Positions 1-64,000 of a stretch of 64,000 bases of DNA are shown here, piece by piece. Source of the DNA: Ignisphaera cupida (lineage in GTDB: Archaea > Thermoproteota > Thermoprotei_A > Sulfolobales > Ignisphaeraceae); assembly GCF_030186535.1 (NCBI RefSeq), contig NZ_JASNVW010000001.1, positions 372,001-436,000 on the forward strand. Direction: 5' to 3'. Every line of letters starts with the position of its first letter. The stretch's first letter is position 1. Both the position numbers and the translations under genes were made by a program. Below the pieces are notes generated by a model. The model was not told where the DNA came from, made no database searches, and saw only the letters and a program-made list of their open reading frames with translations.

Positions 1-1
1 T

Positions 2-1363
2 TCTACACAGTTTGTATTTGAAATACCACGTGCTGAGAGTTCAGAGTATGTTTTAAGGCTTTTTGCCAAGGTTAGGGGGTGTGGTGAGGAGGCTTCTGAA
101 AATATAAACCTTTCTGTTTATGGTGTTGTTCAAAAGCTTGTTAATCTAGTTATTGTTTGGCATAATCACCAACCACCAAATTATTTACCAAGTGGTGCCT
201 ATTTTGCTGACTATCCATTTAAATGGGTTATTTACAATTTGTTTGAGCCATATGCCTTGGGAGGTCCTTACTATATTCATGCAAAAGTCTATGAAATGTT
301 TCCAAAAGTTAAAACAACTGTTAATCTCTCTCCAAGTCTTTTAGCTCAGTGGAGAGAAGCTATTGAAAGAGGCTATGTAATGGAGAATGGGGAAAGGATT
401 TTGCCTAGCGATAGAAGAATTGAGCTTATTAAGGAAACTCTTGAACTCTATAAAAAGCTTGCAAATCAAAACTCCATAGAGATTCTAACATCTGTATATG
501 CACACACCATCCTGGGGTATTTAATTCATAGATTTGATATGGAGGAGGTTATTAGAGATGAGCTAAGATTGGGAATGGAGATAACAAAAGAGGTCGCGGG
601 TTTTGAGCCTCATGGTGTTTGGACACCTGAAATGGCTTGGCATAACAGGCTTGGCTCTATCTATGCTGATATGGGTTTGGAGTATACCATTCTTTGTGGA
701 AAAAGCCATTTCACTAGAGCTATAGGAGATAAAACAACTATTTACGAGCCCTACGAATTTGTTGGTAATGGGAAGAGAATCAAGATTTTGTTTAGAGATC
801 AGGCAATTAGTGATTTGATAGGCTTTAGAAACAACTTTGCTAATAGAGTAGAAGCTTTGAAAGCAGCACTAGACACAGTTCTCAACATTGTTAGTAGAAG
901 AGGCTTTGTAACAATTGCTTTAGATGGTGAAAACTGGATGATATTCTCTAAGTATCCTAAAAACACCTATCCATACTTTGTAAAGCTATATGAATACATC
1001 AATACCTTGCAAGAGAAAGGCTTCTTAAAAAGTTTAACTGGTTATGAAGCTGTGAAGACTTGTGGTGATAGCTGTAGAAAGATTTTGTATATTCCAACAA
1101 ATTCGTGGGTAAACAGTTTCCACAAATGGGATGGTGAATTGAACGAACAAAGATATATGTGGTTTGAAATTGAAAAAGCTTATCAGAGACTCAAGATATA
1201 TAAGCAATTGATTGGAGAAACAAAGGATATTAAAGAAGCTTACTGGGCTTTGTACCACGCTATAGATAGTGATTATTGGTGGACAGAGTTTTGGAATCCA
1301 AGAGTTATAAAGACTTGGCTTGAGGAACTTCACAAAACTTTGAATAGTATAAAAATTGTTTAG
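2..1363 (+). CDS. Glycoside hydrolase family 57 protein, 3' part only
   Basis: The reading frame is open from base 2, so the start lies upstream of the window; about 453 residues are visible. GH57 enzymes hydrolyse or rearrange alpha-glucans. The first GH57 signature (HNHQPP) falls near visible residue 54, with about 50 residues of another region before it. The nucleophile region reads VWTPEMAW near residue 209, with Glu as the expected nucleophile. The acid/base region reads ALDGENW near residue 307, with Asp as the expected general acid. All key residues are therefore present. The stop is 2 bases from the stop of the convergent pyrophosphorylase gene. Substrate (amylose, pullulan, branching or a sugar-nucleotide-linked glycan) cannot be told from this fragment. 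Confidence 0.85.
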   Translation, partial: STQFVFEIPRAESSEYVLRLFAKVRGCGEEASENINLSVYGVVQKLVNLVIVWHNHQPPNYLPSGAYFADYPFKWVIYNLFEPYALGGPYYIHAKVYEMFPKVKTTVNLSPSLLAQWREAIERGYVMENGERILPSDRRIELIKETLELYKKLANQNSIEILTSVYAHTILGYLIHRFDMEEVIRDELRLGMEITKEVAGFEPHGVWTPEMAWHNRLGSIYADMGLEYTILCGKSHFTRAIGDKTTIYEPYEFVGNGKRIKILFRDQAISDLIGFRNNFANRVEALKAALDTVLNIVSRRGFVTIALDGENWMIFSKYPKNTYPYFVKLYEYINTLQEKGFLKSLTGYEAVKTCGDSCRKILYIPTNSWVNSFHKWDGELNEQRYMWFEIEKAYQRLKIYKQLIGETKDIKEAYWALYHAIDSDYWWTEFWNPRVIKTWLEELHKTLNSIKIV

Positions 1364-1365
1364 CT

Positions 1366-2598
1366 TTACCTAATCACTATATTCTCTATGTGTACATTGC
1401 TTGGAATTTCTTTGTGAGGCCATATCTTAACATTTCTAAGTGTTGAACCATCACCTACAATAACATCGTCACCAATTACGGAATTCTCTATTCTAACATT
1501 TTTACCTATCTTAGTATGTCTACCCACTATGCTATGGGAAATTACTGTTCCAGAATCAATTCTGCATCTATCCATAACAACACTATAGTGTATGGAAACA
1601 CCATCATTGATTATAGTGTAATTGTCTACAACACTATTTGCAAGCGAAACATTTTTTCCTATTTTAACGTGACGACCTATTAGATTATCTCCATCTACTT
1701 TGATATTTCCAGACAAAATGTTTTGAAGTATTTGCTTATGTAGCTCCATAGACTCTTTGCTTTTTCCCTGAACCTTAACATTTCTTGTTAGCATTTTAGC
1801 CTCTAACTCTTCTGGAGGTAGATTTCTAAGCATGTAGAATACAGCCTCGAGATACCTCTCTGGAGTTCCTATGTCGAACCAGTAGCCCTTTAACTCAAAT
1901 GCGTAAACAGGTAGTCCACTCTCTATTGCAAGAGGTATTATGTGCTGTCCAAAATCCATTAAACCTCTTTCTCTATACTCCATCACCTTTGGTGATGATA
2001 TAAAGTTTCTAAATTCCTTTGACAATATGTACACACCTGTATTCACATACCTGCTGGGAGCTTCTTCAATGCTCTTTGGCTTTTCAACAAATTTTCTTAT
2101 TCTCCAATCCTTATCTAAATCAGCAACACCAAAATGTCTAATCTCCTTAGCATCATCTAAAAACTTAACAGCTATACTCATGAATGCTGATTTCTCTTTG
2201 TGACTAGAGTAGAACTTGGCTAAATCAATATCGAATAGCAAATCACCTTGAGCAACAAGAACTTCTTCCTTAATATCGTAATACTCCATAATAATTCTAA
2301 CACTATCAGCATTACCAATACTATCCTCGTTAGGCTGATACCTTATTCTAACATCTGGAAAACCATACTTAAGTCTAATCTTCAAACCCTCACCAAAATA
2401 ATCATAAACCTCCTTATAATTAAAATAGCCACTCACACCCATATAGAACTCTGTAACTCCCTGATTAGCAAGCTTAACAATTGTAAACTCTATCAAAGGC
2501 CTATTAAGAAACCTAATAACAGCTTTGGAAGTCTCAACAGTTAAGGGGTACAGCCTGGTACCCAAACCCCCAAGGGGAAAAATAGCTTTTCTAAGCAC
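1366..2598 (-). CDS. Nucleotidyl-sugar pyrophosphorylase with C-terminal left-handed beta-helix
   Basis: The 410-residue protein begins with the nucleotidyltransferase signature GGLGTRLYPLT, followed by the sugar-phosphate-binding core (VEKP, NTGVYIL). The last ~110 residues are hexapeptide-type repeats (e.g. IGRHVKIGKNV, IENSVIGDDVIVG), as in bifunctional or oligomeric NDP-sugar pyrophosphorylases. The expected reaction joins NTP and a sugar 1-phosphate to give NDP-sugar and pyrophosphate. Family members act on glucose-1-P or mannose-1-P, and the specificity is not readable here. Its convergent position next to a GH57 gene hints at glucan or surface-glycan metabolism, which is inference. Confidence 0.85.
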   Translation of the reverse strand: MLRKAIFPLGGLGTRLYPLTVETSKAVIRFLNRPLIEFTIVKLANQGVTEFYMGVSGYFNYKEVYDYFGEGLKIRLKYGFPDVRIRYQPNEDSIGNADSVRIIMEYYDIKEEVLVAQGDLLFDIDLAKFYSSHKEKSAFMSIAVKFLDDAKEIRHFGVADLDKDWRIRKFVEKPKSIEEAPSRYVNTGVYILSKEFRNFISSPKVMEYRERGLMDFGQHIIPLAIESGLPVYAFELKGYWFDIGTPERYLEAVFYMLRNLPPEELEAKMLTRNVKVQGKSKESMELHKQILQNILSGNIKVDGDNLIGRHVKIGKNVSLANSVVDNYTIINDGVSIHYSVVMDRCRIDSGTVISHSIVGRHTKIGKNVRIENSVIGDDVIVGDGSTLRNVKIWPHKEIPSNVHIENIVIR

Positions 2599-2706
2599 AC
2601 AAATCCCCCAGTAATACTAAAAGTGCCAGCAAAGTAATAAACGCTTTGTATGGAGCTAGTAACAATCATGTAAAACACATACTAAAACATTATACCTATA
2701 TAAATA

Positions 2707-2760
2707 GCGTCAGACTCGGGTTCTAACATCACAAATCAGTAGCGGACCTATCATCACCAA
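2707..2760 (-). ncRNA. Box C/D guide sRNA (candidate 1)
   Basis: Read on the minus strand, the order of elements is exactly that of an archaeal C/D guide: box C GTGATGA (2757-2751), an 11-nt guide TAGGTCCGCTA (2750-2740), box D' CTGA (2739-2736), a 3-nt spacer, box C' GTGATGT (2732-2726), a 12-nt guide TAGAACCCGAGT (2725-2714), and box D CTGA (2713-2710). Such RNAs bind L7Ae, Nop5 and fibrillarin and direct 2'-O-methylation of the target base opposite the fifth guide nucleotide before D or D'. Predicted targets are TAGCGGACCTA and ACTCGGGTTCTA, with G methylated in both. It lies between the pyrophosphorylase gene and a tRNA and overlaps no gene. Confidence 0.85.
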
Positions 2761-2814
2761 AAACAGTAAAAATAACCAAAAGATAAAAAGTCTATAATAA
2801 ATAAAAAGATAAAT

Positions 2815-2889
2815 GGGCCCGTAGCTCAGCCAGGACAGAGCGCCGGCCTTCGGAGCCGGTGGTCCGGGGTTCAAATCCCCGCGGGCCCG
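2815..2889 (+). tRNA. tRNA-Arg (anticodon TCG)
   Basis: A full cloverleaf can be drawn by hand. The acceptor stem is GGGCCCG (2815-2821) with CGGGCCC (2882-2888), and the discriminator is G2889. The D stem is GCTC/GAGC. The anticodon stem CCGGC/GCCGG (2843-2847, 2855-2859) closes the loop CTTCGGA, with anticodon T2850-C2851-G2852. The T arm is CGGGG-TTCAAAT-CCCCG (2865-2881). There is no intron and CCA is not encoded. The anticodon UCG reads CGA-type arginine codons. The upstream AT-rich stretch around 2783-2800 can hold its TATA element. Confidence 0.95.
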
Positions 2890-3668
2890 CTACTCAAAAC
2901 ATTTCTCTTCATGAAAACCTTAATATCCTCCCCTATAGATCTTAACTTATGGATAAGTCAGGAAACTCATGGTCGGACTAAGATTTGAATAATGATCAGT
3001 TTAGAATGATTAATGTCCAAGTTTAAATGATGACACTAAGTGTAGTTCGTATATTAAGAATGAACTTGGCTACAATAGAACTTGTATTATTCTAGGTTTA
3101 TCTATGTCTATGTCTTCAAGACTTGTTTTCATAATGATCTCCAGTTCCACGGCTTGGTTTGTGAGGATTTAATTGATTATTTGCAGATGCTACTTTATAG
3201 AAATGGATTTAAGCATATTTTCATTATTCCACAAAGCATCTAAAGAACTTCTGAAGAAGTTAGTGTAAAAATAAGATTATGGATTCTAACATCTAATTGC
3301 TTCTTCAGCTGATTGAATCCCGTCGAGAGGATTTTCGGAATTGTGCAATTTACCATATTAGCTGAAGAGATCTAATTTAGAGGGATTTAATTTCACTAAC
3401 TCCTACTTGAATTTTAAATCTGCTTTTTTCTAGCATCAAGCACATTTGCAAGTTCTCTATTCAATAGCTCATATGAATTTTAATATAATGCTAGTTACTT
3501 TTCGAAGTGTGGTAGATCATAGAAAGATTCTTTGATTTTTATCATTTTCTTCATAAATTTATGGTATAAAGCTCCTATACCCATGGCTTTCTTTGTAATA
3601 TTCAACACTTAGAAATGAGTGAGGTATCTAGGAATACTTAACTATTTGATATCTTTCCAAGTTACTTG
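2890..3668. other. Gene-poor stretch with weak coding remnants
   Basis: No intact gene is visible in these ~780 bases. Two weak stretches look like decayed coding sequence. On the plus strand around 3130-3310, a frame reads ...CEDLIDYLQMLLYR...FKHIFIIPQSI with one internal stop. On the minus strand around 3410-3600, two short open runs (KKAMGIGALYHKFMKKM; SYELLNRELANVLDARKK) are separated by stops. I do not recognise either. The stretch lies directly 3' of a tRNA gene and before a VapBC pair, a common setting for degraded integrated DNA. No duplicated tRNA 3' end was seen to prove it. Confidence 0.35.
3302..3368. repeat. Inverted repeat enclosing two smaller hairpins
   Basis: TCTTCAGCT (3302-3310) is the exact reverse complement of AGCTGAAGA (3360-3368). 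Between them sit two smaller hairpins: AATCC/GGATT (3316-3320, 3329-3333) and AATTG/CAATT (3339-3343, 3346-3350). Together they could form a three-way junction in RNA or a cruciform in DNA. The function is unknown; it could be a relic of a mobile element end or chance in AT-rich DNA. Confidence 0.35.
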
Positions 3669-4127
3669 CTACCATATTGTGACTATCCCTATCTTTTTAG
3701 CGACATATATTAGATCTTTGTCTCCTGTTACGATGGGTATATGTAGCTTTTGTGCTAGCCATATTAATGTTGAATCTACAATGCTTAGCGATCTACCTGC
3801 TAGTTCCGAAACTTCTTTGAGAATTTTATCGCCTTCAACCTTTATTTTAGCAGACTCGATATAGTCATCTAGTCTTAGCTCTACTACTTTGAAGTATCTT
3901 GTCACAAAGGTTTTAAGCTCTTCTTTACTTTTGATAACTGGGATCCTGCCTCTTAACCAGTGAACATATAATTCATAAACGACTGTGGCAGGCAGATATC
4001 CTGTGATTTCTCCTTTTCTAATCCTCAGCATAATCTCCTCAGCTTTCTCCCCAAGTTCTCCATAGGCCATAGCAAGTATTGCATATGTGTCAATAATAAC
4101 TGCTTTTATATTTCTCTCTTCTCCCAA
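3669..4127 (-). CDS. vapC: VapC-type PIN-domain ribonuclease toxin
   Basis: This 152-residue PIN-domain protein carries the four expected acidic positions: Asp13 in IDTYAIL, Glu52 in VVYELY, Asp118 in SIVDSTL and Asp136 in VTGDKD. PIN toxins are Mg-dependent endoribonucleases that cut RNA and are held inactive by the partner antitoxin. Length and motif spacing are normal, so it should be active. Its start overlaps the end of the AbrB-type gene by 22 bases, the usual antitoxin-first VapBC layout on one transcript. Context is a gene-poor stretch with other toxin-antitoxin remnants. Confidence 0.88.
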   Translation of the reverse strand: MGEERNIKAVIIDTYAILAMAYGELGEKAEEIMLRIRKGEITGYLPATVVYELYVHWLRGRIPVIKSKEELKTFVTRYFKVVELRLDDYIESAKIKVEGDKILKEVSELAGRSLSIVDSTLIWLAQKLHIPIVTGDKDLIYVAKKIGIVTIW

Positions 4128-4348
4128 TATTCTTTCTCCTCAAGATCTAGCTCATTCTCTGCCTCCTCAGCACTACCAATACAGCACTTCCAGACTCTCT
4201 CCCAAAGATCAAGTGGTTTTAGTACAATTCTATCACCCTTAACCTCCAGCATCAAGAGAGATCCCTCCTCAATCCCTAGAGCCTCACGGACACTTTTAGG
4301 TAAAACAATAATGCCCTTTCTATGAACCTTAATAACATCCTGATACAT
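4106..4348 (-). CDS. vapB: VapB-type SpoVT/AbrB antitoxin
   Basis: The 80-residue protein has an N-terminal swapped-hairpin AbrB DNA-binding domain (VHRKGIIVLPKSVREALGI...GSLLMLEVKGDRIVL, given here in part). A Glu-rich C-terminal tail (residues ~58-80) would wrap the toxin. It is expected to neutralise the downstream PIN ribonuclease and repress the shared promoter. The stop lies inside the toxin gene. The AT-rich DNA upstream (4349-4400) should carry the promoter; I did not see a convincing operator palindrome there. Confidence 0.85.
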   Translation of the reverse strand: MYQDVIKVHRKGIIVLPKSVREALGIEEGSLLMLEVKGDRIVLKPLDLWERVWKCCIGSAEEAENELDLEEKEYWEKREI

Positions 4349-4645
4349 AATCTACACCTAGTACAAATCATGCATACCTAACTTATATGTTTAACCACAA
4401 GATTAACCAATAAATATTCTAACAAAATATAATTACTAACATGACGAAGAGAAATAATGTAAAAAGTTAGTTAATAGTGAAGAATCTAAAATGATCCTAT
4501 GTTTTGCATTCTTTTGATGAATGAGGTTTCAACATATGAATCTTTATTAACTCTTAATCGCTATCATATTTTTAATACTTTAAACTTTGTTAAATGATTA
4601 TATGATTTTAGTTATTTCACTAAAATGTTTGTGAATGCAATAAAC

Positions 4646-5143
4646 CTATGTCTTTAGCTGTTCTAAGAGTTTTCTTGTACTGTTTAGTAGTGATAGAATG
4701 TAGTTGAATTCTTGCTCGCCTATCCTCTCCCTCATCTGCTTTAATCTTTCAATAACCTCGTCAATAGAGCTGCTTGCCTGCTCAACATCTCTATTCAAAA
4801 TATTTATCTGGTTGATGAGCCACTTATCTAACATATATTCAATACGCTGAACCAGATCACCTACTTTACGCTCGACCTCAATGCTTAAGCCATTGTATCC
4901 TCTGTGAAAAGTAATTTCATAACCATCATACCCAAAATTAGCATAACCATAACTAGATGATCTCAATACGTACAAAAAACTAATGAGAGCATACTTGCTT
5001 ATGCCATATCTATTTGTCAGCAGGTTTAACACATTATCAACAAGCTCTGTGGGGGATACGACCATGTCGTTTTCTAAATTTTTCATATCTTTATCCCCAA
5101 CACCAAATGTCTTCTTTCTCTTAAAAAACAAGTTAAAAACCAT
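4646..5143 (-). CDS. Hypothetical protein with C-terminal helical region
   Basis: I do not recognise this 165-residue protein. The N-terminus is basic (FFKRKKTFG). A middle part (residues ~60-95) contains FLYVLRSSSYGYANFGYDG and looks like a small alpha/beta domain. Residues ~95-165 are helical and heptad-like (ILNRDVEQASSSIDEVIERL), suggesting a coiled coil. There is no signal peptide or membrane helix. It stands alone between VapBC and a decayed HEPN-MNT gene, in a stretch that looks like accessory DNA. The 297 bases between it and vapB (4349-4645) contain nothing I can name. Confidence 0.55.
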   Translation of the reverse strand: MVFNLFFKRKKTFGVGDKDMKNLENDMVVSPTELVDNVLNLLTNRYGISKYALISFLYVLRSSSYGYANFGYDGYEITFHRGYNGLSIEVERKVGDLVQRIEYMLDKWLINQINILNRDVEQASSSIDEVIERLKQMRERIGEQEFNYILSLLNSTRKLLEQLKT

Positions 5144-5211
5144 TTAATAGACCTCATGACATACAATATTGTTACTCTGCTATAGTCCACTGCAGCAAAA
5201 TAAAAATGTTA

Positions 5212-5846
5212 ATGCGCATCTATGGTGCTTTCAAGTATGTTAGCTACAAGTTTTTCTTAGCATTTATGTCAATGCTGTTTAAAACAATAAGCACATCTAT
5301 TTGCTATATTACTATAGATTGTTGTTGGTTTTCTACAATACCTCCAATAACATAGACCTCAGCTTCTTGAATCAAGTCTTTCATACGCTTGCTTATTTTC
5401 TCAATATGTTTTCTTCACATTTTCAAATGATCAAAGCAATGCAATACCTAATCTAACTTAACACCTTTGCATACCTCTTCAAGAATTTTCGCAAGCTCTG
5501 TAGCTAAAGACAAACACAGCTTTATATCACTAAAGCGTGTGCTTTACATTACCATATCTGCTCATAGCATGTGCTTTCTTCAAATACTATAAAAAAGTCT
5601 TCAGTTGTATACTAATAATATCCATGAAGCTCCAAAGATCTAATAAGTATGGCAAGCAACTCCCCTAATCTATGACCTTTTAACCTTTCACTGAACAATT
5701 CATTGTAAACAGCCTTTACACATAATTGCAAAGCTTGTTCGATAAAGAACATAGCTAAATCAGTATCAAAAACTTTCTTCGCTTTACATGGGAAAAGCTT
5801 TGACCCTTCTTTTCAATATACTTGCATATTCCCTACTCTCACAACC
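5212..5846 (-). pseudogene. Decayed HEPN-MNT (HEPN domain plus minimal nucleotidyltransferase)
   Basis: Reading the minus strand across frames recovers a HEPN domain followed by a nucleotidyltransferase domain. HEPN pieces in order: SREYASILKRRVKAF, then in another frame DTDLAMFFIEQALQLCVKAV and LKGHRLGELLAIL, then HAMSRYGNVKHTL, then LATELAKILEEVCKGVKL. The nucleotidyltransferase piece reads VYVIGGIVEN...SIVI-stop-QIDVLIVL, matching the GG...DIDVLIV active site with a stop in it. At least three frame changes and several stops break the gene, so it is dead. Intact relatives form toxin-antitoxin modules in archaea. It occupies most of the ~900 bases without an ORF here. Confidence 0.75.
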
Positions 5847-6044
5847 ACTTATTGGTTTAATTTAATTAGCTTGATATGAACAAATAAAGCTTTAACTTAT
5901 AACTGATAACTGAAGGTGAATATTCATAGTTTTCTCTAGCTTAGAATTTCTTCAAACAAAGCCGTTATTTCTGCAATTGAAAGAAAGCATACTTTTCATA
6001 AATTTTTATTTTCTACATTATGAATATATGTAGTGGGGTAATCT

Positions 6045-6695
6045 GTGGCACTGATTCAAAATCCTGTTGTTGAAGCATATAAATCTATGAGGAAAGGAGT
6101 GCTATATCTGATAATAGCTTGGCTATTGATAGGCATAGGCCTATCATCTGTTGTGTTTGGCATGTTTAGTTTGTTTGCATTAACTGCGACACGAGGAATG
6201 TTTCATGGTATTGGCGCTATAATGGGTCTTGCCATTGCAATAGTGATTATTTTTGCTATTGGATTAGTCATTGCTTTAATAGGTTTGTGGGGCAATTTCA
6301 TACCTGGTGTTAGCATGCTTGCCAAGGCTATGCCGGAGCTCTCCACAGCTTCTTCGCTTATTAAGATTGGCTTGTTCTATGGCTTAATAGTGTTGTTAAT
6401 AGGGCTTCTTACAATATTTATAGTCATAGGCATACCAATTATAGTAATTGGTTACATAATGTTAATACTAGGCTACATAGGGCTAATAATACTATGCTTT
6501 AAGCTAAACGAACTTGAAAAGAATGTTCTATACTTAGCAGCAGGAATACTATTTATAATAGCAATATTCATAGGTTTAGCAGGGTTTATAGCATGGATAC
6601 TACTCTACATAGCACTGGGAGACAGCATTGCCAAGGCAAGTCAAGCACAACCAACACCACTCACCACTATAACTACACCACCCTCGCCAGCCTAA
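6045..6695 (+). CDS. Multi-spanning membrane protein, DUF973-like
   Basis: The 216-residue protein has about five hydrophobic spans (residues ~18-50, 57-85, 104-131, 132-155, 160-192) and a short Pro/Thr-rich cytoplasmic or external tail (TPLTTITTPPSPA). Span pattern, the PVVEAYKSMRKG start and the C-terminal tail resemble the DUF973 family of crenarchaeal membrane proteins, whose function is unknown. The start is GTG at 6045, preceded by GTGGGGTA at 6033-6040 as a possible ribosome site. It stands alone, with a decayed HEPN-MNT gene upstream on the other strand. Confidence 0.65.
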   Translation: MALIQNPVVEAYKSMRKGVLYLIIAWLLIGIGLSSVVFGMFSLFALTATRGMFHGIGAIMGLAIAIVIIFAIGLVIALIGLWGNFIPGVSMLAKAMPELSTASSLIKIGLFYGLIVLLIGLLTIFIVIGIPIIVIGYIMLILGYIGLIILCFKLNELEKNVLYLAAGILFIIAIFIGLAGFIAWILLYIALGDSIAKASQAQPTPLTTITTPPSPA

Positions 6696-6812
6696 TCCAT
6701 TACAATTCCTTATCCTAAATACTCACAAATTTTTCCAAGGCGTCTCCAAGTTGGTAGCTAAGGTTAAAAGCATTGCTGTAAGCAGTTAAAGAATTGCCTG
6801 AGTAAACTCTTT

Positions 6813-7068
6813 TTATAGAATTCCATATTCTTTTAGCGTTTTCAATACTTTCTCCAATTCTTCAAGCAAATCAAAACCTTTTTCAGTTATTCTCAACCTC
6901 TACTTCTTCTACAAGCTTTTTCTTCTTGAGAATATTTATGATGTCACTAAGTCTATCATAAGGTACATTAACAAACATTGCCAATCTTGTTGGCAATAAC
7001 TCCTCTTGCGATAATGTTTTGAGAATTTCATACACAATTTCTATACGACTTCTCTTGGTCTTTGCCAT
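6813..7068 (-). pseudogene. Winged-helix (HTH_45-like) regulator broken by a frameshift
   Basis: The first frame encodes 61 residues: a basic start (KRSRIEIVYEILKTL), a helix-turn-helix (TRLAMFVNVPYDRLSDIINIL) and KKKKLVEEV, then a stop. The next frame continues at once with RLRITEKGFDLLEELEKVLK and stops at 6813. RITEKG is the conserved wing-plus-helix expected immediately after the LVEE strand in this archaeal winged-helix family. One extra base near 6898-6903 therefore splits an otherwise complete ~84-residue regulator. It may be a true pseudogene or a sequence error. A second broken ORF ends 5 bases upstream of its start. Confidence 0.7.
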
Positions 7069-7073
7069 GGTAT

Positions 7074-7368
7074 TTACCTTAGTCTCATGAACGTGCTTAA
7101 AGCAAGTATTGTTGCTTCAAAACTTTGCATAGCTTCTGATATTACAGGCAAAACCAGCTTCTCTGTTGTGAGAACTGGTATTAGTGTACGTATGTAAAAC
7201 GATATTGACAAAACTATGATCAGAGTTCTTGTAACTGTTTGTCTCTACACTTTCATTTCAATCATTTTATGCTCATTCATGATTAAGTGTAGGGACAAAT
7301 GAAACAATACCCATAATTAATGCTAAAACAATGGCAACTATAACGAGATTATCCATAAGTTTACACAT
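7074..7368 (-). pseudogene. Small membrane protein gene, disrupted
   Basis: The minus strand first reads MDNLVIVAIVLALIMGIVSF, a membrane helix, and then hits a stop near residue 30. After a gap, another frame reads IIVLSISFYIRTLIPVL...TEKLVLPVISEAMQSFEATILAL and stops at 7074, just before the winged-helix gene. The two pieces look like one ~95-residue membrane protein split by a frame change. I do not recognise the family. The close spacing suggests it was co-transcribed with the broken winged-helix gene. Confidence 0.45.
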
Positions 7369-7396
7369 GGAAGTACTCAATGTAAAAACTTATTGC

Positions 7397-8032
7397 TTAT
7401 ATTAATTCTCTATGTTCAATATTGTAAAAATGCTGCGTAGATAACTGAACAAAGCTTTTCCTTTTTTCAGCAGCACTTCTTAGCACATCGTCTATAGCAT
7501 TTCTTCCATGAGCATCAATGGCTATGGTTAAAGGCCCAAAATTCTCTACCTCAAAAACCCACACAGCCTCTGGAATGCCCAAATCAAGCCAGTAAACATC
7601 TATAACACGTTTAATTGCCTGAGCTGCTAAAACAGCTGCACCTCCTGTAAAAATGGTGTAAACAGCGCCATGTTTCTTGCAAGCATCAACAGTTTTAGAC
7701 CCCATACCACCTTTCCCAATAATCATTCTAACCCCAAGCCTCTTGATAATCTCATGCTCATATAACTCCATTCTCATGCTGGTTGTAGGCCCTGCTGCAA
7801 CAACTCTCCAACTATTATCTTCCTTAACTACAACAGGACCACAGTGATAAATAACTCCATTGCTTAAATTAAATGGAAGCTTCTCACCCCTATTTATATA
7901 CTCCACTATCCTCTTATGTGCAGCATCTCTAGCTGTGTAGACTACTCCATACAAATAAACAATGTCTCCAACATTTAGTTTTCTAATATCATTCTCTGTC
8001 AAGGGGGTTACAAGCTTATACACATCACCCAT
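7397..8032 (-). CDS. Fumarate hydratase class I, beta subunit
   Basis: This 211-residue protein matches the C-terminal (beta) part of class I fumarases, found as a separate subunit in archaea. Visible conserved stretches are GDIVYLYGVVYTARDAAHKR, GPTTSMRMELYE and IGKGGMG near the active site. With the Fe-S alpha subunit it interconverts fumarate and L-malate in the citric acid cycle or a reductive branch of it. The alpha gene lies 11 bases upstream on the same strand, so the two are surely co-transcribed. The length is normal for an archaeal beta subunit. Confidence 0.9.
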   Translation of the reverse strand: MGDVYKLVTPLTENDIRKLNVGDIVYLYGVVYTARDAAHKRIVEYINRGEKLPFNLSNGVIYHCGPVVVKEDNSWRVVAAGPTTSMRMELYEHEIIKRLGVRMIIGKGGMGSKTVDACKKHGAVYTIFTGGAAVLAAQAIKRVIDVYWLDLGIPEAVWVFEVENFGPLTIAIDAHGRNAIDDVLRSAAEKRKSFVQLSTQHFYNIEHRELI

Positions 8033-8043
8033 TACAATAACAC

Positions 8044-8931
8044 CTACTGCTCTATGGTGTAGCTACCATCAGGCTTTATAGTTATAAATGCTCTTCTAGC
8101 AGCCCAGCACTGAAATGCTATTGCTATGGGGTATGTTGCTGGATGTCTATATGCATATTCTACATGTACAGCAAGTGCTGTTGAAGCTTTTCCACCCATG
8201 CCCATAGCTCCTATGCCAAGGTCGTTAACCATTCTAAGTAGCTTTTCCTCAAGTTCTGCAACAAATGGGTTTGGATGTCTAGACCCAATTTTCCTAATAG
8301 TAGCAGCTTTTTTAGCCAGGTGCATAGCCAAGTCAACTGTTCCACCAATTCCAACACCTATAATTGTTGGAGGGCAGGGCATTGCACCAGCCTTGATAAC
8401 TGCATCAAGAACAGCTTCTTCAATGCTTTCAATTCCTTTGCTTGGAACAGCCATATAAAGTGTTGAAACATATTCTGAGCCTCCACCCTTAGGCACAACA
8501 ACAATTTCAAGAGAGTCACTTTCCAGGTTAACACCATCCCAAATAATTACAGGAGCAAACCTTCCAGTATTGTCACCACTATTAAGACCAGTGAAAGGAT
8601 CAACACTATTTGGTCTCAAAGGAATTTCCACTGTAGCTTTTCGTGTGGCTTCAACTAAAACACTTTCAATGTATTGAATACCTGGGAACCTAGCCCCCAA
8701 CCTAACATAAAATGTTATTATTCCCGTATCCTGACAAAGTGGTGCACCAAGCCTTTCTGCAAGCTCAACATTCTTGAGAATGGCTTCTAAATGAGCTTTT
8801 GCAGCAAGAGATGACTCTTCTTCGTAAGCTTTTTTAAGAGCGTTTTTAACATCGATAGGGAGATACACCACGGCTTTACGTAAACCGTCAACAACTGCTT
8901 TAACCATAGATTCTCTTAAATTTAAGTTCAT
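8044..8931 (-). CDS. Fumarate hydratase class I, alpha subunit
   Basis: This is the catalytic Fe-S subunit of two-subunit fumarase. Counted from the longest frame (start 8967), the three [4Fe-4S] ligands are Cys78 (CQDTG), Cys198 (MPCPP) and Cys287 (FQCWA). The GSRHPNPF and MGMGGK motifs are also present. I prefer the ATG at 8931: family members begin with a short MNLRE-like leader, and an A/T-rich TATA-like stretch around 8970-8978 overlaps the upstream candidate. The first 12 residues of the longer frame are unlike the family. It is followed by the beta subunit gene after 11 bases. Confidence 0.9.
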   Translation of the reverse strand: MNLNLRESMVKAVVDGLRKAVVYLPIDVKNALKKAYEEESSLAAKAHLEAILKNVELAERLGAPLCQDTGIITFYVRLGARFPGIQYIESVLVEATRKATVEIPLRPNSVDPFTGLNSGDNTGRFAPVIIWDGVNLESDSLEIVVVPKGGGSEYVSTLYMAVPSKGIESIEEAVLDAVIKAGAMPCPPTIIGVGIGGTVDLAMHLAKKAATIRKIGSRHPNPFVAELEEKLLRMVNDLGIGAMGMGGKASTALAVHVEYAYRHPATYPIAIAFQCWAARRAFITIKPDGSYTIEQ

Positions 8932-9081
8932 GTATATCACATTTGCATTTGATTTTACACAAAACATTTATTATCTTTTTAGCAAAGAATAAGATAATAA
9001 ATTGTTTCACAATTTAATTACTGGAAAAGGATTGTGCTATGGAGAAAAGCAAAAAGATTTTCGTAGGCAGAATAAGATTTA

Positions 9082-9532
9082 ATGTCATTACTAGAATTGG
9101 AAGAATCAAGGGTGTTGAGTACGGCAGTAAGATTGAAGCTAAGGATACGGATAGGGAATAAAGCTATAGAGACTATAGCACTTCTTAATAGCGGATTCGA
9201 GGCCCCTACACCACAGCTGTTAATACCAATAAGCATTGCTAAAGCCCTTGGTCTTTGGCCGCCAGAAGATGCTATTGAAGTAACCTTGGAAACTGCAGGA
9301 GGACCTTTGAAAGCTTGGTTCTATCCTAGAAAAAGCTTTTGCCAAGGTTGTGGCTGAGGATGCTGAATCGAAGGAGGTTGAAGTAGATGTTATAGTTTCT
9401 CCACTAGGTGATGAACCATTGATAAGCGATATGCTTGCAGAGGAGTTTGAAATAGTTGTTGAGTCTTTTGGAAGGGGTTTGTGGAGGTTTCGATGGGAGC
9501 AGAAGCTGAGGAAAAGTGAAAAGAGATTGTGA
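9082..9532 (+). pseudogene. Retropepsin-like (clan AA) protein, frameshifted and without catalytic Asp
   Basis: Frame 1 (9082-9357) encodes RLKLRIRIGNKAIETIALLN, SGFEAPTPQLLIP and ALGLWPPEDA. A stop follows a switch point at the A-run near 9331-9335. The next frame continues with EKAFAKVVAEDAESKEVEV, DVIVSPLGDEPLISDML and FGRGLWRFR, ending at 9532. Together they match a crenarchaeal family of retropepsin-like proteins in which GLWRFR is the conserved end. Two defects are visible: the single-base frame change, and NSGFE where the family's active site would read DSG. Activity as an aspartic protease is therefore unlikely even if the frame is restored. The 5' end is uncertain, as another ATG at 9039 leads into a third frame. 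Confidence 0.6.
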
Positions 9533-9550
9533 AGTTTCAAAAGTAAATTG

Positions 9551-9925
9551 CTACAGAATTTTTCTAAGCATATCTAAAAGCTTTTCAATATTGTCAACAT
9601 TTATCAATGCTCTTAGAAACGTATATCCTATGCTTGCATCAAGTTCATAGAAAGGTTCTGCAGAGCTTTTTGCAATTATCTCCAAAAAGCTTTTGTATGC
9701 ACTAGCATGTTTTTCTAGCTCACTCAATTCCACTGTTTTTGGAATCTCCATGTTTATAGATATTGTAAATCTCCCTTCTCTCTCTACAACCTCTATCACA
9801 ACATCATCTCTATGAATCCTCACACTTTCTTCAGCCTCGAATCTTACACCAATTTGTTTTAGCAATTCTTTAACTTTTTCTATCCATTCAGAGCCTTCTC
9901 CTTGATAAATAAGCTCCTCTTCCAA
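9551..9925 (-). CDS. Hypothetical protein
   Basis: A 124-residue soluble protein with no motif I recognise. It starts EEELIYQGEGSEWIEKVKEL, has an alternating beta-rich middle (VVIEVVEREGRFTISINMEI) and a helical C-terminus (INVDNIEKLLDMLRKIL). No signal peptide or membrane helix is present. It lies 45 bases downstream of another minus-strand gene of unknown function and is probably in the same transcript as ThiC. Frame length and codon use look like those of real neighbouring genes. Confidence 0.6.
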   Translation of the reverse strand: MEEELIYQGEGSEWIEKVKELLKQIGVRFEAEESVRIHRDDVVIEVVEREGRFTISINMEIPKTVELSELEKHASAYKSFLEIIAKSSAEPFYELDASIGYTFLRALINVDNIEKLLDMLRKIL

Positions 9926-9970
9926 ATTTTATCACCAAAAATCTATTTATGTAGTCTAAACATAAGGTTT

Positions 9971-10399
9971 TTAGCTGCTTTGCTTTTGCTGAAGCTCAAG
10001 CAATTTTCTGTACTCTAAACTATGTTGTTTAAGTTCTTCCAACACATCATTATTTGATTTAATAAGTTTATTAACTAAATGCAGATACCTTGCAACCCTA
10101 ACAGCATCTGGCGATATCTCAACAACCTTCTCTCCATCAACTACAACATAATGCTTTTTATTGATTTTCTCTCCAAGAATATACTCAGCCTCATTAACAG
10201 CTGCGTGAAGCTGAAAGCAATGTGGACTTCCATCAACAGTCACAACGGTTACCGACCTTGGTTTAGATGATCTTATAATGCTTGCTATTTTTCCATATAG
10301 AGCTGGGTGTTCTCTTTCTGGACATGCATACAATACTACCTTTCCCTTTGCAAGCTCCTCAACAAAACTGTTGTTTATTATTTTGAGGCAAGCTGACAC
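9971..10399 (-). CDS. Conserved hypothetical protein downstream of thiC, Cys/His motifs
   Basis: This 142-residue protein has two short motifs that look like ligands: YACPEREHPALYGK (residues ~24-37) and DGSPHCFQLHAAVNEAEYIL (~56-75). A helical C-terminus follows (DAVRVARYLHLVNKL). GTG at 10399 is the first ordinary start, but the same frame runs on upstream through TPCLKDRDLVIVSAC, which adds one more Cys and looks like protein. The true start may therefore be upstream and non-canonical. It follows thiC by 34 bases, suggesting a link to thiamine synthesis or Fe-S handling. That is inference; I do not recognise the family. Confidence 0.6.
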   Translation of the reverse strand: MSACLKIINNSFVEELAKGKVVLYACPEREHPALYGKIASIIRSSKPRSVTVVTVDGSPHCFQLHAAVNEAEYILGEKINKKHYVVVDGEKVVEISPDAVRVARYLHLVNKLIKSNNDVLEELKQHSLEYRKLLELQQKQSS

Positions 10400-10433
10400 A
10401 ATTACTAAGTCTCTATCCTTTAAACATGGCGTC

Positions 10434-11789
10434 TTAACCCATGTGCTCCAAACCCACGATTAACACAAGCTCATGTAATCGACCTCCTCCAAGCCTATTT
10501 AAAAGATCATTCATGGAAATACTTTTTCTACTCTTAAGCCATTTCTCAAGAAGCAAAAACACACAGTACTGGCCACACATTGTACAGCTCTTCAAATTAC
10601 CTTCAAATTGTGTTCTCATTATTAAAGCTCTTCTTGGGTCTGGAGCCAACTTTATTTGCTTTTCCCAGTCGAGCATCGCTCTTGCAATGCTTATTTCAGC
10701 ATCTACTCTACCAGCTCTTGAACCAAGCTTAACTAAATCACCTGCATGAGCAGCTATTTTAGCCGCTATAAGCCCTTCCTTAACCTGTTCAACATTTGGT
10801 AAACTGAGATGTTCCGATGGCGTTAGATAGCAAATGAGGTCAGCACCAGCAGCAGAAGCTATTGCAGCACCAATAGCAGTTGCTATGTGGTCATAGCCAA
10901 CAGCAGCATCTGTTACAAGAGGACCTAGAACATAGTATGGCACACCCCCACTTAAACTCTTCATAAGTCTTATATCAGCAACAATTTTGTCTAAAGTCAT
11001 GTGACCAGGTCCCTCAATCATTACCTGAACGCCTTTGTTTATAGCATCTCTGGCAAGTCTTGCATTGTTAACAAGCTCAGCTATTTGAAGCTCATCATGA
11101 GCATCAAATATTGTTCCAGGTCTAAGAGCATCACCTAAGCTAATAACAGCATTGTATTCTTTAAACAATTCTAGTAAATAATCCCAGTGCTTGATGTATG
11201 GATTTTCAGAATTGTTTTCAACCATCCAAACAGCTAGCATAGAACCACCTCTACTAACAATTGGCATAAGCCTTTCACTTCTCAAAGCCTTTTCAGATAA
11301 CTCTCTAGAAATGCCAGCATGTATAGTCATAAAGTCTACTCCATCCTTGAGATGCTTCTCAACAACAGCTAAAAAGAAATCAGATGGAATAGAAACACCA
11401 TACTTCGCAACACCCTCAATCCAAGCCTGATAAGTTGGCACAGTACCAAAGGGCAATGGTTTAGAAACCTCCATAAGTTTCCTCCTAACCTCATCTAGGT
11501 TACCACCAGTGGATAAATCCATTATTGTGTCAGAGCCCATCTCAACAGCAACTCTAGCCTTCTTAATCTCCATATTCAAATCAGCAACAGTTCCACTGGT
11601 ACCGATATTAACATTAACCTTCGTTGAAAGTCCCTCACCAATAGCAACAGGCTTTACATTATCTCTTTTCACATTGCCAAAAACAATTATCCTACCACTC
11701 TTAACTCCTCTCCTAATAAACTCCACATCAACAGCCTCAAAACTAGCAACAGATTTGAGTATAGCATCATCAAAACTTCTTAGAGTCAT
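10434..11789 (-). CDS. thiC: Phosphomethylpyrimidine synthase ThiC
   Basis: ThiC is a radical-SAM-type Fe-S enzyme that turns aminoimidazole ribotide (AIR) into HMP phosphate, the pyrimidine half of thiamine. Hallmarks are [63 protein letters not shown] and the C-terminal cluster ligands CTMCGQYC. The length (~451 residues) is normal. The longest frame starts at TTG 11798; the ATG at 11789 is preferred. It draws on AIR, the product of the PurM step encoded 31 kb away. No TPP riboswitch was recognised in the 160 bases upstream. Confidence 0.95.
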
Positions 11790-11956
11790 CAACAACAACC
11801 TTTTTATTAATTATATGTTGAATATATGTAAGTCAAAGAAGTATATAACTCTAGCTATTATTGTCACAAAACTAGTCATGATGTTATTTAATAAAAACTT
11901 GATTCTTTTTGATAAGAATGCGAAACAGGTGTTCTGACCTAAAAACCTCAACTCAT

Positions 11957-12454
11957 TCACTTATCACTTTTCCTTGTCTCCAATACACCATTTAGAATAC
12001 TTATAATTTCCTGAACTCTAGCTTTTATCTCATTTAATGTTTCTTGAGAAAGCTCAATATCATGATTCCAAAGTTTTTTAATTACATCAAACATTTCCCT
12101 TAGCCCTACATATGACGCTATTTCTATAGCTCTATTTATTTTTCTTATATTCTTCTCTATATCACTTAGTCTACTTTCCATGTATTTCCAACCCTTTTCT
12201 GTAAGTGAATAAACCCTTCTATTGCCTTCTACAACAGAGTTCAACAAGCCCTCTTTTTCAAGTTCGTGAAGAGTTGGATAGAGAACCCCGCTACTCGGTA
12301 CATACATTTTTATTGTTTGTGACAAAAACCTCTTTATTGCATATCCATGTGCTTTTCCAAGCTTCATAAGAGAATATAGCACAAGATCTTTGAAGATGCC
12401 CCTAATATTTACCAATATAAAGTCTATTTCAAGGATATTGCTCTTCTTCTCCAT
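11957..12454 (-). CDS. PadR-family transcriptional regulator
   Basis: The 165-residue protein has the PadR winged helix: LVLYSLMKLGKAHGYAIKRF, PSSGVLYPTLHELEKEGLL and RRVYSLTEKGWKYM. A C-terminal helical dimerisation part follows (residues ~95-165). PadR proteins usually repress adjacent genes and often respond to small hydrophobic ligands. It is transcribed away from the MacB-like ABC gene starting at 12689, and the shared 234-base region holds inverted repeats that could be its operators. It most likely controls that transporter block. Confidence 0.88.
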   Translation of the reverse strand: MEKKSNILEIDFILVNIRGIFKDLVLYSLMKLGKAHGYAIKRFLSQTIKMYVPSSGVLYPTLHELEKEGLLNSVVEGNRRVYSLTEKGWKYMESRLSDIEKNIRKINRAIEIASYVGLREMFDVIKKLWNHDIELSQETLNEIKARVQEIISILNGVLETRKSDK

Positions 12455-12502
12455 AAAAACTCACAATTTTTGTATTACTATACTTTCTCATAGACTAACC
12501 TA

Positions 12503-12539
12503 AATTAAATTTAATTGTACAAATGCTTAGTTAAAGCAT
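12503..12539. promoter_or_regulatory. Two adjacent inverted repeats, candidate PadR operator
   Basis: AATTAAATTTAATT (12503-12516) is a perfect 14-bp palindrome. Next to it ATGCTT (12523-12528) and AAGCAT (12534-12539) form a 17-bp inverted repeat with a 5-base centre. A further ATGCTT lies at 12641-12646, beside the TATA-like AAAATTTTAT of the ABC gene, with GCAT at 12658-12661. Placement between the regulator and its divergent target fits an operator. No binding data can be read from sequence. Confidence 0.4.
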
Positions 12540-12551
12540 ATTAGAAATGTT

Positions 12552-12625
12552 GGTGAAGGGTATTCGACCCCGTCGGCTTCTCTCTTCATTCTCCTCGGTT
12601 TCCGAGGTGTCTGAGAGAGCCTGTT
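12552..12625. ncRNA. GC-rich structured element, unknown RNA
   Basis: In an AT-rich intergenic region this stretch is strikingly G+C-rich and folds well. A small hairpin GGGT/ACCC (12558-12561, 12567-12570) precedes a long one. The lower stem pairs 12575-12584 with 12613-12621 (GGCT, one bulged T, CTCTC against GAGAGAGCC, 9 pairs). An internal loop of 8 and 5 bases follows. The upper stem is CCTCGG/CCGAGG (12593-12598, 12602-12607) with a TTT loop. In hyperthermophiles this contrast usually marks a functional RNA. It lacks clear C/D boxes, a K-turn or an ACA at the expected place, so I cannot name it, and the strand is undetermined. It lies upstream of the TATA of the ABC gene. Confidence 0.45.
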
Positions 12626-12688
12626 ATAGCTATTCTAAAAATGCTTAAAAATTTTATGCATTAAAACATGTGTTGGAGTGAATGTAAG

Positions 12689-13408
12689 ATGGTAAGGGAA
12701 ATTATAGTTGTTGATAATGTCACCAAAGTTTATAGAGTTGGTGATGTTGTTACACAAGCTCTTAGAGGTGTTTCTCTAAAAGTATTTGAAGGAGAAATAA
12801 TTTCGATTATGGGTCCTTCTGGTTCTGGAAAAACAACTCTTCTTAATATGATTGGTCTTCTAGATAAGCCATCGAGTGGAAGAGTTATTATTGATGGTAT
12901 TGACGTTTCTAGGCTTGGCAGCAGAGAGATTGCTAGTATTAGAAATACTAAAATTGGTTTTGTTTTTCAATTCTTTAACTTAATAAACAGATTAACTGTC
13001 TTGGAAAACATTGAAATGCCTTTAATACCAAGGGGAATACCAAAATCAAAAAGAATTGAAATGGCTAAAGAAGCTCTTGTTAAAGCTGGTGGAGATGTTT
13101 CATGGTTGCCTAAGAAACCAACTCAGTTATCTGGTGGTCAGCAGCAGAGAGTTGCTATCGCAAGAGCTATTGTTGGTAATCCAAGAATTGTGCTAGCTGA
13201 TGAGCCTACAGGTAATCTTGATAGAGCAAGTGCAAAAGTGGTTATGCAAACATTTCTAGAGTTGAACAAAATTGGAACAACAATAGCTATCGTTACTCAC
13301 GACCCGGAAATAGCTAATTGCACTCAAAAGATATACATCATTAGAGATGGTCAAATAGTTTCTATTCAAATACCTGATACAAGTAAATGCATTCTTAACA
13401 CATATTGA
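12689..13408 (+). CDS. ABC transporter ATPase, LolD/MacB type
   Basis: All ABC motifs are present: Walker A GPSGSGKTT, Q-loop FVFQFFNL, signature LSGGQQQRVA, Walker B IVLADEPTGNLD and the switch His in VTHDPE. The subfamily is the small LolD/MacB type that powers FtsX-fold permeases, which drive extracytoplasmic movements rather than classic solute import. The longest frame begins at 12668, but ATG 12689 is preferred because GGAG (12675-12678) lies 10 bases before it and a TATA-like element sits at ~12646-12656. The matching permease is the third gene of the block, after a giant surface protein. Confidence 0.93.
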   Translation: MVREIIVVDNVTKVYRVGDVVTQALRGVSLKVFEGEIISIMGPSGSGKTTLLNMIGLLDKPSSGRVIIDGIDVSRLGSREIASIRNTKIGFVFQFFNLINRLTVLENIEMPLIPRGIPKSKRIEMAKEALVKAGGDVSWLPKKPTQLSGGQQQRVAIARAIVGNPRIVLADEPTGNLDRASAKVVMQTFLELNKIGTTIAIVTHDPEIANCTQKIYIIRDGQIVSIQIPDTSKCILNTY

Positions 13409-13590
13409 TTTTCGGTTTTCACATTAAAGATTGTATTTGCAACAAAAAGCTCTGCTTGTCAATGTTAGTGGAAAAGAGTATGTGAATAACATGGGTTTTT
13501 GACTAAAATTACAAAAACTTAAAAATAAAGCTAAGAGCAATACTGTGTCTGCAGACATAACCAAGAAAATTGCTATGTTAAGGTGTTAAA

Positions 13591-16500
13591 ATGTTTGTAA
13601 AGAACAAACATTTCACTACATGTGCAATAGCTTTGCTACTGATATTGCATTTAATTTTATTTGCTTTCATTTCCACAAGCTATGCTCAGCAGCAACCATT
13701 TATTTTAATGAGGTATAGCTACAAATCATCTGCAAACACAAATACTATTTATCCAGGAAGTAGAAACGTTGTTTTAACCATAAATGTGCTGTATAATGGC
13801 TCTTCAACTGCATTTATATCAGCAGGCTGTATAAATCTTCCACCTAGCTTCTCAATAACAAGAGGCTATAGTTCTTGCTCACCTCCACAAACACCAAATG
13901 GTTCAACGTATAGTGTTGTAGAGCCAGGAGATGTTATAGTTTTTGAATATCACATAGATGTTGACAGCTCAACTGCGCCTGGCACATACATAGCTAATCT
14001 AACAATCTATTACAGGGTTAGCGGATCACAGTTTTCAGCATCCTTGAGTAACATAGCAATAACTGTTTCCCAGTATCCACCAATAAGTGTAGAAGTTGTT
14101 GATTGGTATTGGAATCCTGATGCATATCCTGGTAGTCAGGGTGTATACCTTTATATAACACTTAAAAATAATGGAAATTCGAATATAGTTCAAGCAAATA
14201 GTGTTGTGGAATTACCACAGGTATTTACACCTAATCGCATAAGGTATCAGTTCTCCAATCTGGGCAAAAACCAAACAACAACAATATCGCTAGGACCCAT
14301 ATCAATATATTCAAATGCATTGCCAAACACACAATACCTTGTTAAACTAAAGATTAATGCAACTATGTCTACAGATGACAATGTTATTTATAGTGCACAG
14401 GGAAGTGCAACATTTTATGTAACAGTTTCTCAAGCTCCACAACTTCTCATACAAATTATTGACTATGGAGTTGAGACACCAAAACCTGTGGAAAATGCTA
14501 TTGGAACAAGATTCTACATGACTATAATGAATAAGGATTTCAAAAATATTCGAAGCATAACAGCATATTTCACAATTCAAAGTAATGGATCATTCTACAA
14601 CAACTCTTTAAAAGCTACAACAATTTCTCAACAAACATTGGCATATGGGGATGTTGAAACATTATATAGCCCACCAATAATTTTGGGAAACAGCAATACA
14701 ATATCAATTTCTGTGAAGCTCATAATATTTGGGGATGATAATGGAGCCGAGTTTTGGAGTGAACAGATATACTCATTCAATATTCCAATTCAGAAACCAT
14801 CCATAGATCTAGTTATAACCAATGTTTATTGGTCTTCTGGAGAGGTGTATGCCGGTACTGAGGGAGCAACACTAAACATTGATTTACTAAACTATGATGT
14901 TATTGATGTAAGAGATGCAGCAGCTGTTCTTCAGCTTCCCAAAGGCTTTTACCCATCAACAATCACGGTATCTGGAATCAATATTCAGAGAGGTTCAGCA
15001 GCAACTCTTTCATTTTCAGGCATATCAATTCTAACCAATGTTGCTTTTGGAGAATACCCAGCAAAGCTACTTGTTAATGGAATTGCTTTTGACCCATCTA
15101 CAAATACCTTCTACAAGTTTTCATCTACCTACACTATAAGCATTAAGGTTTTTGAAAGGCCTTTTACAAGAATATTCAATGTTTCCTCTAGTGGATGGGT
15201 AGAGAACAAAGTATATACAACTTCTGTTGGTGTTCATGCCTATGTTTATTTACAAGTTTCTTCACCTGGATATAGAGTTGAGGGAATTAAAGTTAGTGTT
15301 TATCTTCCTAAGGAAATGGTTTTTGAAAATGGAAATAGAAGTACAACAATTGTTTTAGGCAATAATGTTTATAGCTATGGACAAAGCATCCGCATAGAGA
15401 TTGGCCCAATAGATGTTGTTTCAACAGCTGATGGTCTTTATCCGATAATACTTAGAGTAGACTATCTCTCAACAACAATAAAAGGTGGTGGTTACTGGTC
15501 TAATGAATATTACACAATACTTTTACCGATATATAAGCCGTTGCTAAACATTTCGTTGATTGACTATGGATGGGAAAACCAGATAACAACATCTGAGACA
15601 AGTGGAGCATCAGCATACTTCACACTACAGTCTCTTTCAATAGATACTATACAGAACATTGTTTTAAGAATTGAAGTATCCAATGCAGCATTTTTAGATG
15701 GTAGAAACATCTCTGTACAGATAGTGAATGGCCCTATAGACTATGGATCAATTCAAACAGTGGTGTTTAGAAACATTGAGGTTAACAATGCTAGTGGTGT
15801 TGAAGCAAAACTATATTTGAGTGCTGTGGTAAGTAGTGGTAGAGGATCATACTACAGAGCATGGACAGAGTATAGAATTTCTCTAAAAATCATGAACAAT
15901 TTAAACACTTTTAGAGTAGTTGCTTTACATACACGTTTAAATAATGCTTATGCACCGTTATTGCCATCAGCAAGAGAAGTAACAATTTCTATCACTATCG
16001 CAAATACAAAAACATACCAAGTTGCATGGACAAAGCCTGAGATTGTTTTACCGAAAGAACTTAAACTAAATGATGTTACAGGAACATGCTTAAATGGTGT
16101 TTCCTCTGGAGGTATATGCACTATTGACTTAAATGTTGACATTGCAACAACGGCATCTCCAGGGGTAAAGAATATAACTATTCACCTTACCTATGCTGTG
16201 AGAAGCGGACAGGCATTAGTAATTCTCAAAGAAAAGCTGTTAATACCAATTGCAATAGCTTCATACAGTTACTACAAGCCAGAAATCAGCCTCGTTTCGG
16301 TGTATTGGGGTGGTCCACAAGCACCAACAAGAGTGTTGATAGGTCAGAGAAATGCTCCATTCACAGTCACAGTAATGAACAGAGGGTACTACCCCATTAG
16401 TGGTGTTCATATTTATGCAAAGCCTTTGAACAGCTCTATAACATTGTTCAAGGAATCAGATGTTTGCTCTCCTCAACTAGCTCCTGAAGCATCATGTAGT

Positions 16501-18309
16501 GTTACACTATATGCTGATCTAGCCAGTATTGATAAAGCTGGAAACATACTCTTCAAAATCACTGTTGCTTACACATTTACATATTTTGGCACAAACATCA
16601 ATGATTCGCAAAACTTTACTGTAACACTGCTAGTAGATGCACCAGCTTCTGGAAGAGGTTTGGAGATAGTTGATGTTTCCTGGAGCAATAACTGGCCTGT
16701 TTATCCAAATACAGAAAACGTTACACTTGTGATAACAATTGCAAATAGATGGCCATATAGAATATCTGGAGTTGATATAGAGCTTAAACTTCCACAAGGT
16801 TTTTACACAAAGTATGGATCAGTGGCAAAAACATATGTTGCAGGACCTATAAACAGTCTTCAGCAATTCACGGTAACACTTCAAATATCTGTTGGGAATG
16901 TGAAGCCAGGTAGGTATTTTGCAGAGCTTGTAACTAGCTATGTTGTTGAATCGGGATCTCCAAACACCTTAGTTACTGAGAGATATGGTGTAAGTCTCAT
17001 TGTGAATGATTTAAGCAAGAGTATTGATGTTGTTTCTGTGCAGTGGATTGGTAAAACACCACAGCCACCAGAGTATGGAGCAATGCTTATGATTGTTGTT
17101 AGAAACAATTATAATCCATCAATGAAAGGAGTTGTTCTTAACATAAACCTTCCCAAGGGTTTCACATCATCTGATGCCAACAGCTCAAAGGTTTCCATAC
17201 CAGCTTCAAACATAAATGTTTTGCAGCAGCTTCAAGGAATTCAACAACTAAGATATTCAAGCATGCAGCAGTACATGGCATCAATATTATTGCAACAGAG
17301 TCCAGCAAGTGCACAAAGCTTTGGATATGGTGATTTGCTGTATTTCTATGTGAAACTGAATATAGTAACGAATAAAACAGGCTTTTATGTTGCAAATGGT
17401 ACTCTCAATTTTATTGATCAGTGGAACAATGTTAGAGAAATACCAATAGCAATAAATATTAGTATTTTGGGCTCTGCTAAAATAGTTGATGTTTTTGCAC
17501 CTACAACAGTTAAAGTAGTTAAGGGTGTTGCAACACTTGATATAGGCGTTGCTAACAAGGGCTCTGCACCGCTGTACAATGTTTATGTGTATCTCATTCC
17601 ATATGCATCAATGCTTATACCACAGCAAGCAGTTAAATACATAGATTTGTTGCCACCATCAAAAACCGTTAATGTGAGTTACAAACTTGTTTACAACCCC
17701 ATTTCCATTTCCATGGGAGGTACACAAACATATTTAAGATACATGAGCGTGCCATTTTCTCTTTCACTAGTTTATAAAGATGTTAATGGCAATACACAGT
17801 TCTTCAACACATCAATAGCTGTTTTGATAGAGCCATTCATAGACATATCCCTTTTAGATTCCAAGGCAACTCTTTCAGGAAAATCATTGTCTATTTCAGG
17901 AACTGTTGCAAATTATGGAATAGCATCAGCAAGAAGTGTTGTTGTTAAAGCAATTTATGGCAATTCCTATGGAGAAACACTAGTTGGCGACATAGATCCT
18001 GCATCTCAATCCGCATTTAGAATAGAAATAAATGTAAACAACATTAGCAGCAACACTGTTGTGCTAAAGATAGTGTATAGAGATGAATATGGTAGAACAG
18101 ATGTTATTAACTACACAGTTCCAATTATAATACAGCAAACAACATCAACTGTAACGATATCGCAACAAGAAGCAGTTATATACAATCACTATGTCATTAT
18201 AGCAATTATTGCTACATTTCTTACTGTGATAGGCTACTTCCTGTATAGATATGTAAAGATCCATGCTAAAGCCATTGAAGGCTCTATAGAAAGAATTAAA
18301 TGTAGGTAA
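13591..18309 (+). CDS. Giant surface protein of ~12 tandem beta-sandwich repeats, membrane anchored
   Basis: This 1572-residue protein has an N-terminal signal peptide (hydrophobic residues ~10-32, then YAQQQ) and a C-terminal membrane helix (~1540-1560) with a short basic cytoplasmic end. Between them, about twelve units start at roughly residues 40, 168, 288, 408, 528, 654, 774, 899, 1025, 1146, 1296 and 1418. Each opens with a pattern like VVDWYWN...YPGS or IVDVSWS...YPNT and is followed by an Asn-containing strand (LKNNGNSNI, IANRWPYRI). This resembles CARDB/NEW3-type (COG1361) folds. It sits between the ATPase and permease genes, so it probably forms the external part of the ABC complex. 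Many Asn-X-Ser/Thr sites suggest glycosylation. Confidence 0.85.
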   Translation: MFVKNKHFTTCAIALLLILHLILFAFISTSYAQQQPFILMRYSYKSSANTNTIYPGSRNVVLTINVLYNGSSTAFISAGCINLPPSFSITRGYSSCSPPQTPNGSTYSVVEPGDVIVFEYHIDVDSSTAPGTYIANLTIYYRVSGSQFSASLSNIAITVSQYPPISVEVVDWYWNPDAYPGSQGVYLYITLKNNGNSNIVQANSVVELPQVFTPNRIRYQFSNLGKNQTTTISLGPISIYSNALPNTQYLVKLKINATMSTDDNVIYSAQGSATFYVTVSQAPQLLIQIIDYGVETPKPVENAIGTRFYMTIMNKDFKNIRSITAYFTIQSNGSFYNNSLKATTISQQTLAYGDVETLYSPPIILGNSNTISISVKLIIFGDDNGAEFWSEQIYSFNIPIQKPSIDLVITNVYWSSGEVYAGTEGATLNIDLLNYDVIDVRDAAAVLQLPKGFYPSTITVSGINIQRGSAATLSFSGISILTNVAFGEYPAKLLVNGIAFDPSTNTFYKFSSTYTISIKVFERPFTRIFNVSSSGWVENKVYTTSVGVHAYVYLQVSSPGYRVEGIKVSVYLPKEMVFENGNRSTTIVLGNNVYSYGQSIRIEIGPIDVVSTADGLYPIILRVDYLSTTIKGGGYWSNEYYTILLPIYKPLLNISLIDYGWENQITTSETSGASAYFTLQSLSIDTIQNIVLRIEVSNAAFLDGRNISVQIVNGPIDYGSIQTVVFRNIEVNNASGVEAKLYLSAVVSSGRGSYYRAWTEYRISLKIMNNLNTFRVVALHTRLNNAYAPLLPSAREVTISITIANTKTYQVAWTKPEIVLPKELKLNDVTGTCLNGVSSGGICTIDLNVDIATTASPGVKNITIHLTYAVRSGQALVILKEKLLIPIAIASYSYYKPEISLVSVYWGGPQAPTRVLIGQRNAPFTVTVMNRGYYPISGVHIYAKPLNSSITLFKESDVCSPQLAPEASCSVTLYADLASIDKAGNILFKITVAYTFTYFGTNINDSQNFTVTLLVDAPASGRGLEIVDVSWSNNWPVYPNTENVTLVITIANRWPYRISGVDIELKLPQGFYTKYGSVAKTYVAGPINSLQQFTVTLQISVGNVKPGRYFAELVTSYVVESGSPNTLVTERYGVSLIVNDLSKSIDVVSVQWIGKTPQPPEYGAMLMIVVRNNYNPSMKGVVLNINLPKGFTSSDANSSKVSIPASNINVLQQLQGIQQLRYSSMQQYMASILLQQSPASAQSFGYGDLLYFYVKLNIVTNKTGFYVANGTLNFIDQWNNVREIPIAINISILGSAKIVDVFAPTTVKVVKGVATLDIGVANKGSAPLYNVYVYLIPYASMLIPQQAVKYIDLLPPSKTVNVSYKLVYNPISISMGGTQTYLRYMSVPFSLSLVYKDVNGNTQFFNTSIAVLIEPFIDISLLDSKATLSGKSLSISGTVANYGIASARSVVVKAIYGNSYGETLVGDIDPASQSAFRIEINVNNISSNTVVLKIVYRDEYGRTDVINYTVPIIIQQTTSTVTISQQEAVIYNHYVIIAIIATFLTVIGYFLYRYVKIHAKAIEGSIERIKCR

Positions 18310-18314
18310 TTTTC

Positions 18315-19541
18315 ATGTTATTCATTCAATTCTTTTTAGACATTTTCAAGCTTGCATTCAAAACACTTACAGAAAGAAAAACAAGAGCTACACTAACAAT
18401 AATTGGAATTGCAATAGGTCCACTAGCTCTTGTCATGATATCAAGTGTTATAGATGGCTATGGAGATTATATAATTAATCAAATTGAGGGTCTTGGACAA
18501 AATGCCATTGTTCTTTTTCCAGAATCTGGAACAAAATTCAGTGATAGTGACTTAAATCTGATAAGGTCTTTACCAGGTGTTAAAAGAGTTGAACCATTTT
18601 ACTCTATACAAGCACAGGTCAGGGTGGGCACACAAACAAAAATTGTTTTTGTATATGCAATACCAATAGACATTGTTTTTGAGTCAATAAGAGGATTGGA
18701 AATTCTCGAGGGCTATACACCATCTGAGTCAGATTATCTAAAAGCTGTTGTTGGATATAAAATAGCTTTTGATGATAATGGCAACAGGGTTTATGATCTT
18801 GGAGATGTTATTACATTGACATATATGAAAACAGCTGGTGGTAAAACGGAAATTAGAAGAGCTTCTGTTTCCATTGCAGCTATTCTTAAGGAATTTGGAG
18901 GAGCATTTATTCTAAGTCCTGATACAACAATTTTTCTTCCTCTTTCAGCTGGTCAAAGAGTTCTGGGTTTAAATGAGTGGAGTGGAATATTTATATTGGC
19001 AGAGAAAAGCGAGTATGTCCCCATGCTTGTTAAGCAGCTTCAGCAAATATATGGAAACTCAGCATCTGCGATTTCGTTTCAGAGTATTGCAAATATTGCT
19101 AGCTCCATTATTGGCGCAATGAATTTCATATCCTTTGCAGCATCACTATCAGCATTTGCAGTTGCAATAGCTGGTGTAGCAGCAACAATGATAACATCTG
19201 TCATTGAGAGAACAAGGGAAATAGGTGTTTTAAAAGCTCTTGGATTTACAGATTTTCAAGTTCTTGTAATGATTCTCATGGAAAGCATTGTGATGAGCTT
19301 AATTGGTGGAGCTATAGGCATTTCATTAGGTGTTATAGGTGCTCATGCTTTAGCATCTAGAGGATTTGAGATAAGAGCTGCTGCAGAAGCTATTATGGTT
19401 GTTAAAGCCGCTCCAAAGATAAGGATCTACACAATTGCAAAGACACTTGGACTAACAATTCTTGTTGGTATTGGTGGGGGCATTCTACCTGCTTACAGAG
19501 CAGCTAAAATACCTCCAGCTGTAGCTCTTAGATATGAATGA
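18315..19541 (+). CDS. FtsX/MacB-type ABC permease
   Basis: The 408-residue protein has the MacB layout: one membrane helix near the N-terminus (TLTIIGIAIGPLALVMI), an external periplasmic-core-like domain (residues ~45-240), and three helices at the end. The FtsX signature SVIERTREIGVLKALG precedes the last pair of helices. Such permeases couple ATP hydrolysis inside to movements of outside domains, as in export of peptides or lipoproteins or in control of envelope enzymes. It starts 5 bases after the giant surface protein and its stop directly abuts the M28-like gene, so all are one transcript. Confidence 0.92.
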   Translation: MLFIQFFLDIFKLAFKTLTERKTRATLTIIGIAIGPLALVMISSVIDGYGDYIINQIEGLGQNAIVLFPESGTKFSDSDLNLIRSLPGVKRVEPFYSIQAQVRVGTQTKIVFVYAIPIDIVFESIRGLEILEGYTPSESDYLKAVVGYKIAFDDNGNRVYDLGDVITLTYMKTAGGKTEIRRASVSIAAILKEFGGAFILSPDTTIFLPLSAGQRVLGLNEWSGIFILAEKSEYVPMLVKQLQQIYGNSASAISFQSIANIASSIIGAMNFISFAASLSAFAVAIAGVAATMITSVIERTREIGVLKALGFTDFQVLVMILMESIVMSLIGGAIGISLGVIGAHALASRGFEIRAAAEAIMVVKAAPKIRIYTIAKTLGLTILVGIGGGILPAYRAAKIPPAVALRYE

Positions 19542-21092
19542 GTGAGTATGTTGAGAAACATAGTTGAAGAAGCATTTAGAATAGCGAATATTGTTAGTAG
19601 CTTTGGGGAAGTTGTTGGTGGTTCGAGGAAGGAGTTAGCTCTTTTAAATATTATTAGAGGTTTTTTAGATGGGTATGGGGATGATGTTTACCTAGATCCG
19701 GTCCCAGTTACTTCGTGGGAAGAAAGCTATTGTTTTATTGATATCCGTGGAGAGACTTATAGATGTGCAGTTCAACCACCTGCTCAAATCGATGTATGTG
19801 AAGAAATTTTGCAAAACAACATCACAATATTTAGTGCAGCAGAGATCATAACAAAAAATCTCTCATATAGTAGCATCTATGACAAAATTGTAATTGTTGA
19901 AACACCTCGTGATCCAGACGACATAGCCACTATTGCAAGGATTTTGAGTCTTTACAGCCCCAGGCTAATAATTTTTTCTGATGTTCACAACACCATAAGA
20001 AGAATAGTTGTTTTAGAAAATTTGGTTGCTTTGTATGAGGAAGCCTTACCTATAAAGACACCAGTAATTGTGGTTCCCTTTTCTGTTGCTAGAAAAATTG
20101 TTGAATTTGGAAATGCAGAAATATGTGCAAAATCAAGTACTGTTCAATCTTATGGCTATAACCTGATAGCAAATATTCATGGCAATGGCGATAGAAGAAT
20201 ATATGTTACTGCACACCATGACCACTGGCTTTCAGGAGCCTCAGACAATGTTTTGGGTGTGGCAATAGCAATTGCATTGTTTAGACATTTATCTCGTTTT
20301 AAGTTATTGAAGAAGGGGTTGTCATTAGTTTTGTTTACAGCTGAAGAGGGGTTTCCCCAAAAACTAAACTCTTTTTACTGGCTTGTTGGCTCAAAACATT
20401 TTGTTTCCAAGTATTTTCACAAGCTTTTTGATGAAGTAGAAACTGTAATTAACATTGATGTTGTTTACAGTAGCAATATAGTTGTTTCAACGTCGAATCC
20501 AATATTGGAGAGTGTGTTAATGAAGAATGGATTTAAATTAAAAGGTGATGATATTGTTTTTGACTCTTTTTCATTCTCAATGGTTGGAATACCTTCGCTA
20601 ACAATCAACTCTTTTCAAGATGCTTTAAGAGATGGTGTATACCACAGTGAATTAGATGTTGTTGAAAGTGTTAATAGCGAAGCAGTTTCAAGATATATGG
20701 AAGTATTGATGAATATTCTCAATATTGTTGATGAGAATGAGTTAAGCAACTTGAATTTTGTTGAAAATGCTATAGCCTCTAAAATTGTTAGCTCTGCTCC
20801 TAACCTAGATGTTATTGAATCTCTTTACCTCTTTCTCAAGGCCCTAGAAAAATGCGGAGTTGTTAACAGGAAAATGTTTTTGAAGCTGCTTAGCAGAATT
20901 GCTTTAAAAACTTATGTTGGAATGGATATTGGTGAAAAACTTGGTGTTAGGGAATTCACAAAATTTTTGATGTGTGAAGATAATGTTTATTCTATTCCTG
21001 TGAGAATTGTGAAAACAATTGATGAGTGTTATAGAGACTATAGATTTAATATAGACTTGCTAAGAAATATAATTTGTGCGGTGTGTAAGTAG
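19542..21092 (+). CDS. M28-family zinc peptidase-like protein
   Basis: This 516-residue protein has M28 aminopeptidase motifs: the metal-binding TAHHDHW (His225, Asp227), bridging Asp235 in GASDNVLG, the catalytic Glu pair FTAEEG (268-269), and a late His in GVYHSELD. An insert resembling a PA domain lies at residues ~90-205 between the N-terminus and the active site, as in many M28 enzymes. No signal peptide is visible, so it acts in the cytoplasm unless exported by another route. It starts at GTG 19542 with no gap after the permease; ATG 19548 is an alternative. The C-terminal ~130 residues are helical and unfamiliar. Confidence 0.82.
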   Translation: MSMLRNIVEEAFRIANIVSSFGEVVGGSRKELALLNIIRGFLDGYGDDVYLDPVPVTSWEESYCFIDIRGETYRCAVQPPAQIDVCEEILQNNITIFSAAEIITKNLSYSSIYDKIVIVETPRDPDDIATIARILSLYSPRLIIFSDVHNTIRRIVVLENLVALYEEALPIKTPVIVVPFSVARKIVEFGNAEICAKSSTVQSYGYNLIANIHGNGDRRIYVTAHHDHWLSGASDNVLGVAIAIALFRHLSRFKLLKKGLSLVLFTAEEGFPQKLNSFYWLVGSKHFVSKYFHKLFDEVETVINIDVVYSSNIVVSTSNPILESVLMKNGFKLKGDDIVFDSFSFSMVGIPSLTINSFQDALRDGVYHSELDVVESVNSEAVSRYMEVLMNILNIVDENELSNLNFVENAIASKIVSSAPNLDVIESLYLFLKALEKCGVVNRKMFLKLLSRIALKTYVGMDIGEKLGVREFTKFLMCEDNVYSIPVRIVKTIDECYRDYRFNIDLLRNIICAVCK

Positions 21093-21115
21093 AAAATATT
21101 AAAATGTAGTGGTAT

Positions 21116-22294
21116 ATGGTTATGCAACCAAATCAAATCATTAACAAAGATGAATTGATGATTCTTCAAAAAATTCTGAATGAGCTTTCTAAACCATTTG
21201 TTGGCAGGGAGGAGGAGGCTAAGGTAATTCTCCTAGCCCTTTTAACAAAAGAACATGCAGTTCTAATTGGCGAACCTGGTACTGCAAAAAGTGCTTTGAT
21301 TAGAAGAGCTGCTCAAATTCTAAATATGAAATGCTTCATGTATCTATTAACAAAGTATACAGAGCCTGCAGAACTCTTTGGTCCTCTTGATATAAATGCT
21401 TTGAAAGATGGAAAATATGTTAGAATAACGTCACATAAGCTTCCAGAAGCTGAAATAGCATTTCTAGATGAGATCTTCAAGGCGAATTCCGCTATTCTAA
21501 ACACACTTCTAACAATAATGAATGAAAGGCTATTCTATGATGGCTACACAGAAATTAGAGTTGCTTTGTGGAGCTTGTTTGGAGCAAGTAATGAAGTTCC
21601 ACAAGAACCTGAACTAGAAGCCTTATATGACAGGTTTTTGCTTAGACATTATGTAAAGCCTTTGCCTGATGATTTATGGAAACAGCTTTTGAGAAAGGCA
21701 TGGGATATTGAGAGATTTGGGTATCAACAACCAGAAATTATCATTGATAGAAATACTCTTGATAAAATGCATGGAATGGTTTTTGAAGTTAGTTTTAGTG
21801 GTGTCGAGTCAAAGCTTCTAAAGATATTCTCTGTTTTGGAGTCAAAAAACATACATTTAACAGATAGAAGAAAGGGTAAAGCATTAAAGGTTATAGCAGC
21901 CAACGCATTAATTAATGGAAGGTTGCAAGCTGTTGAAGAGGATCTTATGGTTTTAAAGTATATAGCTCCTCACGATATAGATGATTTTGAAAAAGTTAAC
22001 ATAATTCTTTCTGAAGAGCTGAAAACACCATACAAGTATCTGAGAGAGTTAGAGGAAATAGGTGTTAGCGTTAAGGAGGTTGGAAACTACATTGCATCGT
22101 TTCCATCCATAAACTCTAGATTTGTTGAATACAGGCTTCTAGAAATTTATAGAGACTTGGAATCCACAAGAGATAGGGTATTGGCTATGATGAGAGAAAG
22201 CAATGATGAGAAGGTACAGAAAAAGGGTATGGAGATTGTTGAGCAAATAAATGATATACTGGATAAAATTAAGAGGAAAATTGAGGGTAGGTAA
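21116..22294 (+). CDS. MoxR-family AAA+ ATPase
   Basis: The 392-residue ATPase has Walker A GEPGTAKS (~residue 52), Walker B FLDEIFKA (~115), sensor GASNEVP and an arginine-finger region [12 protein letters not shown]. The pattern [15 protein letters not shown] is typical of the MoxR/RavA group. MoxR ATPases work with VWA-domain partners to activate or remodel client proteins, often metal enzymes. The VWA gene follows with TAA directly against ATG. Clients here may be the neighbouring metallopeptidases or the ABC complex, which is inference. Confidence 0.92.
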
Positions 22295-23602
22295 ATGCCA
22301 GGAATTCTGAAGAATATAGATTATCTAGATCCTTTCACTAGGTATAAGGGTCAGAAAATAATTGATAATTTGAAGAGGTTGAGAGTTGGAGGTGAAATTC
22401 CACTTGAGATGGCTATAGATGTTTACTATGCACTGTACTTGCCATTTCCACAACTTGTTGAAATAACTGATGTTCCACTTGGTAAAGAAAAACAATATAA
22501 ATTGATAAAAACTATGCTTGGAGATGAAGAAGCTAAGAAGCTGAGGCTATATACAGTTGCAGATAGCTTTGCTTCTGTAGCTTTAGGAACATTGTTTTTA
22601 ATGAATCTGTTTTCAGAGCTTGGCAACGAGGAGAAAGAATTTGAACATGGAGGTGGTAGAGGTCAAAGTGGAATGCGTAATCAGCAGCAGAGTGAGGATG
22701 AAGGTGATGGTGGTAAAAGCTTTGAAGAAGCTGTGAAGAATGCTATTAGAAAGACTAGCGAAGCTGCAGAAACTGTTAAGGAGATTCAACATTTTGTTTA
22801 TGGAAACAAGGCTGGTGTTGGGCACATACTTAATCTTGATGAAGATGTGACAACTGTTCTAAGACTTGTTAAAAATACTGACATTAAAAACATACTCAAT
22901 GTTTTAGCTAGAATACCAGACATAGCCTATGCTGCTAAGAGAAAAAAGGTTGGGTATCAGCGAGGAGAAATAGAGGGGTATTCCAGAGGATCAGATGTAG
23001 AAAGAATAGTATATACAGAACTTGCATATCCACAGCTATATCTATATACAAAAATAGCTGAGGGTGACTTGTTAATATTTGAGAAAGTTATGTACTTGAC
23101 TATGGGCCCCATCTATGTTTTGCTAGACAAATCTGGAAGCATGGATGGAAACAAAATTTTGTGGGCAAAAGCAACAGCTTTAGCATTATTCATGAGAAGT
23201 AGAATTGAGAAAAGACCATTTTACATAAGATTCTTTGATTCTGAACCATATGAGCTAATATCTGTTAAACCAAATGCGAAACCAGGACATGTTGCAAAGC
23301 TTTTAGAGTACATAGCCATGATTAGAAATGGTGGTGGAACAGACATATCGAAAGCTCTTATGACAGCATGCAACGATATTTTGAAGAGTAGTGTTAGAGA
23401 AACAAGCGACATAATACTGATTACAGATGGCGAAGATAGAATAGCTAGAAGCCTTATCAAAAAAGCACTTCAACATGCAAAAGCAAGACTAATATCAGTT
23501 ATGATAATGGGTGATAACGATGATCTTAGAGATATAAGTGATAACTACATGAAAGTTGTTAAGTTGTCGGATAAAGAGCTTTTAACTGTTGTTAGCAGCT
23601 AG
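22295..23602 (+). CDS. VWA-domain protein, MoxR partner
   Basis: This 435-residue protein carries a C-terminal von Willebrand A domain with an intact metal site: VLLDKSGSM (~residue 275), GGGTDISKAL and LITDGED. The N-terminal half is helical, with an acidic, Gln/Gly-rich linker at ~110-150. There is no signal peptide or membrane helix, so it acts inside the cell with MoxR. The organisation is the usual MoxR-VWA (CoxE/YehP-like) pair. It starts immediately after the MoxR stop codon and precedes an unknown gene and an archaemetzincin gene. Confidence 0.88.
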   Translation: MPGILKNIDYLDPFTRYKGQKIIDNLKRLRVGGEIPLEMAIDVYYALYLPFPQLVEITDVPLGKEKQYKLIKTMLGDEEAKKLRLYTVADSFASVALGTLFLMNLFSELGNEEKEFEHGGGRGQSGMRNQQQSEDEGDGGKSFEEAVKNAIRKTSEAAETVKEIQHFVYGNKAGVGHILNLDEDVTTVLRLVKNTDIKNILNVLARIPDIAYAAKRKKVGYQRGEIEGYSRGSDVERIVYTELAYPQLYLYTKIAEGDLLIFEKVMYLTMGPIYVLLDKSGSMDGNKILWAKATALALFMRSRIEKRPFYIRFFDSEPYELISVKPNAKPGHVAKLLEYIAMIRNGGGTDISKALMTACNDILKSSVRETSDIILITDGEDRIARSLIKKALQHAKARLISVMIMGDNDDLRDISDNYMKVVKLSDKELLTVVSS

Positions 23603-23643
23603 CTTAATAAGATAGAAAATAAAGACTATGAAGAACCTCTTTT

Positions 23644-24375
23644 GTGAAGCTCATGAGCTTTGCTAAGTACGCTGCAATTGTTAAGAACTTAAGAGGAGTT
23701 GTTTTAATTGATTTTGAAGAGGACGGTGCATGGAAAAGTTTAAAGTGGCTTATTAGCAGATTCAAGTATCGGAACCTAGGTTTAACCCCAAGCATCATAA
23801 AAAGATATGGAGATAAATTAAGGAATTATTTGAATAGAAATCCATTTAAGGAGCTTGTTCCTCCAACAAACGCAATTCAAATGCTTATAGAAAAACTCTA
23901 TGAAGCATCTAAGTTTCCATATGAAATTGTAGAGCTTTTAGTATTCTCATCAACCTACATCTCACCTGCTATGGTCATTGGAAGTAGGTATGTTGAGTAT
24001 GTTAAGAGGTTATCAGTTGATGGTATAAGTGTGTGTAAAGATCTTGATGTTAATTCGTGGAAACTTCATATGAGAATAGCTGACTACACTATTCTCGATT
24101 TTTACGAAGAGTGCATTAATGAGATATTGAAAATTATTGAACAAGGTGTTTCAAAACAGGTTCTTGAACATATTGCTATTCTTAGGAAAAGTAGAATTGA
24201 AAAGGATAAGAAAAGATATTGGAGAATAGCATGTAGTGATGGAAACCCCCTTCTATATTATATTGACATGATTGATATAATTCTAAGATACAACGCATAT
24301 GAAGAAATAGTCGCTGATCAAGCTGCTGCATTAGCAATTGTGCCAGTAATAATCATTTCACAAAAAATCAAGTAA
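23644..24375 (+). CDS. Hypothetical protein in the MoxR-VWA block
   Basis: I do not recognise this 243-residue protein. It is soluble and mainly helical, starting at GTG 23644 (ATG 23653 is an alternative). Notable parts are LRGVVLIDFEEDGAWKSLKW near the start, then PPTNAIQMLIEKLYEASKFP, and VLEHIAILRKSRIEKDKKRYW in the C-terminal half. There is no nuclease, kinase or metal motif I can point to. It lies 41 bases after the VWA gene and 4 bases before the archaemetzincin gene, so it belongs to the block. Conserved pairing with MoxR-VWA would mark it as a dedicated component. Confidence 0.65.
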   Translation: MKLMSFAKYAAIVKNLRGVVLIDFEEDGAWKSLKWLISRFKYRNLGLTPSIIKRYGDKLRNYLNRNPFKELVPPTNAIQMLIEKLYEASKFPYEIVELLVFSSTYISPAMVIGSRYVEYVKRLSVDGISVCKDLDVNSWKLHMRIADYTILDFYEECINEILKIIEQGVSKQVLEHIAILRKSRIEKDKKRYWRIACSDGNPLLYYIDMIDIILRYNAYEEIVADQAAALAIVPVIIISQKIK

Positions 24376-24379
24376 TCAA

Positions 24380-24922
24380 GTGAATGTTATGAGCGTAGAA
24401 ATATTCTTTACAACTAGCAACACTGATATTGTAAAACATGTTGAAAATATTGTAGCAAGTATTTTAAATCTTAAAATAATTGATGAAAGCATTATAGCTT
24501 TGCCACAATGGTTATTCAACTCTAGAAGAAACCAGTATAAAGCTGATCAGGTTTTAGACTATTTGATTACTCTAAAGAAACATGTTGATTCCTATGCTCT
24601 TGGAGTCATAGATGCTGATGGATATGTAAATGGACTTAATTTTGTCTTTGGAGTTGCATATCCACATTCAGGAGCTGTAGTATTTTTGCAAAGACTGAAA
24701 TCAGTAGATAAACAGCTATTCTTATTGAGAATAGAAAAAGAGGTTCTTCATGAACTTGGCCATGTATTGGGTTTGGAACATTGTAGACAACCTGATTGTG
24801 TTATGAACTTCAGTAATTCGGTATATGAAGTAGATTTGAAGAAAGCAGCATTTTGTAGAAAATGTGCTTTAAAGCTTCAGGAAAGTGGAATAATGCTAAA
24901 TCCAAGTAACATTATCTACTGA
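24380..24922 (+). CDS. amzA: Archaemetzincin-like zinc metallopeptidase
   Basis: The 180-residue protein shows the full archaemetzincin signature. HELGHVLGLEH at ~123 gives three zinc His ligands and the catalytic Glu. CRQPDCVM contains the two downstream Cys and the Met-turn, and FCRKC near 159 completes the second zinc site. Archaemetzincins are compact metzincins found across archaea; their natural substrate is unknown. It ends the block, 4 bases after the unknown protein, and faces the convergent importer operon. It has no signal peptide, so it should act in the cytoplasm. Confidence 0.92.
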   Translation: MNVMSVEIFFTTSNTDIVKHVENIVASILNLKIIDESIIALPQWLFNSRRNQYKADQVLDYLITLKKHVDSYALGVIDADGYVNGLNFVFGVAYPHSGAVVFLQRLKSVDKQLFLLRIEKEVLHELGHVLGLEHCRQPDCVMNFSNSVYEVDLKKAAFCRKCALKLQESGIMLNPSNIIY

Positions 24923-24931
24923 AAAAGCATT

Positions 24932-26062
24932 TCAAACTTTTTTGTAAAGCCAACATGCAACATAGTGATCTTTTTCAACTTCTATAAGTGGAGGTTCTTT
25001 TGCTTTACATATTTCTGCAAGTTGAGGGTATTTGTCAATTATAGGGCATCTGGGATGAAACCTACAACCAGGTGGTATATTTATAGCTGTGGGTACTTCA
25101 CCTTTAATATCAAGTACTCTAAGTTCTTTTCTTCTGCTTGGTTCAGGTTCTGGAATAGCCTTTATTAAGGCTTTTGTATATGGGTGTAGAGGGTTATATA
25201 GAACCTTGTTGGCAGGCCCTAGCTCAACTATTTTACCTAGGTACATAACAGCTATTCTATTGGCTATGTACCTTGTTAAAGCAAGGTCATGTGTTATGAA
25301 CAGATATGAAAGTCTAAGCTCATTTCTTAACTCCATTAAAAGCTTAAGAATTTCTGTTCTTATAGAAACATCTAGCATTGACAAAGGCTCATCTGCTACA
25401 ATGAACTTAGGTTTAAGTATTATGGCTCTAGCTATTACAACTCTTTGTCTTTGTCCTCCTGAAAGCTGATGTGGATATCTATACATGAAATCTTCTGGTG
25501 GAGTTAACTTAACTAATTCCAATGCCTTTGCAACTATTTCCATCCTCTCTTCTCTTGATTCTCCAATTCTATGAATTTCCAAAGGCTCTGTAAGTATGCT
25601 TAGAATTGACTGTCTTGGGTTAAGACTTGCATATGGATCTTGAAACACAATCTGCATTTCTCTTCGAAGAGGCTTCATATGCTTAGAACTGATTTTGGTT
25701 ATATCAACATGAACTTTTGTATTCAAAAGAATGTCCTCACCTTCAGCTTCAATTAACTCCTTTAAAACCTTTTCACTTGGTTTAAATCCAATGATGCCCG
25801 ATGTTGGTTCAACAAGTTTAAGTATTGCTCGACCAGTTGTTGTTTTACCACAGCCAGATTCTCCAACTAATGCAAAAACCTCTCCATCATTTAAGGAAAA
25901 GCTTATACCATCAACAGCTTTCACATATTTTGTTGGAGCCCTGGTTAAAAGCTCTTTCAATCCCTTGCGAAGCGAAAACCAAACCTTCAAATCATTTACA
26001 TAAAGCAATGTTTCATGATTTAACATAGGATGATAGTTACCTTCAAAACCCACAATCATCAC
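24932..26062 (-). CDS. Peptide/sugar ABC importer ATPase, DppF/OppF type
   Basis: The 376-residue ATPase has Walker [10 protein letters not shown], signature LSGGQRQRV, Walker [13 protein letters not shown] and the C-terminal family-5 importer motif GCRFHPRCP, whose cysteines belong to a conserved Cys cluster in this family. An insert of ~40 residues follows Walker A ([20 protein letters not shown]), longer than in bacterial OppF. It pairs with the DppD-type ATPase upstream, overlapping it by 4 bases. It is the last gene of the five-gene importer operon. Confidence 0.93.
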
Positions 26063-27099
26063 CTCTTAACTGCAAGCCAACAGAAAACAATATGGCCATT
26101 CTCTAGCTTGGTCATTGGAGGCTCCTCTTTTCTGCAAATATCCATTGCAAATGGGCATCTGGGATGAAACCTACAACCAGGTGGGGGATTAATCAAATCT
26201 GGTGGCTCACCGGGTATGCCTTTCAATTCGGTTTTTTCGCTACTCAAACTTGGAATACTGTCTAAGAGGCCTATAGTATATGGGTGACTAGGGCTTTTGT
26301 ATATAGTATCTGAAGATCCATATTCAACTATTTTACCAGCATACATAATGGCTAAGTAATCAGATATTTCGGCTAATAAACTGAGATCATGTGAAATTAT
26401 TATCATAGACATGTTTTTCTCTCTTTGAAGAGTTTTTAAAAGATTAAGTATCTGAGCTTGAACAACAACATCAAGAGCTGTTGTAGGCTCGTCAGCAATT
26501 ACAAGAGGAGGATTCAAAGCCAGAGCCATGGCTATTACAACTCTTTGCTTCATACCACCACTAAGCTCATGTGGATAAGCATTTACTTTCTCAGGATCCA
26601 GACCAACAGTTTTCAAAAGCTCTCGAGCACGTTTAACTCCCTCTTCCTTAGAAAGGCCAAGATGAAGCTTAAAAACCTCAGCTATTTGATCACCTATCTT
26701 CATAACAGGATTTAGAGAATTCATAGCTCCTTGGAAAATCATTGAAATACCTTTCCACCTAATTCTTTTTCTAAATTCTTCTTCACTCATAGATGTTAGT
26801 TCTTCACCCATGAATTTTATAGATCCTTTAACGATTTTACCTGGAGGAGGCACTAGCCTCATTAAAGCATAGCCAAGAGTACTTTTGCCAGAACCAGATT
26901 CTCCAGCTAAACCAAGTATTTCCCCTCTTTTAAGAGAGAAACTCACATCATCAACAGCCTTGACAATACCTCCACTTGTAAAGTAATAAACCTTTAGATT
27001 ACTAACACTTAGTAGATTATCTTTAACACTGCCTTTTACTGAATCCATGACCTCATCCCTTTGCTCAATAGCTTTGTATTCTTTTTGAGACATTATCAT
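26059..27099 (-). CDS. Peptide/sugar ABC importer ATPase, DppD/OppD type
   Basis: This 346-residue protein has Walker A GESGSGKST, signature LSGGMKQRV, Walker B LVIADEPTTALD and the oligopeptide-importer C-terminal motif [15 protein letters not shown]. It forms the heterodimeric motor with the next ATPase. The frame begins MIMSQKEYKAIEQRDEVMDS, a polar leader before the ABC fold; a start at ATG 27093 is also possible. It overlaps the permease gene by 4 bases and the DppF gene by 4 bases, pointing to translational coupling. Confidence 0.93.
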   Translation of the reverse strand: MIMSQKEYKAIEQRDEVMDSVKGSVKDNLLSVSNLKVYYFTSGGIVKAVDDVSFSLKRGEILGLAGESGSGKSTLGYALMRLVPPPGKIVKGSIKFMGEELTSMSEEEFRKRIRWKGISMIFQGAMNSLNPVMKIGDQIAEVFKLHLGLSKEEGVKRARELLKTVGLDPEKVNAYPHELSGGMKQRVVIAMALALNPPLVIADEPTTALDVVVQAQILNLLKTLQREKNMSMIIISHDLSLLAEISDYLAIMYAGKIVEYGSSDTIYKSPSHPYTIGLLDSIPSLSSEKTELKGIPGEPPDLINPPPGCRFHPRCPFAMDICRKEEPPMTKLENGHIVFCWLAVKR

Positions 27100-28604
27100 C
27101 TCCCTCTCAGCCTAGGATCAACTATTGTTTCTATAGATATGCCCAAGGCAATAAATGTAAAGGATGTTAAAGCCATGGACATTCCCGGGGGTAGCACCCA
27201 CCACCATGCATACATCGCCACACCTCTGTATTCCTCTGCTGAAGCTAGTATCGACCCCCATGTGGGAAGACCATGGTAAATACCTAACACGCTTAAACCA
27301 GCTTCCAAAAGTATAGCACCTGGTACTGCAAAAACCAGAGATGCAAATAGGTATGGCATTACATTGGGTAATATATGGCGAAACACAATTCTAGCTGAAC
27401 CTGCTCCCAAAGCCCTTGCCGCTTCTACAAAAGGCTCAGCTTTTATAGTTAAAGTCATGGTTCTTGTAATTATGGCTGTTCCACCCCAGGAAAAAGCTAT
27501 ATACACAACAACTATCATTAACAATCTTAGCCAGGGAGATTCAAATACTTGTTGAACTATTGCACCTATTAATATCATTATTGGAAGTAGTGGAACATTG
27601 CCTAACACATCTACAAATCTCTGTATTACCTCATCTACCAAACCACCATAATAACCACTCACAACCCCCAACACACCACCCATAAATACCGATACTGTGG
27701 CTGCAAAAACTCCTATGAGCAAGCCTACAGGAAATCCGTAGAGAACACCCAAAGCTATATCTCTTCCAAGGTAGTCTGTACCTAGGTAGCCATATCTATC
27801 CCCTACCACAATTATGGATAGAGATTCAATAGGAGATCCCCTTAACCCCAATTCAACTAAATATTTTGTAGGTATAGCAATTGAGAACTGTATTCTATAA
27901 GTACCTTCTAAAGGCGAGATCCTAAGTTCATTACCTGATAATGAAAATTTAGAAAAACAATACTTTATGTATAAAGCACCTGCTGTCAGCTGTGGCTCAT
28001 ACTTTTGACTAAACTCAATTTTTGACATACCTGTAATACTTGAAACAAGATCTCTAATCGATGAAATTGTTGTTGATGGATCGGTAAACAAAACATACTC
28101 CGATTCCTGTTGAATAACACTAACTAGCTCACTCAACTGTTTAGCACCACTATAAAGTGTAACAATATTGTTATCAGGTCTTTCTAGTGTTAAGCTAATC
28201 TTTAAAGATATGTCCATAGCACTTTTCGTTACAAGAGGATTAAGTTTCTCAATAACTACAGCAATATTCTGAGGATAGTCATTTGCATCAAGATTATAGA
28301 TAGCTCTATACACATAATAAGTTATGCCAGCTTCTTCATATGTTGAATATCTAGGCACATTAATTACTGCATGAGGAGCTCGTTGAATACCTATAAATGC
28401 AACCCAATCTGGTGGTGCTAACTTTGGGGTATATGCCCATTCTCTTGGATTGTTCCACTTAATTGATATATCAGAAGGTACTACAGCAAGGGCTATAAAG
28501 GATAGTGCAACTATTGCTAATAGCAATATTAATCCTATCCTTCCTAGGTTGTATTGCCATACTGTGTTAATCCAAGTTGCAATGCTTTTTATATATTCTT
28601 TCAA
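27096..28604 (-). CDS. ABC importer permease, DppC type, with large extracytoplasmic insert
   Basis: The 502-residue permease ends with the normal DppC core (residues ~285-502). Its EAA loop, EAARALGAGSARIVFRHILPN, contacts the ATPases. It is much longer than usual DppC (~300), because ~235 residues are inserted between the first membrane helix (~20-40) and the rest. The insert is polar, beta-rich and begins KWNNPREWAYTPKLAPPDW. It should lie outside the cell and may dock the binding protein. Overlaps of 4 bases link it to both neighbours. Confidence 0.9.
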   Translation of the reverse strand: MKEYIKSIATWINTVWQYNLGRIGLILLLAIVALSFIALAVVPSDISIKWNNPREWAYTPKLAPPDWVAFIGIQRAPHAVINVPRYSTYEEAGITYYVYRAIYNLDANDYPQNIAVVIEKLNPLVTKSAMDISLKISLTLERPDNNIVTLYSGAKQLSELVSVIQQESEYVLFTDPSTTISSIRDLVSSITGMSKIEFSQKYEPQLTAGALYIKYCFSKFSLSGNELRISPLEGTYRIQFSIAIPTKYLVELGLRGSPIESLSIIVVGDRYGYLGTDYLGRDIALGVLYGFPVGLLIGVFAATVSVFMGGVLGVVSGYYGGLVDEVIQRFVDVLGNVPLLPIMILIGAIVQQVFESPWLRLLMIVVVYIAFSWGGTAIITRTMTLTIKAEPFVEAARALGAGSARIVFRHILPNVMPYLFASLVFAVPGAILLEAGLSVLGIYHGLPTWGSILASAEEYRGVAMYAWWWVLPPGMSMALTSFTFIALGISIETIVDPRLRGR

Positions 28605-29671
28605 ATTCTCACCCTAGGATCTAAAATCATATATAAAATCTCTAGAATAAACCTGGCTACCACATATGCAAGTGACGACATAAAAACTAATCCTAATACT
28701 GTAGGGCTATCTGAATTTGTTATAGCAACTCTAAACAATGTACCCATTCCAGGCCAATCAAATACCGCTTCAGTAATCATGTAACCTCCGAAAATAGATG
28801 TTGAAAGCGCTAAAACAATACTTGTAATTACAGGAGGCATTGAAGCTCTTAAAACATGTTTTCGAGCTACATCAGCATCGCTTAAACCCTTAGCCTTTGC
28901 CGTAACAACAAAATCCTCAGCTGAAACCCTTAAAACCATAGCTCTTACACTATATAGCCACCCACCTAACAATCCAACAACAGAAACTAGTAGAGGCAGC
29001 CACATGTATTTAACTATTTCAACAATGTTCAAGCTATTTATTGCAGCCACTATAGGTCTTGATGTTGAAGGGGCAAGTCCTAAGGTGTAGGCAAATATGA
29101 GTATAAAAAGCATTGCCAACCACCACAAGGGTATGGCATTAAAGATTGCAGCATAGGAAATAACAGTTTTATCTAAGATACCCCCACGCTTATATGCAAG
29201 TAAAGGGCCTATCTGTAGAACTATAACAACACACACAAATTCAGCTAAGGTTACTAATAGTATAGACCTAGGTATTACCGCCATGATAGCATCCGAGACT
29301 CTGCATGGAAATGGCAATCCTGCTACAGAACAGGTATCCGCTGATTGGGCATAGCCAAGATTTAAAAACATAATGTTTCTAACATTCATAAACGCTCTCA
29401 CAACAGGTGGTTGGTCTAAACCATATAGGCTTATCAATGTCTTCTCATACTCCCTAACTCTTCTTGTTATTTCCTCAGCTGAAACACCCATACGCTGTAG
29501 TTGTTGCTGATAAACTCTTTTTTCACCATCTATAATAGCCTTGTAAACCTTTTCATCATAACCTGTTAAACTTAGAATTACAGCAGTTAATACGACTATT
29601 GCTATTAGACTAACAGTTAGGGTTATAGCTCTCTGCGTTAATCTTCTCGTTACACTCAATATAAACACCAA
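28601..29671 (-). CDS. ABC importer permease, DppB type
   Basis: The 356-residue protein has the DppB fold: an N-terminal membrane helix (LTVSLIAIVVLTAVIL), an external segment (~35-120) containing CSVAGLPFPC, then five helices. The EAA loop reads TAKAKGLSDADVARKHVL. It pairs with the DppC-type permease to form the channel. Its gene starts 97 bases downstream of the binding-protein gene; the gap holds T-rich runs and a second TATA-like stretch (29722-29760). The binding protein may thus be made in excess, as in many importers. Confidence 0.92.
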   Translation of the reverse strand: MVFILSVTRRLTQRAITLTVSLIAIVVLTAVILSLTGYDEKVYKAIIDGEKRVYQQQLQRMGVSAEEITRRVREYEKTLISLYGLDQPPVVRAFMNVRNIMFLNLGYAQSADTCSVAGLPFPCRVSDAIMAVIPRSILLVTLAEFVCVVIVLQIGPLLAYKRGGILDKTVISYAAIFNAIPLWWLAMLFILIFAYTLGLAPSTSRPIVAAINSLNIVEIVKYMWLPLLVSVVGLLGGWLYSVRAMVLRVSAEDFVVTAKAKGLSDADVARKHVLRASMPPVITSIVLALSTSIFGGYMITEAVFDWPGMGTLFRVAITNSDSPTVLGLVFMSSLAYVVARFILEILYMILDPRVRI

Positions 29672-29767
29672 AAATATTCTGGCATGAGATTATATGAGCA
29701 ATAATTAGAAGAAGGGTTAAAAAATTTTATATATAATTTACTGCTTTTTATATTGTATTGGTTTTCA

Positions 29768-32700
29768 TTACCTTCTAATTACAGCAACGACTGCAGCAAT
29801 TACGCTTGCCAGTGACAATACTAATGTTACAATCACTAGTGTTGTTAATGTGTTCAACGATGATTTTAAGCCTGAAATAGCATCAGCTAAGGAGTCTATT
29901 GATGTCCTCAAATCGCCTATGTCTCTTGATAGAGTAGTTGTTAAATCTCTTTGTTGTTGAAGACCTTGCTTAATTGATGTAGTGTCTTGAGCAATTGTTG
30001 CTAGTAACTCAGTTAAGCTTTTGCTCATGTTAGTTATTGATATGCTTAGTGATCTTGATGTCTCACTTAATCCGCTACTTAAGGTCTTGGCCAGCTGATC
30101 TAGTGATGAAGATACTGTCTTGCCTACTGTACCAAGTTGTGTCTCTAGCTCTTTTCTTAGCTCAGTACTTACAGATTCTAGCTTGGTGCTAAGCTCTTGT
30201 GTTGTTTTCTGTACACTGCTAACAGATTCTCTAACGCTTTGCAATCCCTTTTCCAACTCTGATATTCTTTCCCTAAGCTCTGAGACAGCTCCTGCAGCTA
30301 ACCCAGTTGTTAGTATAGCTGATTTCTGTGCTGGTTGTGTAACCTCATCACCATAAACAACAACTATGAACTCGTAGTTGCTAAACTCATTTAACTTTGC
30401 TGTTACAAGAGATGGTAGCACTATCCTCACCTCTTCTCTTGTTGTAGTAACTTTACCAGAGTACAGAATATCTTTGGTTTTCATGTCTTGAATCATGTAT
30501 ATAACATGTAATGGGAACTTGCCAGAGACCTCAACAATTACTATAGCCTCTGCACCAGGGCTAACAGTTGGAACAGATATTGATAGTATTACATTTGGCT
30601 GGGGTATTCCGTAATACAATGCATCAGGTCTTATCGGATAAGCTGGAGGTTCAAACCTTTCTAACACAAGTCTTTGAGCATCTTTGTCATATAGCACAAG
30701 CATGTAAGGTCCGTTGCTAACCCATGCAGATCCATATTTGTCTATCCACGAAGTCAATGCCTGTACCCTCTTGCTCCACTCATCACGAGATATTGTATAA
30801 AGCCCGGGCACATTAGTATATCTAGCAACATATTCATAGCTCATCTCCTGCAAAGCCTTCTTCACATCTGCTGCATGATCGCGTAGAACAACACTTAGCC
30901 ACGGCAACTTTGTAGCAGCTGCTCTAGTGTCTGTTAAGGCATAAGTTTGCTTGTCATAGCCAAGGTATGCTTGTGCTGCGACTAATTCTATTGGGTTTAT
31001 TGGGTTTAACACAGCGTAATCAGCTATATAGTTGGGGTCAAAGTGCCAGAAGTTTATGTATACCTCAAGCTTCTTCTCCTCTATGAGTGGTCTAAAGGCT
31101 ACAAAGGGTTGCAAACTTGTTTGAAGTGTTGAAGCTATCTTGCTTTCTATCTTAGCTTTAGTACTGTTGTATGCAGCATCAAATACCATAGCAATGTACC
31201 CAAGAACATCGGCCCAGGTAATGTTTACTCCATGATGCCAATAGTAACCAAGGTATTTAGACAAATCAAATACTACCTTACTTGTAGCATTTACCCCAGG
31301 CCCAACCTGCACCCATCCCTTATTTGGATCCCATTTAATGGCATCAGAAGGAACATCTAGCTTTCCATCAGGTCCTGCTGTTGTAACAGACCAGGTAACT
31401 CTAATGGGTATTGGCTCGCCATTGAATGGATGCCTCCAGGACCATGGATCAAACGTGGCTCTTTCAGGATCAACACTATAAACATCTGTGAAACCTCCAA
31501 ATATGTTCCACGCTGTTCTAGCTGTCCATATCCATAGATGACCAACAGTTATAGTATCCTTACCTGCTATACGCCAATTTCTAGCATTGAACACAGTATT
31601 TCTAAGTCCTGCACCAAGATCTAACGTAACACCTTCTAGATTAGTAACAGCTGCATATACATCTGTTCTAGCAGCTATCCAAATTCTAATGCTTTCTTGG
31701 ATTGCCATTTCCGTTCCTTTTCTAATACATTCTAAAAACTCATCCTTACTCTTGAAGAGGCCTAGAGCTGCTTTTTGACTAAGCTCATCTATGGTCTCGT
31801 TTCTGTAATTCCAATATTCAGCTTCTTGCCAACCAGGCATATAGCCAAGCCATGGTGCTGCAAACTGTGCTAACATTCCAGGATCCCATCTCTCTAATGC
31901 TCCTCTACCCCAACCCTCTGTGTATAAATGCCATTGAAACTCCATAGGATCTGTGCCATAAACCCTTGTTATTGCTTCGCCAAATGTTAGCATAACTCTA
32001 TCGACTTTAAAGCCCAGGTTTTGCTCAATAGCAGCTGCAACAGTTTCTCCTATATTTTTCCTCTCATCCTCAGTTCTAATTATGAATGTAACTTTGATTG
32101 GCTCTCCATCATATATCCAAGTGCCACCCTCAAACTTTGCACCAACCTTTGTCAATACATCAGATACTAGTTGGTAGGCATAGCTTGGATCAAATGTGAA
32201 TCTGTACTTTGCAACAATATCAACAATATCTGCATACATTGGATCAGCAGGTCCATAGTTTGTGTACATGGGTATTCCAAATCCCTTCATGATTTCACGT
32301 ATTATGAAGTCTCTATCAACCATGTAATTCATTGCAAATCTCACTTGCTTAAAGCAGAATGGGTTTATCTTTAACCCAGTATCTCTGGCAACTTCATAAC
32401 CAGATGGAATGGTCTTGGGCTTAACACAAAGCTCAATGGATGTAACTCCCTCCTTCTCACTGTAGTAAGTGTTGATAGCCTCTACTGGTAACCCAAGTGC
32501 TTTGCTAACATCATCTTTAGTTACTTTGCCTTTGTACTTCAGTATTGTTACTGGTGCTGGATTTAGTATTATATCTAGCAGACCAGCAGCTGCTTGATAT
32601 AGTTTTATATCAGTTCTACCAGCTAATTGAACTGCTTGAGCAGGTCTTAAACCAAAGAGATAAACATCTATTTCTCTACCAAGTTTTGCAGGCACATCTT

Positions 32701-32851
32701 CTAGTGGTACTCTTACAAATTCAATTCTCTTAGTGTATGCAGGTAATATTCGCTGGGCTTGAATAGTTAATGGTGCTACAATACTCAGTAATAATATTGT
32801 TGCAAGAGCTATTGAAAAGATTGTTTTTACACCATTCATTACTTTCTTCAT
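29768..32851 (-). CDS. Family-5 substrate-binding protein with coiled-coil stalk and membrane anchor
   Basis: The protein of ~1027 residues has a signal peptide (residues ~10-30, ending QAQR), a SBP_bac_5 domain over most of its length, and a C-terminal region unlike bacterial homologues. A Ser/Glu-rich heptad region runs from ~860 to ~995 (ELRERISELEKGLQSVRESV onward) and is followed by a membrane helix (LVIVTLVLSLASVIAAVVAV). The coiled coil would act as a stalk placing the binding domain away from the membrane. Family-5 proteins bind oligopeptides or, in archaea, often oligosaccharides. The ATG at 32851 is preferred; a TATA-like ATTTATATAG lies ~36 bases upstream. Confidence 0.92.
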   Translation of the reverse strand: MKKVMNGVKTIFSIALATILLLSIVAPLTIQAQRILPAYTKRIEFVRVPLEDVPAKLGREIDVYLFGLRPAQAVQLAGRTDIKLYQAAAGLLDIILNPAPVTILKYKGKVTKDDVSKALGLPVEAINTYYSEKEGVTSIELCVKPKTIPSGYEVARDTGLKINPFCFKQVRFAMNYMVDRDFIIREIMKGFGIPMYTNYGPADPMYADIVDIVAKYRFTFDPSYAYQLVSDVLTKVGAKFEGGTWIYDGEPIKVTFIIRTEDERKNIGETVAAAIEQNLGFKVDRVMLTFGEAITRVYGTDPMEFQWHLYTEGWGRGALERWDPGMLAQFAAPWLGYMPGWQEAEYWNYRNETIDELSQKAALGLFKSKDEFLECIRKGTEMAIQESIRIWIAARTDVYAAVTNLEGVTLDLGAGLRNTVFNARNWRIAGKDTITVGHLWIWTARTAWNIFGGFTDVYSVDPERATFDPWSWRHPFNGEPIPIRVTWSVTTAGPDGKLDVPSDAIKWDPNKGWVQVGPGVNATSKVVFDLSKYLGYYWHHGVNITWADVLGYIAMVFDAAYNSTKAKIESKIASTLQTSLQPFVAFRPLIEEKKLEVYINFWHFDPNYIADYAVLNPINPIELVAAQAYLGYDKQTYALTDTRAAATKLPWLSVVLRDHAADVKKALQEMSYEYVARYTNVPGLYTISRDEWSKRVQALTSWIDKYGSAWVSNGPYMLVLYDKDAQRLVLERFEPPAYPIRPDALYYGIPQPNVILSISVPTVSPGAEAIVIVEVSGKFPLHVIYMIQDMKTKDILYSGKVTTTREEVRIVLPSLVTAKLNEFSNYEFIVVVYGDEVTQPAQKSAILTTGLAAGAVSELRERISELEKGLQSVRESVSSVQKTTQELSTKLESVSTELRKELETQLGTVGKTVSSSLDQLAKTLSSGLSETSRSLSISITNMSKSLTELLATIAQDTTSIKQGLQQQRDLTTTLSRDIGDLRTSIDSLADAISGLKSSLNTLTTLVIVTLVLSLASVIAAVVAVIRR

Positions 32852-32879
32852 GAACAAACCCCAACTAAATTAACATGTT

Positions 32880-32895
32880 TAAACTATATAAATTT
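32880..32895 (-). promoter_or_regulatory. TATA-like promoter element of the first importer operon
   Basis: On the minus strand AAATTTATATAGTTTA is centred ~36 bases before the preferred ATG of the binding-protein gene. Archaeal TATA boxes sit ~26 bases before the transcription start, giving a leader of about ten bases. The rest of the 294-base gap (32858-33151) contains nothing else I can name. Confidence 0.45.
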
Positions 32896-33151
32896 TTATG
32901 GCACTATTAAATCAGTCTTTAAAAGGTATGATTATGATATTTCTTACATTTAGATATAGAATATTATCTTAGAAGTTAAGTGATAATAGAAAAAGAATTG
33001 AGAGGCTATATTTCTTTTGACTTTTCTATATTCATTGTAGAGCTTGCAACATCAAAATTTCTTTTATTAACCTGTCAATTGCTTATGGCATGTCATTTCA
33101 ATAATTCCGTAAGTTCCTTTCATTGTTTTTGCATAATCCTTGATAACTTTG

Positions 33152-33945
33152 TTAGCTCGTAATTAAACACATCTTCATATAGTCTATGTACAGAGGTATA
33201 ATTATGTCTGGGTCTTCTAGTTGTGGATGCCACATTTTCTCCCATTCCACAGATATGTATCCTTGATAGTTTGCAGCGTCAAGATCTCTTACTATTTTGC
33301 ATATTGGAACTATTCCTTTTCCTGGTCTTACAAATACTCTTTTCCCTTCAACAATTACAAAGTCTTTCATGTGCACATGAACTATTCTATTGGGTATGGA
33401 AAAACAGTTTCATGTTTTTCACCAAGCATGATCATATTTGCTGGATCATACAAGATTTTTATTCTTGGATCTAATTCTTTCAAAAGCCTTAGTAATACTT
33501 CAAGTCTAGAAAGCTCATCATGTGTCTCAATAGCTATGTATATACCATGTTTTTCAGCATAATCAGCAAATTTGTTAAGGCTTTTAGATATCCTCTTAAT
33601 AGAGCTTTCAGAATCATCCTCGAATCTACCAGCAAAAACCCTTATTACTTTTGCTTCAAGCTGTTCAGCCATAAGTGTAAGTGTTTTCAATAACTCTTCA
33701 TTTCTTTTTCTTTCCTCATCTGAAACAGATGAAAATCTTGCATAACCTGCTATAGAAACAATTTTTACTCCACTACTACGTATAGTATCCACATATTCTT
33801 TGCCTATTGGGTAGTGAGGTTTAAGATGAATACCATCATCTGCAACTCTAAGTTCTACACCATCTAAACCAAATTTTTTAGCTCTTTCAAGAACCTCATC
33901 AATTTTTAGATGGGGATATGCAAGCGTTGAAAATGTAAACCTCAT
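33152..33945 (-). pseudogene. Sugar phosphate isomerase/epimerase (AP-endonuclease-2 fold), frameshifted
   Basis: The first frame (33945-33382) encodes the first ~187 residues of a TIM-barrel isomerase: LAYPHLKIDEVLERAKKFG, DGVELRV, IAIETHDELSR and ILYDPANM, which include metal-binding Glu and Asp positions. It then stops. The next frame resumes without a gap as RIVHVHMKDFV, with the expected His ligand motif, and continues to IVRDLDAANYQGYISVEWEK with the last Glu. One base missing in the C-run near 33393-33395 would explain the break. The start overlaps the stop of the upstream oxidoreductase gene (TAATG). If the break is real the enzyme is dead; if it is an error, a normal ~264-residue enzyme results. 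Confidence 0.75.
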
Positions 33946-35015
33946 TAAAACACACCATCAGCTAGCAATGGAAGTTTTACATGTGTTTTTCTAGTACTTG
34001 AATAGTAAATAGCTCTAACAATTTCAAGACTCTTTAAACCCTCTTCACCAGTTATTGGAAAATCCCTATCCTCAGATAATGCCTTGAGAAAATCTTCAAA
34101 TAGTTTTCTATGGAGACCTCCAGGCACTTTCAGTGTTTCAGAGGAGTATCCAGGTTTTCTCTCTATAGATATGTCATCTTCAGTTTTCAAAAACACAAGC
34201 TCATTATCCCATAGCTCAGCCTGTCCCTTTGAACCAAATATCTTTATTCTTCTATATTGATATGTTGAGGGTTTTGTAAATAGATTTGCTATGAGAACTC
34301 CATAACCCCCACTTCTATACTTCATAACCCCTATGCCAATATCCTCAACATTTACTGAGGGGTGTGTAAGGTTATCGATATAGCCAACAACTTCCTCAAC
34401 ATCTCCTCCAAACCACAGCATGAGATCTATTGTATGTATTGCCTGGTTTATTAATGCCCCTCCTCCCTCCGTTGCCCATAAACCTCTCCAACTTCTAGCA
34501 AGCTCATCTTTTAAGTAATATGATGTTTCATCTCTATACCACATCATTTCACCAGTAACCAGCAATATCTTGCCAAGAGCATTGCTGTCAACATATCTCT
34601 TCAGCTCAACTACACCATCAGCATATCTACCTTGGAAAATAACACCAAGTTTAATACCTTTTCGCCTAGCCTTTGAAATCATTTCTCTTGCAGCAGTAAC
34701 TGTTGTTGCCATAGGCTTTTCAACAATAACATGCTTGCCATGTTCCATCGCATAAAATGCTTGCCATGCATGAAGATAGTGAGGAGTAGCTATAACCACC
34801 ACATCAACCTCTGGATCCCTAACAACATCATCATACGACTCATACCCCTTGCAGCCATACCTAGAAGCAAACTCCCTTACCTTACGTCTGCTTAAACTGT
34901 GAATCCCTACAAGCTTTACAAGATTAGTTGATTTTTCAAGATCTTTGAGAGCTTCAACATGAACTTGCCCAATTGTGCCAAGACCAATAACAGCTACTCC
35001 AATTCTCCTAGACAT
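33945..35015 (-). CDS. Gfo/Idh/MocA-family oxidoreductase
   Basis: The N-terminal Rossmann domain opens with GVAVIGLGTIGQVHVEAL, followed by the family motif VEKPMATTV (its Lys is the usual catalytic residue). A C-terminal alpha/beta domain contains GGGALINQAIHTIDLML, with the His of the active site. Such enzymes oxidise sugars or inositols with NAD(P). The longest frame starts at 35069, but its first 18 residues do not fit the fold, so ATG 35015 is chosen. It is coupled to the isomerase gene (1-base overlap), giving a two-gene sugar pathway next to a family-5 importer. Confidence 0.9.
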   Translation of the reverse strand: MSRRIGVAVIGLGTIGQVHVEALKDLEKSTNLVKLVGIHSLSRRKVREFASRYGCKGYESYDDVVRDPEVDVVVIATPHYLHAWQAFYAMEHGKHVIVEKPMATTVTAAREMISKARRKGIKLGVIFQGRYADGVVELKRYVDSNALGKILLVTGEMMWYRDETSYYLKDELARSWRGLWATEGGGALINQAIHTIDLMLWFGGDVEEVVGYIDNLTHPSVNVEDIGIGVMKYRSGGYGVLIANLFTKPSTYQYRRIKIFGSKGQAELWDNELVFLKTEDDISIERKPGYSSETLKVPGGLHRKLFEDFLKALSEDRDFPITGEEGLKSLEIVRAIYYSSTRKTHVKLPLLADGVF

Positions 35016-35317
35016 GGAAACACCACACAATATAAAATATTGTTGTGCAATCTTAATATCTTTACTCAATCCTTGTTATTGTGAATGTTTTCAAGATATG
35101 CTAAAAAGCTTTTGTTAATGATTTCCGCTATGGTCATTGTTAAAATGCGCCATTATTGGTTAATGTTGATTGGACTTAAAGAAATTAGGTTCAGCCATGA
35201 AATAACTAATCCACTCAACGTAATAGCATATCATGGAACATGGGTTATGGATTTACACTATTTTAAAATGAGAATTAATGTTTATAAGTTTAAAACTAAC
35301 TTAGTTTTTGATTCATT

Positions 35318-36091
35318 ATGTCAAGCTATCTAATGTTACTGATAGCTTCAGGACTTTTCTTAGCATCACTATTTATTGTTCTATTACATAACTTTCCATG
35401 GATTATGAGATGCTATATTCCCAGGATCCATAACGTGAAACTTTCATTAGATGATTTACCTGTTTTCATAGTCTCCGATATTCATTTAGGTAATAAAAAT
35501 AGCTTGGGTGTGTATGTTTTCAAAATTGCTTCAAAATATAGTTTTCGAACAATGGTTATCGCAGGTGATTTAATCGATAAAAGGGTTTTCTTTAGTGATA
35601 AAGTATTTGATTTGCTTAAAATGTTTCTTGTTGGAGATGTTAAAAATGTTTTTTACATACCCTCATCATCAAGTCACGACATAGAGCCGCTACCCAAGAA
35701 TGTTATAACTCAGTATTTTAATGGTAGAAGAGTTGCTGTTGTACCTCAAGCTCTGGCAATATCTATTAGCAACTGCGTTGGAAGGATATATATAACCCAT
35801 GGAGATTATGCATCAAGGAATGGTGTAGTAGCTCATTTACTAGATGCTATATTCACAAAGGTTTTGTCTAGGCCATTCACAGTCTTAGTACTTAGAAAAG
35901 TTTTTAATGTCAAAAACTTTGAGTGGATTATTTATGGCCATACCCACTTAACAGCATATCTCAAAAACTATAGAGCAGTTAACACTGGTTGTTGGATTAG
36001 AAGACCTCACGAATCTATGCAGAAAGCATTTGCTATATTGAAGTGTAGTAACGGATTTGTTGAAGTTGGGTTAGTGAGAATTAAAAACTAA
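35318..36091 (+). CDS. Membrane-anchored metallophosphoesterase
   Basis: The 257-residue protein begins with a membrane helix (residues ~4-24). The phosphoesterase core follows: D54-I-H56 in SDIHLG, GDLID (Asp84, Asp87), HGD at 161-163 and GHTH (208-210). The usual GN-H-D/E motif is replaced by SSSSHD (residues 117-121), so the Asn metal ligand is missing. The catalytic domain probably faces the cytoplasm if the positive-inside rule holds (RCYIPR follows the helix). Substrate is unknown; relatives cleave phosphodiesters of nucleotides or lipids. It is a lone plus-strand gene. Confidence 0.85.
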   Translation: MSSYLMLLIASGLFLASLFIVLLHNFPWIMRCYIPRIHNVKLSLDDLPVFIVSDIHLGNKNSLGVYVFKIASKYSFRTMVIAGDLIDKRVFFSDKVFDLLKMFLVGDVKNVFYIPSSSSHDIEPLPKNVITQYFNGRRVAVVPQALAISISNCVGRIYITHGDYASRNGVVAHLLDAIFTKVLSRPFTVLVLRKVFNVKNFEWIIYGHTHLTAYLKNYRAVNTGCWIRRPHESMQKAFAILKCSNGFVEVGLVRIKN

Positions 36092-36102
36092 TGTTGAGGG
36101 GT

Positions 36103-37719
36103 TTATTTAGAAAGTATTATCTCGAAAACGTCCTTATCCACTTCATCCACCATTGGTATTCCCAATACCCTTGCAGCTCTCTCCGTTAATGCAGCTAAAT
36201 CTGATCGGTTAAGCAGCCACAGCTTGTACTTTCTTTGTCCAGCCATAAGAATCTTTATTCCTGTTACAATTTTTGTAAAGTATGTGTATAATCCAATTGC
36301 ACCAGATTTTAGCAGTTTCTCAAAGTTTGTAGCACCATATTTTGCAACAATTTCTGGTGCTGATACAAAGAATTGTTCTGGTTTTGACCCATATCTCTTA
36401 GCAAAGTCAGGTGGTAAAGCACCTTTTTGTGCTAGCTCAAGAAAGTATTTCGATTTCATAATAGCTGTTATTGGTGCTCTAGCCATGGCAACTGCTTTAA
36501 CATATGGTTCTCCATCAAAGTTGCTAAGAGCAATAGCCTTAACAATTTGATGTTCATTTGAGAAACCACCAGCCATTGCAATATCTGGTATGTGCATACC
36601 TTTTTTCTTCATTATATTGCATGCCTTCAAAACCCATGCCTCCATATAAAGTGTTGGAACACCACTTTCATTCATCATTGGAATTGGTGACATTCCTGTT
36701 CCTCCACCAGCACCATCAAATGTAACACCATTTGCTTTAGCTTCTGATGCTAGCTTCATTACAAATGCTATTTCAGCTGGTCTATAGGTGCCTGTCTTTA
36801 TCCATATTCTCTTAACCCCCATTGATCTCAATTTATCTATTCTCTCTAGGAAGTGCTGTGGATCGGGTTTAGCGATTCTGCTATGTCTTTCAAAAGTTTT
36901 TATAACACCTAGTTTGTAGGCTTCTTGAACATTTTTGTCTTCAGGATCTGGAATAACTATGTAGCCTCTTCTCTTAAGCTCAATAGCTCTATTAATATCG
37001 CTAACTCTAACCTCGCCACCAATTGATTTTGCTCCTTGCCCAAACTTCTTCTCAATAATGTTTACCTCAAGCTTTGAAGCAGCATATATATCAACACCAA
37101 ACATCTCATCTTCAACATTTGTCTGAACAGCTATATCCCCGTGTTTCCCATCCCAAAACTCTCTATATGTCTTAACTCTGTACTCCATATCTCTAGAGCT
37201 AACAACTTGCCCATTTGAAAACACAGCCTCTTTATCCATTCCACAAACATTTTCACCAACAACCATTGCAGTACCGGATATTGCAGCACCGTAGGCAAGC
37301 CCATCCCAATTTCTTTTAGCAACATCAGTAGAGCCAAGCGCAGCTATAAACACAGGGATTTTTAGCTCAACACCACCATACCTAGTCGAGACATCCACAT
37401 TCTCAAAAATCATTTTATCTGGAATTGGCTCAACTCCAAACACTTGTGAAAGTCTTGGCATTAATTGAATGTCAGACCAGTCAAGACCAAAATCCTTGTT
37501 AGCTGCTGCCGTACTAGCACCAAATTCCTCTGGCTCTGGATAAAGCACTTCCCTACCTCTAAACGCAGCTTTTCCAATATCGCATAGTAATGGGCAGCTA
37601 TATATGCATAGTGAGCAAATACCACTCAAGGGCGTTATATCAGGGCTTCTAGTTCTTGTACCTGCCAACAAGCTGCTATTCTCTGTGGGCAATTTCTTCT
37701 CAGGCATGCTTATTTTCAC
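36103..37719 (-). CDS. FMN-binding glutamate-synthase-like protein (GltS central/FMN domain)
   Basis: This 538-residue protein matches the stand-alone FMN/glutamate-synthase domain proteins of archaea. The flavin and cluster region shows FDGAGGGTGMSPIPMM, IPVFIAALGSTDVAK and AMAGGFSNEHQ. An N-terminal Cys-containing part, CSLCIYSCPLLC (residues ~35-46), could hold an Fe-S cluster. Related proteins make glutamate from 2-oxoglutarate and ammonia or act in methylamine pathways; the exact reaction here is unknown. There is no amidotransferase domain. The promoter region upstream contains a TATA box and a 28-bp palindrome, so the gene is probably regulated. Confidence 0.85.
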   Translation of the reverse strand: MKISMPEKKLPTENSSLLAGTRTRSPDITPLSGICSLCIYSCPLLCDIGKAAFRGREVLYPEPEEFGASTAAANKDFGLDWSDIQLMPRLSQVFGVEPIPDKMIFENVDVSTRYGGVELKIPVFIAALGSTDVAKRNWDGLAYGAAISGTAMVVGENVCGMDKEAVFSNGQVVSSRDMEYRVKTYREFWDGKHGDIAVQTNVEDEMFGVDIYAASKLEVNIIEKKFGQGAKSIGGEVRVSDINRAIELKRRGYIVIPDPEDKNVQEAYKLGVIKTFERHSRIAKPDPQHFLERIDKLRSMGVKRIWIKTGTYRPAEIAFVMKLASEAKANGVTFDGAGGGTGMSPIPMMNESGVPTLYMEAWVLKACNIMKKKGMHIPDIAMAGGFSNEHQIVKAIALSNFDGEPYVKAVAMARAPITAIMKSKYFLELAQKGALPPDFAKRYGSKPEQFFVSAPEIVAKYGATNFEKLLKSGAIGLYTYFTKIVTGIKILMAGQRKYKLWLLNRSDLAALTERAARVLGIPMVDEVDKDVFEIILSK

Positions 37720-37774
37720 CTACACAGTTTTACAAAGGCTTTTGTAACATTCTGAACAAAATTAAAAAACTTTA

Positions 37775-37784
37775 CCTTATATAC
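37775..37784 (-). promoter_or_regulatory. TATA box of the glutamate-synthase-like gene
   Basis: The minus strand reads AGTATATAAGG here, a strong archaeal TATA element about 60 bases before the ATG at 37719. That predicts a transcription start near 37754 and a leader of ~35 bases. The palindrome at 37787-37814 abuts it on the upstream (BRE) side. Confidence 0.55.
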
Positions 37785-37786
37785 TT

Positions 37787-37814
37787 TTTAAAGCATGTTT
37801 AAACATGCTTTAAA
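37787..37814. promoter_or_regulatory. Perfect 28-bp palindrome, candidate operator
   Basis: TTTAAAGCATGTTT (37787-37800) is followed directly by its exact reverse complement (37801-37814). It ends 3 bases from the TATA box of the minus-strand flavoprotein gene, overlapping where the BRE and TFB would bind. A dimeric regulator bound here would block or modulate initiation. The AAGCAT/ATGCTT half-site resembles the one upstream of the PadR gene, in the opposite order. Confidence 0.55.
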
Positions 37815-37864
37815 GCTACTAACAAATTTATGGCCATAAATTAAGAAAGGCTTTCTGTTCATAA

Positions 37865-39148
37865 TCATATTATCATCATTAATGCAAGTACAGCTACATA
37901 TATCGCTACATTTACTATTGTTACAATTACACCAGTTCTAAGGAATTCTGTAAACGATATTGATGTACTCATTCTCGACTCTAAATACTCAACAATAATA
38001 ATGTTTGATGCTGCACCCAAAAGCGTTAGATTCCCTGCTATTGTTGATGCCATTGCCAGTGTTAGCCATGGCACATAATCAGAGTTTGTGTATCCAAGGC
38101 TCTTCATATACCTTATAAACAATTTTGCGAATGGAACATTGCTCACAATTTGACTTACAACTATTGAAATAATTGCTATAGATACTATGGCTTGTATACC
38201 CTCAAGTTTCTTTGGCATGAACATGTTAAACAATGGGTTTAGCACACCACTTCTCCACACACCTTCCATGGTTATAAACATTGTTATGAAGAATATTATT
38301 GTGCCCCAGTCAACATTAGCTAGAATTCTTCTTGGATTTCTAGAAGCTATATACAAAGCTGCTGAGATTATAAATGGTATAAATCCTCTTTTCGATATAT
38401 ATGGCAAACCTATTAGCTGAAAAACATCGTTAATTACAAGAGCTGTTATTGAAGAAAACAATCCTATTGCAGCTAACAACGCTTCTCTCTTGTCTTTTAA
38501 AGCTTCGTGAGGAATTAAAGCAATGTTAACTCTTTGATTCTCTATCCTGAAAAACTTTATAATTATGAACGGAGTTATGAAAAGATTTATAAGTGTAGGC
38601 ATTAAAAGATACTCCACAAATCTTATGAACGGAGCTTCCAAATCGGATTTTTCAACAATTAAAATATTTTGTGGATTTCCAACTGGAGTAGTAACAGATC
38701 CTATTGTAAGTGAAAATGCTAGTAATAGAAACATTGCCTTTGGATCAACATTGATTGCTCTTGCAATAGCATATGCTATTGGCGGACCCATAAAAGCAAC
38801 TGTATCGTTCATAGCAATAGCAGCAAGCAGTCCAAACAATACGGAGGAGGCGCACAATAAACTGTATCTAGTTTTAAATAAGCTAACAAACCATATAGAA
38901 ACAGCTTCAATTAAACCAGAGGCTTCTGCAAATCCAACAATGGTGAACATCCCTATTAAGAATAGTATAACGTCAAGATCTATCACACTTTCTAGTTCAC
39001 TGGGCTTAACTAAGCGAAATAGTATTGTTAAAAATGATAGAAATGCCATTATACTCCACACAGGTGTTTGAGGTCTACGACTTCTTACAATAAGCGATGA
39101 TATTAAAAGCAAAACTATGGCTAAACCAGCTATGTAATCATAGCTCAT
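37865..39148 (-). CDS. Anion/Na+ symporter, ArsB/NhaD or SLC13-like
   Basis: The 427-residue protein has ~11 membrane helices and the two-half inverted architecture of the ion-transporter superfamily. Paired signature loops read SVTTPVGNPQNI in the first half and NLTLLGAASNIII in the second, the helix-hairpin substrate sites of this group. Members export arsenite or exchange sodium or dicarboxylates, and which applies is not decidable here. No arsenic regulator or ATPase lies nearby. The 92 bases before it separate it from the DUF711 gene. Confidence 0.85.
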   Translation of the reverse strand: MSYDYIAGLAIVLLLISSLIVRSRRPQTPVWSIMAFLSFLTILFRLVKPSELESVIDLDVILFLIGMFTIVGFAEASGLIEAVSIWFVSLFKTRYSLLCASSVLFGLLAAIAMNDTVAFMGPPIAYAIARAINVDPKAMFLLLAFSLTIGSVTTPVGNPQNILIVEKSDLEAPFIRFVEYLLMPTLINLFITPFIIIKFFRIENQRVNIALIPHEALKDKREALLAAIGLFSSITALVINDVFQLIGLPYISKRGFIPFIISAALYIASRNPRRILANVDWGTIIFFITMFITMEGVWRSGVLNPLFNMFMPKKLEGIQAIVSIAIISIVVSQIVSNVPFAKLFIRYMKSLGYTNSDYVPWLTLAMASTIAGNLTLLGAASNIIIVEYLESRMSTSISFTEFLRTGVIVTIVNVAIYVAVLALMMII

Positions 39149-39240
39149 ATAACATCAGTTTTTGATGAAGCAAAAACTTGAATTAAAAGCATGTTATATA
39201 TCTAATAATACACAATATGTATAGAAATTATATGGAAGTT

Positions 39241-40629
39241 CTAGCCTTTGTCGAGTCTTTTTATTGGTGGTGGCACCAAACCTCCTCTCTCAACAAATCT
39301 TTTCGAACTAAACCTCGGTATATTCATAACAACTGCTGAGCCCAGTAGACCACCAAAATCAACAACATCACCAGGTTTTGAATTGGGTACAGGTATTATT
39401 CTTACTCCAAGCGCTTTATCAAGAGCTATTGCAATAGCCATAACATCTAGTATTAAAGCAGCAATTGTTTCTGGTGGGGTATCACCTGGAATTGCAACCA
39501 TGTCTATCCCAGTGTTGCATACACTCATCATAGCCTCAAGTCTATCTATTGTTATAGCACCTAGCATTGCCGCTCTATTCATTTCCCAGTCTTCACTAAC
39601 AGGTATAAATGCTCCACTAAGTCCACCAATGCTTGATGTTGCCATTGCACCACCTTTCTTAACAGCATCAACAAGAATATATAGAGCTGCTATACTTCCA
39701 GGCGCTCCAGCAACTTCAACACCCATAGCCTCTAAAATTTTCGCAACGCTATCTCCAATTTTTGGCGATGGTGCAACTGAGAGATCTACTATGCCAAACT
39801 GAGCACCAATCTCTCTAGCAACCTCTCTTCCAATAAGCTCACCTAGTCTAGTTATTTTAAATGCTGCTCTCTTCACATAATCATGTAATGTTCTCATATC
39901 AGCCTTTTCCCCAAGTCTTCTAACAACAGCTTCTATAACACCAGGTCCACTAACAGCAACATTTACAACAGCCTCTGGCTCCCCCAAACCATGGTATGCA
40001 CCTGGTATAAACGGGTTGTCCTCTGGTGCATTAGCCATTACAGTAAATCTTGCACATCCAATTCCCTTTGGCGTGTTATTAGCTAATTCAATTATTTTTC
40101 TGGAGACAATGTTAATAGCATCCACATTAATACCTGTATAAGTGGAGGCCACATTAATCATCGATGCAATTGTTTGTGTAATTGCAAGTGCTTTGGGAAA
40201 AGACTCCAACACAACAAAGTCTCCTGGTGTAATCCCTTTGTGCACAAAAGCTGAGTAGCCACCAACATAGTCTATTCCAGCACTTAAAGCAACTTTATCA
40301 ACTGTTTTAGCAAATTCTATACCTGCTTCAACAGCTTTTTCAATGCTTTTCTTAGCAAAACCCTCTAAAAGAATTGATATTGGTGTTAATGCTATTCTCT
40401 TAGTAACTATCTTCACACCATATTTGTTAGAAACCTTTTCAACTGCTTTAACAAGGCTGTTAGCAAATCCTCTCAACTTGTTCTCAACACAACCAATAAA
40501 GTCCAAAGCATTATTTGATGCACAATCCTGAATGCTTAAACCAAGTGTTACAGATCTTATGTCGAGATCTTGAAAAAGAAGCATTTCAACAATTTCTCCA
40601 ATTTCCTCTGGAGCAAATATTTTTGGCAA
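39241..40629 (-). CDS. DUF711 (PFL/UPF0210) family protein
   Basis: This 462-residue protein matches DUF711, a glycyl-radical-fold relative of unknown role. Recognisable stretches are IRSVTLGLSIQDCA near the start, GIGCARFTVMANAPEDNPFIPGA (in part) and VDFGGLLGSAVVMNI at the end. The gene follows an ACT-domain gene after 3 bases. DUF711 and the small ACT protein (UPF0237) are a known conserved pair in bacteria and archaea, suggesting that the ACT protein senses a ligand, probably an amino acid, and controls DUF711. No direct activity is established. Confidence 0.9.
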   Translation of the reverse strand: MPKIFAPEEIGEIVEMLLFQDLDIRSVTLGLSIQDCASNNALDFIGCVENKLRGFANSLVKAVEKVSNKYGVKIVTKRIALTPISILLEGFAKKSIEKAVEAGIEFAKTVDKVALSAGIDYVGGYSAFVHKGITPGDFVVLESFPKALAITQTIASMINVASTYTGINVDAINIVSRKIIELANNTPKGIGCARFTVMANAPEDNPFIPGAYHGLGEPEAVVNVAVSGPGVIEAVVRRLGEKADMRTLHDYVKRAAFKITRLGELIGREVAREIGAQFGIVDLSVAPSPKIGDSVAKILEAMGVEVAGAPGSIAALYILVDAVKKGGAMATSSIGGLSGAFIPVSEDWEMNRAAMLGAITIDRLEAMMSVCNTGIDMVAIPGDTPPETIAALILDVMAIAIALDKALGVRIIPVPNSKPGDVVDFGGLLGSAVVMNIPRFSSKRFVERGGLVPPPIKRLDKG

Positions 40630-40632
40630 TGG

Positions 40633-40938
40633 CTACACCCTTTGCATAGCCTTGAAAACAGCTATGTGATTTACACTCACCTCAACACCTAGCTCCTTAC
40701 CTCTTGAAACAAGCTCTTCTCTAAGCCTAGGCAAATCTATGTTACCAGTAGATAGATCCACAATCATTATCATACTGAAAATTCCTCTAACAACAGTTTG
40801 CGCAATATCAACAATGTTCACATTGTGTTTAGCTAAAACAGCTGTTATACCAGCTACAATACCTGGTTTATCAGCACCAATAACAGTTACCACAGCCAAG
40901 TTCTCATCTGAAGTCTCATCAAAGTAATTATGCGGCAT
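40633..40938 (-). CDS. ACT-domain protein, UPF0237
   Basis: A ~101-residue single ACT fold: LAVVTVIGADKPGIVAGITA, then HNVNIVDIAQTVVRGIFSM, then a second half ending NHIAVFKAMQRV. ACT domains bind amino acids and regulate partners. It is immediately followed by the DUF711 gene. ATG 40938 is preferred over the longer frame at 40965, because a TATA-like TTTATATG (~40971-40978) would overlap the longer leader. The promoter diverges from the guide RNA at 41015. Confidence 0.88.
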   Translation of the reverse strand: MPHNYFDETSDENLAVVTVIGADKPGIVAGITAVLAKHNVNIVDIAQTVVRGIFSMIMIVDLSTGNIDLPRLREELVSRGKELGVEVSVNHIAVFKAMQRV

Positions 40939-41014
40939 AGCAATGATACCATTTAGTAGTAACACATATAAACATATAAAAACATTATTGTATCAACAGC
41001 TATGCAATTTGGCA

Positions 41015-41068
41015 ATGTGATGAGCTCAGGCGACTCTGATTAGTGATGTGGTCAGCCTTGGCTGATGT
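41015..41068 (+). ncRNA. Box C/D guide sRNA (candidate 2)
   Basis: The element order is textbook: box C GTGATGA (41017-41023), a 12-nt guide GCTCAGGCGACT (41024-41035), box D' CTGA (41036-41039), a 3-nt spacer, box C' GTGATGT (41043-41049), a 12-nt guide GGTCAGCCTTGG (41050-41061), and box D CTGA (41062-41065). Predicted targets are AGTCGCCTGAGC and CCAAGGCTGACC. The base opposite the fifth guide nucleotide is G in both. The RNA is independent, sitting between the divergent ACT gene and the YjbQ-like pair. Confidence 0.88.
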
Positions 41069-41125
41069 ACAAATATGTGATGGAAACAAACCAGTTTTAT
41101 TCTAAACCAATAAACAAGCTTTGTA

Positions 41126-41518
41126 GTGAATGCTATGAAAATAAAAATAGTTAAGTTAACATTGAGAAGCAGTGGCTATGAAGTACAAGATATAACAGCT
41201 CATGTAGCGCAATTGGTTAAGGAAAATGGATTGGAAAATGGATTGGCTATTCTATACACAAATGAGAGGGGGTGTAGCGTTGCTGAAATAGAGTATGAGC
41301 CAGAGCTTTTAGCAGATCTCGAAACATTTCTACAGAAGGTTGGTTGTATAGATAAGAACATATGCAATGTATTGATAGGTAAAAACACCTTTGTACCTGT
41401 TGTCCATAGCTCTTTATTCCTTGGCCAATTCAAGAATATTGTGTTTGTTGATGTCTCTAGAGTTGATGGGGAAAAGTCTTTGGTGATTGTTCTTGAGGGT
41501 ATATTCAAAAATAATTGA
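41126..41518 (+). CDS. YjbQ-like (UPF0047) protein, divergent copy 1
   Basis: The 130-residue protein has the overall YjbQ fold pattern: VQDITAHVAQLV near the start, an LEGIF strand at the end, and the HSSLFLGQFKNIVFVDV hairpin where the family has its GTWQ-type motif. It lacks the family's HTTA and NAHAH active-site motifs. YjbQ proteins are trimeric beta-barrels linked weakly to thiamine phosphate synthase activity. Its stop lies inside the second copy, a 32-base overlap. The lost His motifs suggest a structural or altered role, possibly mixed trimers. Confidence 0.7.
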   Translation: MNAMKIKIVKLTLRSSGYEVQDITAHVAQLVKENGLENGLAILYTNERGCSVAEIEYEPELLADLETFLQKVGCIDKNICNVLIGKNTFVPVVHSSLFLGQFKNIVFVDVSRVDGEKSLVIVLEGIFKNN

Positions 41519-41897
41519 AGTTAAAACCTATGGTCCAATGGTGCTACACAACATAACTAATCTCGTGAGAAAAGTTGTTGACTTAAGTAATGTTGAAATG
41601 GGCTTGGCGTGGCTTTCTGTTGAAGGAGCTACACCAGCTCTGATAATACTTAGAAATGGTGAAGAGAAAACCTTTCTAGATTCACTAACTAAGCTAATAC
41701 CATTTACTGGTTGGAGACATGGAAACGCATATGCACATCTAATATCAACTATTCTCTCAACAAATATTGCAATACCAATAATCAACAAGGCTCTTTTGAT
41801 AAACAGCGATGAAAACATTTATCTTCTTGAAACAAGATCAGTTTACAACCACACTAGAAGGGTTCTAGTGCAAATACATGAAAATGAAAAACCGTAA
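41487..41897 (+). CDS. YjbQ-like (UPF0047) protein, copy 2
   Basis: This 136-residue copy is closer to the family. It starts VYSKIIEVKTYGPMVLHNIT and keeps HGNAYAHLISTILS, which matches the NAHAHL region, and IYLLETRSVYNHTRRVLVQI at the end. The first HTTA motif reads WLSVEGATPAL and has lost its His. A typical YjbQ is ~135 residues, so the length is complete. The overlap with copy 1 suggests coupled translation and a shared complex. Activity cannot be assigned. Confidence 0.78.
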   Translation: MFLRVYSKIIEVKTYGPMVLHNITNLVRKVVDLSNVEMGLAWLSVEGATPALIILRNGEEKTFLDSLTKLIPFTGWRHGNAYAHLISTILSTNIAIPIINKALLINSDENIYLLETRSVYNHTRRVLVQIHENEKP

Positions 41898-41986
41898 AAC
41901 ATGGTGGTAAAACTATTTTTAGAAATATTGCAAAAATTTTTTATGTATTTGTCATAACCATTTTTCTTAAGATAATTCACAAAGTT

Positions 41987-42571
41987 TTGTGGAGACATAC
42001 AATAATTAAGGGATATGTAACACAAAATGTTTTCATACCATTCTATTTCACATCATCAAATAGCATTGCAAGTGCTGCAAGAGCTGTGCTTTTGAGAATC
42101 TCAAATATTCAAAGCTTATGTGAGGTTGGAAGTGGATCTGGCTATGTAACCACAGAGCTTTTGAAAAGATTCAGCAACCTATATGCCATAGCAATAGATG
42201 CTTTTAGCAGCGCTACAACAATTACAAAGCTTAATGCTAAAAAGCATATGGTTTTTGATAGAATTGATGTTGTTCAATGCATTTCAGGTCATTGCATAAG
42301 AGAAAAATCGTTTGATTTAGTATTTTCAAATCCTCCTTATCTTCCATGCCCCACTATTCTATCTCCTGAACTATGTAGCAATATTAACGAGAATGTGTAT
42401 ATAGACATTGCTTTACAGCTTATTAGAATTTCAAAAAGATTTGTCATATTATCTTCATCAAGTTTATCAAAAGCTTACAAAACACTTTTGAAGATACTGA
42501 AAAAAGTTATTGTGCTTGGTGTTAGAACTCCTGTTGATGAAGTAAAAATTTTGATAATAGTTCTCAGGTAA
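41987..42571 (+). CDS. HemK/Mtq2-like N5-glutamine methyltransferase
   Basis: The 194-residue protein is a class I SAM methyltransferase: CEVGSGSGYVTTELL (motif I) and the catalytic FSNPPYLPCP, whose NPPY marks N-methylation of Gln or nucleic-acid bases. Its size, without the N-terminal domain of bacterial PrmC, matches archaeal/eukaryotic Mtq2, which methylates the GGQ glutamine of release factor aRF1 together with Trm112. The start is GTG 41987. It is the last plus-strand gene before the convergent purine operon. Confidence 0.85.
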   Translation: MWRHTIIKGYVTQNVFIPFYFTSSNSIASAARAVLLRISNIQSLCEVGSGSGYVTTELLKRFSNLYAIAIDAFSSATTITKLNAKKHMVFDRIDVVQCISGHCIREKSFDLVFSNPPYLPCPTILSPELCSNINENVYIDIALQLIRISKRFVILSSSSLSKAYKTLLKILKKVIVLGVRTPVDEVKILIIVLR

Positions 42572-42667
42572 ACTAGTTTCTATTTTCTATTGTAGCTGTA
42601 GCTAAAACTTTTTTGTCATTGAGAGTGAAGCTGTGGACTTGTTTGTGGTGTGGAGGAGGTTAGATTG

Positions 42668-43699
42668 CTAAAATGTTACTATAGTTCCATAAGCTGTTTC
42701 CAGAATTATTTTACCTGATCCGCTAACAACATCTCCAAGATCATATGGTTTAAATCCATGTTTTTCAATAATATGTTTAACAATATTGCTTTTTTCTCTA
42801 GATGTGGTAATCACAAGTCCTATGCCCATGTTGAATACTTTGTACATTTCCTCTATTGAAATGCTGCCAAGCTTCATAATAACTTCGAATATTTTTGGAG
42901 GTGTAGGCATTTTGAGAATCATGTCCAAGTTTTGTGGTAAAACCCTTTTTAGCTTTGAGAAGGCGCCACCAGTTATGTGTGCTGCAGATGTTATCAGGTT
43001 TTGTTCTATCAGCTCCAGAATTAGGTTAGAATATATCGCTACAGGTTTCGTAATTTCCTCAGCAATGTTAATACCATCTATAGTTGTTGTGTAACCCACT
43101 CCACTGCTTTCCAAGACCTTTCTCACAAGACTATAGCCATTTGCGTGAAGACCCCAGCTGGAAACCCCTATAACCACATCCCCAGTCTGTGCTCTATTAG
43201 CAAAACTATTATTCTTAACACCCAGAGCTGTGCACACAACATCAAAACCATTTACTAAATCAGGCAAAATAGCTGTTTCACCTCCAAGCAAAGCAACCCT
43301 AGCAACTTTAGCTGCGTCTATAATACCCCTCATAATTTCTCTAAAGCTATTCTCATCTGGTTTTGACATAGCTATGTAGTCAACAACAGCAAGTGGTTTA
43401 ATACCGTCACAAGCAATATCATTTACGTTCATAGCTATGCAGTCCCATCCAGCAACATATAGCTTGTTTAGTTTTTGAAGAACAATTGTTTTTGTTCCAA
43501 CACCATCAACATGAAGAGAAAACAAGATGTTGTTGTATTTAATTGTTGCTGCATATCCTCCAAAGCTTTCTATATCAAAACCTAGCTCCCTATTTAAATT
43601 CTCTATTGCCTCAAGAGCAAACCTGTGCATAGCTTTATGCTTATCCAGATCAACACCTGCTTTGCTATAGCTCCACGAACTCATAAAATATTCACTCAA
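42668..43699 (-). CDS. purM: Phosphoribosylformylglycinamidine cyclo-ligase (AIR synthetase)
   Basis: This 343-residue enzyme uses ATP to close the imidazole ring of FGAM, giving AIR. Signatures include SYSKAGVDLDKHKA, LHVDGVGTKTIVLQ, GGETAILPDLV, GVSSWGLHANGYSLVRK and the conserved AAHITGGAFSKLKRVLP. Length is normal. It is the last gene of the purine operon and overlaps purT by 8 bases; ATG 43684 is an alternative start. Its product AIR also feeds ThiC, encoded elsewhere in the window. Confidence 0.95.
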   Translation of the reverse strand: MSEYFMSSWSYSKAGVDLDKHKAMHRFALEAIENLNRELGFDIESFGGYAATIKYNNILFSLHVDGVGTKTIVLQKLNKLYVAGWDCIAMNVNDIACDGIKPLAVVDYIAMSKPDENSFREIMRGIIDAAKVARVALLGGETAILPDLVNGFDVVCTALGVKNNSFANRAQTGDVVIGVSSWGLHANGYSLVRKVLESSGVGYTTTIDGINIAEEITKPVAIYSNLILELIEQNLITSAAHITGGAFSKLKRVLPQNLDMILKMPTPPKIFEVIMKLGSISIEEMYKVFNMGIGLVITTSREKSNIVKHIIEKHGFKPYDLGDVVSGSGKIILETAYGTIVTF

Positions 43700-44912
43700 T
43701 TACTATATGCGATACTGCTTCTCTCGCCTTTTTCAATGCTTCTTCAACACTGCTTCCCCTTGCTAGCACAACAGCCATTCTTCTATCCTTATACGTGAAC
43801 GGTTTTCCAAACACTCTCAAATCAACGCCATTAATTTTCATAGCTTCATAAACACCTTTGATTTTTGGAGCCCAAACATTATCACTTTCAGCATATATCG
43901 CTATGGATGCTGCTGGTGATAGTATTCTCGGTCTTGGTACTGGAAGCCCTAAAACAGCTCTAACATGAATTGCAAACTCACTTAGCTCCTGACTTGCCAT
44001 TGTAACCATTCCAGTGTCGTGTGGTCTTGGAGCAACTTCGCTAAACAATATTCTACCATCTTTCGTTAGGAAAATCTCGACACCAAATATTCCAAGACCT
44101 CCAAGACCATTGGCTACTTTAACGCCTATTTCCCTTGCTTTTTCAAGAACATCCATAGGCTTTGTTGATGGCTGCCAAGACTCTATGTAGTGATACTTTC
44201 CATATCTCCAGTGCTCCACAGGTTCACAAGTTTCTGTAGCAATTCCACTATCTCCAACATATCTATATGTCAATACAGTGAATTCTGTTTCTAGCTGAAC
44301 AAACTCCTCAACAATCACCCTTCTGCTTTTACCTCTTGAGTGAGTAACTGCATATTCATACGCTTCTTTAACAAGCTTTGGACTAGGCTCAAAAACCTTT
44401 ACATGGCCATGGCCACTACTGCTCATCTCTGGTTTTATTAGACATGGATAGCCAACTTTATCACATGCATCAACAGCTTCATCAGGATTTTCAGCAAATG
44501 CGTATCTAGTTGTTGGAAGACCTAGCTGTTCTGCTGCAAATTTTCTAAGCTCTATTCTGTTCATGGCTATTTTAACAGCTTTAGCATTTGGAATTACCAT
44601 GAACCCTCTTGACTCCAAATCCTCTAGAGCATCATATGAAACAGCCTCGATTTCAGGTATTATAACATCGGGTTTTTCTCTTTCAACAACAGCTTTAACA
44701 GCATTAGCATTAAGCATATCCAAGACATATCTTCTGTGAGCAACATGCATCGCAGGTGCCCAGTCATATCTATCAACAACTATAACCTCTACACCAAGCC
44801 TTTGAGCCTCTATAGCAATCTCTTTGCCCAGTTCCCCACCACCGAGAAGCATAATCTTTATTGATTCTCCAAACATTGGTGTTGTAAGATATTCCCTTCT
44901 TCTATAGTCCAT
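43692..44912 (-). CDS. purT: Formate-dependent GAR formyltransferase
   Basis: PurT is an ATP-grasp enzyme that formylates glycinamide ribonucleotide with formate and ATP, replacing folate-dependent PurN. Visible are MLLGGGELGKEIAIEAQRLG, KPEMSSSGHGHVKV (ATP-binding loop) and FSEVAPRPHDTGMVTM. ATG 44912 is preferred: it lies 5 bases after the purD stop, while the longer frame from 44972 adds 20 residues unlike the family and overlaps purD. The length (~406) then fits the usual ~390-430. Confidence 0.95.
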   Translation of the reverse strand: MDYRRREYLTTPMFGESIKIMLLGGGELGKEIAIEAQRLGVEVIVVDRYDWAPAMHVAHRRYVLDMLNANAVKAVVEREKPDVIIPEIEAVSYDALEDLESRGFMVIPNAKAVKIAMNRIELRKFAAEQLGLPTTRYAFAENPDEAVDACDKVGYPCLIKPEMSSSGHGHVKVFEPSPKLVKEAYEYAVTHSRGKSRRVIVEEFVQLETEFTVLTYRYVGDSGIATETCEPVEHWRYGKYHYIESWQPSTKPMDVLEKAREIGVKVANGLGGLGIFGVEIFLTKDGRILFSEVAPRPHDTGMVTMASQELSEFAIHVRAVLGLPVPRPRILSPAASIAIYAESDNVWAPKIKGVYEAMKINGVDLRVFGKPFTYKDRRMAVVLARGSSVEEALKKAREAVSHIVIE

Positions 44913-44917
44913 GTAAA

Positions 44918-46408
44918 TCACCTTACAAAACCAATTAATGGATTCTCTATAACACCTTCGCCAGGAAGCCAAATAAGAACCTTGCCAAGCAATCCATTAG
45001 AAGCTCTTGCCATATAAACTTCTCTAACTCTTTTCGCAACCCTTATTCTATCCTCCAAAAGCTCTCTAGATCCAATATCTCTTCTATAGAAAAGTGGCCA
45101 TCCATCCAACGACTCAACAAATTGCACAGCATTTTCGCTTTTCCTATAGGCCTCCTCATAGTCTTTTCCACTACAAACAATTTCAAAAGCTCTAGAGCCC
45201 TTTGTGTACATCATGTTGTTTGAACCAAGCTCAACACTAGCATATAGAACCTCACAACTAAGCTCCCTTATCCTATTCTCATCAACATAAATTGTGTGGT
45301 TGCTAGCTAGCTTCTTATCATCGGGGTAGCCAGCAGGTGCAATGGCTTTAACTATAGTTACTACATCCTCATTTATCTCCAGCTTTACACCAGCAAGTCT
45401 TTTTTCAGCTGCTCTATCCAAAATCTCTAGAAAATCGCTTTCAACTATTGGAACAAGATTCGATATCTCAGGGTCTCCAAATCTGCTGTAAAACTCTATT
45501 ACTGTTGGTCCCCAAACTCCTGTTAGCATCATCTGACCTGCAAATGCACCTATATAAGGCTCTTTAGTCTCCATATACAATGCCTTTAAAACTTTTGAAA
45601 CAATTTCAATGGTTTTTCTATACTCATCAAATGTTATAAATGGTAGCACCCAACCAGGTCCTTGTATACTTCCCATACCGCCTGTTTCAGGCCCAATGTC
45701 ATATTCAAATGCATGTGGATGATCTTGTATAAGCGGTAATGATAAAACGTAATCTCCATCAGTTATAACCATTGCTGTGTATTCAACTCCTTCAACTCTT
45801 TGCTCAACAATAATCTTATAGTCGATATCTCTATAGCTACTCATTTCAGTGAAGAGCTTATCAACATAGCTTCTCTTGACTTCTGATCTATCTTTTGACA
45901 AATAGGCTTGAGTGTCTTTAAGAACCTTAACACCTTTTCCACCAGCTTGTCTAGCAGGCTTTATAACAACATCGCCAGCAAATTCAATGAATTTTCTCGC
46001 CTCCTCAACATCTCTAAAGGCTTTGAAATACAGTCTACCATCAATATTGTATTTCCACATAACAGTTCTTGCAAACACTTTGCTTTTCTCAATTTCAGCA
46101 CATCTCATTGAAGCTCCAAATACTGTGAAACCTTTTTCTCTAAGAGCATCTGAAACACCTGCAAACTGTGGTTCCTCAGGCCCTATAACAATTAAGTCAG
46201 GAGATAACTCATTGGCTATCTCAAGAACCTTGCCTACAGAAGTTGTGCTTGCAACAAACCATTTTCCACCAGTTTCAACAGCCTCTCTTTCTAAGCCAGG
46301 GTTTCTATAATCCATTACAACAAATATTTTTGGATTCAAAGAGCTTCTTCTAACAAGCTTGGCAATTGCATGTTCTCTTCCACCAGATCCTATGATAAGC
46401 ACCTTCAC
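44918..46408 (-). CDS. purD: Phosphoribosylamine-glycine ligase (GAR synthetase)
   Basis: The 496-residue ATP-grasp enzyme joins phosphoribosylamine and glycine. It has the N-terminal GSGGREHAIAKLV, the ATP-grasp loop KPARQAGGKGVKVL, and DIGPETGGMGSIQGPGWVLPF. It is longer than bacterial PurD (~430), mainly at the C-terminus (residues ~430-496), as in some archaea. It overlaps the PurF paralogue gene by 4 bases. Confidence 0.95.
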   Translation of the reverse strand: MKVLIIGSGGREHAIAKLVRRSSLNPKIFVVMDYRNPGLEREAVETGGKWFVASTTSVGKVLEIANELSPDLIVIGPEEPQFAGVSDALREKGFTVFGASMRCAEIEKSKVFARTVMWKYNIDGRLYFKAFRDVEEARKFIEFAGDVVIKPARQAGGKGVKVLKDTQAYLSKDRSEVKRSYVDKLFTEMSSYRDIDYKIIVEQRVEGVEYTAMVITDGDYVLSLPLIQDHPHAFEYDIGPETGGMGSIQGPGWVLPFITFDEYRKTIEIVSKVLKALYMETKEPYIGAFAGQMMLTGVWGPTVIEFYSRFGDPEISNLVPIVESDFLEILDRAAEKRLAGVKLEINEDVVTIVKAIAPAGYPDDKKLASNHTIYVDENRIRELSCEVLYASVELGSNNMMYTKGSRAFEIVCSGKDYEEAYRKSENAVQFVESLDGWPLFYRRDIGSRELLEDRIRVAKRVREVYMARASNGLLGKVLIWLPGEGVIENPLIGFVR

Positions 46409-47697
46409 TTTTCCTCACCCCCAATCACATTAACTCCTAAACATCTTCCACAAAATCTTAAACCAAACATTCTAGCAACCCTATCCACATCTTCAATCGA
46501 AAGCCAGTGAAGAGAATCAACCTCTAGATAGCTTTTGGCAAGCTCCTTGGAGAGATTAGCTGCAAGAAGGTTTTGCATATCTAGCTTCATAACATTGTAT
46601 GGACAGGATCTTATAAGTGGTGGCGATGCTATGAACAAATGTATCTCCCTCACACCAACTCTAAACCTAAGTATTTGGGATACTGTCTTAATCGTTGACC
46701 CAGTCACCATACTGTCATCGACTATTGCCACCTTCTTGCCTTCTAACGAGCTCCTAATTGGATTCATTTTAAGGTGAATAGCAACTATCTTCTCAAAGGG
46801 ATTGCTTGCTAACATAGATCTTCTCCTCCCACCAGTAGCAACAAAAGCAACTTCAAATGGTTTGCCAACTCTACTTGAAAATCCTATGGCGTAAGGCAAA
46901 GCTGTTTCAGGTACACCAACAACAACATCAACTTCTTTATCAAGATACTCCCCAAGATCGTATCCCAAAGCCTTTCTAAACTCATAAACACTAACATTGT
47001 TGATAATGGCATCGTGACGAGATAGGTAAAGAAATTCAAAAAGACAGAGACCGTTATATGCATCTGCTTGATTAACCAAGAATGTTTTTAGCATATGCCT
47101 TGAAATGTAGATGCCTTCCCCAGGTTTAAGAAACTTCTTTAAATCACCACCAAGAATATCTATGGCAACACTTTCAGAAGCTGCTATAGCCATGTCGAAA
47201 CCATAGCTACCTAGAGCAATTGGTGAAAACCCATTGTGACTTCTCCAAACAAAAACCTCTTTATCTTTTGTTAAAACCATTAACGATGGCACAACATCTT
47301 CAGAATCTCTTTGAAGATTTGATAAAGCATTTGTAAAAGCTTCTACTCTATTTCTAGATGTTTTCAACATGTTTACAAGATCTAGTGCAAAATCGTCAAT
47401 TCTTCTCCACGGCCTTTCAGCAACAATGACAACACTATATTCATTACTTCTTTGAATTGTGAAAGTCTTTTCATTTTCATAATTATGAATCGAAGCTATT
47501 GCAACATGACCCGAAGCACTTTTTGCAACATCGATGTCACTACCCTCAACACACTCAACATCGACTCCAGTACTGCAAACAACATAGTTTTGCAAACCCC
47601 TATGCTGCAATGCCATTAGTCCATATCTCACAGTATTTGCTAAATTCCAGAGCTCGTCAAATGCATAGATAGAGAGCATTCCACTCACTATAATCAC
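46405..47697 (-). CDS. PurF paralogue lacking the catalytic N-terminal cysteine
   Basis: This 430-residue protein is clearly related to the glutamine PRPP amidotransferase beside it: LMALQHRGLQNY in the glutaminase domain, and the PRPP-binding loop VAIVDDSMVTGSTIKTV in the C-terminal domain, followed by HLFIASPPLIRSCPYNV. Where PurF starts MCGIAG, this protein reads VSGMLSIY, so the nucleophilic Cys of the Ntn amidotransferase is missing. It could be a regulator, a partner subunit of PurF, or an ammonia-dependent form. A C-terminal CGRC motif remains. It sits between purF and purD with 4-base overlaps on both sides. Confidence 0.8.
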   Translation of the reverse strand: MIIVSGMLSIYAFDELWNLANTVRYGLMALQHRGLQNYVVCSTGVDVECVEGSDIDVAKSASGHVAIASIHNYENEKTFTIQRSNEYSVVIVAERPWRRIDDFALDLVNMLKTSRNRVEAFTNALSNLQRDSEDVVPSLMVLTKDKEVFVWRSHNGFSPIALGSYGFDMAIAASESVAIDILGGDLKKFLKPGEGIYISRHMLKTFLVNQADAYNGLCLFEFLYLSRHDAIINNVSVYEFRKALGYDLGEYLDKEVDVVVGVPETALPYAIGFSSRVGKPFEVAFVATGGRRRSMLASNPFEKIVAIHLKMNPIRSSLEGKKVAIVDDSMVTGSTIKTVSQILRFRVGVREIHLFIASPPLIRSCPYNVMKLDMQNLLAANLSKELAKSYLEVDSLHWLSIEDVDRVARMFGLRFCGRCLGVNVIGGEEK

Positions 47698-49076
47698 CTC
47701 ACAAAAGATTTTTCCAGAGCATCAACATCTAATCCTCTGAATGGATAAAGTCCTGTGAAACATGCATAGCATAGCAATGGTATTCCAACAGCTTTTCTAA
47801 GTCCTTGGATACTGTTATAGCCAACACTATCTGCTTCTATAGCTCTAGCAATATCATCTAAGTCCATTAGTCTCCAAGCAATTAGCTCATCTCTAGACGC
47901 AACATCTATACCCATAAAGCATGGGTATCTAAATGGAGGACTAGCAACTCTTACATGAACTTCTCTAGCACCTATTTCCCTAAGCCTTCTCACAATGTTT
48001 CTCATGGTTGTTCCTCTAACAATAGAGTCATCAACTAAAACAATCCTCTTACCATTTACCACATCTTTGACAAACCCATATTTGAATCTGAATATAAAAT
48101 CTCTCATTGTTGGAGGTGCTATGAATCCTCTGCCAACATATTTATTGACAACGATACCTTCTTCAATTGGTATTCCAGAAACTTTGCTAAAACCTATTGC
48201 AGCTGCTCTACCACTATCAGGAACAGGTATCACAACATCACCATTTGTTGGAACCTCTTTAGCAAGTTCCTCACCCATTCTAACCCTAGAAACATAGATG
48301 TTAACACCATTAAAAACAGAATCAGGTCGAGAGAAATACACGTATTCAAAAACACATGGCGATACAAACCTGGATATTGGTGATTTTGTTTGCTCCAATG
48401 ATCTTCCATCAAATGATATGATTTCACCTGGTAAAACCTCTCTCCAAGGATAGGGACTAGCAATTTCAAGAGCAGCTGTTTCTGATGCTATGTACAACTC
48501 GTTATTTGCAAAAGATATTGATAAAGGTCTGAACCCATGTGGATCTTTAGCAACAACAACTCTAGGCTCCGAGGTCAGAACTGCTATGCTGTAACCCCCA
48601 ACAACATACATTGGCAGAATCTTCAAAGCCTCAACAACATCATTTCCAAGCTCTTTAGCAAGCCTGTATAAAAGCATTGAAAGAAGTTTTGCATCGCCAT
48701 TGACATTGCCAAATCCAAACGCTTTTGCAAGACTAGCATAGTTTGCTATTGTGCCATTAAATGCAACAGCTATTTTGAGGCTATTATCTCCAACAACAAT
48801 GGGCTGAGCCTGGGAATCTAAATAGCCACCAGATGTTGAGTATCTCACATGTCCTATGCCACCAACAATTCCATCGAGATTGTACAGCAGATAAAGATTT
48901 TCGTAACTAAGAGCTTCAACAACAAGACCTTTGCCAACAACTCTGTGTATACTACCATCTCTTGTAGCAACAGCTATTCCAGCTGCTTCCTGCCCTCTGT
49001 GCTGCAACTCCAAAAGAATAGATGTTATAATAGATATTGCGTTACCAGAGCCCATGTATCCAGCAATTCCACACAT
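47694..49076 (-). CDS. purF: Amidophosphoribosyltransferase
   Basis: PurF makes phosphoribosylamine from PRPP and glutamine, the committed step of purine synthesis. Cys2 in MCGIAGY is the glutaminase nucleophile. Also present are LLELQHRGQEAAG, HVRYSTSGG, PVPDSGRAAAIGF and the PRPP loop IVLVDDSIVRGTTMRN. The conserved C-terminal CYACFTGLYPF is present. Length (460) is normal. Its start lies directly after the purL stop and its end overlaps the paralogue by 4 bases. Confidence 0.96.
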   Translation of the reverse strand: MCGIAGYMGSGNAISIITSILLELQHRGQEAAGIAVATRDGSIHRVVGKGLVVEALSYENLYLLYNLDGIVGGIGHVRYSTSGGYLDSQAQPIVVGDNSLKIAVAFNGTIANYASLAKAFGFGNVNGDAKLLSMLLYRLAKELGNDVVEALKILPMYVVGGYSIAVLTSEPRVVVAKDPHGFRPLSISFANNELYIASETAALEIASPYPWREVLPGEIISFDGRSLEQTKSPISRFVSPCVFEYVYFSRPDSVFNGVNIYVSRVRMGEELAKEVPTNGDVVIPVPDSGRAAAIGFSKVSGIPIEEGIVVNKYVGRGFIAPPTMRDFIFRFKYGFVKDVVNGKRIVLVDDSIVRGTTMRNIVRRLREIGAREVHVRVASPPFRYPCFMGIDVASRDELIAWRLMDLDDIARAIEADSVGYNSIQGLRKAVGIPLLCYACFTGLYPFRGLDVDALEKSFVR

Positions 49077-51281
49077 TCAAGCCCCACTCTCAAGATCCTT
49101 TTCCAACTCATTTTCATATTCATAAGCAAGCTCATTGAGATCAAAACTCGCTACAACTCTCGAACCATTCCATATAACAACACTTGGCTTATCAATAACA
49201 TTACCAACAATACTTACTCTAACACCTAACTTGTTTGCTAGTTTCTTGAAGTCTTCAATCCTATCTCTTTTAACCTCAACAACATATCTTGCTTGTGTTT
49301 CTGAGAACAACACTTCATCAATTCTTTGAATCCCCCTTGCATAAATTTTTGATACATCAATCTCAAATCCAAGTTTTCCAGTAATAGCCATTTCAGCTAC
49401 AGCAATAGAAGCTCCACCTATGCTAACATCATGTACAGCATTGACAAACCCAAGGCTTATTGCCTTTAGAATAAACCTTGCATTTCTAATCTCAGATACT
49501 GGTCTAGGCTTTGGTATTTCACCTTCCTCAACTCCAAACAATCTGTAGAGATATTCGCTACCTCCAAGCTCAGGATATGTAACACCTACAATAGCTATTG
49601 CTGAACCACTTTCTTTGAAGCCCATAGTCATTGCATTATCAATGTTCTCTATCTTGCCAACACCAACAATTGTTGCTGTAGGCTTTATTTGCTTGCCCAT
49701 GTGATCCTCATTATAGAAACTCACCTTGCCACCAACAACTGGCAGTTTAAGCTCCTCAGCCATCCAAGCAACACCCTTCAACATCATTTCAAAATACCAG
49801 AAATGCTCTGGCTTCTCAGGATTTCCAGCATTAAGCTCATCAACTATGGCAATAGGCTTTGAACCCACAGCAACAAGATTTCTAAAACACTCACCAACAG
49901 AATTTGCTGCTCCATTGAATGGATCGAGAGCAGTGTATCTGGGGTTTGCATCACCTTTTACAGCAATACCTCTTTTGCTTCCATCTAAAAGCCTCAAAAC
50001 AGCTGCATCACCATACCCAGGCTTAACAACAGTTCTAATCCCTACCTCATAATCATATTGCTCGTAGATCCACCTCTTCGATGCAACATTAGGGGATGAG
50101 ACTATGGATAGTATGGCCTTTCTATAGTCCGGCTCTGGAGGAAGAGCAAAAACTGGTTTTAAACCCTTTAGCGCCTCCTGTGGTGGTGTAGAAGCTCTTC
50201 TAATTGGTCTTGGCTTTGCAAGCTCCTTTGCAGGCACCTCAGCAACTTTTATTCTATTGAAGTAAACCCTTATAACTCCATCATCTGTAAAATAGCCTAT
50301 GAAGCTATATGCCAAATCAAATTTTGTTAGAACCTCCTCAACCTCATTGATTTTACTTGGATCAACAACTATAAGCATCCTTTCCTGACTTTCAGAAACA
50401 AGCAACTCTAGAGGAGTAAGCTTTTCTCTTATGTGAAGCTTTTCAAGATGAATAACCACTCCAAGGCCGTGGTCAGCAGCTGTTTCGCTTATAGCTGTTG
50501 TTAAACCACCGCCACCAAGATCCTTAACATATTTAACAAGCTTCTTCTTTACAAGAACCTGTATAGAATCTATTAAAAGCTTCTCAGTTAAGGCATCACC
50601 AACTTGAACAGCACCAATATCCTTATCCACATCATCTGAAAGAGGCTTTGATGCAAAGCTACTTCCAAGCAAACCATCTCTTCCAGTTGAATTACCAATT
50701 ATAGCTATTACATCCCCTGGTTTTGGAGAATCCAAAACAATATCTCCAGTTTTTGCTATACCAACACAAGCAACATTAACAAGAGGTTGCGTATTGAATG
50801 CTTCATCAAAAAACGTATCACCTGCTACAGTTGGAACACCTATTCTATTTCCATAATCGCTAATACCCTTGACAATGCCTCTTATTAACCAGTTTGCATG
50901 AGAGTTTCTTGGATTGCCCATGTACAACATATCTAGAAGAGCTACAGGCTTTGCTCCCAAGGTTAGAATATCACGCACTATGCCACCAATACCAGTTGCA
51001 GCTCCGTTATATGGATCAACAGCTGATGGATGATTGTGACTCTCAATCTTGAAAACAACAACCCAGTTACTAAAAACCTTTACCGCAGGAGCATCCTTTC
51101 CAGGTCCAACCAACACATGCTTACCTTCTGTTGGTAAAAGCTTTAAAAGAATTCTACTGCTCTTATATGAGCAATGCTCACTCCACTGAGCTTCAAACAT
51201 TGCCAGCTCTTCAGCTGTTGGCTCTCTCCCAAGTATTTTCCTAATCTCACTAACCTCATCACTTGTTAAGGGCATTACCAA
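49077..51281 (-). CDS. purL: FGAM synthetase large subunit (small-type PurL)
   Basis: The 734-residue PurL forms FGAM synthetase together with PurS and PurQ. Key stretches are FEAQWSEHCSYKSSR at the start, KIESHNHPSAVDPYNGAATGIGG, GDTFFDEAF and ASFDLNELAYEYE near the end. The two repeated AIR-synthetase-like halves are visible (ESQERML; SETQARYVV). Length is typical of the archaeal/Gram-positive form that needs separate PurS and PurQ. It overlaps purQ by 7 bases. Confidence 0.96.
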   Translation of the reverse strand: MVMPLTSDEVSEIRKILGREPTAEELAMFEAQWSEHCSYKSSRILLKLLPTEGKHVLVGPGKDAPAVKVFSNWVVVFKIESHNHPSAVDPYNGAATGIGGIVRDILTLGAKPVALLDMLYMGNPRNSHANWLIRGIVKGISDYGNRIGVPTVAGDTFFDEAFNTQPLVNVACVGIAKTGDIVLDSPKPGDVIAIIGNSTGRDGLLGSSFASKPLSDDVDKDIGAVQVGDALTEKLLIDSIQVLVKKKLVKYVKDLGGGGLTTAISETAADHGLGVVIHLEKLHIREKLTPLELLVSESQERMLIVVDPSKINEVEEVLTKFDLAYSFIGYFTDDGVIRVYFNRIKVAEVPAKELAKPRPIRRASTPPQEALKGLKPVFALPPEPDYRKAILSIVSSPNVASKRWIYEQYDYEVGIRTVVKPGYGDAAVLRLLDGSKRGIAVKGDANPRYTALDPFNGAANSVGECFRNLVAVGSKPIAIVDELNAGNPEKPEHFWYFEMMLKGVAWMAEELKLPVVGGKVSFYNEDHMGKQIKPTATIVGVGKIENIDNAMTMGFKESGSAIAIVGVTYPELGGSEYLYRLFGVEEGEIPKPRPVSEIRNARFILKAISLGFVNAVHDVSIGGASIAVAEMAITGKLGFEIDVSKIYARGIQRIDEVLFSETQARYVVEVKRDRIEDFKKLANKLGVRVSIVGNVIDKPSVVIWNGSRVVASFDLNELAYEYENELEKDLESGA

Positions 51282-51964
51282 CCCCTCTTCAAGGAATATG
51301 CAATGCTTTCAAATATTGCTCTACCACCAGCTCTAAACCCTTTTGGAGCCAAAACATCTTCAGAAGCTCTTTCTGGATGAGGCATTAACCCAAGGATTAG
51401 GCCATCCTCTGTAGCAATTCCAGCAACATCATATAGACTTCCGTTGGGGTTAAAACCAGGGCAATATCTTATTATTGGCGATGATGAGGCAACACTTTTG
51501 TATGTCTCCTCATCTATGTAGTACCTCCCCTCAGCATGGGCAACAGGCATATCCAAAACCTGACCATCACTCACAAGAGAAAGCCATGGACCCTTAGGAT
51601 TCTTAACACATGTCCTAACCCATCTACACACAAACCTACTATTTTCATTTGGTAGAAGAGCACCTGGAAGAAGATTTGCTTCAACAAGTATTTGAAACCC
51701 ATTGCAAATACCTAGAACAGGCACCCCCTCATCAACAGCATTGCGAAGCTCTTCAATAGCTTGAGTGTTTGCTGCTATGGCTCCTGCTCTAAGCCAGTCC
51801 CCGTAGCTGAAGCCCCCTGGAATTATAACAGCATCCCAGTTTCTCAAAGAAAAGTCTTTGTACCACACAATCTCAGATTCAATACCAATAACATTTTTTA
51901 GAACATTATGAACATCCTCATCACAGTTCGTTCCAGGAAACTTTAGAATAGCTATTCTAGCTAT
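51275..51964 (-). CDS. purQ: FGAM synthetase glutaminase subunit, apparent ATA start
   Basis: PurQ supplies ammonia to PurL. The class I amidotransferase triad is visible: Cys in LGICNGFQ, and His/Glu in MPHPERAS. The first ATG or GTG-like start gives a protein beginning at MWYKDF (51868), 32 codons short of the family. The frame is open further upstream and reads ARIAILKFPGTNCDED, exactly the conserved PurQ N-terminus. Between it and an in-frame stop no ATG, GTG or TTG occurs. ATA at 51964-51962 fits best as a start: MARIAIL, 229 residues, overlapping purS by 8 bases. Confidence 0.85.
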   Translation of the reverse strand: MARIAILKFPGTNCDEDVHNVLKNVIGIESEIVWYKDFSLRNWDAVIIPGGFSYGDWLRAGAIAANTQAIEELRNAVDEGVPVLGICNGFQILVEANLLPGALLPNENSRFVCRWVRTCVKNPKGPWLSLVSDGQVLDMPVAHAEGRYYIDEETYKSVASSSPIIRYCPGFNPNGSLYDVAGIATEDGLILGLMPHPERASEDVLAPKGFRAGGRAIFESIAYSLKRGW

Positions 51965-52217
51965 GGGGCCTCACCTCTATGTCGTGTACAATGGGATTGT
52001 ATATTCTAAGTCTCACGCAAATCTCCTTCGCTATGTTCATAGCCTCTTCAACGCTATTAGCATTTACTTCAAGCAGAAAATACTTCCCAGTTCTAACACT
52101 TGAAACCATCGAGTATCCCTTTCTCAGTATGAGATGCTTGTGTATTGTCTCCCCCTCTGGATCTCTAACCCCTCTCTTATTCATTATTATAACCTCAATA
52201 AGATGAGAAGACACCAT
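51957..52217 (-). CDS. purS: FGAM synthetase small subunit
   Basis: The 86-residue PurS begins HLIEVIIMNKRGVRDPEGE, the conserved first strand and PEG(E) motif, and ends IVHDIEVRP. PurS forms a dimer that bridges PurQ and PurL and helps channel ammonia. The start at 52217 includes the first strand, so the internal ATG is rejected. It overlaps purC by 23 bases. Confidence 0.93.
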   Translation of the reverse strand: MVSSHLIEVIIMNKRGVRDPEGETIHKHLILRKGYSMVSSVRTGKYFLLEVNANSVEEAMNIAKEICVRLRIYNPIVHDIEVRPHS

Positions 52218-52941
52218 CTACACTCACACCAACAACTTCAGCAAGACGCAAATATGCCTTGAGAAGAAGACCAGCATCTTTTGTTCTTCTAAAAACCTCT
52301 TTATCAAGGTGATTACCATTTTCATCAAGAACTCTGAAGGTGTCTCCAGAAATCTCATCTGCCACTAATATTTCTCCTGATCTTGATTTTCCAAACTCAA
52401 GCTTTACATCAACAAACTTGAGCTTTTTAGATTCAAAGAATTTTGTTAAAATATCATTGACTCTCAGACTAACACTCTTTATAAAATCAAGTTCCTGCTC
52501 ACTTAAAATACCGGTTCTGATTAGATCCTCCTCCAAAACGAGTGGGTCGTGAAGATCGTCATCCTTGTAGTGAAATTCTAGTAGAGGTGGCTCAAGCTTT
52601 TGCAGAGGCTTGTAAATAGGTAATCTTCTAAGTAGTGATCCATAGGCATAGTTTCTAACTATTACTTCAACAGGTATTATTTCAAGTTTTTTAACAATTA
52701 TTCTTCTAAATCCGTCATATTCTATGAAATGAGTTTTGATGCCAGCATCATTAAGAAGTTTGAAGAAAAAGGCAGAGATTCTTGCTGCTAAAACACCTTT
52801 GCCAATCGCAACTGCTTTCACAAGCCCATCAATAGCTGTGACATCATCTTTGAACTCAATTACAAGTGTATCCTCATCCTTTGCATAAACCCTCTTACTC
52901 TTACCCTCGTAAATAAGTTGCAAAGTATTCATTTGCACCAC
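52195..52941 (-). CDS. purC: SAICAR synthetase
   Basis: PurC joins CAIR and aspartate using ATP. The 248-residue sequence has YEGKSKRVYA at the start, then VRNYAYGSLLRRLP, LEFHYKDDDLHDP and VDVKLEFGKSRSGEILVADEISGD (in part). It is the first gene of the operon. GTG 52941 or ATG 52932 may be used; a TATA box centred near 52967 would place the transcription start at about 52941, so the message is probably leaderless. Confidence 0.96.
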   Translation of the reverse strand: MVQMNTLQLIYEGKSKRVYAKDEDTLVIEFKDDVTAIDGLVKAVAIGKGVLAARISAFFFKLLNDAGIKTHFIEYDGFRRIIVKKLEIIPVEVIVRNYAYGSLLRRLPIYKPLQKLEPPLLEFHYKDDDLHDPLVLEEDLIRTGILSEQELDFIKSVSLRVNDILTKFFESKKLKFVDVKLEFGKSRSGEILVADEISGDTFRVLDENGNHLDKEVFRRTKDAGLLLKAYLRLAEVVGVSVDGVFSSY

Positions 52942-52960
52942 ACTTACTTTAGTTGTGTAA

Positions 52961-52972
52961 TACTCTATATAA
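52961..52972 (-). promoter_or_regulatory. TATA box of the purine operon
   Basis: On the minus strand GGCTTATATAGAG reads as a BRE/TATA element. Its centre is ~26 bases before GTG 52941, the canonical archaeal spacing for a leaderless start. A second AT-rich stretch (52993-53008) could serve the divergent secreted-protein gene. Confidence 0.55.
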
Positions 52973-53155
52973 GCCGCACATTTACATACTCAAAAATATA
53001 TATACATAAACTATGCAATGATTGTAAGAAACTTTCAATATTTGGTTTAGTATAAGACAAACCAGTAAGCTTTTCATATATCATGAAACACTTGCTTCAC
53101 AACAGACCTTATTAAGCTATAGATACAAAATAATTGCTTGAATCAGGTAAGAAAA

Positions 53156-54922
53156 ATGGTTGTAGGAAAAACTATGAAATTAATTGCATCAATACTGCTA
53201 ATATCAATAGCAATAGCTGCTTCCATAGGACAGCTTAGCCTAGCTCAAACTACTACAACAACTACTACTCCAAAGCAATCAACAACAAATGTAAATGCCT
53301 CAAATGTTACATACCAGGTATTTTTAGCTAAAGCACTAGTACTTAGAGAAATGCTTAGCAGAGTACAAGCATTGAATATCTCAAGCGAGTTAAAATCTGA
53401 GATATCAGCTCTACTAGCTATAAACATATCAAAGCTGCCTCTCGATGAGCTTAAAGAGTGGATTTACAACGCATCAAAAGTTCTTTCAGATGTTCATAAG
53501 GAAATTGTGGTTGGTGGAAGAGCTTACGCTGTTGAAATAGTTTTAGAGAGATATATTAATGGTTTGAAAATAGCTATTGAAAATAGGGTTAAGCACATAG
53601 AAAAGAAATACAATATAACAATACCTGTAGAAAGTATTGTAGCTAACATAACTAAAGCTAAAAACATTAGAGAAGTTAACAAAGCTTTAAAAGAGCTTGA
53701 AAAGGAGATGGAGCGTGAAAGAGTAAAGAAGTTTGCTAACATAGTTCTCAATGCAACAGCTAAGGAGCTTGCCAAGGGAGTTCCAAAAGGTATTGAGGAA
53801 GCGTATAAACATTTAAACATAGTCATAAACATTCTGAATCAAACTGTTAAAAAATTGGAAAAAGCTAACGTGTCTAAGGATATTATTGCATCACTGAATA
53901 TAGCCATTGAGAAAGTTATTGAAGCTAGAAATATTGTTGTCAACATATCTAAGCGCATTACTATTGAGAAACCTGTAAATATCTCTGCTGTTGTATCAAA
54001 GGTTGTTAAGAATAAGACTGAAGAGGCTTTAGAGGAACTAGAGGAATTAGAGGAAGAACTTGAGAACTTAAGAAATGTCTCTATAAGCACTAACATCACA
54101 ACAAAAATTAACGAGCTTCTACAAAGAATTGAAGAGCTAAAAAAGAAAATAGCTAATGCGAGCATAGAGGACTTAAGTAGGTGGATGCCTGATCTAGCAG
54201 AAATAAAGGCTTGGATAAAGGCTATTAGAGATGAGTACAAGGAGCTGCCAAAGTCTTTGCCTGCTGCAAATGTGGATAAGGCATATAATGTGACCATTGG
54301 AAAGGCAGAAAAACTCTTGGAAAAAGTGAAGCAAATGCTTAGCTACATAAGGAATATGACCAAGGATCTCAAATATTGTATAATGATATATCCACCACCA
54401 CCAGTATGTAAAGTTCTAGAACCAGCATTCATTAACTGGGTAAACAATTCAATTAAAACAGCTGAAGATTTAATTACAACAGCAAAGCAACAGTATGAAG
54501 CTGGTAACAAGATAACAGCTTTAATACTTGCAAACAAAGCATATTCCATACTAAAAATAGTTGAAGGACAACTAAAACCAATTTATGAGTTATTGCTTAA
54601 GTCAAAAAGTGCACAACAAATATCTACTCAAACACAAAAACCATTGCTAGAGGTTAAAGAGGCTAGAATTGAGCGTAAAGGTCTCACCTCTGTACTTATT
54701 TTAAAGGTTAAAAACAATGGAAATGTAGATGTGAAGATAACAAGCATAACAATAATGCTGAAACCAAAACCAGTATCAATTCAAAAAGAAGTTACTATTA
54801 GTGCCGGTGCTGAGCAAACAATTAGCATACAGCTCTCTATACCCATAATTGAAAAAACTGTAGATATAGTTATTACAACATCTAGTGGAGAAACAATAGC
54901 TTCAAGTGCAGAGGTGGAGTAA
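53156..54922 (+). CDS. Secreted helical protein with C-terminal CARDB-like domain
   Basis: The protein of ~588 residues begins with a signal peptide (MKLIASILLISIAIAASI... LAQ) and a Thr run. Residues ~50-470 are long charged helices with heptad character (EEALEELEELEEELENLRNV). The last ~85 residues form a beta domain typical of CARDB folds (LILKVKNNGNVDVKITSITI). Many Asn-X-Ser/Thr sites occur. There is no C-terminal membrane helix, so it is released or bound to the S-layer. Function is unknown. The longest frame starts at TTG 53138; ATG 53156 or 53174 is more likely. It diverges from the purine operon. Confidence 0.75.
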   Translation: MVVGKTMKLIASILLISIAIAASIGQLSLAQTTTTTTTPKQSTTNVNASNVTYQVFLAKALVLREMLSRVQALNISSELKSEISALLAINISKLPLDELKEWIYNASKVLSDVHKEIVVGGRAYAVEIVLERYINGLKIAIENRVKHIEKKYNITIPVESIVANITKAKNIREVNKALKELEKEMERERVKKFANIVLNATAKELAKGVPKGIEEAYKHLNIVINILNQTVKKLEKANVSKDIIASLNIAIEKVIEARNIVVNISKRITIEKPVNISAVVSKVVKNKTEEALEELEELEEELENLRNVSISTNITTKINELLQRIEELKKKIANASIEDLSRWMPDLAEIKAWIKAIRDEYKELPKSLPAANVDKAYNVTIGKAEKLLEKVKQMLSYIRNMTKDLKYCIMIYPPPPVCKVLEPAFINWVNNSIKTAEDLITTAKQQYEAGNKITALILANKAYSILKIVEGQLKPIYELLLKSKSAQQISTQTQKPLLEVKEARIERKGLTSVLILKVKNNGNVDVKITSITIMLKPKPVSIQKEVTISAGAEQTISIQLSIPIIEKTVDIVITTSSGETIASSAEVE

Positions 54923-54939
54923 AGCAAAAACAACCTTTA

Positions 54940-54966
54940 TAATTTTTTTACAATTCAATTTTTTAA
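54940..54966 (+). terminator. T-rich transcription termination region
   Basis: A run of seven T at 54943-54949 and a second T-rich run near 54959-54964 follow the secreted-protein gene. Archaeal RNA polymerase terminates at such oligo-T tracts without a hairpin. Confidence 0.4.
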
Positions 54967-55019
54967 ATACATAAAATTTTTATCTAATTTGAAGATTTAT
55001 CTGATGTGTATAGCTGGGG

Positions 55020-56051
55020 TTGTCTTTATTGGACATGTTTTTGAGTAGAGGTACTAAATGTTTATTGTTTTTTGCAGCTGGTGGTGGAGGTGATGCTGCA
55101 ACAGCTTCAATGCTTTCATTGGCTGCTAGAAGAGTTGGTTTAAAATCCTTTGTTGCTAGTGTTATTTGGGAGAGGTTTGTTGTTGATCCTGTTCCAGGTC
55201 CGATACCATTTGAGGAAATAGTTGGTGGTAAAATCATTGGCAACTTTTCTATGCTTGTCAATGGTTTTTCAAAGGCTTTTAGAGGTGGTAGAGAGGTTAT
55301 TTTCCAAGCCGCTAAAACGTCTATGGTTCTTGGAGAGCCCATAGCTGTTGTTGATCTTGTGAAGGGTGTCTATGGTGTTATGAAGGGGTTGGAGGAGATA
55401 ATGAGTTATTTTGGATGTGAAACTGTTGTTACTGTTGATGTTGGTGGAGATATTCTTGCAACTGGTTTTGAAGATGATTTGTGGAGTCCTCTAGCAGATT
55501 TTATTGGTCTTGCAGCATCAGCTTCACTCAATAGTGTTATAGCTGTTCACTCACCTGGTAGCGATGGTGAGTTATCTCAGGAGTATGTATTGAAAAGAAT
55601 TTCACTAGTTGCTGAAAATGGTGGTTATTTGGGTGCTAGAGGTGTTACGAAGGAGGATGTTGAAAACCTTGAAAAAATACTTGAAGTTGTTGAAAGTGAG
55701 GCAAGTAGAGCAACATTGTTAGCTGCCAAAGGGGTTTGGGGATTTACTGCTTTGAGAAAGGGAAGTAGAGAATCATTCATAACACCAGTAAATCTCCTAA
55801 CGTTCTTTCTAGACGCAAAAACTGTTGCATCTCTAAACCCTGTAATCAAGGAGATTAACAATTGCGAAGAGATTGAGTGTGCAAGAAAAAAGCTTAACAG
55901 CTTATGCATATTCACAGAACTTGATCTGGAAGAGGAGGTTTATAAGCTAATTCAAAAAGGTGTTGAAATCAATGGTAATATTCTAGTCGACATAAAGAAG
56001 AGGTTTAAAAGCACCTGCAAAACACTTACAAAGCAAAGCTCAAAGCCATAA
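55020..56051 (+). CDS. DUF1152 family protein
   Basis: The 343-residue protein has the DUF1152 start FFAAGGGGDAATASML, a glycine-rich dinucleotide-like loop, and later VDVGGDILATGFEDDLWSPLAD and AVHSPGSDGELSQEY. The family occurs mainly in archaea; its function is unknown, though the Gly loop suggests nucleotide binding. The start is TTG 55020 or ATG 55035. It is monocistronic, with 175 bases to the next gene. Confidence 0.85.
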   Translation: MSLLDMFLSRGTKCLLFFAAGGGGDAATASMLSLAARRVGLKSFVASVIWERFVVDPVPGPIPFEEIVGGKIIGNFSMLVNGFSKAFRGGREVIFQAAKTSMVLGEPIAVVDLVKGVYGVMKGLEEIMSYFGCETVVTVDVGGDILATGFEDDLWSPLADFIGLAASASLNSVIAVHSPGSDGELSQEYVLKRISLVAENGGYLGARGVTKEDVENLEKILEVVESEASRATLLAAKGVWGFTALRKGSRESFITPVNLLTFFLDAKTVASLNPVIKEINNCEEIECARKKLNSLCIFTELDLEEEVYKLIQKGVEINGNILVDIKKRFKSTCKTLTKQSSKP

Positions 56052-56225
56052 TGAAACAACTTCTAACCTCTTCACCCTTTAATGAATAAATCTAAGGCAT
56101 TCTCAATTTACTTTAATGAGTTTAAACATCTACTTTACTACTAAAACCTTATAAAGCATTGATCTATTAATTACATACCAAAACCGTTTTGGCTTAGATA
56201 AAACCCTAGTTGTGTGGTATGTTAA

Positions 56226-56789
56226 ATGATTTCAAGAACGGAGGCTTTAAATCTTTTGAGAAAGTATTTGGTAGATGAAAAGATGATAAAGCATTGCATT
56301 GCTGTTGAAAGCATTATGAGAAGTTTGGCTAGGATGCTTGGAGAAGATGAGGAGCTCTGGGGCCTTGTAGGATTGTTGCACGACATAGACTATGACTATG
56401 TAAATAGAGATATGAGTAGACATGGCTTGGAAGCATTAAATATTCTGAAAAACGTTTTACCTGAAGATGCTTTACAGGCTATTGCAGGTCATAATGAACA
56501 TAATGGCTTTGTAGTAACAAGTGAGAAAGCTAAGAAGCTTCTACATGCCCTAAGAGCGGCAGATCATACCGCAGGTTTAATAGTTGCAACTGCATTGGTT
56601 ATGCCAGGAAAGAGAATTTCTGAAGTGAAATTAAATACGCTTATGAGGAAGTTTAGGTCAAAAGACTTTGCTAGAGGGGTGGATAGAAGTAGGATAATGG
56701 AGGTGCAACAACTGGGGTTAGGCGTAGAAGAGCTTCTTAAGCTAGCATTGGAAAGTTTGAAGAATGTTGCACAAGAACTTGAGCTATAA
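56226..56789 (+). CDS. HD-domain phosphohydrolase
   Basis: This 187-residue protein has the HD metal site: His in IKHCIAVE (~residue 21), LLHDIDYDY (HD pair), further His in AGHNEHNG, and the late Asp in RAADHTAGL. Such proteins hydrolyse nucleotides or phosphate monoesters, or act on tRNA; the small HDIG-type group is common in archaea. Length matches stand-alone HD proteins. It stands alone and is convergent with the LOG-like gene. Confidence 0.85.
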   Translation: MISRTEALNLLRKYLVDEKMIKHCIAVESIMRSLARMLGEDEELWGLVGLLHDIDYDYVNRDMSRHGLEALNILKNVLPEDALQAIAGHNEHNGFVVTSEKAKKLLHALRAADHTAGLIVATALVMPGKRISEVKLNTLMRKFRSKDFARGVDRSRIMEVQQLGLGVEELLKLALESLKNVAQELEL

Positions 56790-56849
56790 GCAAAAAAGAT
56801 GCAAAGCTTGTAGTAGAATTCATGTAGTATGACCATGTTTAAATGTTTT

Positions 56850-57401
56850 TTAGCCAATTCTTTTTCTTTCAGAAACTCTTTTAATAATGTTTTTGGTGCA
56901 AACCTCATTTGCAAGAGCTTCAACAAGTTTTTCTGGATCTGAAAACATTTTTATTTCGGATAGGGCTCTTCTATCTATGTGTGGTGCTAAAAGCTCTATT
57001 CTATCGCTTGACAAACCCGATTTTAGAACATAAACAGGTTTTCCCTCTGTATAAGCTGCTACAATCTCATGTATTGTACCACTTTCGCCACCCACGGCTA
57101 TTAAAGCATTGCATGATCTAACCATGAACACGCTTCTAACCCTGTAGTCAACTCCAGGCTTAAACACTATAGCTTCTTCAGGAAAATCTGTTTCCTCACC
57201 TGATATTGGAGAAACAATAACAACTTGAAAACCATTTTCTATTGCTCTATCAACAATGTTTTTCATAAGCCCCCAGTAACCACCTACAAAGATGACCACA
57301 TTGCTGCAATACCTTTTCAGATTATCTACAACCTTAATCGCGTTGATAACAACACTCTTCTCTGGCTCTTCACTATAGGCAGCAAAACATATTTGAATCA
57401 T
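56850..57401 (-). CDS. LOG/TIGR00725-like nucleotide-binding Rossmann protein
   Basis: A ~183-residue Rossmann-fold protein with VAVGGESGTIHEIVAAY, related to the PGGxGTxxE motif of LOG-type phosphoribohydrolases (often mislabelled lysine decarboxylases). Here PGG is replaced by VGG. ATG 57401 is chosen (MIQICFAAYS): it starts a typical first strand and lies just after the stop of the upstream dehydrogenase, while the longer frame from 57464 overlaps that gene. The substrate, possibly a nucleotide or tRNA-linked purine, is unknown. Confidence 0.75.
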   Translation of the reverse strand: MIQICFAAYSEEPEKSVVINAIKVVDNLKRYCSNVVIFVGGYWGLMKNIVDRAIENGFQVVIVSPISGEETDFPEEAIVFKPGVDYRVRSVFMVRSCNALIAVGGESGTIHEIVAAYTEGKPVYVLKSGLSSDRIELLAPHIDRRALSEIKMFSDPEKLVEALANEVCTKNIIKRVSERKRIG

Positions 57402-57405
57402 TTCA

Positions 57406-58413
57406 CTAAACACCCTTAACCCTCTTGTTTCTAGCAAATTCTTTAACTGTGGGGTTGATGGCATCTAGAGGTTCTTCACCATTGAGAACTTTTATAACAT
57501 TTTCAGCAGCTCTCATAGCCATTGCCCTTCTGCTTTCCTCTGTTAACCAAGCTATGTGAGGTGTTAGTACAGTATTTGGAAGTTTCACAATTTCATCAGT
57601 TGGTGGGATAGGCTCAACATGAAAAACATCTAGTGCTGCTCCAGCCAATCTACCACTTTTTAGTGCTTTCACAAGAGCTTTATGATCTACTACTGCTCCT
57701 CTGGATATGTTGATTAGTATAGCGTTTTGCTTCATCATATAGAGTTCTCTCTCCCCTATCAAACCCCTGGTTTTTTCTGTTAACGGCACTGAAACAACTA
57801 TGAAATCAGAGTTTTTGAGAAGATAATCAAATTGCGAAAATTCCACACCAAGTCTTTTCTCCAACTCAATTTTTCTCTCAATATCATAGTAAATAACCTT
57901 TAGCCCAAAACCCTTAGCTCTTTCAGCAATTCTAGCCCCTATTCTTCCAAGCCCCACAATCCCCAGCGTCTTACCTCTCAAACCAATTCCGATAAAGAGT
58001 TGTTTATCAAATGGTTTTTCAAACCATTTACCAAGCCTTACAAAACTGTCCGCAGTACAAATTTTTCTAGTTATGCACAGAAGCAGAGCAATAGCATGAT
58101 CAGCAACAGCATCGAAAAGCTCTTCAACAGGTGTTATAGTTACCCATATCCCAAGTCTTGTAGCTGCATCCACATCAATATTGTCATATCCAACACCATG
58201 CCTTGCAACAATCAATAACCTACTAGAATTCTCTAAAACTCTTTTTGTAAATGGCTCAACACCCATAGAGATAACAGCATCAAAATCTTTCACAACATTC
58301 ATCAACTCATCTTCGCTTCTCAAAGGCTTATCAGATACAACAACTTCTGCAACACCTCTAAGCAACTCAACAGCATCTTGGTGTATAGGAGCAGTTAACA
58401 AAACCCTCCTCAT
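57406..58413 (-). CDS. D-isomer-specific 2-hydroxyacid dehydrogenase (phosphoglycerate dehydrogenase-like)
   Basis: The 335-residue enzyme has the NAD fold GIVGLGRIGARIAERA and the catalytic triad: Arg in NISRGAVVD, Glu in DVFHVEPIP, and His in LTPHIAWLTEE. It oxidises or reduces D-2-hydroxyacids such as phosphoglycerate, glycerate or glyoxylate. There is no C-terminal ACT domain, so it is the short form. It is divergent from the HpcH/HpaI aldolase gene, 66 bases away. That pair suggests catabolism of a keto-deoxy sugar acid or glycerate, which is inference. Confidence 0.9.
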   Translation of the reverse strand: MRRVLLTAPIHQDAVELLRGVAEVVVSDKPLRSEDELMNVVKDFDAVISMGVEPFTKRVLENSSRLLIVARHGVGYDNIDVDAATRLGIWVTITPVEELFDAVADHAIALLLCITRKICTADSFVRLGKWFEKPFDKQLFIGIGLRGKTLGIVGLGRIGARIAERAKGFGLKVIYYDIERKIELEKRLGVEFSQFDYLLKNSDFIVVSVPLTEKTRGLIGERELYMMKQNAILINISRGAVVDHKALVKALKSGRLAGAALDVFHVEPIPPTDEIVKLPNTVLTPHIAWLTEESRRAMAMRAAENVIKVLNGEEPLDAINPTVKEFARNKRVKGV

Positions 58414-58479
58414 GTATAATCACAAACATATGTTGAAGCAACTAAGATTTAAATATTTTGAAAAGAAATTGATGCAAAG

Positions 58480-59256
58480 GTGGATAAATTGTCTAAACTC
58501 AAAAAGATTTTGAAAAGTGGTGAAGTTGCTTTAGGAACTTGGATAACAATAGCTCATCCAGATGTTGTTGAAGCTATATCCACATTACCAATAAATTGGC
58601 TTGTTTTTGATATGGAGCATGCACCTATAGATGTTTCAAACCTGGAAATTCTTCTAATGGGTGTTAAAAACCCTGACATAGCCTCTATTGTTAGAGTTCC
58701 ATGGAATGACATGGTCGTTATAAAAAGAGTTCTAGATGTTGGAGCAACAGGTATTCTAGTTCCATGGGTCAACACAAGAACAGAAGCTGAAAATGTTATG
58801 AAGTATGTTAAGTATCCACCAACTGGTGTACGTGGTGTGGGCCCAAGAAGAGCTATTCTCTACGGAGCCATAAACTTTCTAGACTACTACAAAAAATTTA
58901 AGCTAGAAGACCTTGTAGTTGCTGTTCAAATTGAGACTGAAGAAGCATTAAAGAATCTTGAAGAAATTGTGAGCGTCAATGGAATAGACATATACTATGT
59001 AGGTCCAATGGATCTTTCAACAAATCTTGGCATACCACTTGAATACAACCACCCAAAATTTGTTGAAGCAATACAAAAAGTTCTAAAAACATGCGAAAAA
59101 TTCGATAAAACCCCAGGAATACATGCCTTCGACACACAATTAGCAATAAAATACATTGAAATGGGATTCAAATTCGTAGCCATAATGTCAGACATAAGCA
59201 TCTTAAGAAGCTCATTAGCAAAAATGATTGAAATCATAAGAACCAAAAATAAATAA
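58480..59256 (+). CDS. HpcH/HpaI-family aldolase
   Basis: This 258-residue class II aldolase splits 2-keto-4-hydroxy acids into pyruvate and an aldehyde. The motifs fit: FDMEHAPIDV, IVRVPWND (Arg), the metal ligand Glu in VQIETEEAL and Asp in VGPMDLSTNLG. The start is GTG 58480. Relatives act on homoprotocatechuate or keto-deoxy-rhamnonate; given a crenarchaeon, a sugar acid is more likely. It lies 258 bases upstream of the second importer, a gap in which no gene or clear RNA was seen. Confidence 0.9.
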   Translation: MDKLSKLKKILKSGEVALGTWITIAHPDVVEAISTLPINWLVFDMEHAPIDVSNLEILLMGVKNPDIASIVRVPWNDMVVIKRVLDVGATGILVPWVNTRTEAENVMKYVKYPPTGVRGVGPRRAILYGAINFLDYYKKFKLEDLVVAVQIETEEALKNLEEIVSVNGIDIYYVGPMDLSTNLGIPLEYNHPKFVEAIQKVLKTCEKFDKTPGIHAFDTQLAIKYIEMGFKFVAIMSDISILRSSLAKMIEIIRTKNK

Positions 59257-59514
59257 GCCATGGATTATTGTAACAAGAATTAAAGTAGAATTGTAGCATT
59301 AAACATTAATGATTATAACAGTTCATTCCTTTTCAATACTATTTGAAATGTTATTTTAAAGAGCATAGCCTTATCAATGTATTCTAGTTATACCAGCATC
59401 AGTAATGTTAAAATGTTAATAAAGTCTTAGTGTTGTTATGCTTCTATTAATACTAAATGTTCCAATAATTTGCATTAAAATTTTTAAAACTAGCTTAAAA
59501 ATCAATATCTAGGG

Positions 59515-61773
59515 TTGAACTCAATGCACATCCTAGTAAAAGCAAAGAAAATTAAGGGTAAAGCAGAAACTCATACAAAAATTCTTACCACAATTACTGC
59601 TATCGCATTAATTATCCTAGTTGCATTATCAAGCACTTATACAAGAGCACAGGTTGCAATACCTAGAGAAGACACAGTGCATGTTATAGGAGCTCAGTGG
59701 GGGCCTCCACCAGGCTGGAATCTATTTCAACCATCCACAACATGGGGAACTTGGGGCTATCTTTATATGCCTCTCTTCACCTACAGCGCTTTGAAAGATG
59801 CATGGCTCCCTGTAATTGCTGAAAGATTTGAGTTTGTTGATCCCTATACACTTAGAGTTTATATAAGGCCTCAAGCTAAGTGGAGTGATGGAAAACCAAT
59901 AACAGCTTATGATGTTGAGTTTACATACTTTGTTGTACAAAAGGTAAAACTTGGTCCAGGTGTTGGTTGCTGGGATTATGTTGAATATATAAAGGCTATT
60001 GGAGATAAGGTTGTTGAGACCAGAATTAAGGATCCGCCAAGAAACTACTTCTCATTCATAGGTTGTGCACTAGGACTCTATCCAATGCCAAAACATGTTA
60101 TAGAGCCTTTGTGGAATCAAATGGGTGAGAAAATAAAGGAATGGAAAAACGATGATCCAGCAAAACAAGTTGTTTCAGGACCATACAAACTATATTACTA
60201 TGATACTGATAGAGTTATATATGCTAGAGTTGATGATTGGTGGGGCAAAGATATATTTGGTTTACCAAAACCAAAATACCTTGCACACATAATATATAAG
60301 GATAATCCATCAGCTAATACAGCATTTGAAAAGGGAGATGCAGATTGGGCAGGAACCTTCATACCCTCGGTATGGACATTGTTTACTAAAGGCATAGGCA
60401 CATGGTATAAGAGCAAACCATATTATGTTGGTTCAGGACCAAACTTTCTCTATCTAAACTTAAACAAGACAGCATTTCAAAATGTAGCTGTGAGAAAGGC
60501 TATAGCATACGCAATACCATATACTGATATGCTTGAAAAAGCTTACTTCGGTTACTCACCACAAGCTACAGCTGTAGCTGTACATCATGTGTTTGAAGTT
60601 TATAGAAAGTACATATTCACGGACCTTTGTCAGATGTATCTAGGATCTACAGAATGCTTCTTTGCAACAGATCTTGATAAGGCCAAGAAGATTTTGGATG
60701 ATGCAGGCATAATTGATAGAAATGGTGATGGTATTAGAGAACTTCCAGATGGAACACCACTAAAAGACTTAACAATATCTGTTCCATATGGATGGACAGA
60801 TTGGATGATGATGTGTGAAATGATTGCAGAAAACCTTAGAAAGATAGGCATAGATGTTCGAACATACTTCCCAGACTTTAGCGTATGGTGGAACAATATT
60901 ATTGAAGGAAAATATGATATGGTTATAGGATGGGATGGGGGTATAGGCTTTGATCATCCATGGGGTGTTTATAGATGGGTAATGGACCCAAGGCTATCAG
61001 CACCTGCAGGCAACTGGGAAAGATATAACAACAAAGAAGTTATACCATTAATAGACAATGCAGCAAGTAAAGCATATGATCCAACAGCATATGTCGAAGC
61101 CATAAAGAAGTTGCAAGAAATATGGTTAAGAGATTTACCAGCAATACCATTGTTCTATGGAGCTCATTGGTACGCATACAATACAAAATACTGGATAGGA
61201 TGGCCTAACAACGATAATCCATGGTGGTGGCCTGCTGCACCATGGGATGCAGGTGCATGGCCAATACTCTTCGGCATAGCCAAAGCAGGTGAAACACCAA
61301 CACCACCAAAATGGGTACAAACAATTGACAAAGGTGGATTACTCATCCCGACCTCAATAATATGGCAACAAATAGTGAGATTAGTAGCAACGCCAACGCC
61401 TACACCTACACCTACTCCAACTCCTACACCAACTCCAACACCCAAGCCCACTCCTACACCGACTCCTACTCCTACTCCAACGCCTACACCTACACCAACT
61501 CCGACTCCCACACCAACTCCTAAGCCAACACCATCTCCAACACCTACAATAGCACCAACAATAACAACAACTGTTACAACTGTTGTTACTCAAACAATTG
61601 AAAGAACTGTTACAACAATATCAACAATGTTATCAACAGTTGTTTCAACAGTGTTATCAACAACAACATCAACTGTTACACAAACAGTAACAGAATGGAC
61701 AACAACAATAGCAATAGCAATAGTGTTATTCATAATAGGATTCGCAATAGCATGGACAATAAAAAGAAAATAA
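59515..61773 (+). CDS. Family-5 substrate-binding protein with Pro-Thr stalk and membrane anchor
   Basis: The 752-residue protein has a signal peptide ([18 protein letters not shown]), then an SBP_bac_5 domain (residues ~55-620) with [20 protein letters not shown] and [18 protein letters not shown] Pro-Thr repeat stalk (~625-680), a Thr/Val-rich stretch and a C-terminal membrane helix ([16 protein letters not shown]) ending RKR-like follow. The start may be TTG 59515 or ATG 59524. It probably captures oligopeptides or oligosaccharides for the two permeases that follow. Its stalk differs from the coiled coil of the first importer's binding protein. Confidence 0.92.
61390..61545 (+). repeat. 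Pro-Thr coding repeat (stalk of binding protein)
   Basis: About 25 copies of a degenerate 6-base unit encode alternating Pro and Thr, interrupted by Lys (PKPTP). Third positions vary (CCT, CCA, CCC, CCG), so selection acts on the protein. It forms an extended, probably glycosylated stalk and could vary in copy number between strains. Confidence 0.85.
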
Positions 61774-61783
61774 ACAAAAACAA

Positions 61784-61806
61784 ATTTTTAAACTTTAATT
61801 TTTTTA
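61784..61806 (+). terminator. T-rich region after the binding-protein gene
   Basis: Two T runs (61785-61789, 61799-61805) follow the stop at 61773, before the permease gene at 61841. They may reduce read-through so that the binding protein is made in excess over the permeases. Confidence 0.3.
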
Positions 61807-61840
61807 ATCTAGTTATAAACTGATGTGAGATGAATCAATC

Positions 61841-62878
61841 ATGGTTTCAGATAAAAGGTTTAGAATATCACCTGTTGTTATCTTTTTGGTGAGAAGATCA
61901 GCGTTTTTGATAACAACATATTTTATCGCATTGACAATAGTGTTTATATTGCCTAGAGCCATACCTGGAAATCCATTGGCTTTGCTTTTAACACAATTGT
62001 TTCAGCAAGCTCAAACAAATCCAGAGGCTATAAGAGAGGTTTACAAGAAGTTAATGGAGGAGTTTGGCATTGGCAAACCAATTTATGTGCAGTACATAGA
62101 ATTTCTTTCAAGAGCTTTTAGAGGTGATTTAGGAACCTCTATTGCGTTCTATCCTAAGAAAGTTATAGATTTAATTGCTCCCGCAATTCCATGGACACTT
62201 GCTTTACTAGTACCTGCAACAATTTCTGCATGGACTGTTGGTAATTTAATTGGAGCTGTAGCAGGCTATAAGCGGGGAAGTAAGTTCGAAAAAACAGTGC
62301 TTATTTCATCACTGATACTATCTCAAACACCTTATTATTGGTTGGCAATGTTACTTATGTTTGTTTTGGCAGTAAGGCTTAATATCTTTCCATATGGTGG
62401 TGCTTATAGCCAAGATCTAATACCGTCGTTTGCACCTCAATTTATATTGGATGTTTTGTGGCACTATGTTCTTCCATTTCTTTCAATATTTTTATCAGCT
62501 ATAGGTGGCTGGGCCATAGGCATGAGAGTTTTAACGATATATGAGCTAGGCTCGGATTACATGACTTATTCAGAGTCTTTAGGTGTTAAAGAATCAATTA
62601 TATTTAAATATGCATTTAGAAATTCATTACTGCCTCAAGTAACAGGCCTAGCTCTCTCCCTGGGCTCTGTTTTAGGTGGTGCACTAATTACAGAGGTCGT
62701 ATTCAATTATCCTGGAACAGGTTACATACTATTTAGAGGCTTATCAACACTTGACTATCCCCTAATCCAAGGGGTATTTGTAATATTAATAGCGACACTT
62801 TACATAGCTAATTTTGCTGTAGACTTTGTTTACGCATTGATAGATCCTAGAATTAGACTTGCAGGTGAAAAAGTGTAG
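61841..62878 (+). CDS. ABC importer permease, DppB type (second system)
   Basis: The 345-residue permease has six expected membrane helices and the EAA loop SLGVKESIIFKYAFRNSLLP. The short external segment after helix 1 (residues ~45-105) is normal, unlike the longer one in the first importer. It ends in LIDPRIRLAG, the usual DppB end, and overlaps the next permease by 20 bases. It belongs with the binding-protein gene 67 bases upstream. Confidence 0.92.
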   Translation: MVSDKRFRISPVVIFLVRRSAFLITTYFIALTIVFILPRAIPGNPLALLLTQLFQQAQTNPEAIREVYKKLMEEFGIGKPIYVQYIEFLSRAFRGDLGTSIAFYPKKVIDLIAPAIPWTLALLVPATISAWTVGNLIGAVAGYKRGSKFEKTVLISSLILSQTPYYWLAMLLMFVLAVRLNIFPYGGAYSQDLIPSFAPQFILDVLWHYVLPFLSIFLSAIGGWAIGMRVLTIYELGSDYMTYSESLGVKESIIFKYAFRNSLLPQVTGLALSLGSVLGGALITEVVFNYPGTGYILFRGLSTLDYPLIQGVFVILIATLYIANFAVDFVYALIDPRIRLAGEKV

Positions 62879-63728
62879 GGGTGACTCTATGAATCCACTG
62901 ATATATATGCTGCTTAGAAACATGAGGTTTGTAGTAGGTTTATCAATATTTATGATAGTAGTTCTTTTAGGAACAATTGGACCTCTCATATATACCAAGG
63001 ATCCTTTAAGTTTTGCAGGTCCTATGGAAACACCTCCATCTCCTCAATACCCCTTAGGAACAGACACCTATGGCAGAGATATTTTGGCTCAATTGCTATG
63101 GGGAACTAGAAACTCTTTATATGTAGGGCTTTTAACAGCAGTCATAGCAACAATCATAGGTCTTGTAATAGGCTCTGTGGCTGGTATAAAAGGTGGTATC
63201 ATAGACGAGGTTCTCATGTCTATAACAAACATAGTTTTAAGTATACCAGGCATGCTCCTAGCAATTCTAGTTGCTAGTTACTTAAAGGTTAGAGCTATGG
63301 AAATGGTAGCACTGCTTCTAGGTGTCACATCGTGGCCATGGTTTGCAAGAGCTATTAGAGCTCAGTTAATGAGTTTGAAGGAGAGAGAATATGTATACTT
63401 ATCTAAGATGGCTGGTCTCGAAGATCTTAAAATAGCATTTGCAGATTTACTACCAAACATAGCATCATACGTGTTCATGGCTTTTGTTCTCTATGTTAAT
63501 GGTGGTATCCTAGGAGAAGCTGGATTATCTATAATAGGTGTAGGGCCTACTAGAGGTGTTACCCTGGGGTTGATGCTTCAGTGGGCAGCATTGATGGAGG
63601 CTGTTAGAAGAGGGTTGTGGTGGTGGTTTATACCGCCAGGAGCAGTTATGGTTGCAGCAACATCCTCGTTAATGGTAATTTCAACAGCATTAGATGAAAT
63701 ATTTAATCCGAGACTAAGACAAGGCTAA
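62859..63728 (+). CDS. ABC importer permease, DppC type (second system)
   Basis: The 289-residue DppC permease is of normal size, without the large insert of its counterpart at 27096. It has TDTYGRDILAQLLWGTRNSL, an EAA loop reading SKMAGLEDLKIAFADLLPN, and ends FNPRLRQG. An internal ATG at 62889 gives a start after the DppB stop. No ATPase genes follow: the next gene is on the other strand. The motor must be encoded elsewhere or shared with the first importer. Confidence 0.92.
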   Translation: MQVKKCRGDSMNPLIYMLLRNMRFVVGLSIFMIVVLLGTIGPLIYTKDPLSFAGPMETPPSPQYPLGTDTYGRDILAQLLWGTRNSLYVGLLTAVIATIIGLVIGSVAGIKGGIIDEVLMSITNIVLSIPGMLLAILVASYLKVRAMEMVALLLGVTSWPWFARAIRAQLMSLKEREYVYLSKMAGLEDLKIAFADLLPNIASYVFMAFVLYVNGGILGEAGLSIIGVGPTRGVTLGLMLQWAALMEAVRRGLWWWFIPPGAVMVAATSSLMVISTALDEIFNPRLRQG

Positions 63729-63797
63729 ATTTTAACCAATTGTTTTAATTAAATACGTAACTATTATTCATTTGGCAGAGGTTATAGAAACAATAAT

Positions 63798-64000
63798 TTA
63801 TAGCAAAAACTGCTTCACTAGGTTTTTGAATTCTTGAGCATTTTGAGCCATATAAACATTGTTGAATAATACAAATATTTCCTTGCTTTTCTCCACAACT
63901 CTCTTTGTAATGCTCAGAAGGTTTGCAAGGTCCTGGTTTGTGTATCTATATTTGTAGTTTACCTCTCCACTGCCTATTCCATGCAATCTGAAGTAGGCTG
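63798..64000 (-). CDS. DUF72 (YecE-like) protein, 3' part only
   Basis: The last ~67 residues of a gene that continues beyond the window. The frame reads AYFRLHGIGSG at the edge, then YKYRYTNQDL and IFVLFNNVYMAQNAQEF. These match the C-terminal part of DUF72 TIM-barrel proteins (RLHG; Y.Y.Y; FNN...NA). The family's function is unknown. It is convergent with the second importer operon. Confidence 0.8.
   Translation of the reverse strand, partial: AYFRLHGIGSGEVNYKYRYTNQDLANLLSITKRVVEKSKEIFVLFNNVYMAQNAQEFKNLVKQFLL

Follow-up and report, generated by a model that had tools for sequence, protein, structure and literature searches.

A conserved kink-turn small RNA of Ignisphaera as a candidate H/ACA-like guide for the peptidyl-transferase region

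Archaeal guide RNAs with and without a lower stem

Canonical archaeal H/ACA guides, e.g. Pab40 and Pab91 from Pyrococcus, carry a kink-turn in the upper stem, an ANA box within 14-16 nt and arms complementary to domain V of the 23S rRNA, and their pocket is closed by a lower stem of 7-9 bp. The stem between pocket and kink-turn has 8-11 layers in the reported range, productive guides mostly having ten, and a productive 5' duplex is the rule that discriminates guides in Pyrococcus. H/ACA-like guides consist of a kink-turn hairpin between two free arms, and their ANA or NCA box keeps the canonical spacing (PMC4652768). Such guides without a lower stem were described as Pyrobaculum-specific, alongside a few unconfirmed Pyrococcus candidates, the Pyrobaculum representatives being sR203-sR210 (Bernick et al. 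2012, as presented in PMC4652768).

At the peptidyl-transferase region, Thermococcus has three Cbf5-dependent pseudouridines, one of them an orphan without known guide; for the orphan Ψ2589 (2585 in P. abyssi) the authors conclude that an RNA of a new type may be needed (PMC6138745). Based on the spacing of the sites (3 and 15) and the following bases labelled in the figure legends, we would place them at E. coli U2493, U2496 and U2511, with the caveat that the methods of the same paper give two labels the other way round (PMC6138745).

Here, we describe a locus within a window of 64,000 nt from Ignisphaera cupida, i.e. the whole stretch of DNA that was analysed. With a probability of roughly 0.6 we regard its product as an H/ACA-like pseudouridine guide that lacks the lower stem, a kink-turn sRNA from the minus strand directed to the peptidyl-transferase region. 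It resembles sR203-sR210, to which it is likened by description only, in its single kink-turn hairpin, the missing lower stem, the guide arms outside the hairpin and the ANA/NCA spacing. As far as those RNAs are portrayed in PMC4652768, it differs from them in sequence, order and predicted target, and moreover its 3' arm pairs with the rRNA right up to the box, whereas its 5' arm is almost absent in Ignisphaera. With Pab40 and Pab91 it shares the upper-stem kink-turn, the box distance and the complementarity to domain V; unlike them, it has no lower stem of 7-9 bp and only 8 layers, as opposed to ten, from basal stem to kink-turn. Since neither the lower stem nor a ten-layer stem was found, we do not file it as a canonical H/ACA guide. 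By our mapping the Ψ2589 site would be E. coli U2493, the position that immediately follows, on its 3' side, the rRNA strand to which the 3' arm is matched; the comparison of the present family with the euryarchaeal Ψ2589 guide is confined to this putative target site.

A minus-strand RNA gene and its conserved fold

At 12552-12625 the GC content rises up to 55%, as compared to 20-30% in the flanks, and both hairpins that the first-pass annotation had described in this stretch are indeed present: in plus-strand sense, GGGU-AUUCG-ACCC stands before a larger hairpin, whose stem GGCUUCUCUC/GAGAGAGCC has a single bulge and leads via an 8x5 internal loop to CCUCGG-UUU-CCGAGG. The RNA itself, however, is encoded on the minus strand, from ~12621 to 12558 (Table 1), and a conserved TATA box lies upstream. 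This element (TTTTTAA or TTTATAA) is common to 10 aligned genomes and stands ~24 nt before the conserved block. The spacing from TATA box to start is well established for archaea, and a transcription start predicted at ~12621 fits it, which would yield a conserved, independently transcribed small RNA gene with a predicted transcript of ~65 nt. The minus-strand fold is set off from shuffles (z -3.3, 1/200) more clearly than the plus-strand fold (z -1.95), and a plus-strand reading was discarded, as that fold is weaker and without kink-turn and the conserved promoter is on the other strand.

Table 1. Features of the RNA locus (window positions; all on the minus strand)
Feature	Position	Strand	Remark
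TATA-box-like promoter element TTTTTAA	12645-12651	-	T17, A20, A21 invariant in 10 genomes; near-constant distance to the RNA
RNA gene, covariance-model match span	12555-12626	-	90 bits; 82.9 bits in genome search
Short 5' arm GGCU	12618-12621	-	may be paired to AGCC (12575-12578)
Basal (NC) stem, 5' strand CUCUC	12613-12617	-	pairs with 12580-12584
Kink-turn and apical hairpin	12585-12612	-	apical stem CCUCGG/CCGAGG, loop AAA
Basal stem, 3' strand GAGAG	12580-12584	-	pairs with 12613-12617
Candidate 3' guide arm AGCCGACGGGGUCGA	12564-12578	-	complementary to 23S UCGACCCCG-CGGUU (helix 89 3' strand)
ANA box (AUA)	12561-12563	-	16 nt 3' of basal stem (after G12580)
GGGT/ACCC hairpin of the first-pass annotation	12558-12571	-	can form in the genus and some relatives only

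The segment was found in nine of ten genomes of the same genus with 78-98% identity, its flanking DNA not being conserved; the congener in which it was not found (G010) is represented by a 93% complete assembly. With a covariance model, R1, members were detected with confidence in four families of the same order, f1, f2, f4 and f6, and the gene is single copy in the genome, the next matches reaching a non-significant 12.6 bits. Rfam, searched with strict and relaxed settings, gave no match above the gathering threshold, only chance-level matches (E > 1). The first-pass annotation was right in taking it for a non-coding RNA, and its conservation between unconserved flanks and the compensatory changes in its stems set the element far apart from chance.

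The gene neighbours differ between genomes, i.e. ABC/PadR in five (G000, G002, G004, G005, G006), Cdc6 and/or H+-PPase in G007-G009, DUF973 or an oligopeptide ABC gene in G003/G001, PAC2/OMPdecase in family f2 and DUF998 in f4. Thus, this is an independent gene and, as the first-pass annotation had maintained, no leader of the ABC operon. In the five PadR genomes the RNA points towards padR, ending ~50-100 nt before it, so that a side role towards padR may exist there. That the RNA is a 5' leader or attenuator of padR, acting via kink-turn and L7Ae, is nevertheless improbable, given the Cdc6/H+-PPase, DUF973, PAC2/OMPdecase or DUF998 genes beside it in other genomes and the rRNA complementarity described below, which a leader would leave without explanation. 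Two observations concern the surroundings of the locus: next to its counterpart in G006 (L003, 89-802) repeated peptide-like translations (FYSLMGV / LSTPLWEF) suggest a CRISPR array, and downstream of the ABC ATPase in the window (13591-18309) a very large surface protein of 1572 aa is predicted, for which Pfam gives a weak NPCBM-associated domain only.

On the minus strand the hairpin is built from the C-helix, the bulge AAU, tandem G.A and A.G, an A.A layer and the basal stem of 5 bp, the individual layers being A12612.A12585, G12611.A12586 and A12610.G12587, followed by the bulge A12590-A12589-U12588 and then C12609-G12591. GA is present on both strands of the kink-turn in 25 of 26 members. 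Two bases past an invariant GGGGUC, 17 of the 26 members have ANA and the other nine NCA. This trinucleotide keeps a fixed place in all of them, 16 nt below the stem, a distance that lies in the 14-16 nt range of canonical guides. The first-pass annotation had been reminded of an H/ACA pocket by the 8x5 loop, a hint in the right direction, although the supposedly open loop is the kink-turn on the minus strand; it had found kink-turn and ACA not evident, having missed both kink-turn and ANA box because the wrong strand was read. Overall its interpretation is partly supported: it recognised the kind of element but erred on the strand and the anatomy.

The fold is supported by compensatory changes in the stems, for which the first-pass annotation had proposed to look in relatives. 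Among 26 members, in an alignment fitted to the structure, 97% of the cells are paired (at most 63% in slid controls; 97.7% in the basal stem), both sides have changed in 4/5 basal and 5/6 apical pairs, and there are 62 double-change cells versus 18.5±4 in shuffles, all located in these two stems. An independently aligned set of 11 points in the same direction (16 double-change cells versus 4.3).

A 7-9 bp lower stem that would close the pocket was not found: in 18 members, pairing of the 5' arm with the 3' tail was not clearly above shuffles; the GGCU/AGCC pairing of Ignisphaera is not kept in all congeners, and an intramolecular closing stem in f2, likewise not above shuffles, was dismissed. 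The stem from pocket to kink-turn comprises five standard pairs, A.A and two G.A, i.e. eight layers. A 3' GGGG/CCCC hairpin was also rejected as structural element, as it is not kept outside the genus. The GGGT/ACCC hairpin of the first-pass annotation can be formed by the sequence, but does not hold as a conserved element outside the genus: none of its pairs has changes on both sides, it is lost in several distant members, and it coincides with the 3' arm, which is kept for its sequence and not for pairing. Box C/D sRNAs have a C box (RUGAUGA) near the 5' end and a D box (CUGA) near the 3' end; upon inspection of the minus strand AAUGAAG and CAGA occur inside the hairpin in reverse order, without terminal boxes, and this class was discarded.

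Several other kink-turn RNAs were observed. A similar hairpin resides in L252 (G121, 42-206) and L257 (G139, 38-212) inside an apparent tRNA gene intron (Rfam tRNA match spanning 165-175 nt); the host may be tRNA-Tyr, as judged by eye, and the hairpin perhaps an intron-encoded H/ACA-like guide. In f5, L151, L152, L159 and L160 contain another kink-turn RNA type, flanked by GGACCUCC...CCGCAGAC and with AUCCGUCGGUGCGCGC as an example of its 3' arm; it likely represents a guide family of its own. Further, f2 genomes harbour a second kink-turn RNA with GGCCCUGCUGAAGCUCCCG ... GAAGCAGGGAGGGUCACCCC (L249 in G018, L250 in G038).

Complementarity of the arms to 23S rRNA

E. coli numbering was set from the A2503-U2504-G2505-U2506 motif, which we take to be universally conserved. 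U2504 is a pseudouridine in E. coli; the equivalent 23S position is C in Ignisphaera and part of f2 (L061 and related 23S loci).

In Ignisphaera conservation along the gene is highest in the 3' arm, the box and the stems. The conserved arm, AGCCGRCGGGGUC, is complementary to 23S rRNA. In the scanned rRNA, i.e. the available part of one 16S-23S operon (G003), the best match of AGCCGACGGGGUCGA is the 3' strand of helix 89 (-27.4 kcal/mol), where the arm can be placed contiguously along UCGACCCCGCGGUU (E. coli 2479-2492), which gives 14 base pairs and leaves one base of the arm bulged. Helix 89 ranks first of the rRNA windows in Ignisphaera (-24 to -27 kcal/mol), in f1 and for some members elsewhere; its rank is 3-40 in most f2 members and f4, and 5-7 in f6 G032/G051. 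Shuffled 3' arms equalled this pairing at the site in 0/400 and anywhere in 1/400 cases, and the diverged arms AGCC[A]GC, AACUGC, AACU[A]GC and AACCGC still pair with helix 89.

Alternatively, the arm can be split, GGGGUCGA pairing with UCGACCCC (2479-2486) and AGCCGRC with GUCGGCU of helix 90 (2505-2511), 18-19 nt apart. The two placements exclude each other in their full extent. For f1 g4/g5, an internal mismatch interrupts the pairing with helix 90, and no 23S rRNA for a compensatory test was found in those assemblies. Kink-turn RNAs from Pyrobaculum-like f25 were not accepted as homologues and were left out of the member count, as their GAGCCGGU fits 23S ACCGGCUC (~2451-2458) and their helix 90 differs (GUCGUCU); a search for the helix-89 guide pattern in f25 gave three matches and no kink-turn RNA. 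In their own right, the f25 RNAs of L240 and L242, with this 3' arm, may be guides acting near U2457.

The 5' arms converge on a neighbouring site, which speaks for the region around helix 90. In three other families and one congener the arm pairs with UUCCCAUCC (2513-2521), just downstream: the 5' arms of three f6 species differ in sequence and each form 8-9 bp with 2513-2524, and in f4, f1, G149 and G003 UGGGAA (GGGAA in G013) pairs with UUCCCA. At this shared site the differing arms mostly score within the best 0.1-1% of rRNA windows; G016 and G013 (f1) are only in the best 4-10%, and pairing in f2 is weaker, mostly no better than 3-20% of windows. Pairing of the 5' arm with U2493-G2505 gave no signal and was dropped. 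Where the 5' arm pairs, exactly U2511-C2512 stays unpaired between the two duplexes of the split placement, which is the geometry of canonical guides. Judged by the Pyrobaculum type, the family has the kink-turn hairpin without lower stem and ANA or NCA. As to two arms complementary to rRNA around an unpaired U-N, a match is seen for the 3' arm, and for the 5' arm in f1, f4, f6, G149 and G003, weakly in f2 and not in the RNA of the window.

Arms rich in GC readily find pairing sites in GC-rich rRNA, as shuffled arms average -20.7 kcal/mol at their best sites, and the scan covered only rRNA, and of this a part of 16S/23S. One might suspect that the kink-turn RNA binds a different partner, be it an mRNA, a tRNA or solely protein, and that its match to 23S rRNA is incidental. 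We consider this very improbable, as helix 89 ranks first in the genus, arm variants keep pairing and independent 5' arms meet on one neighbouring site.

In Ignisphaera the 5' arm appears nearly lost, GGCU probably being its remnant: at the 23S site matched in other families this arm shows no above-chance pairing in the window, and nine of ten members of the genus lack the pairing, G003 being the exception. Since a productive 5' duplex is decisive in Pyrococcus, the absence of a usable 5' arm argues against a guide in this genus (except G003), where modification is therefore uncertain. The contrast to f1, f4, f6, G149 and G003 might even indicate a guide in decay, working elsewhere and drifting here after the loss of its arm. 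This is quite improbable, since exactly the 3' arm, the box and the stems are the gene's most conserved parts in Ignisphaera.

Predicted action at the peptidyl-transferase region

Most likely the RNA helps to modify or fold the ribosome. For protein binding, catalysis and target nucleotide we infer the following scheme for the guide reading: L7Ae would bind the kink-turn, and Cbf5-Nop10-Gar1 would dock on basal stem and ANA box. The single-stranded 3' arm would engage the peptidyl-transferase region of 23S rRNA: GGGGUCGA would pair with UCGACCCC of helix 89, and GCCGAC would either continue the helix 89 duplex as far as U2492 or turn to GUCGGC in helix 90 (2505-2510). The 5' arm, where present, would pair with UUCCCAUCC, leaving U2511-C2512 unpaired, and the product would be a pseudouridine at U2511, or at U2493. 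Thus, U2511 and U2493 are the predicted candidate targets, the latter if the helix 89 pairing places the target. If our mapping is right, both would be known Thermococcales pseudouridines, and the one at U2511 would be made without a guide in Thermococcus.

In Ignisphaera, with the 5' arm almost gone, binding or holding helix 89 may be all that the RNA does; where this arm is missing, the guide reading is rivalled mainly by a chaperone-like or residual role. A kink-turn RNP that bridges the 3' strand of helix 89 and, given a 5' arm, 2513-2521 could delay formation of the peptidyl-transferase core during assembly without guiding any modification. With 14 pairs the duplex exceeds the normal length of 3' guide duplexes and would be in competition with helix 89 itself, the helix 89 pairing alone remains in Ignisphaera, and with both arms at their best sites ~20 nt of rRNA are looped out and not two. 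The fixed spacing of ANA/NCA in 26/26 members, in contrast, is a feature for Cbf5 docking, and the site of the 5' arm directly adjoins U2511, as a guide requires, which makes a pure chaperone unlikely for the family. Such a chaperone would resemble the H/ACA-type RNP snR30/U17, which pairs with two separated rRNA segments without demonstrated need to modify; unlike the present RNA, snR30/U17 is eukaryotic, involves 18S rRNA and has two hairpins.

Within the guide reading we tentatively suggest, as a possibility with the odds against it, that the missing lower stem is supplied in trans by the target, GGGGUCGA and rRNA UCGACCCC forming the stem and the adjoining segment guiding U2511 or U2493. 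If so, the rRNA itself would complete the H/ACA fold, and the RNA would be a crenarchaeal counterpart of the 'new type' of guide for an orphan domain V pseudouridine.

As an H/ACA-like guide without lower stem, the RNA would extend this class from Pyrobaculum to another order, and a covariance model is at hand for finding such guides. Moreover, a concrete RNA and uridines can be named in the peptidyl-transferase region, where one archaeal pseudouridine is without a guide, and a genus that has lost the 5' arm offers a natural experiment on what a guide requires.
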